Below are positions 1-64,000 of a DNA stretch of 64,000 nt, piece by piece. The translations under genes were made by a program, and so were the position numbers. Every line of letters begins with the position of its first letter. Positions within the stretch are counted from its first letter, which is position 1. Under the pieces are notes generated by a model. That model ran no database searches. It was given only the letters and a program-made list of their open reading frames with translations, and was not told where the DNA came from. Source of the stretch: Tetramitus jugosus (lineage: Eukaryota > Heterolobosea > Eutetramitea > Acrasida > Vahlkampfiidae); NCBI GenBank assembly GCA_937625935.1, contig OW569375.1:401874-465873 (forward strand), written 5' to 3'.

Positions 1-676
1 CATATTGATTTTGAGTCAAAGAACGTTTTGGCTTGAACACACTCTTTTGTTTCGAAGCAACTTGACTCCTCATCAGATTTTCATGATAGTTTTGGTCCCA
101 GGACAATGGAGAGTGACTCAGTTCGTCAGTCTTTATGAGACGAGATCGCTGTTGGTTTCCTAGAGTTGGCTCACCCGATAAGGTTAATTCAATGGTTAGT
201 GCCTTGCTATTGGTGTTATTGTGACCGAACTTTTGTTTGGAAGGAGATTGGTTTCTGGACAATCCTGAGCTCGCAGATTTTACTCTCCTGGGTTGAGTCA
301 TTTGTACAATGGGTTTTGGTTCGGTCGTCCTGTAATGGTAGTCATGTGCTATCGTATGGTTTGAAGCCTGAGAGCGCATTAGAGGTAAGTAACTCTATTT
401 TCCAAAGCAACGGATGCTTGAGCTTTTCACTGAACACGGGAACTCTAATTTCACCTGAAACGGCGCGAGTTCTCCGTAAATGAAAAGTTCCCGCCAAAAA
501 TCAATCATCAGCTTTGGATCAATCAATGGCCTGGTCCTCAACTCCAATGAGATCAGCTCATGACTTGAACAGTCGGTCGTGATCTTGCCTTCATAAAAAC
601 GGTGAGTTTGCTTGGAACTTTCTTCTTCAATGAATTTGTTGAAGTATTTTTTGTTGTGAAAAAAAACACAAAAACA
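1..676. other. Upstream non-coding stretch
   Basis: No convincing gene is visible in the first 676 bases. The open frames here (for example 166-483 on the plus strand) have no recognisable motif and atypical composition. The stretch ends in the 5' untranslated region of the RRP40 gene. A gene ending just left of the window cannot be excluded. Confidence 0.5.
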
Positions 677-1549
677 ATGCAAGTGAATGAAAAGCTCATT
701 GACACACTGGTCATGCCCGGTGACGTGATCACACTGTCCACCAAGAGTAGCTCTCAAGAACAAGGACGAAAACCAATACGGATCGGTCAAGGTATCGCTG
801 CCAACGGACCTCAGCTTGTTTCGCAGAAATTCGGAGTTTTACGTTATTTATCCGCTCAGAACAAGTACTTTGTGGAGAGCGCGCAACAGACTGTGTACAA
901 TCAATTAGCACAGGATGACATGGTCATTGGTGTCATCAAGGAGAGAGCTGGAGAGAACTACAAGGTTGAGATCAATGCACCTCACACTGCCACTCTGAAT
1001 TTGACTTCGTTCGATGGTGCGACCAAGAGAAACAGACCAGATTTGAAACCGGGAAGTCTTGTCTATGCACGAGTCTCGACAGTCAACAGAGATTTAGATC
1101 CAGAGATTACGTGTGTCTCTTCGAATGCAGCCATGAGAAAGGATTGGGTGACTGGACTGAGCACGTTTGGAGAACTAAAGGACGGTTACATGATTCAAGT
1201 TGGTTGCGACGTGTGCAGAAGTTTGTTGCAACCGGACAATGAACTGTTGAAACAACTGGGAGAGAGAGTGCCATTTGAGATTGCTGTGGGGTTGAACGGT
1301 AGAGTCTGGGTTTGTGCCATGGATCAACCAGCGCCATCGTCACTCATGCCATCTACAACACCATCCACAATTGATGCGTCACGTGCTGTAGATGCCCATG
1401 TCAAGGACACCATTCTGATTGCCAATGCCATTCAAAACATTCAATACCTGAGCAATGCACAACAAATTAAGCAATTGTTAGACAGATTATTCAGTGCACC
1501 ACAGACACCAGCAAAGAGCGCTGTTGCTGGACGCAAGAAGAAAAAGTAA
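677..1549 (+). CDS. RRP40: Exosome complex component RRP40
   Basis: A 290-residue non-catalytic cap subunit of the RNA exosome (EXOSC3/Rrp40), which helps thread RNA into the 3'-5' exonuclease core in nucleus and cytoplasm. Visible in order: an N-terminal domain containing VMPGD; an S1-type OB fold around residues 75-150 containing SFDGATKRNRPD, almost identical to animal and fungal Rrp40; and a C-terminal KH domain with GLNGRVWV. The C-terminus is a lysine-rich tail. The frame is open upstream to 602, but the Met at 677 is preceded by an A-rich AAAACA context and gives the family length, so I place the start there. No intron is seen. The domain match makes this a firm call. Confidence 0.94.
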   Translation: MQVNEKLIDTLVMPGDVITLSTKSSSQEQGRKPIRIGQGIAANGPQLVSQKFGVLRYLSAQNKYFVESAQQTVYNQLAQDDMVIGVIKERAGENYKVEINAPHTATLNLTSFDGATKRNRPDLKPGSLVYARVSTVNRDLDPEITCVSSNAAMRKDWVTGLSTFGELKDGYMIQVGCDVCRSLLQPDNELLKQLGERVPFEIAVGLNGRVWVCAMDQPAPSSLMPSTTPSTIDASRAVDAHVKDTILIANAIQNIQYLSNAQQIKQLLDRLFSAPQTPAKSAVAGRKKKK

Positions 1550-1864
1550 AGAGTTGTTAAAAAAATTGTAATCCACTCAAAAATAGCGACTGGCAGCAAG
1601 CATTGAATCCTTCCAGGTATGATCCTGAAATATCGGGTCACATGTGCAACCATCATCACCCATCTCATCTTTTCGAAAGGGGGGAATTTTGATGACAATT
1701 TTAGCCTCTGCGCCTAGCACTAACTTTTTCGCCAGATGTTGCAAATAACAGGTCGCTGAAGGCAAGTTGCCAGTGTCTGTAACAAAGTATTTAAAACAAC
1801 AACACAACAACAATATCAAATACCTACCCAAACTATCATCTCTTATCAAGATTATTATCTGGAC

Positions 1865-2647
1865 ATGACTTTTTCGAAGATTATTCTTTCACTGCTCGTG
1901 CTGTGTCTTGTCACTTACACCTGTACCGCTAGATTACTAGAGTTCTCTGCTGGAACTAGAGGAATTTACAAGGGCGAACTATCTATGGGAGCATTCACCA
2001 TGGATGTCTCTCTAGATCCACCAGCAGTCTCCTTCAAATGTACTACCAAGGCAGATAATACTGCTTGCCCTGTTACCAAAGTATCAAACGCCACAGTTAC
2101 AATTGGTGCTGACTATGTTCTCGTTTCTGTGCCTGCTTCGGGTTCTGCTGCGGACAAGTGCTCCCAAGTTCCTGCATTCCAATATGGTGTCGAATCCATT
2201 GTTGAGTCCAATGGAATATCCAAGGGATTCCTAGTTGTTTATTATAATCAACAGAACGTCACCATTGGTGAGAGATGTATCACTGTTGATGCCACTAAGG
2301 CAATGGTGGGTATTGATTGGATTAATGATCAGAACTGTGTCGCTCTATCTGCAACAACAACTGCTGGATGTACCTCAACAGCTGCTAACCAAGCTGCAAC
2401 AAGCTTTGTTGTCGCTGGAGCTTTGAGTGATAGAGAAGTTCTTCCAGAACCTTCTCCTTCAGCCACACCTTCCACATCTGGACAGAGCAGCACTGATCCA
2501 TCTCATTCTCACGCTGACAGCAGCACACAACCCAGAGATTCATCCAAGAAGAACACTGCTACAAGATCATACTTGTATTCAGCAGTTGCTGTTGCCATTG
2601 TGATAGGAACCATTATTGTGTCCCATTTGAACATTCTCAAGCAATAA
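1865..2647 (+). CDS. Secreted or membrane-anchored surface protein
   Basis: A 260-residue protein whose function I do not recognise. Residues 1-22 form a classic signal peptide ending near CTA-R. The mature domain (about 25-185) has several cysteines that could pair, and Asn-X-Ser/Thr sites such as NVT and NAT. Residues about 195-230 form a Ser/Thr/Pro-rich stalk typical of O-glycosylated linkers. A hydrophobic segment follows at about 236-256 with only four or five residues after it. That tail fits either a single-pass anchor or a GPI-attachment signal. The likely location is the plasma membrane or endolysosome. A plausible job is a coat or adhesion protein, but nothing in the sequence fixes it. 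Confidence 0.75.
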   Translation: MTFSKIILSLLVLCLVTYTCTARLLEFSAGTRGIYKGELSMGAFTMDVSLDPPAVSFKCTTKADNTACPVTKVSNATVTIGADYVLVSVPASGSAADKCSQVPAFQYGVESIVESNGISKGFLVVYYNQQNVTIGERCITVDATKAMVGIDWINDQNCVALSATTTAGCTSTAANQAATSFVVAGALSDREVLPEPSPSATPSTSGQSSTDPSHSHADSSTQPRDSSKKNTATRSYLYSAVAVAIVIGTIIVSHLNILKQ

Positions 2648-2729
2648 GCTCCCAAATGCTACATGTGTAAACAAAAAACAGAAACTAACATCTGTTGCAA
2701 AATAAAATCAAAAACGACCACTACGTTCC

Positions 2730-3212
2730 ATGGAAGATCACCAATCATCAACAACAACAAACAACACTATTTTTCTCGTCAAACAAATAAACACGTATCT
2801 CAGTGATCGAAGTTCTCGATCTCATCTTCTCCAATTGCCCACTGTCCGAACCATTGGTCTTCTCAAGTGCTTTGATGTCAGTGAAAGCAAGGCTACTGTT
2901 GAAGATGAAGGATCTGTTCTTCATATTGACACTTCATTGATCCCTCAGTTTCATGCCCACTCAAACACTTGGTACACGTTTATTGGACAGATGGAGCAGC
3001 GCAATACCTTGCTAGAAGAAGCAGCAGAAGAAGAAAATCACCCCATGAGTCGTCGCCACAATATTTATTATGTGCTCAAAGCAAAAATCGCACACGAGAT
3101 GCACGGAATGGACTCTAGTTCCATCAAATTGTGGAAGCAGAGTCTTTTGGCGTGTCAAAAATTTTTAGGCGACAATGACATCCAGGAATACAATCGAAAT
3201 TTGGACAGCTGA
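2730..3212 (+). CDS. TEN1: CST complex subunit TEN1-like OB-fold protein
   Basis: A 160-residue protein that I match to TEN1, the small OB-fold subunit of the CST (CTC1-STN1-TEN1) complex that binds telomeric single strands and aids C-strand fill-in. The pattern agrees in order with the animal protein: RTIGLLKCFDV near residues 40-50 (RTxGxL...D), a beta strand ending HIDTSLI, PQFHAH (the conserved FHA), a YxxxGQME strand, then VLKAKI...HGMD before a C-terminal helix. It is longer than human TEN1 because of an N-terminal low-complexity extension and an acidic insertion (EEAAEEEN). The family is short and divergent, so the call rests on ordered motif agreement. An unrelated OB-fold protein is the alternative. 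Confidence 0.7.
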   Translation: MEDHQSSTTTNNTIFLVKQINTYLSDRSSRSHLLQLPTVRTIGLLKCFDVSESKATVEDEGSVLHIDTSLIPQFHAHSNTWYTFIGQMEQRNTLLEEAAEEENHPMSRRHNIYYVLKAKIAHEMHGMDSSSIKLWKQSLLACQKFLGDNDIQEYNRNLDS

Positions 3213-3670
3213 GAAGTGGAACAATGGCAAACTAGTTTTGAGCAGAATATATATTCGTTGTGAACAAACTCCCATAAGCTGAAATATTTGTCCTTGGACA
3301 GAATGCAACTTCGAATTCCCTTCAATAGTCAAACGCCGTGATAAGAATTCCCGGACATTGCCGGAGTTAATGTTCGTGTTTTTGTTCGAAAGAGGAATTT
3401 TCAAGTCTGGAATTTCCAGCCTATCGATGTCACTCATCGACATCTAGCAGCACTCGAGGATATAGGGGGCATACATGCTGTGGTGATCAGTCAGTTGATT
3501 AAATGATTAGCCCGCTTCTCTTCTTTCAGCTTTGGTTGAACTGAACAACTGAGTTGTACGCGTGTGTTTTCCCTGGACAGAAACACGCATGCTTCCAACC
3601 ATAAAATCATTTGTAGCTTACACAACAACAAAAAAACAAACAAAAACACCAAAAAACTAGCAAGAAAAAC
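3213..3670. other. Intergenic region upstream of GH31 gene
   Basis: A 458-base stretch between the TEN1-like gene and the alpha-glucosidase. It ends in an A-rich 5' leader (AACAAAAACACC-like) directly before the glucosidase start. I see no RNA gene, repeat or coding frame with recognisable content. It presumably holds the glucosidase promoter. Confidence 0.5.
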
Positions 3671-6232
3671 ATGTCCATGGGAAGAAGCACACGATTCCTG
3701 TGCTACCTACTGCTCCTCGTGAGCATCATGGTCACATTCGCCACAGCAATCGACCCCAAATATCAACTGTTCAACCTTGAGAGAACACCCACTGGTTACC
3801 AAGGCCAATTGAAGCTCCAAGAGGGTAGTGGTCCATTCGGTAACGATATTCAAGACCTCAAATTCCAAATGTTCTACGAGACGAACACTCGTCTTCACAT
3901 CAAGATCACTGATCTCAATGAACAAAGATGGCAACTACCAAAGCAATTACTCAAGAGTGAATTGCCAAGTGTTGCTGCTGCCAATCCAAAGTACAATGTC
4001 GAATTCCAAAAGTATCCATTCGGATTCAAGGTCACTAGAAACGGTGGTGGAGGTGATAATGTCATTTTTGACAGCAGTACCAAGCCATTTATTTTTGAGG
4101 ATCAGTTTATTCAGATTGGAACCCAGTTTTCAAGAAGAGATCCAAACATTTATGGATTGGGTGAGAGAGTGCATCCATTGAGACTCAACACGTCTGATGT
4201 TGCGTACACAATGTTCAATTTGGACAATTTGAATCGTTTTAGAGAGAATTTGTACGGTACTCATCCATTTTATATGGAGTTGAAGGATGATCGCACAGCC
4301 TATGGTGTCTTCTTGTTCAATGGTAATGCCATGGATGTTCGATTAGAGCCAAATGCACTCAGCTATAGAACCATTGGTGGTGTCATTGATTTGTACATAT
4401 TTTTGGGACCTGAGCCAGAAACTGTTGTGAAGCAGTATCAAGAAGTGATTGGTAAGCCAATTTTGCCACCATTTTGGTCATTCGGATGGCATCAGTGCAA
4501 GTATGGATACAAGGATCTGGATGAAGTGAAGGCTGTTGTGAATACCTATGCAAAGTACAAGCTTCCATTGGAAGCCATGTGGAACGATATTGACTACATG
4601 GATGCCTACAAGGATTTCACATGGGATCCACAGAGATACAACATTGAACAAGTGAAGAAGTTTGTTGATGATTTGCACAACAAGGATCAACGCTACGTTG
4701 TCATTATTGATCCTGCCATTGCAAATGAACCTGGATATGCTCCATATGACGAAGGTGTTCAAAAGAACATTTTCATCAATAGTGCACAGACTGGAAAGGC
4801 ATTGGTGAACAAGCAATGGCCTGGATTGTCTGTCTTCCCTGATTTCACTAACCCAGCCACCACTGAATACTGGGCAAAGTTTGTTGAAAAGTTTATTACT
4901 GATGTGCCAATTGATGCCTTGTGGTTGGACATGAACGAAATCTCCGGATTCTGTGACGGTGTCTGTAACACTACTAGCAAAGTTAGAAAGACAAAGGCTG
5001 GACCATTCAGAGATGTGAACAATCCACCATTTGTTCCAGATAATGGCGGTACCAGAACATTGGACTACAAGACTATGAGTATGGACGCAAAGCACTACCT
5101 CGGACAACAGTATGATGTGCACAACATTTTTGCAAACTTTGAGATCAATGCTACTTTGCCATCTCTCCAGAAGGTCACAGGTAAGAGACCATGGATCGTC
5201 ACTCGTGCTTCCTATGCTGGTATGGGTAGTCTTGCTACTCACTGGCTCGGTGACAATGAATCCACTTGGGAGTCTTTGAAGCTTTCCATTTCCGGAATGT
5301 TGAACATGAACATTTTCGGTATTCCGATGGTTGGTGCTGATATCTGTGGCTTCATGGGTAACACTACCATGGAGTTGTGTGCCAGATGGACTCAATTGGG
5401 CTCATTCTATCCATTTGCTAGAAATCATAACACTTTGGGCTCTATCCCTCAAGAACCATACGTCTTCGGTCAGGCATTCGTCGATATGACCAAGAACCTG
5501 TTGGCTGTCAGATACTCATTGTTGAACTATTTCTACACTTTGTTCGCCGATGTTCACAAACACGGTGGTACTGTTGTCAGACCATTGTTCTTCGAGTTCA
5601 GCGATCCAAAGTTGGAATTTATTGACACTCAGTTCATGATTGGTAGTGGTCTTTTGATTTCTCCAGTTGTCGCTGAAGGCGCAAGAGTCAGAGATGCTTA
5701 CTTCCCAGGTGAGGACAAGTGGTACGACTTCTACTCTGGTGCATTCTTGACCAAGGGTGGTGTGAGCAAGTCCTTGTATGCTCCACTGACCTTCATTCCT
5801 GTTCACGTCCGTGGTGGATCTGTTATTCCAAAGCAGTTCCCTGGTTTGACAACTTCTGAAGTGCGTAACAATCCATTTGAGATCTTGATTGCTCTCGATG
5901 ATTATCACTCTGCTTATGGTACACTGATCTTGGATGATGGCGACAGTGTTGACACATTGGAGAATGGTCAATACACTGAGATTAGCTATGATGCTGGAAA
6001 GATGGACGCAGGCACTATTTCTCTGAGCTCAAAGGTTGGAAAGAACGGATATGCAGCTGCTTCTCAAAGAATTGTTGGCCAAGTGACTGTATTTGGTGTT
6101 CCAAGCATCTGCCAAGTTTCAATCAACGGACAACCTACCGCCAACTATGAAGTGAACAAGGAGTTCAATGTTCTAAGAATCAAGACTACATTGACTCTGA
6201 CTGATCCATTCACAGTTTCTTTCGGATGTTAA
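3671..6232 (+). CDS. GH31 alpha-glucosidase, secreted or lysosomal
   Basis: An 853-residue glycoside hydrolase family 31 enzyme of the acid alpha-glucosidase/maltase type, releasing glucose from alpha-1,4 (and 1,6) linked glucans. Residues 1-26 are a signal peptide ending TFATA. An N-terminal beta-sandwich precedes the (beta/alpha)8 barrel. The nucleophile Asp is D420 in WLDMNE, and the general acid Asp is D528 in HWLGDNEST. Other family hallmarks are GLGERVHP, WNDIDYMD and the C-terminal beta domains with VHVRGGSVIP. No intron is visible and the length is normal for the family. It most likely acts in the phagolysosome or outside the cell on starch or glycogen from food. Confidence 0.95.
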   Translation: MSMGRSTRFLCYLLLLVSIMVTFATAIDPKYQLFNLERTPTGYQGQLKLQEGSGPFGNDIQDLKFQMFYETNTRLHIKITDLNEQRWQLPKQLLKSELPSVAAANPKYNVEFQKYPFGFKVTRNGGGGDNVIFDSSTKPFIFEDQFIQIGTQFSRRDPNIYGLGERVHPLRLNTSDVAYTMFNLDNLNRFRENLYGTHPFYMELKDDRTAYGVFLFNGNAMDVRLEPNALSYRTIGGVIDLYIFLGPEPETVVKQYQEVIGKPILPPFWSFGWHQCKYGYKDLDEVKAVVNTYAKYKLPLEAMWNDIDYMDAYKDFTWDPQRYNIEQVKKFVDDLHNKDQRYVVIIDPAIANEPGYAPYDEGVQKNIFINSAQTGKALVNKQWPGLSVFPDFTNPATTEYWAKFVEKFITDVPIDALWLDMNEISGFCDGVCNTTSKVRKTKAGPFRDVNNPPFVPDNGGTRTLDYKTMSMDAKHYLGQQYDVHNIFANFEINATLPSLQKVTGKRPWIVTRASYAGMGSLATHWLGDNESTWESLKLSISGMLNMNIFGIPMVGADICGFMGNTTMELCARWTQLGSFYPFARNHNTLGSIPQEPYVFGQAFVDMTKNLLAVRYSLLNYFYTLFADVHKHGGTVVRPLFFEFSDPKLEFIDTQFMIGSGLLISPVVAEGARVRDAYFPGEDKWYDFYSGAFLTKGGVSKSLYAPLTFIPVHVRGGSVIPKQFPGLTTSEVRNNPFEILIALDDYHSAYGTLILDDGDSVDTLENGQYTEISYDAGKMDAGTISLSSKVGKNGYAAASQRIVGQVTVFGVPSICQVSINGQPTANYEVNKEFNVLRIKTTLTLTDPFTVSFGC

Positions 6233-6325
6233 ATTAATATACACTTTTTCTTGCGGTTTGAATTTTTACTTTGCATGTGCATACTTTGAAGTTGAGAATT
6301 TTGTATGTTGCCAAAAGGTGACTCT

Positions 6326-7027
6326 TTAGTTCTTTTGGATCGGTAAGAATAATTTGAATTCGCTTGGTAGTTCATTCTCCGAATACAATCGATCACTAAA
6401 GTAGATTCGTCTAATCCTGCAATTGGCATGAATTTGCACTTGCAGAGTTTCTAGATAGTTCGTTCCGTAGGCTCTTCTTGTAAAATCTGATAAATTGAAT
6501 TGTATTTGATTCCAACCTTCGTCTAAACGCATAGGCATCGTACAAATGAATGGTTTTACTCTTGTTGTCGTCTGGTAATTACTAGCCCGGAACCTTCTCT
6601 TTATATTCTTGTCATCCAGTACTTGGACCTCAAATGTAAAGTACTTTTTCAGCTATTGATTTAAAAATGGAGTGAATAAATGGGTCAAAGGGAGAACTCA
6701 CTTAACACAACTTACATTTTTAATAATCATCACAAGAAAGGGTAGTTTTATACCAAGTGTTTTCTTTGCATCTGCTGGACATGTGATAAAAGTGGTGCTG
6801 ACATTTGTTCCAATAATTTCAAGCACAGATGATTGAATGTCTTGATCAGTGATTCTCTTGATGTGACCGTTCCTCACTAACGAATCAATCAGAGTCAATT
6901 TATGGATCATATCACTGCTTGTTCACACACAAGAGAACATACCTTGTTTATCCCAAATTTGTAATGGTTTAGAACCAATGCTGTAAAGAATGGACAGAAA
7001 TCCGGATTGGAATGTGTTTTTAAACAT
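6326..7027 (-). CDS. CFAP20: Cilia- and flagella-associated protein 20 (BUG22)
   Basis: Three exons: 7027-6943, 6876-6716 and 6652-6326, with introns of 66 and 63 nt (donors GTATGT and GTAAGT; acceptors TTAG and ATAG). Spliced, they give 190 residues that follow human CFAP20 almost residue for residue: [86 protein letters not shown] and the [12 protein letters not shown] end. CFAP20 is an axonemal inner-junction and basal-body protein required for cilium shape and motility. It implies the organism builds flagella in part of its life cycle. The gene is divergent from the HROB-like gene, about 230 bases away. Confidence 0.96.
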
Positions 7028-7260
7028 GGTATGTACAGATAGATGGGATGTTGGGTTCACGACTTTAAAGTGTAAATGAACTATTGAGAAATGTAGGTTT
7101 TCGTTTCAGAAGCGGTAGATGAGCAGTTTTGTTGGTTACCACGATCGTTTTTCAGTAGTTGCAACGTTGGGAATTCAGGCGCGCAAATAAAAAGGCGGCA
7201 GTCTTTCGCTCGCGAACAAATAGCTCATTTCCAGAAAATCGGCGAACTCCACATTTCCTC

Positions 7261-8490
7261 ATGAGTTTGGAAGCACAAGCAAAACAAAATCAAACAGAAA
7301 ACAAAGCAATGAACAACTACGAAAACGACGATGAATATGACGACGAAGACAACCACCATAACCACCACGAGATTCTCGTCAACAACCACTTTCGCCACAT
7401 TCCTGGTCCAGCCGGAGAAATTTTCATCAGTGATGATCATTTGAAGAATCAGCAACTGTATCAGCAACAGTTTACTCAAATGCAACAAAGTAAAAAAAAT
7501 TCAAGTAATAACAGTAACAATAATAATAATAGTAACATGAACAATAGTAACAAGGAAAAGAAGCTACAAGAGGAATTTGAGAAAAATTTGCGAAATTCAT
7601 TGGAAAAGTTTTTGATTGATAATGGATTACCTAATGGCATGGACATTTGTCGAAACAATAGTATCATTTTTATGAAGAGTGGTAATCATTTTGAGAAGAA
7701 GGTGACGTTGGCTGCCATGTGCGTAAAGAATATCATTCGATATGATTCTGTTCAATCGGCTAGTGTTTTACTGTGTGATTTCTATCGGTCTCCTTCATCG
7801 TCATCGACTACGCATCACTCTTCCTCACCACAACCTCATGGTGTAGGTAGCAGTAGTGGTACTAGTGTTGCATCGTCGAACACGGGTGGATTATCGGATG
7901 AAAATCTGATTGAAGCAACTATTCATCGATCTGTGATTGAAAAGTATCCCCATGTGCTGACACCGGGAACGTTGTTACTACTCAAAAAGTTTTGTTTGTT
8001 TCATCCTTCGCCAAGAACGCATCACTTGATATTGACACCAAAGAATATTGTCAACATTTTTTCATCTGGAGCGGCTCAGAAGCGAATCGAGAAGAGTTTG
8101 GGGATTAGTTCGTCTCAGACAAGTTCAGTCTCTTCTTCATCTTCTTCCTCATCGAGCAGTACTAGAAGACCCGAGAAACAAACAGATAGGAGCTCAGTCT
8201 CCACGACAAATGTAGATAGAGTTGAAGAGAGCAGATCTTATCACCACCATGAAGAGGAGCGAGTGATGGAAAATGTGGAAGAGAGAAGATCACATGAACA
8301 ATTGAGCACTGTTGTTCGGTTTTCGAGTCACAATAAGGATAGTGGTGCTGATAGAATTAGTAACGATGCTCCTCGGAGACCATTCGTATTACCTCCACCA
8401 CCCAGTACAATCAAACAAAAGAACAAGAGAACATTGGAAGAGCAGCAACGAGCATCAGTGTACCCCAAGCCACAGTTTTCAAGTGTCTGA
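7261..8490 (+). CDS. HROB: HROB-like (MCM8IP) recombination OB-fold protein
   Basis: Matches HROB, which loads or stimulates the MCM8-MCM9 helicase in homologous-recombination DNA synthesis. Evidence: an N-terminal IPGPAGEIF motif (HROB proteins carry a similar PGPAG), then a central OB fold with VTLAAMCVKNIIRYDSVQSA, IEATIHRSVIE, LTPGTLLLLKKFCLFHPSP and HLILTPKNIVNIFS, in the same order as the animal protein. N-, S- and H-rich linkers surround the domains. The frame is open from 7159, but the Met at 7261 is a plausible start. It ends at a TGA (8488-8490), after which the same frame stays open to 8910, so the true C-terminus may be longer; see the next entry. Confidence 0.72.
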   Translation: MSLEAQAKQNQTENKAMNNYENDDEYDDEDNHHNHHEILVNNHFRHIPGPAGEIFISDDHLKNQQLYQQQFTQMQQSKKNSSNNSNNNNNSNMNNSNKEKKLQEEFEKNLRNSLEKFLIDNGLPNGMDICRNNSIIFMKSGNHFEKKVTLAAMCVKNIIRYDSVQSASVLLCDFYRSPSSSSTTHHSSSPQPHGVGSSSGTSVASSNTGGLSDENLIEATIHRSVIEKYPHVLTPGTLLLLKKFCLFHPSPRTHHLILTPKNIVNIFSSGAAQKRIEKSLGISSSQTSSVSSSSSSSSSSTRRPEKQTDRSSVSTTNVDRVEESRSYHHHEEERVMENVEERRSHEQLSTVVRFSSHNKDSGADRISNDAPRRPFVLPPPPSTIKQKNKRTLEEQQRASVYPKPQFSSV

Positions 8491-8910
8491 AACAATAGTA
8501 ACAACAACGAAATCGATACAGATATGGAAATCACTGATACAATGGATGTATTGTCAGACGCAAAGGAATTGTTGAATTATCCTGATCAAGCATCTCAAGT
8601 CCTAATACCTGATGGGGATACTGAGCAAAATGATATGCAAATCAATGATGAGCCTCCTCAAAAGAAGGCACGCTTAATGGAGGATGATGATGACGATGAG
8701 GAGGAGGAGGATAATGTTAGTGATGACAAACAACAACAACAAACACAAAGCACCCAATCAAAGGAACAACACTATGCTCCAGCAGATGATTTTGATATGT
8801 TTAATCATGAACTCTATGCAGATGAAGAGCAAGATGAGAGACACACCCTAGGAGACCACATTGACAACTTGGAAGTTGAAGATATCCAGAACGAGGACGA
8901 GTTCTTCTAG
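8491..8910 (+). pseudogene. In-frame continuation of HROB-like gene after TGA
   Basis: Directly after the TGA at 8488-8490, the same frame runs open for 139 codons to a TAG at 8908-8910. The encoded stretch looks like ordinary protein of this genome: an NNSNNNE run, a basic PPQKKARL motif that could be a nuclear signal, a D/E-rich run, then a Q-rich run and an acidic tail ending NEDEFF. The first ATG in it is at 8524. I see no short intron that would remove the TGA and keep the frame. It may be the severed C-terminus of the HROB-like protein (nonsense allele or sequence error), a readthrough extension, or a separate small acidic protein. Confidence 0.45.
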
Positions 8911-9066
8911 GAGATTATCCTTTTGTATTTATTCGGAGTAAATTCTCCGCTTTTCTTCTTGCAAAATTTGGAACTTTCAAAAAAATGACCGTTACATTCG
9001 AGAAACTTTTCAAACAAATCAAAATTCTCGAGAAACGAAGCTCGAAACCATATTGATCGAAACCAT

Positions 9067-10488
9067 ATGAGAAAAAGTGTCATTCCATTGAATAATCGGC
9101 GCAGACTTGCGCTACAGAAGCAGCAACAAGAAGAAGCTTCTTCGAAACGACCTGACTTTCAAAACCTGGAACAAGTCATTGAGTATTACTTGTGCTTATC
9201 ATTAAAACAAGATGATGCTGTTGTTGGTTCCTTCATGTTGAATAGTACAGGTGGTTCCCAGTCGAGTGAACCAGAGAATCGAAGCAACACGTACCACAGT
9301 CCATTTAGTCAACGAGAATTTTCTCAGGTGCAATTCTCCTCTCCCGCCCTCGCCCGATCGAATGTTCCAACACAATCAACGCCAACTACGGCTGAACAAG
9401 GCGAGACGGAATGTTTGTCGTCGGCGGAACTTCAAAGGAAATATCGAGAATTGTATCCGATTGGCTTGTCTAATGTGATCCCAGAGGTGTTCCATGCTCT
9501 GAATGAGACATCAGACCGATTATTGTCTCAAATGAGCAAGGAACAGCACAGTGATCATGAAACGGTTGTTGAAGAAGACTTCAATTCTCAATCGAATGAG
9601 AGTAATGGTAAACGTGTGAGTGAATCGATGGCAAAGGCTCACTTTAACAATGAACATGTTCAGAGCTTGTTTCGGAATTTGTTTAAGCCCAAACTTTTTT
9701 TGCTAAAGAGTTATGACCAAGGGTTAAGAGAGCAGTTGGATCAAGTCAAATTGAAAGCCACGAGGGACAAGTTTATTCGTGAGCTTCAAATTCAAGTCCT
9801 GCTTAGCTTTTTGTTCTTGTTAAAGCTGTACTCGACAGATCGAATCAAACCAAAGAAATTAGACATGATTTCTGGATTGTTGAGCACTTGCAAGGGATTC
9901 TATTATGACTCGGATGAAATGTTCAATGTCTTTCTGCGGAAAACAATGTTAATCGAACCATTGCTGTCAAAGTTTCCTCGTGCACTTATAGCCCTGTTCA
10001 AAAAGTTTTTGTTACCTGTTCCACCAGAGCTCCAATCAAGTGCTAATAAGAAGAACAATCGTTTAATCTTGATGAATGGTAGTAGTGAGAATAATCATTT
10101 GACATTCCAAGAAGAAGCAGTTGGCGGAAGCACTCCTGGAGATAAGAAGATTGATGATGATGAAGAGGACGCGTATCAGGAAAGCAATACTTACGAGGAG
10201 TTAATGGCTAATATGAAGAAGAAAACAGATGTTTTCAGTCGTCGTCTGTTGCTCGATACACCATCTAGGACCTTTAGAATGCCCTCTTCCATGACTCCAA
10301 TGGGACCACCTCCACCGACACCAGAGGTCACCTACACTCGAGGTGTGAATGTTGCACCTACTCCAGATTTCGGTATTGCAACAACAGGCAGAAAGAAGAA
10401 GCGAAAATTCATGCAAACGAAGAAGATTCTAAACTTTAGTTTGCCAGAGGGTGATCCTGAACCAAAGCGACAAAAGGTTGCAACCTAG
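9067..10488 (+). CDS. Putative nuclear protein, possibly Treslin/Sld3-like
   Basis: A 473-residue intronless gene I cannot assign firmly. Residues 1-25 are basic and glutamine-rich. A helical core (about 195-320) contains RDKFIRELQIQVLLSFLFLL, followed by FLRKTMLIEPLLSKFPRAL. The C-terminus has LLDTPSRTFRMP, a proline run and a basic KRQK tail. The pattern of a basic helix that runs into ELQIQxLL, plus TP-containing C-terminal sites, resembles the Sld3/Treslin core domain that recruits Cdc45 at replication origins. This resemblance is weak and is inference only. Multiple Ser/Thr-Pro sites would fit CDK regulation. Confidence 0.35.
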   Translation: MRKSVIPLNNRRRLALQKQQQEEASSKRPDFQNLEQVIEYYLCLSLKQDDAVVGSFMLNSTGGSQSSEPENRSNTYHSPFSQREFSQVQFSSPALARSNVPTQSTPTTAEQGETECLSSAELQRKYRELYPIGLSNVIPEVFHALNETSDRLLSQMSKEQHSDHETVVEEDFNSQSNESNGKRVSESMAKAHFNNEHVQSLFRNLFKPKLFLLKSYDQGLREQLDQVKLKATRDKFIRELQIQVLLSFLFLLKLYSTDRIKPKKLDMISGLLSTCKGFYYDSDEMFNVFLRKTMLIEPLLSKFPRALIALFKKFLLPVPPELQSSANKKNNRLILMNGSSENNHLTFQEEAVGGSTPGDKKIDDDEEDAYQESNTYEELMANMKKKTDVFSRRLLLDTPSRTFRMPSSMTPMGPPPPTPEVTYTRGVNVAPTPDFGIATTGRKKKRKFMQTKKILNFSLPEGDPEPKRQKVAT

Positions 10489-10566
10489 TTATGAGGATTC
10501 AGTACTGTATAAAAATGTTGATATTGCCATTGTTTGGAACAATGGGAACTTAACCAAATAATCAGT

Positions 10567-13500
10567 TTATCGATCTATTTTATCAGCAGTTTCAAAGATT
10601 GAGTCGACAAATGACAACGCCAATCCGTAATCTGTCCTGATCCGGATCTGGGTGCTCACTGATTCGTCTTGCTCTGTGATGGGTTGGCACCAAAGGAGTA
10701 AATGATACTTTGGTGGCAGGAATACAATGGCACATTCGGGTTTGGATGGAACAATAAATGGAGCTAATGTAGGACAGTTGTCTTTGAAATTCCAATCTTT
10801 GTGCATGACTCGAACAGACTCTGTCCATTCGGTTGACTTCACATTCTTATGTTTCGGTGATCGAAGAGAGTTCGTGCTCGAATTGGTTGGAATCTTTCTT
10901 CTTCGTTGTCTCGTCTCTAACAAAATATCTGTGGCTTTCATTGTCCATATGGCATCGAACAAAATCTCCTCCAAACATTGATGTGAGTACTTCTGGCGAA
11001 GTAGATCAGTGAGTGGCAGCGGCAGGAACAAATCCTTAAAATTGATATTTAAGTTGTTCAGTTGTGTGACGCATAGAACCCCTGTGTCAATGTGATTGGT
11101 TCCAAAATGATCTACGGACTCATCTCGATTGTTCTGAGCGCTATTAGACGCAGTGAACTGAGCATTGACTTGGAATACTCCAGGTAAAGGCCTAGTGGGA
11201 TAGAAATGAAGTGTAAAAACATGCTCTGATAGTGAGGTTGCATTCTGGGCAATCGGAGGACTCAAGAAGGGAACCCTAACTGGCTTGATATTGGTCAAAT
11301 GATGTGTTTGAGCACCTGAAAAGCTCATTGTTAAGCCATAAACCTTGGCAGATGGCATCATTGGATCGCCTAGCTCCTCTCTGCTCTGAACTCTTTGCTT
11401 ATTTACTTCCTCCCTTGTGGCATATCGCAACTTGAATTGCAACTCAATTTTGACAGCTGATATTGCAGACTCTGATGGTATGTTTGGTTCTGGTAGAAGA
11501 CTTTCGTTGATATTATTTCCATGAGTCAATTTGAGAAGTTTGTTCATTTTAACCAAATGAACGTAGTGAGATCTGACAATATCTGCTATGGTTTCGTCAC
11601 TGCACTCTTGTTTTCGGTTAATCGCTTCCTTTTGTTGAGTATCTGACACATCGTTTGTTTCGATACGTTCTAGATACAAGAATGGTAGAATGCGTTGTAT
11701 TTGATTAGATGGCTTGTTAATGGCCGATTTTGTGCGCAACATTCTCATAGTATCTCTATACTGAGCAGCTCGTTCATTCTCATCCAATGATAGAATATCT
11801 TGCAAGATAAATGCGAGCTTCTCCCCTTGTAGTGTAGTAAATAATCGATAATAGATATTGGCCCTATCCTTAATATCAACATTTTCATAATTTTTGCTCA
11901 ACACGTGCAGTAAATTAATAAGGGGATCATAGGCTGCGTGCGTTGATTTATCACTATCTCTAATACTAATGTTCACCATTGCTAATCGACAAGTCTTTAA
12001 AATTTCATCGCCAACTTCCCAATCTCCCGCCTGGCAAATGTGCTCCTGTCTCATATATTGGTATAAATAAGTTAATAAATTAAATGGGTCTATGAATGGA
12101 TCCTCTGCAATGCGTTGTATGAGAGGAAAATAATAATGGATACTTTGAGAACGACTAGATAGCAGGCACAAGCGAGATTCCAATGAAGATAAGAATGATT
12201 TCGTGATTGTGAGATACTGTTCTGGATCTGCAACTGATTTTGCAAATTCTTCGTACTTGTCAATAAAGTGTATCACGTTTTCTAGAATAAATGACTGTAT
12301 CTTCCGATTTACACTTTGTGCTTCGACCTCTCGGTCAATCATTTGAACCATATAATAATAGATGCGATTGTAATAAGAGGGTTGCTTCTGTAGCAACCGG
12401 AATAGAAAATCGAAAATGATATCGACTCGTCTGTTCTGTCCCCTCAGCTCCTTAAAGAAAAAGTAATCGTTCAAACAAACGAGAACATCCAACAGATTAT
12501 CGCCTTTTTGGACAGTCCCACTACCTCTTGAAGCTGTTACATTATTGCTATATGACGCCGTTATACACTTGAGTTTCGCCTCCTTCAAAATAAGATCATC
12601 GAGAGACATTGGGAAAAATTGTCGATAGTATTGTTGCAGGAAGGAGGAATTTTGCGCATGTACCGTCCTTAATAGAGATATCATCCAATGCACTGCTAAT
12701 GTTCTAAAATGAGAAGGCATCGAATAGTCTCTCATCATCCATGTCAACTTCATCAGCAACACTGACTCGTCATTCACATTCACCTCCATGTTTGTGCTGC
12801 TAAAATGCTTCAAAACTCGGTAAAAGTAGTGGAACTGAAGCGGATTCATTCCATAAATTTCACCCTTGAAGCAGTTACGAATCACATGAATGGGAAACTC
12901 TGTGAATGGAACAATGCGAAACAAGTGCTCCAATATGGTCGTTTCTCCCCAAACAGAAAACAAGGCACAATTCTCAACAACAAACGATAAGCACTGATGC
13001 ACTTCCTTCTTCAAATCTGGAAGCAAGTAAGGTACAGTAATATTGTTTGACAGTGGAGACATCATATTGCTTGATCCATAACTCTGCATTACACTCGGAA
13101 TAACAAATTTGATGGCAATACCATGACCGTCATTCCCTACTCCAGTACTATAGTGCTGGTGATTGACATAAAAGTCATTATTGACAGCAAATCGATTTCC
13201 TCCACTGCTCACCGCAGTCGTCATTGTTGCCGTAGGTTGCTGTTGATGATAAAGCATCAATATTTTCTGTATCCAATTGTCCAAAACAATCATCAACAGT
13301 GTCGTATACGATTGAAGAATGTGAGAGCTTTCATTCTGACACAGTCGCAACAAATGAAACACATAGGACGACAGGAGACCAGGGTATTGACACTCTAGTT
13401 CATAGAGACACTCACAACACATTTGACGAATCATTCGATTTTGAGAGCTCTGAGAAGACACACATGTCAACAGATAGGACACAAATGATTGAAATGTAGA

Positions 13501-14026
13501 TTGATCCTTCTGGATCACATCCAATTCAATCATCATTGAACCAATGCATGTAATAATCTAATAAACAGCACACAAACACGATATCAAACAACCAACAACA
13601 TCCATCATACCACATGGATCAACTTTTAATCATATGAAAACAACAACAACAACAAAATTTACATTAAATAGAGAAAAATATCGTACGTACATGTGAATCA
13701 ACAAAAGCATTATTCTGATGATTACGATTCTGTTGTAAAATGGCCATTAATCGCTCAAATGTCTCACAAAACAATGAAATATTGTTCTTGAAGAGAGGAG
13801 AACACTGATCCTGCAGATAATGTAAATGATAGAGTTGAAAAGAATGATTATAAATGTCATTGGCACTTAAAACCACAAAATCTTGTTGTAGGTTCTGCTG
13901 CTGTTGTTGTTGTGAGCTTGAATGTTGTAAGATGTGAACAATTTGATTGATAATTTCAATCACAGCTGATGTGTTGTTGTTGTTATGGTGAAGGAGCAAC
14001 CCTTCATCGAACAACAAGGGAAACAT
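10567..14026 (-). CDS. AP5B1: AP-5 complex subunit beta-1
   Basis: Two exons: 14026-13691 and 13557-10567, separated by a 133-nt intron (donor GTACGT, acceptor TTAG; phase 0). Together they encode 1108 residues. The N-terminal half is an alpha-solenoid that includes CCECLYELECQYPGLL, close to human AP5B1 (ACECLRELE..PGLL). The C-terminal appendage carries VRVPFL, then NINFKDLFLPLPL and IRIRTDYGLALSFVDS, which align in order with the human HVPCL, VNFADLFLPFP and ALRTDDWAVLPLAGDY. AP-5 is the late-endosomal adaptor that works with SPG11/SPG15 in retrieval from lysosomes. The N-terminal exon carries N and Q runs typical of this genome. Confidence 0.85.
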
Positions 14027-14201
14027 GTGAAAGCTTTTTATGTTTGTTCTCTCTGCAAATACGCGGGTATTTTCTCCGGTTGCATCGGTGTATTTCCGGC
14101 AGCTAAAAATTCTGATTGGTTGGAGGTGAATTTGAGTTGTTTTGAGAGAAGATGTGCCAGCTGGGAATTGAAAACCAACAACACAAAAAGATCATAACAC
14201 C

Positions 14202-15116
14202 ATGGAGTCTTCTTTCTTGAAAGGAAGAGATTTGGATCAGAATCTCATCCCTGTTATTTCACTTGAAAACTATGAGCAAAACTATGAGAGAATAGCTCAG
14301 GAGATCAAGAGAGCATGTGAGACCATTGGTTTCTTCTATTTGAGTAACCATGGGTTAGAGGAACAAGCACGTGAAGTGTTTCGATACTCGCAGCAAATGT
14401 TCACCGGTCTGACACAGAGCCAGAAGGATCAATTCAAGATTACGAGTCACAGTGGAAATCGTGGCTATTGTTTGAATGCTGCCGAGGAGTTGCAAAAGGG
14501 TGTTGTCGATAACAAGGAAGCTTTCAATGTTGGCAAGCCAGAAACGGATGATAATCAATCGTGTTGGCCAAGCGATTTAGATTTGCCAGAGCAGATTGCA
14601 GATTTTAGGCCAAAGATGCAATCCTTTTATGACTCGTGTCATGAATTTGTAACGAACAGATTGTTGAATTGTTTGGCAATTGGTCTGGGTTGGGAGGAGA
14701 ACTTTTTTCAATTGAATCATACCGAGAAGCCTCATACGTTCCGATTGTTGCACTATCCACCTGCGAGAGAAGCGTCTGGAGAATTGAGTATTGCTGCAGG
14801 AGAGCACTCGGACTATGGTACGATCACTCTATTGTTCCAGGATCAAACTGGTGGCTTGCAGGTCCGTGATTTGAATAACGATTGGGTCAATGTGACACCA
14901 ATTGAAGGAACCATCGTGGTCAATATTGCAGACCTGTTGCAGAAATGGACCGATGGTAAATATGTGAGCACAAAGCACAGAGTCATTCAAAAGAAGAGTA
15001 GCTCTGATCGATACTCTATGGCCTACTTTGTCCACCCAAATCCAAAAACGCCAGTCAAGGAGACTACAGCCATCGAGTACTTACTGATGCGTCTCAACGA
15101 CACGCACAAGTATTGA
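14202..15116 (+). CDS. 2-oxoglutarate/Fe(II)-dependent dioxygenase
   Basis: A 304-residue member of the isopenicillin-N-synthase-like 2OG-Fe(II) oxygenase family. The N-terminal part carries the family signature IPVISL and the IGFFYLSNHG motif. The iron triad is visible as H202-x-D204 (GEHSDYG) and H259 (TKHRV), with R270 in RYSMAYF as the 2-oxoglutarate-binding Arg. It therefore looks catalytically intact. The family hydroxylates or desaturates small molecules, and the substrate cannot be inferred from sequence. The length is normal and there is no intron. It is divergent from AP5B1, with about 175 bases between the starts. Confidence 0.9.
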   Translation: MESSFLKGRDLDQNLIPVISLENYEQNYERIAQEIKRACETIGFFYLSNHGLEEQAREVFRYSQQMFTGLTQSQKDQFKITSHSGNRGYCLNAAEELQKGVVDNKEAFNVGKPETDDNQSCWPSDLDLPEQIADFRPKMQSFYDSCHEFVTNRLLNCLAIGLGWEENFFQLNHTEKPHTFRLLHYPPAREASGELSIAAGEHSDYGTITLLFQDQTGGLQVRDLNNDWVNVTPIEGTIVVNIADLLQKWTDGKYVSTKHRVIQKKSSSDRYSMAYFVHPNPKTPVKETTAIEYLLMRLNDTHKY

Positions 15117-15359
15117 TATTGGACATCAATCGTATTTGCTTCCATTATAAATTATTTTGGATGATACTTTGCAGTGTGGAAAGTTACACAATTTTGGTTG
15201 TATTCATTTATTCCGATGTTCTTTTTTTATGGTCCGGGTATGGGCTTGGTCAACTGAGTGGTCGCGACTTTCATCTTTCGGACAACATGAGCCGCTCTTC
15301 CAACAGAGAAACCAAACCTCTACTTCCATACTACCTTCATACTCCCGATCTCAAATACA

Positions 15360-16238
15360 ATGGTTGAGACAAAAACCAAACGAAAGAAAAAGAACTCCTT
15401 TGTCAAAGATGACGTGAATCAGGAAGCAACAATTAAAACAGATACTGTTACAATCGAACACATGGACCCTGTATTGGACAAGGTAGAAACATCATTTGAG
15501 AAACAAGTCGTTCACAAGGACAATGTCCACGAACATCACATCCAACCAACAATCGAAGTCCGGGAGAAGCCCATCGAACGACAAATTTATCACCCAGAGG
15601 AGTGTATCACTGTCAAGGAAGAAGCAATTTACTCCACTCAAGGAGAGAAAGGGATTGATGATGCATTGAAGAACCTTGGATTGGGCGAGAGTATATCTAA
15701 CCAGATTAAATCTCAAATCATGTCCTCTGTGGAGCGAACAAGGGTCGATGAGGCCAATGAAGATACAATCCAAGTCAGTGTGTCCGAGAGGCCCTCCTCC
15801 TCATCCACGACTGTCCGATCATCGATGCCTATCGAAACGAATTCTGAAGTGAGAATCGAAAGGGAAATCATTGTTCGAAGAGTGACAAGAGAAGTTCACG
15901 TTCAACCAGTCATCTATATCCACGAACCGAGAATTGTCGAAGAAAAGGTGTTTAGAGAAGTCGAAACAGTGCCCACGAGGTCCATTGTCGAAGATTCATC
16001 AATCACCATTGGTCACAGTCCAAGAATTGTCGAACAACCAAGATCTATCTCTTTTGTTGATCGTCTCAGAGATGCATTCTTTGCCAAGCGAGACTCTCAC
16101 CAGAGGATTATTCCTCATCGAGCTCCGATTCGCTCTCAGATTGGAGATATCCATATCCTGGGTCCTCCACCTCCACGAGTTGAACCCAAAGAACGAATCA
16201 CTACTCGAACTACCACCTATGGAACAACATCATATTAG
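15360..16238 (+). CDS. Charged, largely disordered protein with repeated acidic/His motifs
   Basis: A 292-residue protein without a recognised domain. The N-terminus is strongly basic (KTKRKKKNS). The body repeats short valine-glutamate patterns such as HHIQPTIEVREKPIERQI and HVQPVIYIHEPRIVEEKVF, giving a beta-prone, charged, low-complexity protein. One Ser-rich and Thr-rich segment lies near the middle, and the C-terminus is proline- and threonine-rich. Alternating E-V/I-R with 'H-x-QP-(V/T)I' motifs also occurs in some uncharacterised fungal allergen-like and stress-associated proteins, but I make no functional claim. The start at 15360 follows a CAATACA context. The approximately 240-base leader before it has no other convincing frame. 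Confidence 0.6.
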   Translation: MVETKTKRKKKNSFVKDDVNQEATIKTDTVTIEHMDPVLDKVETSFEKQVVHKDNVHEHHIQPTIEVREKPIERQIYHPEECITVKEEAIYSTQGEKGIDDALKNLGLGESISNQIKSQIMSSVERTRVDEANEDTIQVSVSERPSSSSTTVRSSMPIETNSEVRIEREIIVRRVTREVHVQPVIYIHEPRIVEEKVFREVETVPTRSIVEDSSITIGHSPRIVEQPRSISFVDRLRDAFFAKRDSHQRIIPHRAPIRSQIGDIHILGPPPPRVEPKERITTRTTTYGTTSY

Positions 16239-16838
16239 CCACTGACACCTCATGCATTCTGTATTTGAAGGGTATAAACAATTCTCGTATTTAGAACTTT
16301 TTCCCGCATTTTTTGCGGCGTTTTCCTGCGGACCAGAACTTTCTTCCGCGTTTCTTCACTTTGTTGAAGCCAAGCAATTCCAGCCCTCTTTGATTTGAAT
16401 TCTCCAACGGAGTCAAAAACAACTCAGAGCTGCGCACCCAACATTTCTCTGTTGTGAGCAATCATTCTTTCGTGATCCTTGTTGAAATTTCCTTCCAGCT
16501 CAGCAACTTCATATTTAATCAACAACCAACACGACTACCCAACACACAGCAATAACGAATAGCTATTTTGTTGTTTTTTGAAGTTCAAAATAGCTCAATT
16601 CATCCATCCATCTCAACGTTCTCTCAAAGTTGATTCATCTTATCACGATTGTTGGGTCCCACTCATCCACACCCCCCAACTCAAACAACCACCCCTGTTT
16701 TGTTAAAATCAAATACCGCTTCAATTCAAATTGATTTGCGTGAGAGAATCTCTATTTTCACAACCAACAACCAACAAAACAACCAACCAATAGACAACAT
16801 AAATTATAGTAGAATACAAAAATTGTATCCTGCACGAA
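16239..16838. other. Long 5' region of the Myb gene
   Basis: A 600-base stretch without a recognisable coding frame. It becomes C/A-rich (CAACCAACAAC-like) close to the Myb start, as in the leaders of other genes in this window. Near 16540-16590 there is a short imperfect inverted arrangement around AATAGCTATTTTG and CAAAATAGCT. This could be a regulatory hairpin, or chance. I see no tRNA. Confidence 0.4.
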
Positions 16839-19800
16839 ATGACCATCCGAGAACTGAATCGCGAACAGCGACCAAAATACAAAAATCATCATGTCGATGA
16901 TGACAATGATGATGAAGAAGCAACGACATCACCATTGGATGACATGATGATACGGCCCATTGATGACAACAACAACAACAACAACAATAGCAACATACCA
17001 TCTCCACCTTCTTCTCCACTGCAAGTGACTTTTGATGACAACAACAACAACAATCATAGTAGTAGTACGAGTAGTGACTCATTTGATGAAAATTCCAATA
17101 GTAATAACAATAACAATAGTAGTAGTAGCAGCAGTAGTAGTAGTAGTGGTAGTAGTATGCCTCGGATACCGAGTATTGGAAGTTCATTAATGATGATGAG
17201 TCCACTCACCGGAAATCCATTTAGTTTTCCTCATTTACGGTCCAGTAATTCTCTCTACGAGTTGGAAACATTGTCCAAATCTGCATCTTCGATATCATTG
17301 TCAAGTTACCTCAAAGACTTTCCCATTTCTTCCAGCAGTAGTAGCAGTAGTTTGAATCATAATAATAATAATAACAGTAATAGTAATAATAACAATAATA
17401 ATAATAGTAATAACAGTCAAAATAATGATCAAGTGGATTTGATGAAATCAGCGTCGACTTATTCATTGAGTGATTATGTGAGTTCGGCCAATTTGTTGAA
17501 ATCACCATCGACTAGTTCTCTCAGTGCACTTCAAAAATCATCATCTAGTTCATCATTATCCGAATTGCATGCTTCTTCACTGTTAAAGAGCAGCTCTTGT
17601 GCTTCCTTTAGCAAGTATCAAGTGTGTGATGATGTTGATGATGATGATGGCGTAGATGTGAATGTAGATGTGGATGGTATCGGTTGTGATCATAACGAGA
17701 ATGATGATGATCAACATCACAAGAGTAGCAATATTGATTCATCTGGAGATGGAAGTGGTGTAAATAACATGAATAATAACAATCAGAAAAAGAAGAAAAA
17801 GAAGAGTAAGAAGAAGAAGAAGAAGAATTTGAATGATGATGATGATGAGAGGAGTGAGAATTTGAGTGATGAAACGATGAACAGGAATGAACGTGAACAA
17901 TTGTCTTCCTCTTCACGAATGACTCGTCCATTGTCCAGTGGTGTAAATTTACTGCCTTCTTCAGCATCGATCATTAGTCCATTGGATTCTGCTGTGAATA
18001 GTGTTGATCATGGTGCTGTTGTTGTGAATAATCGAAACAATAACAGCCTACTTCCATCGCTGTATGATCGATTATTGGGCAGTTCTGGATCTGCACAGAA
18101 CAGGAACGCCCCGGCAATCAATGTTACGCAACCAATTCCTCCACTGTCACAACAGAATCATCATCATCAGCATCCTCATCCTCATAATCACAATCATCAT
18201 TCATCATCTAACCACTCTCATATGACTTCTGCTTCTTCCTCCTCACCACCACCTCCACCATACTCTCATGTTCCTCAGTCTCATTCTCATTCTCACTCAC
18301 ATTCTTATCCTGCACCATCGGCTACTCCTGCTCACCATCCACATCATCCACAGCATCACCACCATCCTCATTGTCCTCATCATCCATATTCTCATCACCA
18401 TCAGCCATCCTATCAGCACTCTTATCCTGTTGCTCCACCATCCTCCTCATCTGAACTGCCTCCCAATAACCCTCATCTGTACAAGCAATATTCAGCAGCA
18501 TTTGGTAGCGCTCCTCAGAACACCACTGCGCCACTTTCATATCCACCATTTGGTTTCAACCCTGTTCAACCATCTGGATCATCGATACGTATGCTCGAAA
18601 ATCATCCCTATTTGAACGTAGTAGCTCCCACGGATCCTTATGTGCCTCAGAGTCATTTGCCTCATCAACATCATCAACATCCATCGATCAATATTCAACA
18701 GCAGCAAGAGAGTGCGCACATTCATCCATCTTCGGTCAAAGTGCACAATTATTCTATGCATACTCATCAAGAAGCGCCACCACAGCGATCCTCGTCGCCT
18801 CCAATCTCTACGTTTGAACAATTTAACAAAAGACAGAGCGAAGAACAGCCAATGTATGTACCAAAGCAGATGTAACTGTATTTTTTTCTCCTTACGCGTT
18901 CAATAGCACTCACTAACTTCTCATTTTAGTTTGAATCCAACTCTGGACCCGAACATTCAAGTACCACAGGGAGAATATGTAAAGATCAATGGAGAAATGT
19001 ACAATGATCGCGGTTACAAAATTTGTGGTCACTTAAATCAACATAGTAAGCCCTGTCAGAGAATAGGAAAGTGTCCCTTCCATTGGAAGCTAACCAAGGA
19101 TAAGGAAGAGGGTGAAAGTACAGCAGGAACAGGGAACGATAACGGATCTCCGGCATCAAATACGGAGGAGTCCGATTCAACTCCCGTAAAGAACGAAGTG
19201 GCAATTTCTGAGCAATTCAACCAAACTGCCACAGCAGTTATGCCTGCACCGCCACAGAGGACACCCATGAAACGCGGCCCATACAAGCAGGGATGGTCAA
19301 AAGAAGAACATTTATTGTTCCTCAAGGGTCTAAAACAACACGGCAAGGGAGCATGGAAGGAAATATCAACCATTGTCGGAACTCGTACACCCACTCAAAT
19401 TCAGAGTCACGCCCAAAAGTACTTTTTACGCCAGAAGCAAAAGGTGAAGAATAAGAGAAGTATCCACGACATTACAATGGATGATTTGAGTGGAAATAAT
19501 AATGGTAGAGGTGGTAGAGATGATCCAGATGAAGAGGAGAGTGATAGCGATTCCTCTGAGGAAGAGATCACTCAAAGTGCAAACAAGAGAGCAAAAACAA
19601 TGCATGATGCTCCCAGTAACACAATGGATGCTCCCCCAGCAGCTATTGTGACAACACAAGCACGGTCATCACCTCCTTTGCCAATGAATCAGCTCACTCC
19701 TCAAGCGCTTCACAATGCCCATGCAGATTTCCAAAAGATGGTTACCATGTTTCCAAACATCCATCCAAATGTGCTGGCTCAGCTTATTGCTATGAACTCT

Positions 19801-19905
19801 TTGCAAGCCACTACTGCGAACCAACAGCCTGAAGGCACCAACAATTCTTCGCCACCAACAATTGATTACTCTCTTCTCGCGGACCAGAGACAAAAAACAA
19901 CGTGA
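16839..19905 (+). CDS. SHAQKYF-type Myb transcription factor with long low-complexity N-terminus
   Basis: Two exons: 16839-18853 and 18930-19905, joined across a 76-nt intron (GTATGT...TTTTAG, phase 2), encoding 996 residues. The first two thirds are homopolymeric N, S, H, D and K runs with a KKKKKKSKKKKKK stretch (probable nuclear signal). Exon 2 has a C-x5-8-C-x-C-H-like motif (CGHLNQHSKPCQRIGKCPFH) that may bind zinc, then one Myb repeat: GWSKEEHLLFLKGLKQHGKGAWKEIS followed by TRTPTQIQSHAQKYFLRQ. The SHAQKYF class binds DNA as a single repeat and is common in plants, Dictyostelium and amoebae. The last 20 or so codons are duplicated at 21133-21246. Confidence 0.85.
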
Positions 19906-19960
19906 CACAATTAGTTTTGATAAAGGACCAACTATCAGCAAAAACTAAGCATGATTATAG
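19855..19960. repeat. Duplicated segment, copy A (Myb gene 3' end)
   Basis: 106 bases covering the last Myb codons (TIDYSLLADQRQKTT) and the first part of its 3' flank. They recur at 21133-21246 with a few substitutions and an 8-base insertion. Both copies sit just before the 3' end of a minus-strand LRR gene, so the duplication included the LRR neighbour. Confidence 0.85.
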
Positions 19961-19985
19961 GAGCAGAATTGAGATCCGCCAGCAA

Positions 19986-20310
19986 TCAGCCATATAGAGG
20001 GTGAATGCCAGTCAAGTGTGGAAATGCACCGTCTGTAATTTGAGTACAACCACTCATATCGAGTGTATGAATACCCTCTGTGATATTCATGCAGCCACTC
20101 ATATCGAGCCCATCTCCCAAAGTTCGTATGAGTGTTCTCTTATTGGACATAAATAATTGATTGAATTTGAACAGATTAATGCCTTTGCAAGTGTAACTCA
20201 ATTGTAACCATTCTCGAGTGTCACAAAACTCAATAATGTTCAACCATGTATCCCTGCAAAGCGCAGAACAAATTTCAATTGTGGACCGTTCCTTTCATTG
20301 CGCATGGTTT
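19986..20310 (-). pseudogene. Truncated F-box-like/LRR gene copy
   Basis: A decayed copy of the LRR family found at 21231-23322. The N-terminal part (FCDTREWLQLSYTCKGIN) matches the gene at 22231-23322. It then jumps at GDGLDMSGC into LRR units, skipping most of the protein, and ends in a unit like the fourth part of the gene at 21231-22118 (ACWRITD-like in the flank). Bases 20220-20310 also match the 5' end of the 22231-23322 gene (about 23220-23310), including a decayed start. It keeps only about two or three LRR units where the full genes have 7-10. It cannot encode a normal member of the family. Confidence 0.8.
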
Positions 20311-20324
20311 CATCAGTCACACGT

Positions 20325-20410
20325 CCTCAAACAAGATGTGATCGTTCAAGTGATCCAGAAGTGAAAGAAGTCTCGAAGCAATTCTTGATAAATTACACTG
20401 CTCGAACTAT
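20325..20410 (-). pseudogene. Fragment of HExxH-protein gene 5' end
   Basis: About 75 bases (CCTCAAACAAG...GTGATCCAGAAGTG...AGAAGTCT) match 24560-24660, the N-terminal coding region of the HExxH protein, with a short deletion and point changes. It lies directly beyond the truncated LRR copy, in the same order and orientation as the intact genes, so 19.85-20.41 kb is a collapsed copy of the whole 21.1-24.7 kb block. Confidence 0.75.
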
Positions 20411-20825
20411 GGAGGGAGCTCAATTTGTTCGCTGAGAGACCACATGAAAGATTACCAGGTTTATAGTGATCAATCCAGGAATGGGAAGAGAGCTGGTTAA
20501 GGAACGTGATTTATTGGTGGAAATCATCAGAATTTTCTATGGGACTGAACGAAACAGCTTGAAGGAGGCTGGAAGATGTGGTCATCGACAATTCACAGAT
20601 ATGCGCTTCAACATGAATCTGGTTCATATCCTCCACGGCCGTTTAAGAAAAGAAGGGTTCTTTTCTGAATTCTCCTCCATGTAACTCGGAATATTATTGT
20701 TGTAAGGCATTCTTTTACGGTTACCGAAGCTTTTAAAAGTTAACGCAAATTGTTTGAGGAGAACCAACAACCATCAAAACAAATCGATATTGCAAACCCC
20801 GGCCCCCTCATATGTCCCTCTAGTT
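20411..20825. other. Unassigned sequence between duplicated blocks
   Basis: Between the collapsed and intact copies of the duplication. A 72-codon plus-strand frame (20466-20684) has an ATG-free beginning and no recognised motif. It may be debris of a coding gene, but I cannot identify it. Confidence 0.35.
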
Positions 20826-21020
20826 ATGAGTTCAAAAGTGGAGAGAGTTCAATTGGCTGAAACAAAGAAGGCTGACAAAGGTGAACACACGAAACAACCA
20901 AAACAACAAAAGCCAAAAGACTGTAAGAGAAAGAGATCTGCGGATGAGCAGCGAATTGAAGCAGAATTTAAGAAACTCATGGAAATAATGAATGAAGGCT
21001 ACGACCCGGTGCCATTTTAA
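20826..21020 (+). CDS. Small basic hypothetical protein
   Basis: A 64-residue frame starting at the ATG of 20826 (TTATGAG). It is highly lysine-rich: a KQPKQQKPKDCKRKR stretch followed by a predicted helix EQRIEAEFKKLMEIMNEG. No family is recognised. It lies between the collapsed and the intact LRR blocks, so it could be a leftover exon. The composition is coding-like, but the length makes the call weak. Confidence 0.3.
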   Translation: MSSKVERVQLAETKKADKGEHTKQPKQQKPKDCKRKRSADEQRIEAEFKKLMEIMNEGYDPVPF

Positions 21021-21132
21021 TACACTAAATGCCAAGCCTATCCTAGAACTTGACACACTAGTAATAAAAATCCGCAAATGTAGTGATTTATCAGAAGGGG
21101 AAATGTGAAACTGACAAAATGACAGTACGGGA

Positions 21133-21246
21133 CCAACAATTGATTACTCTCTTCTCGCAGACCAGAGACAAAAAACAACATGATACAATTAGTTTTGATA
21201 AAGGACCAACTATATGTTTATCAGCAAAAACTAAGTATGATTATAG
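21133..21246. repeat. Duplicated segment, copy B (Myb gene 3' end)
   Basis: Second copy of the Myb 3' end (see 19855-19960). It carries the same TIDYSLLADQRQKTT coding tail but no Myb body upstream, so it is non-functional here. It abuts the 3' end of the intact LRR gene at 21231-22118, which gives the order in which the block was copied. Confidence 0.85.
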
Positions 21247-22118
21247 TTCTTCATCCCAAGAAGAGTGATCGAATTGGACTCACAATAGCCAACCACTTTT
21301 TCAATGAAAGTCTTGTCTCTTCCACTCTCAGACCAACCGAGAGTGTGAATTCCCTTCAAATACAAAAGTCCCCTCTCGGTAATTGATTCTTGATCGCATC
21401 CATTCATTTCAAGTCTGTGAATGCCTGTCAAGTAACGAAATGCATCATCAGTGATATTCTTACACCAACTCATATAGAGTGTGTGAATGCCAGTCAAATG
21501 AGGGAAGGCTTCGTCCGTGATTTGTTGACAACCACTCATATAGAGAGTGTGAACTCCGGCCAGATGAGAAAATGCCTTGTCTGTGATATTCTCACAACCA
21601 ATGAGGCAGAGTGTATGAATGCCAGTCAAATGAGGAGCGGAATTATCGGTGATCCGCCAGCAGTCAGCCATGTAGAGAGTGTGAATGCCAGTCAAGTAAG
21701 GAAAAGCACTGTCTGTAACTTGGGCACAACCACTCATATCGAGAGTATGGATGCCCTTAATGTGACAAAATGCACGATCTGTGATATTCTTGCAGCCACT
21801 CATATCGAGTGTGTGAATACCTTCCAAAAATTGGAAATGCTCATCCGTAACAGATGGATTCTCAGTCAAGTAAACATTAAACAATGTTCCTCTTCCCACT
21901 TGAAACCAGTGGTCAATTTCCTTCTTACTCAATGTGTGCTTTAGAGATCTCCTCTTGTTGAACATGAGCGATCGATTGAATTTGAATTCATTGATGCCCC
22001 TGCAAGTATAACTCAATTTCAACCATGAATGAGTGCTACAAAACTCGATTATTCTCGACCAGGCGTCCTTGCAGAGCGCAGAACCAATCTCTGTCATTTG
22101 TGTGAAACTCTTTTCCAA
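21231..22118 (-). CDS. F-box-like protein with 22-residue leucine-rich repeats (copy 2)
   Basis: A 295-residue protein. The N-terminal about 55 residues (ALCKDAWSRIIEFCSTHSWLKLSYTCRGIN) look like a short F-box-type helix bundle. Residues about 90-255 hold seven near-identical units of 22 residues with consensus GIHTLxMSGCxxITDxAFxxLT. These are Cys-containing LRR units, shorter than the usual 26-residue F-box LRR. F-box/LRR proteins generally select targets for ubiquitylation through SCF ligases, which is an inference here. The gene is intronless and very similar to the neighbour at 22231-23322, indicating tandem duplication. The tandem-identical units suggest recent concerted evolution. Confidence 0.8.
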   Translation of the reverse strand: MEKSFTQMTEIGSALCKDAWSRIIEFCSTHSWLKLSYTCRGINEFKFNRSLMFNKRRSLKHTLSKKEIDHWFQVGRGTLFNVYLTENPSVTDEHFQFLEGIHTLDMSGCKNITDRAFCHIKGIHTLDMSGCAQVTDSAFPYLTGIHTLYMADCWRITDNSAPHLTGIHTLCLIGCENITDKAFSHLAGVHTLYMSGCQQITDEAFPHLTGIHTLYMSWCKNITDDAFRYLTGIHRLEMNGCDQESITERGLLYLKGIHTLGWSESGRDKTFIEKVVGYCESNSITLLGMKNYNHT

Positions 22119-22230
22119 GTTTCTTGCTTTTGGAACTTCTCATTGTTTGAATAATTTCCCGCGGTGTTACAATAAAAGAGGCACTTTTACTTTCCCTTCT
22201 TAGTGACCGCTCGAGGTTGTGAAAACCGAG

Positions 22231-23322
22231 CTAAGTTGATCGGAGTTTCATCCCAGCAAGTACAATTGAATTAAACTCGCAATGGGCAACCACCTTTGCT
22301 ATGAAACGTTTGTCTCGGTTGTTAAAGAACCAAGTAAGTCTGTGGAGACTCCTCAAATACGATAATACTTTCACTGTGATCGATTGTTGATCACATCCAT
22401 CAAGATCAAGCGCGTGAAGATCAGTCAAACGAGCAAATGCTTTATCTGAAATATTCTTGCAGCCAGTCATATTGAGTGTGTGAATGCCACTTATATGAAC
22501 AAAAGCCTTGTCAGTGATTTGGTGACAACCTGTCATATTGAGTGTGTGAATACCACCCAAATGAGAGAATGCACTGTCTGTTATTTGACTGCAATAACTT
22601 ATATCAAGTGTGTGAATACCGGTCAAGTAATGAAATGCTTGATCTGTAACTTGCTTACAACTACCAATATCAAGTTCGTGGATTCCGACCAAATGACGGA
22701 ATGAATGATCTGTTATTTGACTGCAATTACTCATATTCAATGTATGAATGCCGGTCAAGAATTGAAGGGCTTGATCCGTGATCTGACTACAACCATCCAT
22801 ATCAAGTGTGTGAATACCTGTCAGATAGGGAAATGCCTTGTCCGTAATCCGAAAGCACTTTCGCATATAGAGTGAATGAATGCCCACCAAATTTGTAAAC
22901 GCGTTGTCAGTGATATCCTCGCAAAAAGACATAGAGAGTGTATGAATGCCCTTCAAGTTCTTAAATGCTTGATCTGTGACTCGTGCACAATGATTCATAC
23001 TCAGTTTATGAATGCCCTCCAAAAACTGAAAATGCCCATCCAACACTTTTGTGTTTCCGTTCAAGTGAACATTGAACAGTGTTCCTCTTGCCAATTGAAA
23101 CCCTTGCTCAATCTCGATTTCTCCCAAAGTTCGAATGAGTGTTCTTCTCTTATTACGCATGAACAATCGATTGAATTTACACTGATTAATTCCTTTGCAA
23201 GTGTAACTCAGTTGTAACCATTCTCGAGTGTCACAAAACTCAATAATGTTCGACCATGTGTCCTTGCAAAGTGCAGAACAAATGTCCACCGTGGATTCAT
23301 GCACATGACCATGTCGTTGCAT
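22231..23322 (-). CDS. F-box-like protein with 22-residue leucine-rich repeats (copy 3)
   Basis: A 363-residue paralogue of the preceding gene, with the same N-terminal module (ALCKDTWSNIIEFCDTREWLQLSYTCKGIN) and ten LRR units of 22 residues. It ends in a divergent capping unit with SLHRLTWFFNNRDKRF. Unit number (10 against 7) differs between the two full copies, so the array expands and contracts. The collapsed copy at 19986-20310 matches this gene at the N-terminus. The starts and flanking sequence also recur there. A substrate-recognition role is inferred from architecture only. Confidence 0.82.
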   Translation of the reverse strand: MQRHGHVHESTVDICSALCKDTWSNIIEFCDTREWLQLSYTCKGINQCKFNRLFMRNKRRTLIRTLGEIEIEQGFQLARGTLFNVHLNGNTKVLDGHFQFLEGIHKLSMNHCARVTDQAFKNLKGIHTLSMSFCEDITDNAFTNLVGIHSLYMRKCFRITDKAFPYLTGIHTLDMDGCSQITDQALQFLTGIHTLNMSNCSQITDHSFRHLVGIHELDIGSCKQVTDQAFHYLTGIHTLDISYCSQITDSAFSHLGGIHTLNMTGCHQITDKAFVHISGIHTLNMTGCKNISDKAFARLTDLHALDLDGCDQQSITVKVLSYLRSLHRLTWFFNNRDKRFIAKVVAHCEFNSIVLAGMKLRST

Positions 23323-23370
23323 TGTTCTCTTTATTTTGTTGTTCTACTTTCAAAGAACACAGATCGGACT

Positions 23371-24705
23371 TTATCCTGACCCGAAGGTTTTTTGATCGAA
23401 ACTGAAGGCAGCAATTAAATCATGGGGAACCTGGTGACCCATATTGTAGGTATCCTTTGTTGATAAGTCTGCACACCAACGATACTTGAAGTACGAAACT
23501 AATTGTTGGCCCTCTGAAAATACCTCGAGTGGCAGCCTGCACTTCAAATAGGTGTTGTGTGACTTGTTCTGTTCGAACAACTCATCACTCGATTGACTCA
23601 CAGGTGATATCCTTCCATGAGAACTCACCCAAGCCTCATAACCAATGAGCAGATCTTTTTTCGAGTCACATGTCTCTTCTTTGATTAGTGCATGAATCTC
23701 CCTCACGAGATCAAACAACCAGAGCATACTCTCCTCTGCGAATCCATCACGCCATATTTCATTGTCCGTGTCGACAACATTTGCAGCCAAATGAAGTAAG
23801 TCCAGTTGGGAGTAACTGGCTTCGAACTCTGCTTGCCATAATTTGAAATCTTCAAACACCCACTTATGACCCTGAAAGCAATGGATCACTTCATGAAACA
23901 GAGTGATCACTCGGAACTCATAGTCTCTGAACAGTCGTCGCGAACCTACCTTGTGAGATGTCCTCACCTCTTTCCAATACTTCCAATGTTCGTCAGTGAA
24001 CAAATTGGCATCGGGAAACAGGACTACTCCACTAGAGCTTGCTGAGTAGTTCCACTGATGTTCTGCTGTAAACTCTAAATTCTCATCATCTGGTTCTATG
24101 TGGAGCTTTTCACCATGTACCACCTTCTTTGTGTCGAGTACATACCCTGTTTGTTCTTGCACAAACGACAATACCTTTATGGCGGAATTAAGGACCTCCA
24201 CATTCAATCTCTCATAATCGAACACATTCGTGTGCTGCAGTTTTGCTTCAATTATTTCAATGAGCCACAATCGATCTTCTTCGTCCAAGCATTCACCGCC
24301 ATTGGTTATCGTACTCGCATCACCACCATACTCTTTTGTCTCCATAGAAATGCTATGCCGGATGAATACAACGACACCCTTTTCCTTCTCCTTGTTGCCG
24401 CTTGCTAACTCCGCAGATTTTCTCCCTTCCAACAACAATGATACCTCATTCCATTCCAGTATGAGATCAAAGAGCAAAAGATCCTTCTGAAGGGCATGAC
24501 TGGCCTTCTTGAGAAACCTGACAAAGAATGCATGGTGACGTCGACCAAGTGACGACACAGGCTTGTCCTCAAACAAGGTGTGATCGTTCAAGTGATCCAG
24601 AAGTGAAAGAAGTCTAGAAGCAGCTCTGGCACTCAACTCTTGATGAATTACATTGCTCCAATGTTTTCTCCTGTCCACCACCAGACCATGGTCATTGTTC
24701 ATCAT
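23371..24705 (-). CDS. HExxH-containing protein, possible zinc metallopeptidase
   Basis: A 444-residue intronless gene with no family I can name. The key visible feature is HEVIH at H271-E272-H275 in a LFHEVIHCFQGHKW context, which is the core of gluzincin/metzincin-type zinc sites. A third ligand is not certain; E in QAEFEASY or E/D residues in WRDGFAEESMLW are candidates. The rest is mainly helical. Its 5' coding part was copied along with LRR genes into the collapsed block at 20325-20410. It lies next to tandem LRR F-box-like genes in the same orientation. A proteolytic role is inference from one motif. Confidence 0.6.
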   Translation of the reverse strand: MMNNDHGLVVDRRKHWSNVIHQELSARAASRLLSLLDHLNDHTLFEDKPVSSLGRRHHAFFVRFLKKASHALQKDLLLFDLILEWNEVSLLLEGRKSAELASGNKEKEKGVVVFIRHSISMETKEYGGDASTITNGGECLDEEDRLWLIEIIEAKLQHTNVFDYERLNVEVLNSAIKVLSFVQEQTGYVLDTKKVVHGEKLHIEPDDENLEFTAEHQWNYSASSSGVVLFPDANLFTDEHWKYWKEVRTSHKVGSRRLFRDYEFRVITLFHEVIHCFQGHKWVFEDFKLWQAEFEASYSQLDLLHLAANVVDTDNEIWRDGFAEESMLWLFDLVREIHALIKEETCDSKKDLLIGYEAWVSSHGRISPVSQSSDELFEQNKSHNTYLKCRLPLEVFSEGQQLVSYFKYRWCADLSTKDTYNMGHQVPHDLIAAFSFDQKTFGSG

Positions 24706-25355
24706 GATCAGCAGAAACAGCTTTTACGCAGAAAGAAAAGCAGAATGAAATGTTCTGATGGATCCTCCAAAAATACCTTTCCTCCAAAGATGAATGTGAT
24801 GGTTCAACCCAACCAGAACAAGATTGCTTGAACAACATTCTGCTCAAGCAAGAAGAACAACATTCTGTGAGATTTCGAGGTGCGTGCGGCAAATTATGAG
24901 GAAATTTTAGCACAGACCGGAGCGCCACTCTTAGACTTTGCGATTTTGCCTGCCACTACCCATACGAGAAAAAAAACACAAACACCAAAAAAACCTTCAT
25001 ATCATTATCACGATACAAAACGATACACACACACATAGAGAGAACATAAAAACACTCAACCCTTCCAACAACAAACTACCAACCCCTCTTTGATTGATCA
25101 AAAAAAAACATACACTTTTTTTTCCCGCCCAAAATCAATCAAATTTTTTTTACACCCTCTAGAGCTTTTCTTCTCAACAACTCACCACTACCACACTTTT
25201 AGAGAGAGAACAATACAAAATATTTGTTCAAACAAGTATTATCATTAACGAACACAGAGACACACACGACACTTGCACTCAACAGTTTCATATATAAACT
25301 ACGCACGTACACAAAGATCAACAACAACAACAACAACAACAAGAAACTAGAAAAA
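24706..25355. other. Intergenic region upstream of eIF4E
   Basis: 650 bases between divergent genes (HExxH protein on minus, eIF4E on plus). It contains long A and T runs, A-rich triplets (CAACAACAAC) immediately before the eIF4E start, and GCCCAAAATC-like patches. I see no RNA gene. It probably holds both promoters and the eIF4E 5' leader. Confidence 0.5.
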
Positions 25356-26221
25356 ATGTCCACCACAACAGCTGAAACTAACAACAACGAGAACACTATC
25401 GCCACTACTGCTACTGAGGCACAAGAAGTTCAAGACTCTCCACGTTCAACTAAATCAGTTATTCAACATCCATTGGAGCACACATGGGCACTGTGGTTCC
25501 ACAATCCTTCACAAAAGACAAATGCTGCCAATTTTTTCATGAATTTGAATCAAGTGTATGCTGTTTCAACCATTGAACAATTCTGGGGTTTGTATAACCA
25601 TGTGATGACTCCAAGTAAGCTTGGTATGGGTTGTACCTACTATTTGGTATGTGTCAATGCTAGATTGTGATTATGTTGCTTTTTTTCTGCTGTTTGAATG
25701 CTTTTTTTTGCAACTCCAATTTTGTTCAATACTAACACACACATTCACTCGCATCCATTCTTATTCTATTTTCTCCATGATACTACTACTATACTCAGTT
25801 CAGACAAGGTGTTCAACCAAAGTGGGAAGATGAAAACTGTGTTGGTGGAGGTGAATGGTTGCTTCCATTGGACACAAAGGGCATCAAACCAGATCAAGCC
25901 AAACAATTGATGGATCAATATTGGTTGAATGCTATGCTTGCATGCATTTCTGGTGATGCATTTGGTGAGTATGAAGAGTACATTTGTGGTGTTGCAGCCA
26001 TGATTAGAAAACAACCAAGGATAAGTCTGTGGATCCGTAAGACACCTGATGACAAGACTATTTTGGCCATTGGCGAAATATTTAGAAATGTGGTTCTCTT
26101 GTTGGATGCTGACTTGAGTGACGAAGAAAAGAGACAAGCTTCCATGTTCAAGGTTCAATTCAAATCATTTGCTGATCAAATGAAATTCATCAGAGATCCA
26201 AGATTCCAAATTCCAAAGTAA
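25356..26221 (+). CDS. EIF4E: Eukaryotic translation initiation factor 4E
   Basis: Two exons, 25356-25646 and 25799-26221, split by a 152-nt intron (GTATGTG...CTCAG, phase 0), give 237 residues. eIF4E binds the mRNA 5' cap and recruits eIF4G. Hallmarks: HPLEHTWALWFHNP near the start of the fold, FWGLYNHV, and the cap-binding sandwich W...PKWEDENCVGGGEW, then YWLNAMLACISGDAF and GVAAMIRKQPRISLWIR (basic residues that contact the cap phosphates). The N-terminus is a T/E/N-rich tail. The Trp pair that stacks on m7G (the HTWALW and KWED Trps) is present. The frame open upstream of 25356 has no support because the leader there is ACAACAAC repeats. Confidence 0.93.
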
Positions 26222-26904
26222 GATCAACAAGCCCTTGATTTTACTGTTGTCAAGTGTGTGGGTAATGCGTGATTTTTCACAGTCATGAGCACTTGATAAT
26301 GATGATCACTTAATGGTGTGATGAATGTAGTCGTCATCAAATAGAGTCGTAGGAGGTGGTGATGGTGGTGTGATGGTGGTGATGATGAGTATGGTGTGAA
26401 ATGCGTGTGTGTTTGTGCGGTGTTGTTGATCCGTCCATGGAGTACATGATTATCTCACACAGTTGGCATGTCTGTTGCAATTATTGAACCTAAAATGCAA
26501 GACTCTCCTCTGTGTGTATAGTCATCATTATCGTCATGATGTGATCTTGCCTCTATTTGTTAACCAATGCCCACTCACTCAGTCACGCATCCATCCACTC
26601 CTCTCACATTATCACACTTGCTGCTTTGGGTGAGAAACAGTGATGACCTATTCTATTTTCACTGTTTCTACCTCAGAATCACTTCCATTACTTGATCAGT
26701 ACTGGACCATTCATTACCCACACCGTTTCGCAAGAAGCTTTTTACTCATTCCCAACAATCATTATTAGAAATACAACAACAACGAAAACATCAAAGAAAA
26801 AAACATCAATAAAACCGAACCAAAACCACAACATTCAAAGTGCATCCTTCACTTTTCTCCAACCAACAAAAAACACCGCAACAGCAAATACCAAGTGAAC
26901 TACA
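26222..26904. other. Intergenic region with TGG/TGA-rich stretch
   Basis: 683 bases between eIF4E and the cap-methyltransferase-like gene. It contains a purine-rich imperfect microsatellite at about 26350-26400 (GGTGGTGATGGTGGTGTGATGG) and ends in an A/C-rich leader. I see no coding frame with recognisable content and no RNA gene. Confidence 0.45.
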
Positions 26905-28077
26905 ATGGGAGAAGAACAAGATCAAGAAGTGAACGTCTCCTCTCCATTGCCAACCACCACCACAACTTCATCATCTACCGATGTTGATCATCAATCAAAC
27001 AATACCAATGACAATAACAACAATCCAACAACCACAATAATCACAACAACAAATGAAGGCGAACAAGATGAAAAAAGATACTCCAAATACCTTCAAAACT
27101 TTTTCCCATACCTCACATCAAAGATCCAATACGACTCTGAAGATGCACTCTCCTATCTCACACCATGGAAGGACGCCATAGAAGTAGCAGACGAAATCAA
27201 CAAAATTTGTCGCATGCACACTGGTCAATACCCCAATCATATCATTGATGGCACGGGTGGACTCGGTGGAAACACTCTTGGCTTTCTCAACTATTTTTGG
27301 AATCATCGATTAAGTGGAAAACGTGTGACAATGATTGAGATGAACAAGCAGAGGTATCCCATGTCACTCAACAATGTGAAACTGTTTATTGATGATCATA
27401 GAGCAAACCAAGAACAACACAGTAGAAGTGGTAGAAGTAGTGGTAGTTATGATGATGCAGTATCATTTCAGTCATTTAATGAAAATTTTGTGTCGTGGTG
27501 GAGACGAGAAGGCTCTAGAAAGTACAACAATTTTGCAACGTTGGTGTTCATGGATCCTCCATGGGGAGGACAAGATTACAAGCAACATGAAACGATTCAT
27601 GACTTGTATTTGGATGATGAACAATCAACAACAGTCAATGATGATGATGATGATGATGATAAGGTCAATAAGAATGCAAGTGAAAATGATGAAGGTGAAA
27701 AAAAGACGAAACAAATTTCAATCAAGGACTTGGTCATGGAGATTTTGTCGAGTGGTGTCATGGGTGTTGTTCTCAAGGTGCCTCACAATTACAGAGATCG
27801 TACTCTAACGGAACATGACTCTCGCATGAGATTGAGGTGCTATGTCATGAAAAAGGTCAAGTACATCATTATGTTTGCACCTGGTAGTGGTGGGAGTGGT
27901 GGTGGCAGTCGCAGTAACAAGCCAGCTCCCTCTGTTGGTGATAGAAGTCGGTCAACAGCGAGAGATCAAGGAAGGTATGAATCGAGTAGAGATGGTGGTA
28001 GCTATGGAGGTCGATCCGATAGATCTTCTTCGTCGTACAGAGAAAGTCGTCATCATCCATACACTCGCCGAAATTAA
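26905..28077 (+). CDS. Trimethylguanosine synthase (TGS1)-like RNA cap methyltransferase
   Basis: A 390-residue class I SAM methyltransferase. The N-terminus is a T/N-rich tail. The catalytic core begins with YSKYLQNFFPYLTSKI and contains the SAM-binding motif DGTGGLGGNTLGFL, an acidic motif II (MIEMNKQR), and the catalytic DPPWGGQDY, which matches the TGS1 [S/D]PPWGGP signature that methylates the N2 of m7G caps of snRNA and related RNAs. An acidic D/N-rich insert interrupts the core near residues 230-260. The C-terminus is a Gly/Arg/Ser-rich tail like RNA-binding RG domains. I am confident of the fold and less so of the exact RNA target. The start at 26905 follows CTACAATG. Confidence 0.75.
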   Translation: MGEEQDQEVNVSSPLPTTTTTSSSTDVDHQSNNTNDNNNNPTTTIITTTNEGEQDEKRYSKYLQNFFPYLTSKIQYDSEDALSYLTPWKDAIEVADEINKICRMHTGQYPNHIIDGTGGLGGNTLGFLNYFWNHRLSGKRVTMIEMNKQRYPMSLNNVKLFIDDHRANQEQHSRSGRSSGSYDDAVSFQSFNENFVSWWRREGSRKYNNFATLVFMDPPWGGQDYKQHETIHDLYLDDEQSTTVNDDDDDDDKVNKNASENDEGEKKTKQISIKDLVMEILSSGVMGVVLKVPHNYRDRTLTEHDSRMRLRCYVMKKVKYIIMFAPGSGGSGGGSRSNKPAPSVGDRSRSTARDQGRYESSRDGGSYGGRSDRSSSSYRESRHHPYTRRN

Positions 28078-28435
28078 AACATGTTCTTAAACGAAATGGT
28101 GGTACTTCACTTTGCCACCTCACTCACTGTAAATTCCTCGTCGTCACGCCCACTCATTCGACTGGTTTACAATGAACTATACCTTCAGGTTACTCAAAGG
28201 ACTTCAGCCTGGACCTGTCTAAGCCAGTCCAGCATGAATCATTCAGACATTAGCACGTCAGAGACCGGGCTGAAAATCGATGGCGGAGAAATTGATTACC
28301 TCGCCTTGGAAGGCAGCGAAGATTCTACGCGGGCACATCATCCAACAGAAAAGCTTTTCTCTCACAACATCCCAAACAACCACAAACAAATATTCATATC
28401 ACCCACCATAGTATCATTCTTATTTTTTTGTGACC
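28078..28435. other. Intergenic region upstream of Rab32
   Basis: 358 bases without a recognisable gene. The final 100 bases become A/C-rich as in other leaders here. A plus-strand frame at 28081-28464 is open but has no motif and runs across the Rab start, so I reject it as coding. Confidence 0.4.
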
Positions 28436-29313
28436 ATGGCCACCCAACAACAACAACAAGCTAAACCAACTGCTGAATACCTGTACAAAATCCTTGTCGT
28501 TGGTGATATAGGTACTGGAAAAACGAGTATCATCAAACGTTATGTTCACAACATTTTCTCTGGTAGTTACAAATCCACTGTATGTCATCAAACTTGTGTT
28601 TTTTCAACATTTTCAAATTTGTAAGCTTTTGAGTGTCTACTGACAAAAATTAAAAATATGATGATTTATTGACCTATCCATTTCTATACAGATTGGTGTT
28701 GATTTTGCACTCAAAGTTCTTCAATGGGACAATCAAACTGTGATTCGATTGCAATTGTGGGATATTGCTGTATGTATTCATCATTTCTCATCATCTCTCA
28801 TCTCTCATCGTTCACACTGTTTTCTCATGTTCGCTCTTGATGACTCACACACATACACAAACAACACAATAACAGGGACAAGAGAGATTCGGTAACATGA
28901 CAAGAGTGTATTATAAGGAAGCTGTGGGTGCGTTGGTAGTGTTTGACATTACTCGTCCACCAACATTTGACGCTGTTTTGAAATGGAAGAGCGATATTGA
29001 ACACAAGGTATTCCTGCCTGATGAGAGACCTATTCCTTGTGTCCTATTGGCCAACAAGTGTGACTTGGCCAATGCAATCAACAAGTCTCAAGAAGAGATG
29101 AACAGTTATTGTGCAGAGAGTGGATTTGCTGGTTGGTTCGAAACGAGTGCCAAAGATTGCAAGAACATTGAAGAAGCAGTCAAATTTTTAGTGGAGAAGA
29201 TTTTGGAGAATCATGTGGAGATGAATCAAGCAAACAATAGTGATGCTTTGAATTTGAATGATGTGCAACAAAATTCATCTGCTGAGAAGCCAAAGGGTGG
29301 ATGCTGTGGTTAA
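28436..29313 (+). CDS. RAB32: Rab32-type small GTPase
   Basis: Three exons, 28436-28579, 28692-28769 and 28876-29313, with introns of 112 and 106 nt (both GTATGT donors), giving 219 residues. P-loop GDIGTGKT (residues 23-30), switch I IGVDFALK, switch II WDIAGQERFGNMTRVYY, NKCD and SAK guanine motifs are intact. IGVDFALK plus the FGNMTRVYYKEA stretch is the Rab32/Rab38 signature. The C-terminus has a CC-containing prenylation tail (GGCCG). Rab32-family proteins direct traffic to lysosome-related organelles and mitochondria. The start is the ATG at 28436, not the GTG at 28430. Confidence 0.9.
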
Positions 29314-29533
29314 GTATGACCATCATCAATTATCATCAACCTCTCCACTCTCATTTGTGTTATGATCCCAACGATGATAACAACAATAATCATCATATAA
29401 TTATTTTGTGCAATAAAACAAAGCAACTAATTTTGTAGCTGTGATTGTTACTGTATGTGCACAGGCAGAGACTTGGAGAAGAATGGTGCTTTTCCGTATT
29501 GTTTACATGCTTTGATTTTTACTTGTGGATAAT

Positions 29534-30826
29534 TTACTTGGTCACTCTGTACTTCTTGACTTGGTCCAAAAGCTTGCGTGCTTCAGCATTGTTCTTGAAG
29601 TGATCTCTGACTGGTTGCAAGATACCGTTCAGTGCCTTGGCAAGAGATGGCTTGACATCACCTGGATGCAATGCACCACTCTTAAAGTCCTCTTCGAATG
29701 TTTCATATTCTTCGTACAACTTGTTTCCACCATTCTTCTCTGATCGCTCGACTTCAAACTTGCCGTTTCTTGGGAAGATAATGTACTTGACGTATTCAAC
29801 AACAGGGTTTCCATCAATCACCTTCTCTGGACAGAATGCACTCTTAATCTTGGAGTTGACTTCAGTTTCACTGTCTTCCATGAAAATGGCAGATCTTGGA
29901 TCAGACTTGGACATCTTCTCACCAGTCAAACCGAGAAGCATGTGATGAGAGAGAATCACAGGCTTAAACTTGCGCTTTGGCTCAGACTTGTCGCAGTATT
30001 CTCTAGCGAGAACGTTAACCTTTCTCTGATCCATACCCAATTGGCAAATATCGGCCTTCAAGAAGAAGATATCAGCACATTGCATACATGGATAAAAGAT
30101 TTGAGCAGCACTGAGGTCATCCTTCTCTGATCTGCCCATAATTTGAGAACATCTCAAAATTCTGGCCAAATTGTTCTTTCTGGCAATGTCCAGAACAAGC
30201 ATCCAGTACTCATTTGGCTTCTCATTGATAATTTGACTGCTCCAGACAAATTCAACATTGTCAAGGTTCATTCCAGCACTCTTCCACACTTCAATCATGT
30301 ATTTTCCAACAGTTTGAATCTTCTTCAAGTCTCCACCCATCTTGTTGTTCATCAGAGCGAACCAATCAGCAACCAAAAAGATGAATTTGCAACCAGAATC
30401 AGTCAACTTGTTGACATTGATTGCCTTCATGATACCTTGAGCAATGTGAACTCTGCCTGATGGCTCAAATCCATCATAGCAAACGGGTTGTGGCTTCTTG
30501 CTGACCAATAGTCTCAATTCTTCTTCTTGGATGCACTCTTCACCGACAGACAACATTTGCTTGACTCTTGCTTCATCAGCTTCACTCAATTCAATAGCAC
30601 TGTGTTGATTTTTTGTTGTGTGTGTGAGAAACTGACAAAATATTCATTCATGCAAAAGCTAAGCACAAAAAAAAAATATCTCAATGAAAATAATTTACCT
30701 CTTTTCAAGCTTTTTGGCACCTTCTTCATCGTTGGCGATTGGTTGTTCTTGAACAATTTGTTCAGCAACAGTTGTTGCTTGTGGTTGTTGTTCCTCTTGT
30801 TGTGTTGGTTGTTGCGTGTCAGACAT
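29534..30826 (-). CDS. YARS1: Tyrosyl-tRNA synthetase, cytosolic
   Basis: Two exons, 30826-30699 and 30599-29534, with a 99-nt intron (GTAAAT...CACAG, phase 2), giving 397 residues. This class Ic synthetase charges tRNA-Tyr. The catalytic signatures are YDGFEPSGRVHIAQG (HIGH-like) and GEKMSKSDP (KMSKS). The Rossmann core contains FLVADWFALMNNKMGGD and YPCMQCADIFFL. The N-terminus is an extra Q/E-rich tail of about 45 residues encoded mainly by exon 1. The C-terminal anticodon domain ends in YRVTK, with no EMAP-II-like extension. It is of the eukaryotic/archaeal type. Confidence 0.93.
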
Positions 30827-30963
30827 GTTTGTTTTCGCTTTTTTTGTTGTTGGGTTGTTGAGAGAGCTGGAAGATTTCCTGTGAATCGGGGAATATGCAG
30901 GTGCACTTTACAAAATGAATAGTCGTAGATCTTTTATGCAGTGGTTGGATGTCACGCATAGAC

Positions 30964-33900
30964 TTATAGCTTTCCAAACTTGAACTTGTTGTAGATGAAG
31001 GAGGACAGTTTGCCTGCCGGCTTTTGAAGTACTTGGTTGGAGAATGGTGCCCATATCTCCAGTCCATTCATTTGACTGGCTGCGGCAAAGAGTACCCATG
31101 ATATCTCTTGCATGAGCAGCAAATTTCTTTGACAGTGCTCCTTTTCGGTGTGGGATTTTTGGATGGCGATCCATTCATTGTCACTGGCATAGGGCGGAGT
31201 GAGCAGATTGTAGTTGCATGAATCGGTGTTTGGTCTCATCTGAGCAAATTCCAATCTTGCATTCTCATCAAACAGATCGACACCCAATGTTTGATTGGAG
31301 AGTCTCCTTGCAACAGAGAATCCTCTCGATTTGTTCATCTTTTGTTTCATGTACAAATTAAGGAAGAACTTGTCGTCAGTCTTCTCAAAGTGTCCCACGT
31401 CGATAACGAACAGATCTCTCAGATGATATCGCTTTGAGTGCTTCTTGTCATGATCCTTCTTTGTGTAATCGTACTTGACAGTGTAGTAGGACTTATCGGT
31501 CAGCAGCAAGAATCTCTCCTGCTTCAGTCCGTCCTTGTTGATCTTGATAACCTTGTACGCCTTGATAAACTTCTCCTCAAACAATAAAACTTGCTGTTTC
31601 ATCTTTGCGATCGCTCCTTCATCTGACGCGGGCAACTTGTTGTACGGTTCATTATTGACCAAATTAATCACGGCTTGTAGTTGTAATGGCCCATTGACTG
31701 CCTCTCGTGCTAATTTTTCGAGCACTTCGATTGGGTTTTGGAGAGCATTTGATAGAACATCTGGCCGAGGAACACTGATCATGCTCTCGGTATCCTTTGG
31801 ATTCAACGTTGAAGTACGTTTGAATTTCTTAATGTTACTCATGAACAAATTGTTCAACTGGGCAACAAAGTCTTTGACTGGAATACTGTTCATTTCATCA
31901 AATCCCACATTGTAGTACAGTGTTCCATCGTTTAATGCGTGGACACTTGACTTTTCCTTGGATGGTTCATATAGTACAGATGATATTTCCGCGAATTGTA
32001 CTACAATACGCCTCACAGCTTGCAACAAAGCTTGACTGTGGTGAGTAGACTGATCGCAATACGTACCAATGCTCGTTCTCAGATTGTCCCACATGTTTCG
32101 CTTGAGAAGATGGAGCGCTGATCGTTTTTGATCATCAGTTTTCAGATTGTCAAAAAACGTCCAGTCAACTTCAATTGCCAGAGAGTCAAAGGCAGTTGTA
32201 TTCGAAGCTTGAATCGAACTTCTTTTGATCATGGATTCATACTGACGCACATATGTTGATTCAATGTCTTTCTTCTTCTGTTCATAGTCAATGTTTGATC
32301 TCTTTACGAGCTCGAAGGCCTTTCGCTGTAGGGATCTAACATCAATTTGCTTAAAGTGATTAAGAGCCATTTGAGCGAACAAGGACAACAATTGATCATC
32401 ACTCTCGACAAGATTTTGGATCTTCTCGTAAGCACCGTTTTGTACCAGTATCTCTCTACAGTCTGATGATAATGCAGTATTGCATAGCACGTTGCATACA
32501 GTCTCCTGAATGGTAGAGTTTTCGCAATCGAGTAGAACAACTAAGATCTCACATTGTGCAATCTGTTTCCTATTTGCGTCAATGCTGCTCAAGTGTAGAA
32601 GAGATGCAACAACGTTTTCAACCAGAGAGGAGGATAAGGAGTGACAGTACGGTATCAGAGCCTCTACAGCACGCAGTTTTGTGGCATATATCGAGTTTTG
32701 TTCCAGTTCTACCAAGCTCTTCACGCAACTATTGAGGAGTAGTTGAATCTTGTGTGTTCGACTGCTGGTGGATTCACAGTTGATCGATTTACTTGGGGAT
32801 CCGTGATTAGTGTTCGCAAATTTGTGCAGCAAACGAATCAACATCTGCAAGCCACCCAGTTCGGCCACAGTTATCTGAGTCATTCGATTCTTATCGGACA
32901 TTTTGCTAATAATTGTAATCACATCCACAAAATAGTCACTGGTGTCGTGTGCAAGCATTGGCACTACTAACTCCATACCACCCAAGCGCACAAATTGGTC
33001 ACGCACTTGACTACTCTTTGCCAGTCGACCAATCATGAACAAACTAATCTCTTTGAAAACACTTGATTTCAAAAGCTCGATTAATAGTGGGAGAAGGCCA
33101 AGATGTGCCACTTGATCACCAGATACTTTCTCCTTTGCTACATGATTCTTTAGTGCTTCAAGCAACACAAACAATATTTTTTGGTTTGATTCAACTCTAT
33201 AGTCCAGTTGTAACATCCAATCAACTGAACGATGTATTGGTATGCTTTTGTCGAGCAATTGAATGCAATTATTGATTAAAGTTTCATTCTCCAGGTTCAT
33301 ATGTCTCAATATTAAGAATCCTGCAGTTTGCAATGTGCTATTATTTGATTCACCTAACAAAAGAGACATTGTATTCGCCATGTCCCTTTGGATAATGTCA
33401 GAAATGCCTGACAGATTCTCTCTGTTAGAAATAATATTGCCCAGTAGTTTGGCTAAATTTAGACGTGTGGATTCCTCTACTGTACTCGATTTTAAGAATG
33501 AGAGGCATTTAACATAGAAACTATCCTTGCCATTGAATTTATCAATGACCGTAATGATTGTTCTTGGTTCATACTCTGCAATCTCAGCCAAAAACAATGA
33601 GAGCTCGGATGCATAGGTCAAGTTGGATGACATGAATTGGTTCATAATTAATTTTGCTCCGTTCATTGGCTTACCTTGAACGAGAACATAGAAATTGTCT
33701 TCCTCCACTGGCTTATCGACCTTTAATTGCGCAATTAGATAGTCTCGTGCAATCTTTGTGGAACATAGCTTTGATAGAATATTGACGATAATATTGAAGC
33801 AAGAGTCAACATTGTGTGGCACTGTTGAGCTTTGCTTACGTTCAGTTGCCTGCAAAAAACATAAAATTGACAACAACAATTCAATGACGTTCATGCCCTC

Positions 33901-35148
33901 CAAATGAGTAATCTCTTCCACTCTATTCTGCTTTGCGCATACTAGCTTGATCACGAGCAAGAGTTTCTCTAGCATCGTAACAAACTCTGGTTCATGAATA
34001 GGCATTGTTTTCACTGACAAGCTGGCATTGTAATCTTTGCGCGATGGTTTAAGAAGTTCTATCAATGTGTTGATCAGTGGTTTCAATGGACACTTTTGAC
34101 CAATGGTCTCACAATTGTTACTATTGCCCGTGCTGAGTACACACAGCGCACAAATGCTCGATTGGATCACAAATTTATCGCGACTCGTCTCAATTACGGA
34201 CATGACAGCATTCACGCCATTGAGCTCAGGTATCAGAGTCTTATTGGCATCTATTCGCAAAAAAAGGTTTCAAAGAGTGTAAATATCATGAACTTTGCGA
34301 TTGTTTCAAAGATTACAATGATCAAACATACCGTTCAATGAGATCGCTTCCAGTAGACTAGCTGCTACTTTTTGAATTTTTGAGTTTTCAGACTTGATAT
34401 TGTCCAATATGAGTCTAATACCTCTGAGTTCTCTCACTTGCACTCGAATATCATCTGTTTTGAAAATAATTGAAATGGAATTATTGTTATTGTTGTTGTT
34501 GTTGTTAGTTTGTATATTACAGAACATCGACAAACAGTAAACAAACACAAGCAACATTGATCAAACACAAAGCAAACTATTGTTCTTACCATTGACTTTA
34601 GCACACACGGTCAACAATTTCATTCCAAGAATTTTCATTCGTGCATCATTGTTTGATTTCTGAGACATGAGACAACTGGCCAGGATCAACTTAATGAATT
34701 CTTTGCCATATTTCGTAGACCAGTGCATCGCATTGTTGCTCTGATTCTGATGATGATTGTTGTTGAGCAATAGCTCATGAATGGCGCACAACCAACACAT
34801 CAAATTCTCATAATTCTGTTTTCTATAGTACATTTGAATCAACAGATACAATTGATCATGGATGGCATTGTAAATCTTGGTCTTTTCAGCTGGACTCGAC
34901 ACTTGACACAATTGTTCACCTATTCTTTGATCTTGTGATACTTTGTTGTTTGATTTTTTCTTCATGGTTGATGTAGAGTTATTGTTGTTGTTGGATGACA
35001 AAATGTTTCTCAGCGATTGACTCAACTGTTCCAATTCACTCTGACTCAATTCACTTTTCCATGTTGGTTTCTTGTTATTGTTTTTGTTTTTGTTTTGACT
35101 ATCGGGCTCTCCGTCATTGTCTATATAGGCATAATAGTTGCTGCTCAT
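30964..35148 (-). CDS. Armadillo-repeat protein with hSac2/TPRG1-type PH domain
   Basis: Three exons, 35148-34590, 34454-34332 and 34250-30964, with introns of 135 and 81 nt (donors GTAAGA and GTATGT, both phase 1), giving 1322 residues. The N-terminus is N/K-rich disordered sequence. Residues about 200-800 are armadillo-type helical repeats (for example EVARLGGMELVVPMLAHD-like units). The C-terminal third contains a PH-like hSac2/TPRG1 domain around KVIKINKDGLKQERFLLLTD and NEWIAIQKSHTE. That domain is known in Sac2 (INPP5F) and TPRG1. No phosphatase motif is seen. A scaffold at an endosomal or membrane site is a plausible inference. Joining armadillo repeats to this domain is not a widely described architecture. 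Confidence 0.65.
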
Positions 35149-35467
35149 GGTGATATTGAGTGATGATGATCTGAGATGTTATTGTGTTGTTGTTTCACGA
35201 CTAGTACGACCGATCGCCAAAGAGAAGAGTTCTTGTTGTTCTCGTTTTTTTGAGCAAAAAAGAGAGTTTAGGTGTTGTGCGAGAAAGTACCTGAGTGTGT
35301 GTGGTGTGTGGTGCTGTGAACCAACTGTTGTTGTTGTCAAAGACTTGTGTTTGGTGTGTTTTGTGGCTTGCACCTGTGAGGTTTTTTGTTTGGGTGTTTT
35401 CGGGCAGGATTGCCCAAATGCCGATACATGACACTTGATGGATTGGTGATTGGCCGATGTTGACAAT
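35149..35467. other. Intergenic region with GT-rich tract
   Basis: 319 bases upstream of the armadillo gene. The plus strand is GT-rich (GTGTGTGGTGTGTGG, TTGTTTGGGTGTTTTCGGG), giving a C/A-rich minus-strand leader. There is no credible coding frame; the open frames on both strands reflect this composition. Confidence 0.45.
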
Positions 35468-36630
35468 TTACAGAGCGGACATGATGAACTCGTAAAGGAA
35501 AAAGTTAATGGCCGCTCCAGGACCTACTCGAAGAATTTTGGCTGAGAGGCCAGAGTAGAGAGCTGAAAATCTGATAGAGAAGGAAGGTTTCAGAGTTTTG
35601 ATGTTGGCTTTGGAGTGTTTGTTGAAATTGGTACATACCCTTCTGTTCTGTAAATCTTTTGCAGAACGTGCAATGGACCAAGGATTGTTGAATTGTGGAG
35701 AACAGGATTCATAAAGGTGTCGTTTTGAATCCTTGTTTTCACGACATCAAGCGGATTGTTCGAAATGGAACCTATTGTTCCAGCCAAGAGCCCAGATAAG
35801 AAGAAACAGAGTTGATTCCAACCAGATAGGTATGATAGCAGGTTACTCTTCACAATTTGGTAAATGACAAAATAAACAGAAGAGAATACCATCTGTCGAT
35901 AACATGTAGCGGTATATCCTTTGAGGAATCCTACAATACCCTCTCCTCTGTATATTTTGGCCCAACAGTCCCATTCACTCTTGTACATTCTCTCCTATTG
36001 TTAGGAGTCAGAAAGAAGTCGACTTAAAGTTGAAACATTCGATGTACATACAATTCTGAGCTGGTCTGACATGATTGATATCTTTACGACTTCAAATGGA
36101 GTTAAAATGAGTGATTCTATTACACCTACTCCTAGACCTGCAAGAAAGTGATGCAAAATTGTAGCTCGAGCAGATCCGGTAATATTTACCAATACTTTGC
36201 TTAGCTGATAGAAAGACATCAGCTTTACAGCTCTCCAAGGCAAAGCACATAACAATGGAGCACCAACTCCTTTCCAAATGCTCCAGACACTAGGTCCCCG
36301 TTGAACTGCTTTGTCAGTCATGGCGTGATTAATGAAACGGAATCAAAGTGGAACACCATACCTACCACCCCTAGGGTGGACAATCGATCGAAGAGTTGAT
36401 CCAATATTCCTATCATCTCTGCTTCTCATCATCGCTCTGGTTTTGATCACATCCAAAGGATAAGTGCATACCACTTCAATCATGCCAGCGATCGCTCCGG
36501 CAATGATTTGCTTTCCAATCTCTGAGATTGTGGATGACTTGTTGATATCTTTGTCGTCCTTGCGCTCTTGAGCAGAAACGAGAATTAAACTTGCAAACAG
36601 CAGTATGAATGAAAGAAGGTTGATCGTCAT
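35468..36630 (-). CDS. Mitochondrial carrier family (SLC25-like) protein
   Basis: Four exons: 36630-36366, 36305-36052, 35994-35639 and 35570-35468, with introns of 60, 57 and 68 nt, encoding 325 residues. The three Px[D/E]xx[K/R] signatures of the family are visible as PLDVIKTR, PFEVVKIS and PLDVVKTR, each followed by an acidic-glycine stretch such as YRGEGIVGFLKG. The final exon ends GPGAAINFFLYEFIMSAL. The substrate is not determined; the third repeat resembles 2-oxodicarboxylate carriers, but this is a weak guess. The Met at 36630 begins a hydrophobic segment (TINLLSFILLFASLILVSAQ) that is unusual for this family; a start at 36687 would add 19 residues. Confidence 0.78.
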
Positions 36631-36747
36631 GATTTGGATTTGATTTTTGATCTGGCGTGATAATTTTATCAAGCAAAGTACAATCAAACCGGTTGTATAT
36701 TTTAATTTGTGGACATCCGAATTACAAGGCTGAATTACACGAAAAAA

Positions 36748-37779
36748 TTAAGCAGTCTTGCTCTTTGGGTTCTTCCTTGTGGCTGCTGGAGCGGTCTTGG
36801 TTGGTGCTGGAGCAACAGTAGTGCTGGAAATACCCTTGACATCAATCTTCTTTGCAGCAACTGGAGAACTGCGAGTGAAGAACTTGGCAGAGAATCTGTT
36901 GGAGAAGTAGAACAACCACAGAGCAATGAAACAAGTCTGGACAATCAACTCGGGAGTGAATTGAACAACAAGAGAAACCTTTCCTTGTTGGATTGTGTAG
37001 TTAAATGGTTCAAAATCAATGACCTGAGTGGAGACATAGTAGAAAATGGCAGCAAGCATTGGAATTTTGATGCCCAAGGTAGGTTGAGACAAAACTGTGC
37101 TTTCGACTGGTTGACCAACATATTGATTCTATAGAATAGTGTGAATAGGCAGAAAAAAATCAAAAGCGTGAGCAGTCAGATTTCGTCCATCAGCCAGTTC
37201 AAAACAGAAAACAGAAAACAGAAAATAGATGAAACTTACAGTGAAGAAAGGTCTCAGAATGGCTCCACCACAGGCAGACAATGTACCAATAAGGATAGGT
37301 GCAAACATGGAGTCAGGGTATTCCTTGACTGCAGAATTGACGGCTCCAATCACAATATTTCCAACAAACAATCCTTCGACAGCATAGGAAAACACTTCAA
37401 TCAATGGGAATGTGGTAATGAATCGAATGAGACCAAATGGGAAGTAAAGTGTCAAGATCCAAGTACTCATAAACAACACAATCATGTTATCATTGGACAA
37501 GAAGAGTTGAGGCTTTCCTTGAATGAGAGAATTAATGATCGAACCACCTAATCCAGTAGCAAAGACACACAGGAGACCAACAAGGAAGGGAATTTCCTTG
37601 ATCAAGTTTGTAGCTTTCAATTGTGAGAATCTTTCGTGAACAACGTTTGAAACAATGAATGCATGATTCAAAAAATAGAGCAAAAAAGTGGTGGTTGCAT
37701 CTAGAGAGGCCAATTTCTCAGAGATTTGAGTAATGTACGATTGAACGATCTGCAGGGTTTGTTCTTCTACAACTGCCAT
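36748..37779 (-). CDS. TRIC-like (TMEM38 family) intracellular cation channel
   Basis: Two exons, 37779-37240 and 37128-36748, joined across a 111-nt intron (GTAAGT...CTATAG, phase 0), giving 306 residues. At least six hydrophobic segments occur. The central stretch (LFLSNDNMIVLFMSTWILTLYFPFGLIRF) is close to the TRIC hallmark region of animal TMEM38, with LSACGGAILRP in the next helix, a region where TRIC proteins have a Gly-rich motif. TRIC channels are trimeric K+ channels of the ER/SR that balance Ca2+ release. The C-terminus is a Lys/Pro/Thr-rich tail. I rank the TRIC call above an unrelated multi-pass membrane protein. Confidence 0.68.
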
Positions 37780-38024
37780 TTTGTTTTGTTGTTGTGGTAT
37801 AATGGGTGATGAGATGGTTTTGTTGATAATGTTTTTTTGTTTCAGGGCTTCTCTCTTGAGTGGATTGCGCCATTTCTGTTTCCCAGCAAGTCACGAGATA
37901 AGAATAGAACTTCATTTTCATCGCCAGTTTTCCCTCAACTACAATTAGAAAAAGTTCTGAACTCAAGAGATTTGGGTGTTTTGTCCGAAAAAAACTGTCA
38001 ACAAAAACGATTCCTGCCAGAATA

Positions 38025-40606
38025 ATGCTCAACTCACCTCTTGCAGAAACAAGGGTCATGTCCAGAAAAGGTCGAAAGAGAAAAAGAAAAATCTTGGCTT
38101 CAACAGGTGTGTCAGGAGAAGGTGCGTTCCTCTCGGAAAACTCCCCTCGTTGGACGTGTGACTCACTTGTTAGTGAATTTGTCAAACACGAGTACTCAAA
38201 GAACAACAAGACCGAGTTCATTGAAGATGATTTGGAGGTGCTTCGAAAAAATCAAATTTGTGTGTTAAGCGACTGGAAAAAATTGTCAAACAACTCCAAG
38301 AATGTAATGACGTCTAAGGCTGTCGCTCCAATCCCCGTGGTGTTGGCAGAACTCCTTGACTCGTTCTGTTCTCCAGGAAAAATGGTAAACTGGAGAGATC
38401 CAAGCTCAACATTGAACGTGTTGCTAAGAGAGTATCCACGAGACGAATATTTATCATTCAAGGTAGTCATCATTCCTTCGTATTCATTTACAGTTGCACG
38501 ACATGCTGACACCACTTTGCATAATAGTTGATTAAATCCATTGGTGGTGAGTTTCCTCTTGTCAATAGAGAGCAAATGGGAGATGTAATGTTTAAAGAAA
38601 CGCTCAAGAGATAAGAGATATAAGAACCGCCACTACAATGACAGACTGTTACATAATATCATGGTGTTAGGAGCAGGTCCAGGAACAGGAAAGTCCAGAG
38701 TCAATATGGAAGCTGTTGAAATGATGAAATCTGCCGCAAAGAGATTTTTAGTTGATGTTCAAGGCGAAGAGAGAAAACAAGCTGAGGAACTTTTGGAGTT
38801 ATTAAACTGTGCTGTATCCATCAATTTGACTTATGGGAACGGTTCTTCAATTGAAAGTGTTGATACTGACGATGGAAAATTCTCTTTGGGAAGAAGAATC
38901 ATTCACCAATATTTTGTTGGTAAAAGGGTAATCCTAAACCAATTTGATTCTTGGTTGGAAGGTAATTTGCCAACAATCTCAGAAGCGCTCGATGTTGTGA
39001 AAGAACATAAACAGAGGGAGCTTGGAGATAGGAACAAATTAGTGTTAATATATGTTGGAATTGATGAATACAACAAGTACAGCGAAGGATCACGGCAACA
39101 ATTTAGGCAGATGTTCAATACAGTTGGCGGTCTCATGTGTCACACTCCCAAACACATCTTCTTTCAACCATTATTCACAGGTATTGACAACCGAGACGTG
39201 GTGATGTTTACTAATTCGATGCACCGATATGTGTTCCTCGAGCCATCATTATTAGAATTCAAGAACTTGTGCCATATAGTTGAATCCCTAGTTGAATCAA
39301 CGGCCGAAAATGCTTCCTTTCTCAAAGACTGGCATCTTTCCAGGGATTTCAAACGAATGATGGCTGATACTGGCGGTCATCCACGAACATTTGAAGTCCT
39401 TTTAACGCAGTCCATCGAATTGTGCAAGCTAGTTCAGAAGACCATTACCTCGGCGCTTCTTCCAACACAACATCACCAACCATCAATTCGACTGTGGGAC
39501 AGTGTTGTCACTCAAATCTCACTCTCCTATCCGAAACAAGGATTCCATGTCTCACAACTGGAAGAATGCATGATCGATTCTGTTTTGGAAAGACCAATAA
39601 GTATACTAGGCGAAACTGCAACCAACAAATATAAGGTATTATACGAATTGGGGATGATAATGCTATCCCAAAGAGCAGATGGATTTTATGTAATAACTGT
39701 TCCTCTCATATGGTTCCACGTCTTCAAGCGTGATATCAGTTTCCAAACTTCTCAATTTCTCCTGGATGTTACTCAGCTTCTGTCACCAAGTGTTGACAGC
39801 AACCTTGCCTTTGAGAAATTTGTGGTCAACTTCAATCTTCTGATGAACAATATTCGAGTTGCAAGAGGTATCCATCAAATCACGTTGGGGGAATTGATTC
39901 GCGATGGAATTTTTCAGAATGAGGAGATGAAGCAATGGACTATCAAACTTCAAACTATGTCCTTCTGTTCTTCTAGTTATCAGTATAAAGGTAATAGCTT
40001 GGAAGTCATAGACATAGAGACTGATAAACCGATTGATTGGGAGAATGGTGAATATTTTGTGCACAATGCCCCAGGGGCGCCATTTGCTGACTTTTTCAAT
40101 GTTTTCCAGCTATCAAATTCTCAAGGCCGAATTGTACACCTGGGTCAAGTCAAACACAGATCTGCATCGGCCAAAACGGCAAATCCAACACTTACGATTC
40201 AAAAAATTGAGAAGGAACATCTAAAAGCCACACAAGATGATGAAAACCCCAAAGCTTTCCTTGACTCGTTCCAAGATTATGTTTTTGTCATGTACACCAT
40301 GCAGACTTTCCAGAAAACAGACTTTGACAAATTGCCTAAAAATACTGTCATTATTGACTCCAGCAACTTTAGCAAATATTTTGGAAGTATTTTGTCAACA
40401 AGAGCTGAATTAGAGTATATTGCCAATCAGCACTGCTATCCAAATCTTTTACCGATTTGATGGCTGTGTTGAATAATCAGCCTTTGTGTTATCACATTAG
40501 AGAGATGAGAGGAACACAAGCATTCAAAAGCTATGACGATTTGGTGAATCGTCTCAAGAAAAACCACCAAAAGTTCATCACAGAGAAGGACAGATTTCAT
40601 TTTTAA
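38025..40606 (+). pseudogene. Crinkler/RHS-type NTPase-nuclease, frameshifted
   Basis: A long protein frame disrupted twice. Exon 1 (38025-38462) begins with a basic KGRKRKRK nuclear-type signal. A 65-nt intron (38463-38527, GTAGTC...ATAATAG) leads to a short exon containing GGEFPLVNREQM, after which a +1 shift near 38612 enters the main frame (to 40460). The main part has a P-loop GAGPGTGKS, a Walker-B-like IDEYN and a GGHPRTFEV helix, the pattern of the STAND-related Crinkler/RHS ATPase. The C-terminal part has an APFADFF...QVKHR arrangement like REase-fold nucleases. A second shift near 40440-40460 appears to sever the C-terminal about 50 residues (to about 40606). The annotated breaks are described only; see findings. 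Confidence 0.6.
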
Positions 40607-40826
40607 GGTGGCGGTTGTGAAGAAATTCCAAAGAGTTGAGACAATCATGTCATTCAGAGGTTTGAAGCACTTTTGTAAAGATTGGAGTTTGAGAACGAAA
40701 GAACCAGTGTCTCTTATTTCTTCTCGTCTTCTCCTGGATTATCATCAGAATCTGTAAATATCTGTCCTTCCTTCGAAGAATTCTCATACTTGCCCAGTTT
40801 TCAATTAACAAGCAGTTGTTGTTACT
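40607..40826. other. Gap between pseudogene and F-box gene
   Basis: About 220 bases without recognisable coding content. It holds the 3' flanks of two convergent genes. Confidence 0.4.
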
Positions 40827-42665
40827 TTATTTTTGACTTGCAACTTCGAACCATTGATCAAATGTGAGACCATCAGGATCAGGTTTCTCTGTTTCTTTTG
40901 TCACTCCATACTCTGCCAACAGTCGTGTGATGGTATCGAGAATTTCAGAATTTGGAGATCTAATACCATATCTGTGGTAGGCTATGCGCAATGCGCTCAT
41001 ATAGGTATTGTGATAGTATTGATCATCGCTGAAAAAGAAGGGTGTTGGATCGGCGCCACACTCGATAAACCATCTCACCTTTTCGTAACTTCCTTCTGAA
41101 TAGGAAAAATTGGAGACTACACCCAAGAGTGGTGGAAAATTGGATGACCATCTTGTTCCACTACCGATCTTGTTTGGGTCTGCCCCATGATTGGAGAGGA
41201 ATTGGAACATTTTGAAGGTAAATCTATCAGAGCTCAGATAATCGAATACGGGTAGGTGAGAAACACTTCCACCAGCATCCAATAACAATTCCATGCATTG
41301 GATAATCTCGAGTTCTTCAGTGCATCTATGAGTCTCCAGTAGGGACAAAAACGGATCATTAATCGAATAATAATAATGATTTTCTTGGTCAACCACGGGT
41401 TTCATTCTTAATCCACGTGAGCACAAGTATTGTATCAACTCAAATGTCTTCGATGATGACTTAGATATGACAGCAGAAGTAAAGGCATGCTCTGATATGG
41501 ATGAAATTTCAATTTGATACTTCTCTATAATCGATTGAATCCAAGACAATTCGTAGTCAAAAATGGAGTGATAGCACTCATTATGGTACGCTGGACGACT
41601 CCCCAAAACTGAGACAAGCATTTCTTTTCGATTGGGCTCGTACACTTCTTCAAGAATGAGATCAATCATATCTAGACTGACAAATTCTTTGATGGCAACC
41701 GAAAGAGGTATAGAAGACATCAGTGTGTCTTCTGTCGTCACTGTTGAGTTGAAAAAGAGTTTCTTTTGAGTGGTCTTGTTCTGAATAATACCTTGGTTGT
41801 GCAAAGGAATAAACTCTCTCAAAACTTGCAAATTTTTCATCTTGATTGTGAGGAGAAGTGGTGCCTGACCATTTCCTTCTTCACTTGCATCAATATGATA
41901 TTGATTCACAAGTTGTTTGAGAAGAAGAATAATTCTTTGCACCAAAGAGTCAGCATCTTCACTGTTAACAGAAAGATCTTCCTTTGATCTTAATAGAATT
42001 CCACTGACGAAATAAAAAAGAAAGCTCTTGCTGCTATTCTTGGCGTTCCAGAGGATGGTTTCTTGACGCTGAATTCGCATCAACTCTTCCTCGTGCTCCT
42101 CGGATGAGTCACTAGTAAACGCACTCAAATTATTGTTCTTCACAGCTTCTTCAAACAATTGAAACATCTCTGAGATCGATTGTGCATCTCGCATTCGTTT
42201 CAAAATCTTAATCATATTGGTCCTCAACCGCCGAATCACACCACTAAAGAACAATTGTTTCAAACTGTTATAAATGGAATAGACAGCGTACTGACGACTG
42301 AAGTCTTCATCTGCTTCATCTATTTGATTGCTGTCATCATCATCATCATCGCTACTATCCATATCATGATGAGTTCTGCTGCGAGACTCAAATCGTCTCA
42401 AAAGTTCTTCTTGATTCTTCAAACGATTGCACAATTGACGAGTAATCTTGACCGTCTTTTTCTGATTCTCTGGCAGTTTCAAATAGGCAATCTCAGCCAT
42501 CAAGTAATAATTGAGTTGATTCATCCAGATGAACTTTGCATGATCAGATGCGGTCATCTGACCATGCAATGAAGGACATGTGAGAAGTAAGGAGCGTACA
42601 GCATGCAAATCAAGAAATGAAGTAATGTCATACAGACAATCGAACGGAAGACAAATGAGTGACAT
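40827..42665 (-). CDS. F-box protein with ankyrin-like repeats (minus strand)
   Basis: A 612-residue protein from the Met at 42665 (a 40-codon N-terminal extension to 42785 is open but lacks support). Residues about 3-40 (LICLPFDCLYDITSFLDLHAVRSLLLTCPSLHGQM) form an F-box. A D/S/E-rich linker lies near residues 105-120 (SSDDDDDDSNQ). The C-terminal half has ankyrin-type helices such as GADPNKIGSGTRW and ECGADPTPFF. F-box proteins bring substrates to SCF ubiquitin ligases, and the ankyrin repeats would be the recognition part. It is intronless, faces the Crinkler-like gene tail to tail, and belongs to the expanded F-box/ankyrin families common in amoebae. Confidence 0.75.
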   Translation of the reverse strand: MSLICLPFDCLYDITSFLDLHAVRSLLLTCPSLHGQMTASDHAKFIWMNQLNYYLMAEIAYLKLPENQKKTVKITRQLCNRLKNQEELLRRFESRSRTHHDMDSSDDDDDDSNQIDEADEDFSRQYAVYSIYNSLKQLFFSGVIRRLRTNMIKILKRMRDAQSISEMFQLFEEAVKNNNLSAFTSDSSEEHEEELMRIQRQETILWNAKNSSKSFLFYFVSGILLRSKEDLSVNSEDADSLVQRIILLLKQLVNQYHIDASEEGNGQAPLLLTIKMKNLQVLREFIPLHNQGIIQNKTTQKKLFFNSTVTTEDTLMSSIPLSVAIKEFVSLDMIDLILEEVYEPNRKEMLVSVLGSRPAYHNECYHSIFDYELSWIQSIIEKYQIEISSISEHAFTSAVISKSSSKTFELIQYLCSRGLRMKPVVDQENHYYYSINDPFLSLLETHRCTEELEIIQCMELLLDAGGSVSHLPVFDYLSSDRFTFKMFQFLSNHGADPNKIGSGTRWSSNFPPLLGVVSNFSYSEGSYEKVRWFIECGADPTPFFFSDDQYYHNTYMSALRIAYHRYGIRSPNSEILDTITRLLAEYGVTKETEKPDPDGLTFDQWFEVASQK

Positions 42666-42785
42666 GTGTGAAAAGAGAGGACAACAAATTTGTTTGGTTT
42701 TGTTTTTGTTCGCTGCGATTTGTTCTTGTGAAAAAAGTTCCAAATAGCATGAAGTTGGGAAATTTTGAAGGCCTTCCAATTTCAA

Positions 42786-43284
42786 GAATGCAGCCTATTT
42801 GCTGGGGGTCCATTCACTTGGCAGAAAAGGGCTTTCGCTTCGATGGCATACAGCTTAAGCTGATAATCACCGAGTTGACATAATACTTATCACATGTTAG
42901 TCGAGAAGCACAATGTTTTCACAGTTTTGACCCCAGCTGCTTGACTTTGATTTTGTGAGGGACACACCAGCTGACTCAATCCCCCTTCAAGAGATTGTCA
43001 CTGCAACAGAGGCACACAACTGCAAAGCACTGGGGCAAAAGGTAACAATAAGACAACTGACTTCTTCGGCTCATCCACTGGATTGGAAAGGCGTTGATCC
43101 TCTTCTTGCCAACAAGTGACCAACTTGCTGCCCCCAACTTTCAAAGAATTGCTAACACAGAGATCGAATCATGTCAAGAGACCCAGATCACAGAGGAAGG
43201 AAAAACGATTCAACCAAGCAATTTCGATTAAAAGCTTCCCAAGATCATTGAACTTTGCTCCATAGTAACTGGCTCTCAGATTCT
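42786..43284. other. Intergenic region with GC-rich coding-like remnant
   Basis: About 500 bases. Bases 42931-43119 hold an ATG-less open frame (62 codons) with a protein-like, charged composition (RDTPADSIPLQEIV, SSAHPLDWKGVDPLL) and higher GC than the surroundings. It looks like a decayed gene fragment, unidentified. Confidence 0.35.
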
Positions 43285-43833
43285 TCACTCTAGGTAGATG
43301 AAGTACCTTGCTCTCCTTCCAGCGTTGTCAGAGTATACATATGACTTTCTGCCAGATTTAGACAAGTACTTGTCATACAGTTCTTTGGTTTTAATACCAT
43401 TGATCTGTTTCTCATCAGCAATAAGGATAAAATGACTGTTTTTGCCCAATTGCATATTGTACTTCCGATCTGGATGTAGAAACTGCAGCATTTCATTGAC
43501 TAACTTTGTCACAATGAACATGAACTGGTAATGTGTAAATCTTCGCATGATATATCTCGCTCTACCAAATAGACCTTCCGACCTATTCGTCAGAAATAGT
43601 CTAGTGCTGAAGATCATTACCTTATTGTTCATGATATGGTTCATCTGATAAGTTATCAGCTTATTGATTCCAGTGACATTCATCTTCAACTCTTCGTACC
43701 CTTGATCTGTAATGCCAAATGATCCATCCAAGTACTTGGTTAGATCTCTCATTTCTTCGACAATGAGTAATGCTTGCTCCATACTGTCTTTCTGATCATA
43801 TCCATTCCCTCCTGCACAATGTAACCTGTGCAA
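43285..43833 (-). pseudogene. Degenerate ORF, possible transposon remnant
   Basis: A 182-codon frame of unrecognised protein (FLTNRSEGLFGRARY, LHPDRKYNMQLGKNS). It is the most complete part of a minus-strand set of broken frames running to about 44780. The frames at 43749-43946 and 44140-44337 overlap it in other phases, and one contains INSDGAN...CVCHLSKTF, which resembles an RNase H-like transposase core (an acidic DGA stretch and a C-x-C-H-x2-K region). The scattered frames and missing linkage indicate decay. The transposon reading is low-confidence inference. Confidence 0.35.
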
Positions 43834-44710
43834 GTGATCTTTGGTGTAAAACTACTGCACCGAAATGTAAGATGTTCAAAACTGTGTCTCTTAATATACA
43901 GGGAGAACTTCAGAGAGAAATTAGTACCCTTCTGTGGATCAACCAATTCTATACGATATCCACCCTCTAACTTATCATCGAAGTATGCAGACAGCCGTCT
44001 TTTGTGATACGAGCTTCGAAAAATGGATCTGGACGATTCCCTTTCAAGATCAGAAGATTAAAGTCTTCTCCCACATCAGATATCTCAACTGATAAAGTTA
44101 AGACCTGGGTGATGTATCTTGCTGTTGTACTGATCCGTATTACTGCAATGGCATTAACACTGATCTATGATGTTTCGCGTCTGAAAGTAATACATTACTA
44201 AACGTCTTAGAGAGATGACACACACAGCTTACTCCAGATATATCGAACTCTTGAGTTACAGTTCTCACTACTTCTGCATTAGCTCCATCTGAATTGATCG
44301 CCTGTACGTTGGTACTGTTCTCTCTGCATACATTCATTGTATCACGAAGCGCTTACACATGCAGCAACAATACCAAAGCTGTTCGAAGAATGGCAAAGCA
44401 GAACTACAGTTGCTTTTCTTGCCAAGTGTTCCAGTGCCTTCAAATTAGTGAAGATCCGTTCCTGCAGTACATCATTCGAACTGAGTGCAGCGAGCTTAAA
44501 TTGAACTCTATACTCGTGTCACTCCGGGGTGATGTGTCACATGACCATTACTATTGTATGAGCCACAACTGCGTCCAGAGATCGTAATGGGCAGATGAGG
44601 CATAAGGATGATACTTGCAGGATCCAGAGTCAAGAATTCCAAGGCAGAATTCATCCTTCTAATTGCAATGAGCATCACCATTCCGGAGATTTCAAGTTCC
44701 TTTCGAGGCT
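43834..44710 (-). pseudogene. Broken upstream frames of the same remnant
   Basis: Short, overlapping minus-strand frames with the SDGANAEVVRTV and CVCHLSKTF segments, separated by stops and phase changes. The 44508-44780 frame is the last. I cannot define element ends or terminal repeats. The glycosidase 5' end is missing at its right-hand border. Confidence 0.3.
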
Positions 44711-46218
44711 TTGAAAAACACATACTATCAAAACATAAGAGCTCAATATATTCATGCCACACCTTGTAAAGCCATATCATTACAAAAGGAGTGGCTGGGT
44801 GTGAATATACCCACGACTCAGTACGACCCGACCGTCTACAGCTATGATTCCATGGTGGAAGCTCTCGTCTCTCTCAACATCTCTCACGTCAGAGTACCTG
44901 TTCAATGGTGGTGGTTAGAACCTGTGAATGGTACCATGTCTCAATTGTATTTGGATCGACTAGATTCCATTATGCAGAAATTTTCTGTGGCACATGTCAA
45001 GACCTTGTTCTTCTTTGTTGGATCACCTGTATGGCTCACGACAGATCCGTTGAAACAAGTGGATACATATCCACCTGCGGATTATAACTTGTACTATGAT
45101 AGAGTGAAATTTCTGATTAATCGATATGAGTCACTGGGACTTGATTCGATTCAAATTTGGAATGAGGTAAACATTCCTGGTTTCTGGAGACCTAAAGAAG
45201 ACCCTGCAGCCTACTCTGAACTACTAAGAGGCTCATACAACATGGTCAAGTCCATGAATCAGACACATGTTAAAGTTGTGATGGCAGGTATGGCCTACTT
45301 CAGCGAAATGCCCAACTACAACTACGATTGGATGCTCAGAGTACTTAGAGACAATGGAAGTTTTAGTTATTGTGATGCTGTTGCATATCATCCATATTAT
45401 TTCACTCCAGAAGGTAATGATCCAAACGATCTGTTCTCCTTTGAAGACAAGGCCACCTTGGTCAACTCCAATTTGAATGGGAAGAGTGTATGGGCAACAG
45501 AATGGGGCTGGTCAACCTACACTACCAATATGGAGGAACAACCTTTCATTACCGAGTTGCAGCAAGGCGATTATATCTTGAAGAGAATGACTATGCTCAT
45601 GCACTTGTGTTTTGATAGAGTGTACCAATTCACTCTACATGATCTATCAAATGGTGTTGGTGGTAGAGACGAGTTTTATGGAATGTTGAGAGCAACTCAA
45701 GATGGTTCCATCGTGGGCAAGCCTTCCTACTTGCCATGCGAAACTTTTTATCCTTTATCAGCAATAGTAGTGATAACACTATTTTGGAGCCTGTGGATCC
45801 CATTAAACCAGAAGTCGAACCTGGTAACATGCACTCTCTTACAGTTAAAGATTCAAGTTCTGGTTCTATTTTCTGGTTCTATTGGGCCAATAGAGAACTC
45901 AATGTAACTATTAAGCTGAACACAACAATGATATTAGGCTCCTACACTGACACACCACAAATTCAGATGACTTTTTATGAACCGTTGAATGGAACCAGTG
46001 TTATTCAAGTATTGAATACGACCACTTCGAAGCGTGAAGTGTCCGTGGAAGTGAAGGTGTGGACAGGACTGAGAATAGTCAAAATTTCTCAAGCTCAGCA
46101 GAATCAAGCTCAACAGAGTGAAGTCCAGCAGAGTGAAGTTTCGCAAGCGGCCCTTAGTACCACACAACACCATTTTATTCTTGCCGTGTTGCTGTGTTTA
46201 TTCATTTTCTTGTACTAG
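44711..46218 (+). pseudogene. GPI-anchored glycoside hydrolase, 5'-truncated and frameshifted
   Basis: A clan GH-A-like (beta/alpha)8 glycosidase. Visible: HVRVPVQWWWLEP, the acid/base Glu in QIWNEVNIPGFW, and the nucleophile Glu in WATEWGWST, with a barrel close to GH39/GH5-like enzymes. The coding frame begins at 44711 with no ATG (first in-frame ATG is 44852), so the signal peptide and first strand are missing. A -1 shift near 45735 moves the C-terminal part into another frame (to 46218). That part ends in a hydrophobic segment (HHFILAVLLCLFIFLY), the form of a GPI-attachment signal. The gene probably once made a surface-anchored polysaccharide hydrolase. An unseen upstream exon could supply the start. 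Confidence 0.65.
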
Positions 46219-46349
46219 AAGAATGTTGGCTCGTACAAAGTGGCAGGAACTTCAATAAATCTCAAGATTGCTCAAGTTCATCCCGTACCAATCTTTTTTA
46301 TGGGTGTGTGTTGTTGGCGTTAATTTTTGAATTGGAAACAAAACAAACA

Positions 46350-49300
46350 ATGACTTGGAGCATCTATGATTGTTGCAATCTAGATCACGTTCATTTCAAG
46401 CCACAGAACGAGAATGTCACACTGCTGAGCAGAGTTGCCCTTTTTGGTGGTCTGACCAAACAAGATAGATGCAAATTACAATTGAATGAACGAAGCCAGT
46501 ATTCGAGGAACTTTGATCGAGGTGTTCACAAGGTATCTGATGATACCATTTCTCAAAGGATACGACAAGAAGTCATGGAAAACAAGAATGAAAATTTCAA
46601 GTTGGGCTTTTTTGCACTAAGTGGTGCGAAGGACAGTGGTAGTCAACCGATTCCCAGAGATGTGCTTCACTTGATCATGTCTTTTATTCCAGCATTTCCC
46701 TATTATTTCGTGCTGAAGTCAGTGTGTCGTCAGTGGTTCCACGAATTTCAAGAACATATTTTTGCCAAAGTTGAACATTTGAGTCTGGTGGATGATGGAA
46801 AACCAAAGTACTATTTCAGAAGAGAAGATGATGGTCATGAAATATTAGTTCAGTTTAAACCCATTGGTTTGATTGGAACTCAAGGTCGGATGAGTGATTT
46901 TTGTTATCCGATGCTCAATCCTGACAAAACTCATCTGTTTGAGTTCTTGGCTCAATCATTTCCCAATGTGAAACATCTTCGATTGGGTTTGGGGTCTATT
47001 GATTGCACCCATTTCAAACAATGTGTGCCAGCAATGTTTCCAAAGTTGACACAGCTGGAAACTTTGGATATTATAGATACTGTGAATTATTACCAGAGGG
47101 GTCCATTTTGGGTGATGCAGAAAGATATATTGGAGATGATTGCTCGTTCATTGCCAAGTTCAACCAAGAACCTAAACTTTATTGGAGTAACCTTGTTAAG
47201 AATGTCAGAGTTGGAGATGCTCAAGATGTTTTCGAAGAAAGGAAGACAATCAATCTCAGAATCGTTACATCCATCATCGATGGTGGAGCAGAATCCATCT
47301 GTGGATATTCAGAACTTGTCTTTGTCTTACTCGTTCTTGGATGGCTTGAATATCGATGATTGCAGATCTCTCAAGGAAATGTACTCAGACTGTGAGATGT
47401 CAGTGGTGGATTCGAGATCTCACAGTGATTCAGCATCTTCGCTTCCAGTTTTCTCCTATGTTGAGTATTTGAATTACATGTCAAAGAAGGAGGGAATTGT
47501 CTTGTCAGTCATGAAAGATGTACAGAGACGTTTGATGAGCGACACTTCTGAAATTATTGAAACCGTGATTGATATTGCTGTGCAAGAACACTCTTACTTT
47601 CAACCTCTTCTCTCTCTTCCAGCAGCGAAAACAGGGATTCAGATCGAATCACGAACCAAACTAGATGCAGAGTTTATGCTCAGGACCGAGAAAGAGTTTT
47701 TACCCAAGATGCTGGAGTTGCTCGCTGATCCAAGTCGAATGAAATACTCTGAATTGGTCTTCAACATTGATAGTACCTTTATTTATGAAGAGAAGCCAAG
47801 AACCCTCCTCAACGGTTTGATATCAAACTGCTACAGTGAACAAGATTTTAACATGATCAAGACAATCATTGAGACTTACAAACCTTCATTGGCTGTCAAT
47901 GGTGTTAATAATTATCTTTACGAGACGTCCTTCAGTTCACTCACTCCGGTTCGAACTGAATTGATGAAATATTTGGTGTGTTTGAAGCCTGACTTGATCA
48001 ACTTGGGAGATTCAGAAGGAATCATCAATGATAGTCAAAAAGATCTTCCAATCATTCAGTTGATTCTCTCCCGGTGGTACCCTGCCATAGAATGTTTGGA
48101 AGAAATCAAATTCTTGGTATCAGCAGGAGCGTTGCTCACTCAAGTAGACAAACATGGAAACAATATTCTTCACTCTGCCTGTGAGTGTATGGAGATTGAG
48201 TTAGTGAAATATTTGTCGTTAGTTTGTCCTGAGAGTTTTATGTTCGAAAGAAACAAGCGGAACCAAACTCCTCTGGAATTACTGTTTACTCGTCCCTTGC
48301 GTGCTTCTCTTCGCCCACAGTTTCTGAACGAAGTTGTACATTTACCTTGCTTCAAGGATCAACCACTCAAAGATTACAAGACATCATGTGGCAATCTCCT
48401 TCATGCTGCCCTGTACACTCCACATCTCGAGACCATCCAATGGTTCCTTCAGAATGGATTTGATGCAAATGCATTGAATGAGAATGGAGAAAACGCATTT
48501 TTCCGTTGCATTTCAAGAAAGGAGTCAGGTTATGGACCTGGATTTGTGGATGAAATTGCTGTTGAACTGATCAAAGCAGGAGCACAAATTGAACTTGAGA
48601 ACAAGGAGCGAAATACCGTTGTTACATTTGGACTTCAAAACAACAAGAACTACCGAATGGTTAAATTCCTTGTCCAGACAGCAGGATCACTTTCGTCGAA
48701 ACTATGGTCAACTCTCTTGGCTCCAAGAATGAAACATGGATTGAACGCTCTGCATTATTTTGTCAAGAAAATGGTTGAGATCATGGACTCCTACTCAGAG
48801 ATCAACAGAGATAAAGCATGGTCTCAACATAGCGATTGTCCTATTGCGAAACATTGTGCACTCCTTTGTCTTGAACATCACCCTGAAATGCTCTATGAGC
48901 GTTCTGAACCATCAGATGAACAGGATCTGAAATATATTTGTGGTGTGAGTCCACTTCAAATGTTGCTTGAAGCCCGTCATGGATTGTATTTATTGAGTGA
49001 ATTATCAATCAAGTTGAGTGATATTGCCAATCAACCAGTTTTTAAGAGCAAGAATACTGCTGATGATATGGCTGCTCCCATTCCTGTCATGTATCTCGCA
49101 TCGGAAGTGGCGATAGATATTTCAATGTTTGATGAATTGATGAAACTTACTGACAATGTTCTTGTCAGGGATGAAGCACGAGAAACAAGACCCAATCTTT
49201 TGCACATTGCAGCAGAAAGAAGTGTTTCTTTATGTGAGTGTATCATAAAGCATTGGAAAGAAAGGTATCCTGATCCAGGAGAGTTGTCACAATTGATTAA

Positions 49301-49412
49301 TCAATCACTTGAGAATGATGGAAGAAGATATGCTGCTACAATTGCCTCGAGTTCAGGTTTTTACGATATAGTTCGCATGCTCTGTTCATTGATGGAGGCT
49401 GTAGACAGTTGA
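46350..49412 (+). CDS. F-box protein with C-terminal ankyrin repeats (plus strand)
   Basis: A 1020-residue protein from the Met at 46350 (AAACAATG); the frame is open upstream to 46194 without support. The N-terminal third contains an F-box-like motif (PIPRDVLHLIMSFIPAFPYYFVLKSVCRQW). The C-terminal half carries ankyrin-type units (DKHGNNILHSACECMEIELV, AALYTPHLETIQWFLQNGFD and others). It fits an SCF substrate receptor of the family expanded in amoebae. Intronless, and adjacent to the truncated glycosidase. Confidence 0.72.
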   Translation: MTWSIYDCCNLDHVHFKPQNENVTLLSRVALFGGLTKQDRCKLQLNERSQYSRNFDRGVHKVSDDTISQRIRQEVMENKNENFKLGFFALSGAKDSGSQPIPRDVLHLIMSFIPAFPYYFVLKSVCRQWFHEFQEHIFAKVEHLSLVDDGKPKYYFRREDDGHEILVQFKPIGLIGTQGRMSDFCYPMLNPDKTHLFEFLAQSFPNVKHLRLGLGSIDCTHFKQCVPAMFPKLTQLETLDIIDTVNYYQRGPFWVMQKDILEMIARSLPSSTKNLNFIGVTLLRMSELEMLKMFSKKGRQSISESLHPSSMVEQNPSVDIQNLSLSYSFLDGLNIDDCRSLKEMYSDCEMSVVDSRSHSDSASSLPVFSYVEYLNYMSKKEGIVLSVMKDVQRRLMSDTSEIIETVIDIAVQEHSYFQPLLSLPAAKTGIQIESRTKLDAEFMLRTEKEFLPKMLELLADPSRMKYSELVFNIDSTFIYEEKPRTLLNGLISNCYSEQDFNMIKTIIETYKPSLAVNGVNNYLYETSFSSLTPVRTELMKYLVCLKPDLINLGDSEGIINDSQKDLPIIQLILSRWYPAIECLEEIKFLVSAGALLTQVDKHGNNILHSACECMEIELVKYLSLVCPESFMFERNKRNQTPLELLFTRPLRASLRPQFLNEVVHLPCFKDQPLKDYKTSCGNLLHAALYTPHLETIQWFLQNGFDANALNENGENAFFRCISRKESGYGPGFVDEIAVELIKAGAQIELENKERNTVVTFGLQNNKNYRMVKFLVQTAGSLSSKLWSTLLAPRMKHGLNALHYFVKKMVEIMDSYSEINRDKAWSQHSDCPIAKHCALLCLEHHPEMLYERSEPSDEQDLKYICGVSPLQMLLEARHGLYLLSELSIKLSDIANQPVFKSKNTADDMAAPIPVMYLASEVAIDISMFDELMKLTDNVLVRDEARETRPNLLHIAAERSVSLCECIIKHWKERYPDPGELSQLINQSLENDGRRYAATIASSSGFYDIVRMLCSLMEAVDS

Positions 49413-49621
49413 TGAGGCGAGTGTGCAATCTCTTGGCAATGTTGTCAAACGTTCTTGTAAATCTATCTATCCTTTGCAACACATCATCCTTGTTAACTGA
49501 TTTGTTAAAAAGAAACATATTGTCTCTGGCTTTGAATTGCCTGTAGTCCATATGATCTGCTCTCACAATCGAAAACACAATTTGATCAATTCGAAAGCTT
49601 ACACAACAAAACAAGATCAAA

Positions 49622-50387
49622 ATGAGTGAAACACAAAGAGTTTGGTTAATCACAGGTACTTCTTCTGGATTCGGTAGAGAATTCGTTCGCACCATCCTTA
49701 ATCGTGGTGACAAGGTTATTGCTACTGCCAGAGACTTAAGCAAAATTCAAGATTTGGCCGACGCAGGAGCTCACACTCTGCGTCTTGACGTAACAAGTGG
49801 TCTTCCTGCTCTGACAACCATTATGGAAGAAGCCATCAAGGTTTATGGACGTATTGATGTTCTGATCAATAATGCTGCTCTTGTCGTACATGGCACCATT
49901 GAAGATGTTTCACCTGAAGAAACATTTAAACAATTTGATACAATTGTGTTTGGTTTGTTGAACACGACGAGAGCTGTATTGCCACATATGCGTGCTCGTA
50001 AAAGTGGTACAATTGTGATGATTGGATCAATTGGAGGATTTAGAGGCACATCTCGGTATAAAGGTATTGTTGGTTGAACCGGGTTATTTTAGAACTTCGC
50101 TGTTAGCTCCACAGAACATGTCATCTGCGGAGAATAGACTTGCTGATTATGATCAAGTTTACAAGGCTGTGAATCTTGAATCTGTGCACTCAAAGCAGCC
50201 AGGTGATCCTAAAAAACTGGCAGAAAGAGTGGTTGACGTAGTGACTGGAACTGGTGCAGAGGGAAGAGAGATGCCCTTCAGATTACCATTGGGTACCGAT
50301 GCGTTTTCATATGTACTGGACAAGTGTGACGAGGTGAAAAAACAGATTGAACCGTGGGAAGATGTCATTAAACGCACAGATTTCTAA
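49622..50387 (+). pseudogene. Short-chain dehydrogenase/reductase lacking active-site segment
   Basis: The classical SDR fold is visible up to GTIVMIGSIGGF (about 49622-50045): Rossmann TGTSSGFG (residues 11-18), a NADP-type downstream motif and NNAA. The C-terminal part begins as HLGIKVLLVEPGYFRTSL in a different frame and runs to 50387. The usual YxxxK catalytic stretch of about 38 residues between GSxGG and VEPG is missing, and the frame changes at the junction (about 50040-50070). So the gene has an internal deletion with a frameshift and would not be an active SDR. The substrate cannot be inferred. It lies directly before the Panacea-TPR gene in the same orientation. Confidence 0.72.
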
Positions 50388-50735
50388 GGTCAAACGGGTT
50401 TCACAGTGTGAGTGTTGGTCCAGCGACGTTCTTGCATTGAGGCAACAAGACCATCTGAATTTCATCTGCTCGAACTATTACAATCAAAATTCACCAACTG
50501 GTGATGTACAGTATTTCAGTTGCGACATTGATTTATTCGGCCTGTGTTTGAAGTTAAAGCATAACTCTCAAATATGTGTGGGTGATCATTACATTCAGCT
50601 AGACTGGAACTTCCAGATCCTGACAATGCCTTGAACGGTTGGGATGTGTTTTTGAGAACCACGATTTGTAGTGTAACGTTTTCCAGTTTTTTGTTTACGA
50701 AAAAACATAGTGAACTTCGAAAAAAATCACTAAGA

Positions 50736-52304
50736 ATGGCTTTTGAAGTAATCGATGTAGCCAGGTACATCTTGGAAACTGAAACCACACTGCCACCCAT
50801 CAAACTTCAGAACTTGTGTTTTTACACTCAATGCTTCCACTTGGTTATTAGGGGTGCTCCTCTATTTGATGGTGATTTCGAAAAATGGAAAGATGGACCT
50901 GTTCATTATTGTACTTGGAAGACTTTGCGTCCATTCTGCTCCAATTATTGTATCTATGACATATCAGATGTTGATTTTCCTGGTGATTCTTCCAAAATAC
51001 CCAGTCAAGATAAAGATTTTATCAAGGCAGTCGTTCAACAGTTTAAGAACAATTCGTGCAGACAACTCTCAAAACGTACTCATGACGAGGATCCATGGAT
51101 AAACGTTCATTATAATGAAACTATCGAAAAGCAAAGTATGAAAGACTTCTATAGCACAAATGATCAGGCTATGATCGATCTTGTGGGATGTTTATGTTTC
51201 ATTGGTGATGATAGTTTGAAAAAAGACATTGTCGTGGCAGTACAGCAATACATCACACGAACCAATGGTTCGTTCTTTGACATTTACGTTTCAATAGTCG
51301 ACAAACAACAGGACCCGGAAAACAATTTATCAAGCGAATTCCAAAAGTGGAGAAAACAAAGTCAAGTAGATGCACTTGTCTGTAAATTGTTTATGCCTGC
51401 AGAACTAGTGACACTCGATCGGTTCAACTCGTACTATAAAATTCCATCGATTATCGATAGGGTTCAAATCTGTGCTAAGGCTAAGAACCCACTCGCGCAA
51501 TACCATTTGCACGTTTTCATGAAATCTTATCTTTATAACTTACTCCAGGGTAATAAGGATGAAGATTCTGATGACGACGTTGTACCAGAGAAGTATCAAG
51601 CGATAAAAAAGTTTGTTGATGAACTTTATAGTGACTGCAACTCAGTGAAGCTCACTGACGCAGAAAATCTCTTCGAAGCAGGTTGTTTGATGTGGCTCTT
51701 GTTCAGAAGACCTGAAGCGAAGCAAGCATTTGAAAAAGCAAATACAACTGAGGCATTCTATACACTTGGTGAATTGTATAAGAACAAAGAATATTACTTG
51801 AAAGCCCTTCAAATTAATCCTAATAATTTTAAGGCAAACGCTCGATTACTCGAATGCGAAGGAAAAAGGGATGAAGCCATCGAAGTACTCAAGAAAGTCA
51901 AAGACAATCACCCAGATGCGAATGTTCTCCTGTACTACATGACCTCCGATAAGAAAGAAACCTCTGAAGATAAGATTGAATATCTTGTTGAGGCTGCGAA
52001 AAAATGGAATGATTCAACCTTGTATGAAACAGCTGCCCTTGTATGCCGAAACAAGAGAAAATACAATGAAGCATTCAAATTTTATGAGGAAGCTGCGCGC
52101 ATAGGAAACCCCCACGCTTACTTTGAAATGTGGCAGATGAAGAAGAAACAGCGCAAGGACACAGAGGTTGAAACATACAAAGAAAAAGCTCATGCTGGGG
52201 GGTATTTTTGCTTTGGATATACCGACAAAGATATAGAAATGTATAAAGAGGAAGTATTCACTCTTCTGCAAAATATTCAGAGATTTGTCAAGGAAGGAGT
52301 GTAG
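50736..52304 (+). CDS. Panacea (SocA/GepA-like, DUF4065) domain fused to TPR/Sel1-like repeats
   Basis: A 522-residue intronless gene. Residues about 3-170 fit the Panacea domain (DUF4065; SocA/GepA), a module of prokaryotic and phage antitoxins: FEVIDVARYIL, LPPIKLQNLCFYTQCFHLVI, GAPLFDGDFEKWKDGPV, and later DPWINVHYN. This matches the domain's ALDVAKYI, LKLQKLLYY and GEPLFxEDxEAWxxGPV pattern. A helical region with TPR/Sel1-like units follows (for example AFYTLGELYKNKEYYLKALQI, DEAIEVLKKVKDNHPDAN, KYNEAFKFYEEAARIGNPHAY). An in-frame extension upstream to 50631 has no support. Transfer from bacteria or phage is the simplest source of the domain; a function as an antitoxin here is not shown. 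Confidence 0.8.
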   Translation: MAFEVIDVARYILETETTLPPIKLQNLCFYTQCFHLVIRGAPLFDGDFEKWKDGPVHYCTWKTLRPFCSNYCIYDISDVDFPGDSSKIPSQDKDFIKAVVQQFKNNSCRQLSKRTHDEDPWINVHYNETIEKQSMKDFYSTNDQAMIDLVGCLCFIGDDSLKKDIVVAVQQYITRTNGSFFDIYVSIVDKQQDPENNLSSEFQKWRKQSQVDALVCKLFMPAELVTLDRFNSYYKIPSIIDRVQICAKAKNPLAQYHLHVFMKSYLYNLLQGNKDEDSDDDVVPEKYQAIKKFVDELYSDCNSVKLTDAENLFEAGCLMWLLFRRPEAKQAFEKANTTEAFYTLGELYKNKEYYLKALQINPNNFKANARLLECEGKRDEAIEVLKKVKDNHPDANVLLYYMTSDKKETSEDKIEYLVEAAKKWNDSTLYETAALVCRNKRKYNEAFKFYEEAARIGNPHAYFEMWQMKKKQRKDTEVETYKEKAHAGGYFCFGYTDKDIEMYKEEVFTLLQNIQRFVKEGV

Positions 52305-52420
52305 ATTTCAAGATTCGACAATACTGGTGTCTGTCTCATGAATCGATACTTTGTGATCAGAGAACTGGAAATTACAACATAAATTGGGCTTTGGTTCAAT
52401 TTTACATACAAGTTTATTGT

Positions 52421-52924
52421 TTACCATGGAAGAGTAGATCCATCTATGGCAAAGAATTTTCCACTTCCATCATCTCCAATCAATGCAGCTGTGATTACAC
52501 TCTCGGCAGCATCTTGCACTTTTCTATAACCTTGATGACCATTCAAATCTGGAATTTTAATGGAATAAAATTCAGAGTTTGGAGTGGAACAAGAAGAAGA
52601 GGCTTTACGAAATTTTGAGACAGAATACATTGAAACCACATCAATGCATTGTTTCGCACCATGCTCATTGGGACAAGGCACCAATAAACCCAATTTCCAC
52701 CACATGTTGGACGGCGAACGCACAGTCTCCACTGTGGAGAGAGACAAGGAATTATCCTCTGATGACTCTTCTGACGAAGAAAGTGATGACTCATCATCAT
52801 CTAGTGATTCTGATTTTGAATTGTTGTTATCTGATGACAATTCATCATCAGATGAAACAGCTCCAGAAAATGAACAATATGGAGGGTGCAGCTTTAATAC
52901 ACCAATAATTGGTGAGGAACACAA
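52421..52924 (-). CDS. Ser/Asp-rich hypothetical protein
   Basis: A 167-codon frame on the minus strand. Its C-terminal part (WWKLGLLVPCPNEHG, FYSIKIPDLNGHQGYRKVQDAAESVITAALIGDDGSGKFFAIDG) looks like folded protein. The N-terminal half is an S/D/E-rich run. A competing plus-strand frame at 52584-52934 is open over the same S/D stretch (because the repeated codons read open on both strands), so the coding strand is not certain. I favour the minus strand because of the structured-looking C-terminal part. The function is unknown. It is convergent with the Panacea-TPR gene. Confidence 0.4.
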   Translation of the reverse strand: MCSSPIIGVLKLHPPYCSFSGAVSSDDELSSDNNNSKSESLDDDESSLSSSEESSEDNSLSLSTVETVRSPSNMWWKLGLLVPCPNEHGAKQCIDVVSMYSVSKFRKASSSCSTPNSEFYSIKIPDLNGHQGYRKVQDAAESVITAALIGDDGSGKFFAIDGSTLPW

Positions 52925-52934
52925 TCAAGAGTAG

Positions 52935-53293
52935 TTAAGATCTAGAGCCGAATCTCAGTCTCAAGTCACCAACAACCATCAAGTCTTTAAGTCTTTGCAA
53001 TGCTTTGTTAATGCAACGCACAGTCGCTCTTTATTACTCTTTCCTCTCTTGTCAGTTAGCGTTATGATGGCTTTGTGTGAGGAGTTGAAATGGCAAAGTG
53101 TAAAACAAAATTTGACCTAGTTACATCGATGTTGGAAGACATAACACCAGACAGACAAACGAAGAACTTACTATCTGCATATGACAACATTTGTCTCTAC
53201 TTCTGGGGCAACTAGGTCAAAGATTGGTAACTTGCAATACTCTGTTTCTTGATATTGAATTAAAACAAAAGCCAGGTCAAGACCAACAAGAGA
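52935..53293. other. Intergenic region with a small inverted repeat and short frame
   Basis: 359 bases. A 41-codon frame at 53090-53215 reads protein-like (LVTSMLEDITPDRQTKNLLS) and is framed by a 12-bp inverted repeat, TTTGACCTAGTT (53111-53122) and AACTAGGTCAAA (53210-53221). It could be a gene remnant or a very small MITE-like element. Confidence 0.35.
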
Positions 53294-54265
53294 CTAATCC
53301 GCTCTGCTATTAATACCATCTTTGACTTTGACATAGCACAAGTAAGTATATGTCAGAGGTTCTTCCAACAGCTCTGGATACTTCTTTGCAATCTCTTCAT
53401 TGGTAAACAATGGTTGAATGTTTGAAAGCTCTTCGTGCTTTTCCCTCATGCTCATAGATCTTGCAGATTCGAACACTTTATCGCATAGTGGTGGTATTTC
53501 TTGATATGTCTGCAACATGTTTTTCCAGAAGTAGTATGCACTCAAATGCTCATCCCACCTCCTTTTTACCTGAGTGCGACCAAAGTCATCTGGCACTTCC
53601 AAGATTGCTAGTGCATCTCCTCCTTTAACAAAATTAGAGTTTGAACCAAAACTACTGTCAAACTTTGGCCAATGTCTGTGGAAGATCCAATTAAATGAAT
53701 AATTGTCTCCAGAGAACGCTGGATAATTATCCTCAAATATGTAATGCTTAATGTTGTATCGATACAATCCTTGCCACACTCTCTTAGAGGCAGATTGATG
53801 GTCATCCATAAATGCAAGGATTTGATCAGCTGGAACTCTTTTTGCATCCTTGTGGATAGTAGGATTACTTTCTGTTGTATCTTCATAGAAGATCCATTCT
53901 GGAAGATTGTCAAAGTCCATGAACTGTGAATTGGTCAGAAATATTTGAGTAATACCCTTGTCCTCTCTCTTCACATTTGTACTATGGGGATCCAAGGATA
54001 CGAGCCTACTTCCAGGTTCCAATGCCTCAGCAATGATCCAAGTACTCACACCCCTGAACACTCCAGACTCAATGACCATTCTCGGTTTGAGTTTCTTTAC
54101 CACTGCCCATGTTGCAAAGATGTGAGGAACAGTCATTCCACCCCTACCATTCACATTGTCACCCAACATGGCCTTGGTTCTTGGAAATCGTTTGTACACG
54201 TTTATAAATTCATCAAACATGCTTCTTAGTTCATGTCGAGTGTTAAACAATGGTGTACCAACCAC
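53294..54265 (-). CDS. Class I SAM-methyltransferase-like protein, probably 5'-truncated
   Basis: A minus-strand frame whose first 15 codons have no ATG; the frame stays open to about 54334, and the first internal ATG is at 54220. It contains VIESGVFRGVSTWIIAEAL (a glycine-rich SAM-binding motif, with E in the ES position) and VSLDPHS, typical of the CmcI/rhamnosyl methyltransferase-like family, then MDDHQSASKRVWQGLYRYNIKHYIFEDNYPAFSGD. The catalytic role is unknown. Its 5' end and any signal or anchor are missing, and a transposon edge lies only about 100 bases upstream (54439). I call it truncated; an unseen upstream exon inside the element is unlikely. Confidence 0.6.
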   Translation of the reverse strand: MVGTPLFNTRHELRSMFDEFINVYKRFPRTKAMLGDNVNGRGGMTVPHIFATWAVVKKLKPRMVIESGVFRGVSTWIIAEALEPGSRLVSLDPHSTNVKREDKGITQIFLTNSQFMDFDNLPEWIFYEDTTESNPTIHKDAKRVPADQILAFMDDHQSASKRVWQGLYRYNIKHYIFEDNYPAFSGDNYSFNWIFHRHWPKFDSSFGSNSNFVKGGDALAILEVPDDFGRTQVKRRWDEHLSAYYFWKNMLQTYQEIPPLCDKVFESARSMSMREKHEELSNIQPLFTNEEIAKKYPELLEEPLTYTYLCYVKVKDGINSRAD

Positions 54266-54438
54266 TGTTGAGTGCTCTGTTGTCTGAATCTTGCAATTCA
54301 GCTCGTCGGAGATTACGCAATGTACGATTAGTTCCTATGAAGGATGTATCTCACTCATGTCATTGAAAATCATTCGCGAAAATGTGTTTTAGCCATTTTC
54401 CAAAAAGTGTGACGTTTTTTTGCGTTTTTGAGCGTTTA

Positions 54439-54459
54439 CACCACTAGCCAAGGCGGTAG
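54439..54459 (+). repeat. Left terminal inverted repeat of the transposon
   Basis: CACCACTAGCCAAGGCGGTAG, matching the complement of 59534-59554 except for one base (T versus G at the seventh position). It begins with CAC, as do CACTA-type ends. Confidence 0.8.
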
Positions 54460-54484
54460 AGAGAGAGCGGTATACCACGTTTGC

Positions 54485-56584
54485 TTACCACGTTTTGTGG
54501 TGGAAGGCGGTATCTAGTAGTGCATATCCATCAGTTGTTGTGATCAAATCACCAACTCTAAATGTTATATTCTTGTATGAAGCAGTTCTGAAGGACTTAA
54601 TAGATGTCGTAGGTGATCTTGCACAATCTGAACATACTCTAGCTTTCAGTTGATCTGTGAGAGAGATGGAATCTTTCAGAACCAGATCATTATCATTCAA
54701 TTGGTCCATTGTTGCCATATGCTTGAGAGCTTTGTACAGGATTGTTTTGGCATCATTGCGGTTATTGGTGTTAGTCAGCAGACGCTTCATTAGTTGATGC
54801 TTGGCTTCATATCTCATACAATATATACCAACAAGTGGACCAAATGCTCTTATCGCTTCAACAAAATGCAGTCTGTAATGGGACTTGGGACAGAATGAAT
54901 CTGGATAAGCTTTGGCCCACAAGTCCATATGCGCTTTCACCAATAGGTCAAGTTTTGTGAGATCTGAATCAGTGAATGACCATTGCAGAGTGATCTGCAA
55001 GTACTCCAAGTGCTTCATCAGTGATCTGAATTGAATACTATCTTTGATGTCTGACCATGCAGATAATTGAGTACAAATGAATGGCATTAATGTTGAAAGT
55101 GAATACACCTGTCCTGCTGTTAACTCATTCGAACTTGGATTATTGTAGAACTTGTCTGAAACATCTGGTGGAACAAACGATTTCAGATCAAGCAGTTGTC
55201 TCCACGTCATTAAAGCATTATTGAATTGATCAATTGTAAACCACCCATCTGTGACACCATGTCTCAGTAGGAAGCACAACTCGCGTTTTAACTCTCCTTC
55301 AAATTCAGTATGCATCAGATCTGGTGGTAATTTAGTGATGACGTGGAAGAAAGGTATGTCACTCAAGACAGAGTACTTCTGGACACCATACATAGATTTC
55401 AATCCTTCCACATTACATCCACCCTCTATAGCTTCAACAATTCTGTCGTGGATTTCAGGTGTTCGAAGAATGAACTTTGTCTGATCAGTAGATCCTATAT
55501 CACTACGATGCAAGAAACAATGTCTGCAGAATCGCTTCATATTAGAAAAAGAGGTGGAGAATCCACCTAGCTCATGAGCTGCTTTGTGATCAAGCAATGC
55601 AACAACAACTTGTCCTCTGAACCTTCTATAACTGTTGTTGTATATCTTTATGTCAACTCCATCAGAAGCGAATGGTATGAATTGTGACAATATGGGTTGT
55701 ATTACTCCATCCCCAGCACTTTTGATCAGCTTTGATGGGATTGCAGCCATCGGCAATATGTTGTGCAGCTGACACCTGGTGTATGTTGGAAAATTGCCGA
55801 GATTACAGTAGATCATCATGTATTCTGTACGATCCTTCAAATAGCATTCATCTAAATACAATATGAACTGTAGAGCATCCTTATACTTCTGAAAGAACTG
55901 CGACTCTCGAACAATTGATCCATCACATATATCATTGTATATTCCAGGTTCTGATGCACGATCTGCAGATAAATCTATCCAATCTAAATTCTTCTTCTTG
56001 TTGAATAATGCTGTCAGCAGCCCTTTTAAGGGTAGATAATATATCTTCTGACCAGCATAAGTTGCTTCTTCTGGATGACATTCAAAGAATCGCCTTGCGA
56101 TTTCTTCATCTCGTTTCTTATCATTTAATAAGATACTGATATTAGGTATGCAATTGACAATATTAGCTTCAGTTTCTGCATCAAAGTTAGTAGCAATACT
56201 CTTGATACTTTCATATAAAAGACGAAATGTTTCATCTATTGATGTACGTGGTACTTTATGCTGTGTTTCTGATACCATTGCGTGCTTCAGAAACTTGTCT
56301 AATAATTCATTTTGTATCTTTGTGTGATTCATGGATGTTGTAAGCATAATATCATCGGTCATACTTTGGCTACCAAACATTTCATAACTGTCATTCATCA
56401 TATTATCGTGTTCACTATCCATCATATTGCTTTGACCATCAAATGAATCAGGCACTGCGCACTGTGTAACATTGCTGTTGTGATTGTCTCTTGAGTGCTT
56501 CTGCTCATGTTTGTATCTCCCACTACGAGTGCAGAAAGGTAATTGACAATATCTGCATTCGTATTGTTTGCTAACTCGTGGCAT
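54485..56584 (-). CDS. Transposase-like protein with C2H2 finger (CACTA/Plavaka-type)
   Basis: About 700 residues from the Met at 56584 (open to 56698). An N-terminal C2H2 finger (YECRYCQLPFCTRSGRYKHEQKH) is followed by a D/N/M-rich spacer and a large conserved domain with FILYLDECYLKDRTEYMM, QVVVALLDHKAAHELGGF and the FCRHCFLHR motif, which is characteristic of the EnSpm-type transposase group seen in metazoan CACTA-like elements. It ends near the left terminal repeat. Intronless in this stretch. It is transcribed divergently from the plus-strand element genes, with a short bidirectional promoter region between 56585 and 56720. Confidence 0.75.
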   Translation of the reverse strand: MPRVSKQYECRYCQLPFCTRSGRYKHEQKHSRDNHNSNVTQCAVPDSFDGQSNMMDSEHDNMMNDSYEMFGSQSMTDDIMLTTSMNHTKIQNELLDKFLKHAMVSETQHKVPRTSIDETFRLLYESIKSIATNFDAETEANIVNCIPNISILLNDKKRDEEIARRFFECHPEEATYAGQKIYYLPLKGLLTALFNKKKNLDWIDLSADRASEPGIYNDICDGSIVRESQFFQKYKDALQFILYLDECYLKDRTEYMMIYCNLGNFPTYTRCQLHNILPMAAIPSKLIKSAGDGVIQPILSQFIPFASDGVDIKIYNNSYRRFRGQVVVALLDHKAAHELGGFSTSFSNMKRFCRHCFLHRSDIGSTDQTKFILRTPEIHDRIVEAIEGGCNVEGLKSMYGVQKYSVLSDIPFFHVITKLPPDLMHTEFEGELKRELCFLLRHGVTDGWFTIDQFNNALMTWRQLLDLKSFVPPDVSDKFYNNPSSNELTAGQVYSLSTLMPFICTQLSAWSDIKDSIQFRSLMKHLEYLQITLQWSFTDSDLTKLDLLVKAHMDLWAKAYPDSFCPKSHYRLHFVEAIRAFGPLVGIYCMRYEAKHQLMKRLLTNTNNRNDAKTILYKALKHMATMDQLNDNDLVLKDSISLTDQLKARVCSDCARSPTTSIKSFRTASYKNITFRVGDLITTTDGYALLDTAFHHKTW

Positions 56585-56720
56585 GTGATGTTTACTGTAC
56601 TTGATGAATTGATATTTCTTATCTCCGGAAATTTCTGTGGAACCCGATTTCCGATTCACAAACGTCGCAGAACAACAGCACAACACTTGAACATACATAA
56701 AGGATACTTGAACTCAAAGG

Positions 56721-58765
56721 ATGAACAACAATCAACACGATCATTCAAGCACTTCCCAACAACCACCACAGCAGTTCTTCGGTCAGCTGACCAACGAACA
56801 ACAACAACAGTTGTTCGCAATGGTGCAAGCATTGGTTCAACAAACATTAACTCAACAACCACCAGTCAATACTGTTCAGCAACATGCCAATCATATGCAA
56901 CAAACGCACAACATCCAACAGGGAGGACCAGTTCAAACCAATCAAGAACCACAGCAGTCAGTAGAACAACCACAACAACCAGAACAGCAGGTAAAACGAC
57001 AGCGAAAAGGTTATATGTCTATATTGGAGAACAATTTTACATTCAATATACCTAATGAAACTTTGAATGGATTATTCGATGCGACTAACAAGAAGAAGCT
57101 ATTCAATGAAAGTAAGAAGATAGAACTTGTGAAACGATCTCTGTAATAGAATTCTTAAGCAGAGAAGAATTCTATTACAGAAGACAGAATGACATAATGA
57201 AGAAAGCTTTGAGTGACATATTACCACATGCCAGTGACAATCACATTTCAATCTTAGTTGCAGCTATTAATGATTATAGAAGGAATCATTGGACGAAGAA
57301 AGGGATGCCTTATCATGATATGTGGAAGCAAGAGAAGAAGTACAAGAATCTAGACTTTCGTAAGGGCACAACATTTCATGATACTCATAAGAATAAATCA
57401 GATACGCATGGAAAGCCTAAGGGGATAATACTTCCTCAAGTAATGAAAGATACTGCACAGCTAGAAAGTATCAGATTTGATCTATTGAAATGCCACAAGA
57501 GTGACTCAGCCAGTCCAGATACTATTGCAACATTACTCGAAGCATCATACTATGAGCGTATTTGTAAGCTGAGGTCACCATCTGATGGATACAACTTCAA
57601 GGATTATCTGAAGCAATTTCCCATTCTCACCAATATTCAGTGGCTATATTATGAATGGAGATTGGTTAAGGCATACCTGAAGGAGGAATGCTCTTTGGAG
57701 ATGGCAGATTTCGAGAAGAAACTTATGGATCTGACAAGATTTATGGTATTGTACATGATCACTATTGAAGATCACGAGTTATTATTGGATCGTATGAAAA
57801 TATTCTTCCAGAGAAAGGCCAGAGCTAATCTTGAAGCCAGAGAGGAGACCATTGATGATGATTCTATCAAGCATGAATTGCAGTGTATGCATATGGAAAC
57901 TGTATTGAAGCAGCTAATCTGCAGTGAAGAAGACTGGAAGCAGTACTGTGACCAACTATTATTAGCTTTCATTCAGTACATTGACAAAAGATGGAGATTA
58001 ACTAAGAGTACCCCCATACTTGTTGAATGCACAACAGAGTCCACATCTATTACTCATGCTTACATTGCTGCGATGAATCCCAGAGTGGATGGTACTTACA
58101 GACACTATTCAGCTATGATTGATAAAACTGTAATTGTCAAGAGTGACAATTTGTCCGAGGTATTCATAATGTACTATTGTGCATGTGGGATTGGAGCTAG
58201 AAAGTTGGGAAATGCACTCATGAATACATTACTTGATGAAGCAATTGTTGGAGAGACGAGGGAAAGACGGTCTTACTTTATATCATTTGTGGGGAAGCTA
58301 CAAGATGCATACAACAAAGAGGATGATATGCATGATCTCTTCCCACAATTTCTCCAGTTTGCCAATCGCTCAGCTTCTAAGAGATCATCGCCAGTATTTG
58401 ACATTAATAGCTTACTAGTGCAGACAACAAAGAGAGCAAGTTCTCACAAGAGTAAGAAACCAACGAAGAAGGACTTGAAGAGCCATAAGTACTCGAAGAA
58501 GAAGGCCAGCAACAAACGAAGCATATCAGAAGCGAGTGAGAGTGACATGTCAGAAGAAGAACCACAGAGAAAGGGCACCAAATATCAAACTACTTCTCGC
58601 AAGAAGAAGACTAGGAAGCAATTGAGATCTGATCATGAATCTGATGATGAAGATATAGGTCAGTCTGATGAAGACGAAACACAGATTGAACCTCTGACAG
58701 GCATTCTCAATGTAAACAACTTCAGAACCAATAGATTACCCACACATATGATAATTAGGACGTAG
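56721..58765 (+). CDS. Transposon-encoded Q-rich protein with hairpin-like intron
   Basis: Two exons, 56721-57142 and 57181-58765, joined across a 38-nt intron (57143-57180; phase 2), giving 668 residues. Exon 1 is Q/N/T-rich (QQQQLFAMVQALVQQ). Exon 2 has a helical domain of unknown type (ALSDILPHASDNHISILV, FKDYLKQFPILTNIQW) and a lysine-rich C-terminus (KKPTKKDLKSHKYSKKKASNK) with acidic patches. I do not recognise the family. It is one of two plus-strand genes of the element. In some EnSpm/CACTA-type elements a second protein (TnpA-like) binds the subterminal repeats, which is a possible role, by analogy only. Confidence 0.7.
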
Positions 58766-58833
58766 AAATGCTCTGAGTCCTGAACAGTCAAAAAGAAAAA
58801 AGGTTGGGTAAGGGTTTATACACTGAGCCATCT

Positions 58834-59340
58834 ATGGCAACTACATTATATGAAGATGATGTATTGCTTGAAGAGCAGGACCAACATCCTGGCACCCAGA
58901 ATGCTAATCCCTCGTTTCATTCAGATCAGTTTGAAGAGAATGAGTCAGTACTCATGTTGCTTGATGGTTACACATATGTCTTCGCTACCATATTCAAGAA
59001 ACACTCTGGTACATTTGTAGTCCACCACAGATCTTACGACCCTTTGGAGTTTGCTGATTTATTAGTGCAGCGTATTGACTCTAGATATGCAGATCTTAGT
59101 ATTGATGGCGAGATTCCAGAGGAGGGCTCCAGGATTGCATGGAGATGGGATCAACTCAGCAACATTAAGGCAAAGCTACCTCAGACATCACAGCCCCCAC
59201 AGCATGAATCACAACAAGAACCACAGCAGCTCAGAGCTTCCAGGAGAAAGATCACTCCAACATGTTGTTCTGCTTGTGGAAAGCTGCCTGTGGAGCGTAG
59301 GGGTAAGCGTCTGCCATACTGTAAATCCTGTTCTGAATAG
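58834..59340 (+). CDS. Transposon-encoded zinc-ribbon protein
   Basis: 168 residues from the Met at 58834 (MATTLYEDD). The N-terminal part contains SVLMLLDGYTYVFATIFKKHSG and RIAWRWDQLSNIKAKL, the C-terminal part a Q-rich run and a CxxC...CxxC zinc-ribbon-like end (CCSACGKLPVERRGKRLPYCKSC). It lies inside the element, between the Q-rich gene and the right end. The function is unknown; a DNA-binding accessory protein is plausible. A 68-base gap from 58765 might be an intron or spacer. Confidence 0.55.
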   Translation: MATTLYEDDVLLEEQDQHPGTQNANPSFHSDQFEENESVLMLLDGYTYVFATIFKKHSGTFVVHHRSYDPLEFADLLVQRIDSRYADLSIDGEIPEEGSRIAWRWDQLSNIKAKLPQTSQPPQHESQQEPQQLRASRRKITPTCCSACGKLPVERRGKRLPYCKSCSE

Positions 59341-59533
59341 ATTACCATTATCTTCTCAATATAGCGTGTTACTTCAATTAATCCAGCGACCAACAGTCCA
59401 GATCACCAGGACCACTGGATACTTTACCACTTTCTCACCACGTTCTTTACCACGTTCTTACCTAGTCTGAGCTACCACGTTTTGAAACCCGGTGAAAAGG
59501 GTTTCCGACCAGGTAATCTTTACTCTAGTAAAA

Positions 59534-59554
59534 CTACCGCCTTGGCTCGTGGTG
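59534..59554 (-). repeat. Right terminal inverted repeat of the transposon
   Basis: Read on the minus strand it is CACCACGAGCCAAGGCGGTAG, one mismatch from the left end (54439-54459). It closes the element. Confidence 0.8.
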
Positions 59555-60500
59555 ACTTGTAGATTAAGGATGAGAAAGATACTGTTCATCAGCCCAAAGA
59601 CGTTTGCAGTGGAGGAAGAATGGATTGATATCACCTGCACTTATGCTATTGTTCGTGTCTGAGTTGAATGCAATTAGACTTGAGGTGCAGAACGAAAAGA
59701 GGAAAGCTTCGAATCTGTTGTAAAGAAGTTTGATTTTGGTGATAAATATTGATGGGTTGACTTGTGTATTTCCGAAAGTCCAAAACTGAAGGAAACCTTG
59801 TTGAAAATTGATCATAGTAATTGTGTTCTAATATATTGTAGACGATTCATACTATCATATTAACACTTGTGATCCCAGTGGTTGTTGTTCGAATAACAAA
59901 AATTGACATATAGATGTATTAGAGTACAACTGTGAAGCTGCACGGAGTTTTCACAAGACATGGTTGATGAGGAATACACCATTCTGATTGAGCAGTATTA
60001 AAATGGATGTATTACTTGACATATGACGACCATATCTCTAGCTGAGACCAGAGTAAAGTAGTTTTCAGCACTTGTATTCCACATATATAGTTAATATATT
60101 CTTATGCGGGTGCGATAATCACTTCACTCAAGTCGTATTGTTGGCAAATGAGTGGATGTTCAGCACAAAAATTATTCACTGGGACACAACTGAGAATGAA
60201 TGATGGCAACATACTCCAAACACTATGAGCTGGTATTAGATAACCATCACTCGTTATATCTGCACGCTCAAGACTCCATGATTAATAGTATGAGTTATTG
60301 ACATACTGTTCCTCTCAAAAACTGATCACACATGTCACATAATATGTGTCACCAGAGTCAAGTGCATTTCTCAACTTGTACTCGACGTATGATACCAACA
60401 TATTCATATAATGGTGCTAGGATTACTTGACTCAGGTCCCACAGCTGGCAAGTGACTTCATCTCATGTCAAGTTTTTCAACTATGACACTCCAGTTCGGA
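59555..60500. other. Gene-poor subtelomeric region
   Basis: About 950 bases with no recognisable gene. A minus-strand frame at 59564-59815 begins with a plausible N-terminal sequence (MINFQQGFLQFWTF) but has no motif. It lies on the far side of the element from the truncated methyltransferase-like gene and is not convincingly its missing 5' end. Confidence 0.4.
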
Positions 60501-61052
60501 CTATCCATGTATCATTGCTTGTTTCTTTGACGTCGTCTCACTGTGGATTTCACTGGCTTCTTCACCGACTTCTTCACGGGTTTCTCTTGGTGATATTGTA
60601 CAGCGATGAATGATATGCCAGAGGAATTGCAGTTTCTGTGATTGATCAACACTCGGGATCAGTGCTAAATTCTCGAGAGCTGGATGTCCCAGTACCTTCT
60701 TGGCTTTGACGTATTTGACACAGTTCCCTGGTTGAGATGAGAAACTGAAATCAGTCAATTCTTCATTATCAAACTTCTCATTGTAGATCTGACTCTGCTC
60801 AGATGTCATCTCTACATACACAAGAAACTCATGTTTCTTTGACCAATTACTCATTCCAGCATCATCTGGTAGTGAGATGAAGACGTCTGACTTCTGGATA
60901 GTGCTTCTATCTTCCTTCACATACTGTACAACATCCTGAATGACAGCTTGCCTGTTACGCACTGTCATGTTATGCATCGTATCAGGTTTGATGAATTCAG
61001 AGTACATTGCTTGGTACTGCATCTTTGGCCCATCTGGATATAGTCGACTCAT
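60501..61052 (-). pseudogene. SNF2 helicase-like fragment
   Basis: A 183-codon frame with KKHEFLVYVEMTSEQSQIYNEKF followed by VKYVKAKKVLGHPALENLAL. The pattern H-E-F-[IL]-V...L/M-T-x2-Q-x2-[LI]-Y, then KxxxHPxL, matches the stretch of SNF2 ATPases (Rad54/ATRX type) between the two RecA lobes. Nothing else of the protein is present, so it is a fragment in the subtelomere. The starts and stops here have no clear gene structure. The match is inferred from a short pattern only. Confidence 0.35.
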
Positions 61053-62162
61053 ACTTCTCAGCGTTCCAGCTTCTGCAATTCAGTACTTTAATGAAGATGG
61101 GTTCCAGATTCTTTTGTGTGATCCACTTCTCAATTCCTAGTGTCACAGGGCAAACGATGGGTTGGGTTTGGATTTGGTGTTACATCCGCGTTTTGGTAAA
61201 CCCATACCCAACCCGAAAATTATTCCGATGTTTTTTTGAGTTTTGAGAGTACTGGAGGCTTCAGCTGACAGTACGGAACAGTGTGGCGGTATTTTTACCG
61301 AAGTTTGAGAAGTGTCGTCTCGAAGACGATCTATCTCTACTGTATTTAACAGTTTTCTCTGCAACATGGTTAAAACTGCAACATATTGTTTCTGACAGTG
61401 TTTTTAAGAAAAGTATGTGATGACACTGGACTGTCAGATCAGAGAACTGTTTTTTCAGATTTTGGACTGACATTCTAGATATCTGGTGTGTTTTTGGAGC
61501 GTTCATTCTCTAATTTCTATTAACTTTTTGTTGATTTTTGGCAGAATGAGTTGCGTTTCAGTGCTTTGACCTTGGAATGACTTGAAATTCTTTTGAAATG
61601 GAGAAGTCAACCGATTTATGAGAACTGATGATTATGAATGCGATACTTCATTCTGGAGAGGGACTCTTTGACAGTTTTTACTGACAGAATGAGATCTAAA
61701 CGTTTCAGTTTGTCAGATGAATGCAGAGCTGAAGTCCCAGATCCAACACCTCATATATCAAGTGTAGTTACTCTTTGCTGAATAAGAAATTATATCTATG
61801 GACGTAATTGACTGAGAAATATTGCAGAAAATACACTTTAGGAGGGAGTTTAGCTCATGAGAGAAATATATATATCTTGTGTTCAGAATTCCTTGAGTGC
61901 AGAGTTGACTACCCAGACCCAACCCGTCATAACTCAAGTAGAATAGAAATAATTGCTCATAAACCGTGTATTGACTAACTTGATTGTCTCGAGTCCTTTC
62001 AAATGTTGAGCATTTGACGAGAATATTTCTGTTTTCGACAAAGACTAAGGGATGAGGATCAAGAGATGAGAGTAGAAGTGAATTGCGTAATTTCAACTTG
62101 GATAGATATTGATCGATCATTTTTCAGATGATAGATCGACTCTGTTTTGAATTTGGATGAAA
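61053..62162. other. Subtelomeric non-coding region with decayed telomere-like and duplicated segments
   Basis: About 1.1 kb with no gene. Near 61140-61220 it contains TTTGGG-like and CCCAACCC-like patches (GGGTTGGGTTTGG and AACCCATACCCAACCC), a short head-to-head arrangement. A diverged segment of about 65 bases at 61721-61785 (TGCAGAGCTGAAGTCCCAGATC) resembles 61898-61962 (TGCAGAGTTGACTACCCAGACC). Confidence 0.5.
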
Positions 62163-62180
62163 TTTGGGTTTGGGTTTGGG
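62163..62180 (+). repeat. Short interstitial TTTGGG array
   Basis: Three perfect TTTGGG units (18 bases) about 1 kb proximal to the telomere, in the same orientation. Possible scar of an earlier chromosome end or of telomere-related repair. Confidence 0.8.
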
Positions 62181-62405
62181 TTGTCACATATCGGCTAGCC
62201 AAGACTGGCTGAATACAGTCAACTGTACGTTGTAAAGGTTGTTTTTGTATTCTCCGTGGTTTGAAATGTTCAACTTAAGCTTTGTATGGAAAAACTCACT
62301 ATAGATTCTGAACTATCCCCCAAACTGTGATATGGAGTTGGGTTTTGAACTCGGAAAACCCAAATCTCTATGAGCTATTGACTGATGAGTCGCGAAAAAA
62401 TAGGC

Positions 62406-62721
62406 GGAACCAGCCATTTCGGCCTAGAAAAGCTTTTTTACAGAGGAACTATCTGGTTCGGCCTAAAAGTTGGACTCACAAGCGGAACCAGCTGGTTCCG
62501 CCTAAAAGAGCTTTTTTTCAGAGGAACTATCTGGTTCCGCCTAAATTTTCGACTTTACAGAGGAACCAGCTGGTTCCGCCTAAAACTTGACTTTGTCAGT
62601 GGAACTCTCTGGTTCCGCCTGTAATATGACTTTTTCAGTGGAACCAGCTGGTTCCACCTAAATGCACACATGTCTAAGAGGAACCAGATAGTTCCGCATA
62701 AAAAGATTTCTACAGAGGAAC
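62406..62721. repeat. 39-bp tandem repeat with palindromic GGAACCAGCTGGTTCC core
   Basis: Nine units starting at 62406, 62445, 62484, 62523, 62562, 62601, 62640, 62680 and 62717 (spacing 39, one of 40, one of 37). Each contains a short core such as GGAACCAGCTGGTTCC, which is self-complementary, flanked by CCTAAAA and TTTTTCAGA-like spacers. Because the period is 13 codons and the core is palindromic, open frames with a repeated RNQLVPPK-type peptide appear on both strands; I take these to be incidental. It is a subtelomeric minisatellite, about 500 bases from the telomere. Confidence 0.85.
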
Positions 62722-63199
62722 TTGGAACTGAGATCAGAAAGGTTCGAACATCTGAAGGAAGATACATTGTGACAGAGACGGTTGAACTGCAAGATTGAAG
62801 TCCTTCATAAATTGTTTGTAATGCTTAGTCGGTGAATACAATAGCCTGATGAATGCATTCTCGACTGGGAATGACATTGTCCAGTAACCGAAACGTGGGA
62901 AAGGAAAAGACTAAGGACACGGCAGGAAATATTTTGTAACAAAGAATGATGAAGGAACTTAAACTCCTTTGATGAAGGTTCAACATGGATGAAGGAGTGT
63001 TGTTAGGATTACAATGAGAGTTTTGACATCGAGTGCAGAGATGCATGGAGCGAAAGATTGAGTGAGATGAAGTTGTAACACGTGTTAGGAAGAAGTATCA
63101 AGGAAGTGAGAACAAGATTACAATGGTGGACATTGTATTCCTGCATAAAAATTGATTTTCAGATGATTTTGTGATTTTGATGAGAAAATAGATTTTGAC
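62722..63199. other. Subtelomeric spacer
   Basis: About 480 bases between the 39-bp repeats and the telomere. It has purine-rich patches (GAAGGAGTG, GGAAAGGAAAAGACTAAGGA) but no identifiable gene or repeat. Confidence 0.45.
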
Positions 63200-64000
63200 T
63201 TGGGTTTGGGTTTGGGTTTGGGTTTGGGTTTGGGTTTGGGTTTGGGTTTGGGTTTGGGTTTGGGTTTGGGTTTGGGTTTGGGTTTGGGTTTGGGTTTGGG
63301 TTTGGGTTTGGGTTTGGGTTTGGGTTTGGGTTTGGGTTTGGGTTTGGGTTTGGGTTTGGGTTTGGGTTTGGGTTTGGGTTTGGGTTTGGGTTTGGGTTTG
63401 GGTTTGGGTTTGGGTTTGGGTTTGGGTTTGGGTTTGGGTTTGGGTTTGGGTTTGGGTTTGGGTTTGGGTTTGGGTTTGGGTTTGGGTTTGGGTTTGGGTT
63501 TGGGTTTGGGTTTGGGTTTGGGTTTGGGTTTGGGTTTGGGTTTGGGTTTGGGTTTGGGTTTGGGTTTGGGTTTGGGTTTGGGTTTGGGTTTGGGTTTGGG
63601 TTTGGGTTTGGGTTTGGGTTTGGGTTTGGGTTTGGGTTTGGGTTTGGGTTTGGGTTTGGGTTTGGGTTTGGGTTTGGGTTTGGGTTTGGGTTTGGGTTTG
63701 GGTTTGGGTTTGGGTTTGGGTTTGGGTTTGGGTTTGGGTTTGGGTTTGGGTTTGGGTTTGGGTTTGGGTTTGGGTTTGGGTTTGGGTTTGGGTTTGGGTT
63801 TGGGTTTGGGTTTGGGTTTGGGTTTGGGTTTGGGTTTGGGTTTGGGTTTGGGTTTGGGTTTGGGTTTGGGTTTGGGTTTGGGTTTGGGTTTGGGTTTGGG
63901 TTTGGGTTTGGGTTTGGGTTTGGGTTTGGGTTTGGGTTTGGGTTTGGGTTTGGGTTTGGGTTTGGGTTTGGGTTTGGGTTTGGGTTTGGGTTTGGGTTTG
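63200..64000 (+). repeat. Telomere, (TTTGGG)n
   Basis: Perfect TTTGGG hexamers run from about 63200 to the end of the window (about 133 units), with the G-rich strand 5'->3' toward the end, as expected for a right-hand chromosome end. No variant unit is seen. The repeat differs from TTAGGG and TTTAGGG. Its length is limited by the window. Confidence 0.9.

Follow-up and report, generated by a model that had tools for sequence, protein, structure and literature searches.

The antitoxins known as PanA carry the Panacea domain (PF13274, also named DUF4065, SocA or GepA), whose fold is helical with a small three-strand sheet. In a survey from 2022 (Kurata) the domain was reported from 27 bacterial and three archaeal phyla and from 17 phages, and by the account given there it is apparently absent in eukaryotes: no genuine eukaryotic Panacea was recognized, and the sole earlier eukaryotic case, that of the Pharaoh ant, was judged to be contamination (PMC8832971). 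Panacea antitoxins were found to partner many unrelated toxins, Fic/Doc included, and to form complexes with them (PMC8832971, PMC10440598). For most PanAs the results fit neutralisation via direct binding, and each PanA is described as having a natural specificity for its own toxin (PMC8832971). SocA delivers SocB to ClpXP, and ClpXP and Lon were reported to be dispensable for neutralisation by the PanAs tested (PMC8832971). In one PanA, single substitutions in the GPV signature were harmless and a double one abolished neutralisation (PMC8832971). In a follow-up from 2023 Panacea is seen as binding directly and as serving as a platform to which further domains are added, and its functional role is said to need more work; for one PanA the predicted contact with Doc was placed in C-terminal helices, outside Panacea itself (PMC10440598).

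The gene described here belongs to Tetramitus jugosus, a soil heterolobosean amoeba; Tetramitus feeds on bacteria (PMC11106597). It lies in a stretch of 64,000 nucleotides at the end of chromosome 32 (the window), to which the coordinates below refer unless a contig is named. The product shares with the PanA antitoxins the whole domain, the GPV signature, the conserved helix at about residues 23-32 and the T-H-x-E-x-P-W motif, but it differs from them in being encoded by a eukaryotic nuclear gene, in its long TPR-type C-terminal half, in having no recognizable adjacent toxin and in being at most 41% identical to any relative found. SocA, the type VI antitoxin of Caulobacter, belongs to the same domain family, and the NCBIfam SocA model (NF047745) matches the T. 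jugosus protein with E 3.8e-11, yet the 43 bits of this match do not reach the equivalog cut-off of 190 and the T. jugosus protein has a TPR arm. The closest single relative among the best 80 of 333 viral-contig relatives, from IMGVR_UViG_2744054502, is 41% identical over residues 5-140, whereas it is a protein of 142 aa that consists of the domain only. TPR-repeat proteins share with the C-terminal half a TPR_2 match over the cut-off and similarity to engineered TPR chains in the PDB; unlike in such proteins the repeats are few and divergent, and the whole C-terminal half has no relative in the phage and plasmid collections.

Architecture and conserved residues

The gene is a single uninterrupted open reading frame (50736-52304, forward strand) of 522 aa, from ATG to stop, which requires no intron (Table 1). 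The reading frame that is common to the copies on chromosomes 32 and 49 starts at this ATG, and indels of 1 and 3 nucleotides lie immediately 5' of it. The start is therefore supported by the second copy.

Table 1. Features of the Panacea-TPR locus in the window (aa, amino acids; SDR, short-chain dehydrogenase)
Feature	Position	Strand	Basis
Panacea-TPR fusion gene, 522 aa, single exon	50736..52304	+	open frame; 93% identical second copy C49:40507-41916
Panacea (SocA/DUF4065) domain, residues 3-144	50742..51167	+	PF13274, PHROG 1281, alignments with 12 and 49 prokaryotic/phage Panaceas
GPV signature motif, residues 54-56	50895..50903	+	alignment; GPV reported as important in a Vibrio PanA (PMC8832971)
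Middle region, residues 146-328	51171..51720	+	no family match
TPR repeats, residues ~331-456 (best repeats 331-364 and 430-456)	51726..52103	+	Pfam, PDB matches, motif scan
SDR1 (short-chain dehydrogenase)	49622..50387	+	77-nt deletion in window copy; intact on chromosome 49
Frame with degraded SDR2 remnant	52421..52924	-	intact SDR2 frame in chromosome-49 block
Telomere, (TTTGGG)n, at chromosome end	63205..63996	+	repeat reading

A preliminary description of the locus had placed a SocA/GepA/DUF4065 (Panacea) domain at residues 3-170 from a series of motifs, VARYIL and PWINVHYN among them, and had proposed a profile search with PF13274. All of the named motifs are found in the translated frame, and the profile search gives 45.7 bits against a cut-off of 25.7 (E 1.4e-11), with residues 24-121 aligned to profile positions 1-112 of 113. 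The PHROG 1281 profile matches residues 3-144 (E 1.6e-24). The domain is confirmed by these two profiles, with its end at about residue 144 instead of 170. None of the PADLOC anti-phage defence models matches the protein at E <= 1, and the sequence search of the PDB found no Panacea chain.

The full protein matches 17 Pfam families at E <= 1, none of which has its best stretch in the middle region (residues 146-328). In the C-terminal part TPR_2 scores 27.9 bits at residues 430-456, above its cut-off of 27.0, and TPR_8 scores 24.8 bits at residues 342-364, slightly below its cut-off of 25.7; all the TPR families besides TPR_2 in the Pfam listing stay below their own cut-offs. The PDB contains engineered TPR proteins that match residues 336-394, the best of them with E 4.5e-11. 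A motif scan with a TPR consensus is further evidence for the repeats at about residues 331-456. The repeats had been described as TPR/Sel1-like, of which the TPR assignment stands with TPR_2; Sel1 was rejected, as it is absent among the 17 families.

The GPV signature is kept at residues 54-56. Eleven of the 13 residues that are invariant in 12 phage, plasmid and bacterial Panaceas are kept as well, the exceptions being Y29, which is replaced by F, and A50, which is replaced by K. Against 49 viral-contig Panaceas, which were picked through a pattern on residues 23-32, the protein keeps 22 of the 25 columns that are at least 90% conserved (16/17 outside residues 23-32). When columns with at least 80% conservation in the same 49 sequences are taken, 25 of 33 are kept (76%), compared with 79% in the viral-contig sequence that keeps the fewest; outside residues 23-32 the count is 19/25, and only two of the 49 viral-contig Panaceas have an equally low or lower one. 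The protein is thus a divergent yet complete member of the family. Position 26 is N in the window copy and K in the chromosome-49 copy, in 49/49 of the viral-contig Panaceas (whose selection pattern admitted K or N at this position) and in 11 of the 12 others, the twelfth having R. The window copy has lost this near-invariant lysine, K26.

Nuclear location, copies and decay

The T. jugosus assembly has 26,348,746 bases in 56 contigs, with 465,873 bases in C32, 419,931 in C43 and 329,988 in C49. In the genome note of strain CCAP 1588/3C the genome is given as 26,350,207 bp in 55 scaffolds, and chromosomes 32, 43 and 49 as 0.47, 0.42 and 0.33 Mb (PMC11106597). It was assembled from HiFi and Hi-C data, from a culture fed with E. 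coli, and reads classed as prokaryotic were removed before the assembly (PMC11106597). The Panacea-TPR gene lies 11 kb from the telomere. As had been stated earlier for this genome, eukaryotic introns are present: a Rab-like frame at about 28500-29310 requires two GT-AG introns, where both the likeness and the introns were read by eye. In codon usage, the Panacea-TPR gene has a correlation of 0.879 with 13 other long open reading frames of the window, which lies inside their own range of 0.671-0.939; for the Panacea part alone, with 145 codons, the correlation is 0.718.

The gene is part of a block, SDR1 - Panacea-TPR - SDR2, that is present at the end of chromosome 32 (49582-52954) and again close to where chromosome 49 starts (C49:36000-45900). 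The decay of the two blocks is reciprocal, as SDR1 is broken in the window copy and the Panacea-TPR gene is shortened in the chromosome-49 copy, where a deletion of 94 nt after residue 464 leaves a frame of 468 aa with the Panacea domain entire. Chromosome 43 retains, at 8.6 kb from its start, only a scrap that corresponds to residues 414-477 and contains two stops. The bacterial SDRs listed (eight matches each) are at most 45% identical to SDR1 and SDR2, and these matches do not reveal the origin of the two genes because SDRs are too common.

Between the window and chromosome-49 copies there are only 42 nucleotide and 27 residue differences over residues 1-464, with dN/dS at 0.57 by Nei-Gojobori and 0.61 by YN00. 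The ratio is about 1 in the Panacea domain, a value that comes from only 13 nucleotide differences, and 0.44 in the TPR part. One indel separates the copies in the 1569 bases of the gene, and five do so in the non-coding 348 bases 5' of it (p 0.001 in a Fisher test that was chosen post hoc); against the upstream block of 1154 bases that includes SDR1, with seven indels, p is 0.012 (also chosen post hoc). The open frame is maintained in the window copy, and the evidence for selection at the level of amino acids is weak.

Relatives of the domain and the search for a toxin

At E <= 0.1, tblastn matched 86 phage records (best E 8e-13, with 30% identity over residues 5-145) and 33 plasmid records, and 18 of the 20 plasmid matches listed are annotated as SocA-domain antitoxins. 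Because of these matches and annotations the Panacea assignment is not a chance one. All of the phage and plasmid matches listed (20 each) finish at or before residue 147. A scan of viral contigs with the single protein as query gave five stretches and no relative; with a domain alignment it gave 333 relatives, and the 80 best of them were taken. The closest of these 80 has 41% identity, a value that no relative found elsewhere exceeds over the domain, and all of them were selected with a single pattern that spans residues 23-32, so that the conservation in this stretch is biased. In these best 80 of 333 frames at most 67 residues follow the match, the maximum being in L082, for which Pfam found Panacea alone. 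The scan of genome contigs gave one relative (L008, 30% identity). Among 392 genomes of the bacterial phylum of L008, with scoring limited to three candidates in each, 30 gave matches; these number 44, and not one extends past residue 149. In the nine bacterial loci that were read at most 53 residues follow the Panacea match, and in the frames of more than 300 aa that were read (L008, L010, L108, L111, L112 and L116) the additional length is N-terminal of the domain.

Residues 146-522 have no match in the phage collection and one, with E 0.9, in the plasmid collection; in the T. jugosus genome they match, besides their own copies, a single place weakly (E 0.0041). Within the phage, plasmid, viral-contig and bacterial collections searched, the fusion was seen only in T. 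jugosus. A search of 5.8 billion protein sequences scored none of its 6380 (full protein), 88 (residues 1-175) and 7172 (alignment) candidates, where the alignment query contained real bacterial and phage Panacea rows whose own records were expected; for this reason none of the three results is taken to indicate absence. The open-access literature matches listed include no report of a eukaryotic Panacea. For the related amoeba Acrasis kona many horizontally acquired genes were described, and antitoxin, Panacea and SocA are not mentioned in the main text of that report (PMC11589745).

A phylogeny with bacterial, phage and other protist proteins had been proposed in the preliminary description. 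The quick tree of 86 rows places the two T. jugosus copies on a long stem (2.13) within a group of nine rows (SH-aLRT 96), with L037 alongside (85). It was built on 148 columns with no bootstrap, and for this reason no donor is named. Apart from the two T. jugosus copies all its rows are prokaryotic or phage; since no other eukaryotic rows are included, the direction of transfer rests on the distribution and not on the tree.

The nearest genes to the Panacea-TPR gene are SDR1, the frame with the SDR2 remnant, an ankyrin protein and a frame without a Pfam match, none of which is recognizable as a toxin, in agreement with the earlier statement that no adjacent bacterial toxin is visible. SDR1 ends 348 nt upstream and the antisense SDR2-remnant frame starts 116 nt downstream. 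The upstream gap contains a single frame of 80 aa or more on the same strand (50347-50634); it stops 101 nt short of the gene, and indels that distinguish the two copies interrupt it. The gene is not half of a recognizable local toxin-antitoxin pair, and this option was rejected; a small toxin without a family match may lie near it. In the whole genome no match was found for PemK, for which controls rang in 3/14 genomes, or for RelA_SpoT, for which they rang in 11/14; in the MqsR search no control rang. The Fic search of the whole genome gave one protein, of 378 aa, on contig C6 (L107:1081-2217; C6:104534-104869), with an HPFTDGNGR motif. Toxins linked to Panacea could be missed by such searches because many of them match no family. 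In the viral contig of the closest single relative (L024), a frame of 69 aa without a Pfam match (L024:3410-3619) overlaps the end of the Panacea gene and is a candidate small partner by position only.

Possible origin and role, and the chromosome-end surroundings

The profile matches, the homologues, the telomeric context and the duplicate on another chromosome support a Panacea and TPR fusion encoded by a nuclear eukaryotic gene without a recognizable neighbouring toxin. From here we infer that capture of the domain from a prokaryote or phage best fits its known distribution, and with moderate confidence we read the protein as a horizontally acquired Panacea domain that, with its TPR-type arm, makes a protein-binding module without a toxin partner, in a copied subtelomeric block. 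A prokaryotic or phage Panacea domain would have entered the Tetramitus lineage and adopted the codon usage of the host, and would have become joined to the TPR-type helical C-terminal half; the fusion lies in a subtelomeric block, which has been duplicated from one chromosome end to another. Today the protein most probably acts by itself as a binder, in which the Panacea core, with its central helix and GPV strand, would grip a protein partner via the surface used by bacterial PanAs. The TPR arm may replace the accessory domains of bacteria as a second arm for binding, either by adding specificity, as the bacterial ZBD and PAD1 extensions do, or by tethering the complex to a host factor. The most attractive class of partners would be the toxins and effectors of bacteria that are met by a bacterivore. 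The reuse as a binding or targeting module, which had been proposed in the preliminary description, is plausible from the nature of both domains.

A serious rival to this reading, although we hold it to be not very likely, is that the gene is a decaying passenger that was acquired horizontally, was copied together with the subtelomeric blocks and is now functionless. This could explain the dN/dS of about 1 in the Panacea domain, the chromosome-49 copy that lacks the C-terminus, the stop-containing scrap on chromosome 43, the replacement of K26 by N and the flanking SDR genes that are broken in the window. Yet 522 codons remain open in the window copy, indels are rare in the gene (1 in 1569 bases vs 5 in 348 upstream), and most of the conserved residues are kept despite an identity of at most 41% over the domain to any relative found. 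Contamination, a misassembly or a chance domain match is an explanation to which we give practically no credence. The Pharaoh ant Panacea was judged to be contamination (PMC8832971) and the T. jugosus culture was fed with E. coli, but prokaryotic-classed reads were removed before assembly (PMC11106597), a telomere is on the same contig, an intron-bearing gene is in the window, and the scores against PF13274 and PHROG 1281 are strong. With a telomere at a distance of 11 kb, and with a truncated copy on one further chromosome and a scrap on another, contamination is very unlikely.

Other options concern what the protein may bind. A defence protein that binds and neutralises toxins or Fic-type effectors of engulfed or intracellular bacteria would be a specific form of the binding-module reading, with which it overlaps, and we regard it as unlikely in this precise form. 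It is favoured by the bacterial diet of Tetramitus, by the retained GPV motif and by the many unrelated toxins, Fic/Doc included, with which Panacea antitoxins pair (PMC8832971, PMC10440598), whereas PanAs are described as cognate-specific (PMC8832971) and the predicted Doc contact of one PanA lies outside Panacea, in C-terminal helices (PMC10440598). An adaptor for proteolysis like Caulobacter SocA, in which Panacea would hold a client and the TPR arm would dock to a chaperone or the ubiquitin system, seems improbable to us. TPR domains frequently serve in chaperone docking, and the SocA model does match (43 bits, E 3.8e-11), although far below its cut-off of 190; SocA itself brings SocB to ClpXP, but the PanAs tested needed neither ClpXP nor Lon (PMC8832971). 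It is highly improbable that the protein serves as antitoxin against a toxin encoded at an unlinked locus, such as the Fic protein on contig C6. Fic proteins are found in eukaryotes in any case, and the one of 378 aa in this genome is on a different chromosome; PemK and RelA_SpoT have no match genome-wide, with controls in 3/14 and 11/14 genomes. Points for such a pairing are the presence of this Fic-domain protein and that Fic/Doc is a known Panacea-linked toxin class (PMC8832971).

As a nuclear Panacea with a new partner domain, the protein extends Panacea to eukaryotes. It is also a natural example of an antitoxin fold that lives without a recognizable toxin, which bears on the role of Panacea itself, a question left open in the follow-up study (PMC10440598). 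The binding-module reading has a bolder version, which we find doubtful as a whole: the protein may be the first genuine nuclear eukaryotic Panacea in the sense of a domesticated, hyperpromiscuous antitoxin domain that is held on a TPR scaffold and acts as an intracellular receptor for bacterial toxins or effectors, which it would neutralise. Binding of bacterial toxins, if it occurs, would make the protein an immunity factor of eukaryotes drawn from bacterial conflict systems.

Some further observations were made on the ends of these chromosomes. Three chromosome ends carry TTTGGG as telomere repeat in place of the common TTAGGG, and C49 and C43 open with the complement of TTTGGG. Subtelomeric repeats that are about 89% identical are common to the ends of chromosome 32 (62176-62695) and chromosome 43 (L117:1562-2080). 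A reverse-strand frame of 737 aa (54485-56698), whose N-terminus by eye resembles a zinc finger, matches no Pfam family and is possibly derived from a mobile element. Between it and the Panacea-TPR gene, at 53294-54265, lies a gene without a Pfam match that is by eye very similar on chromosomes 32 and 49 (L022:8002-9327) and is methyltransferase-like by impression only.
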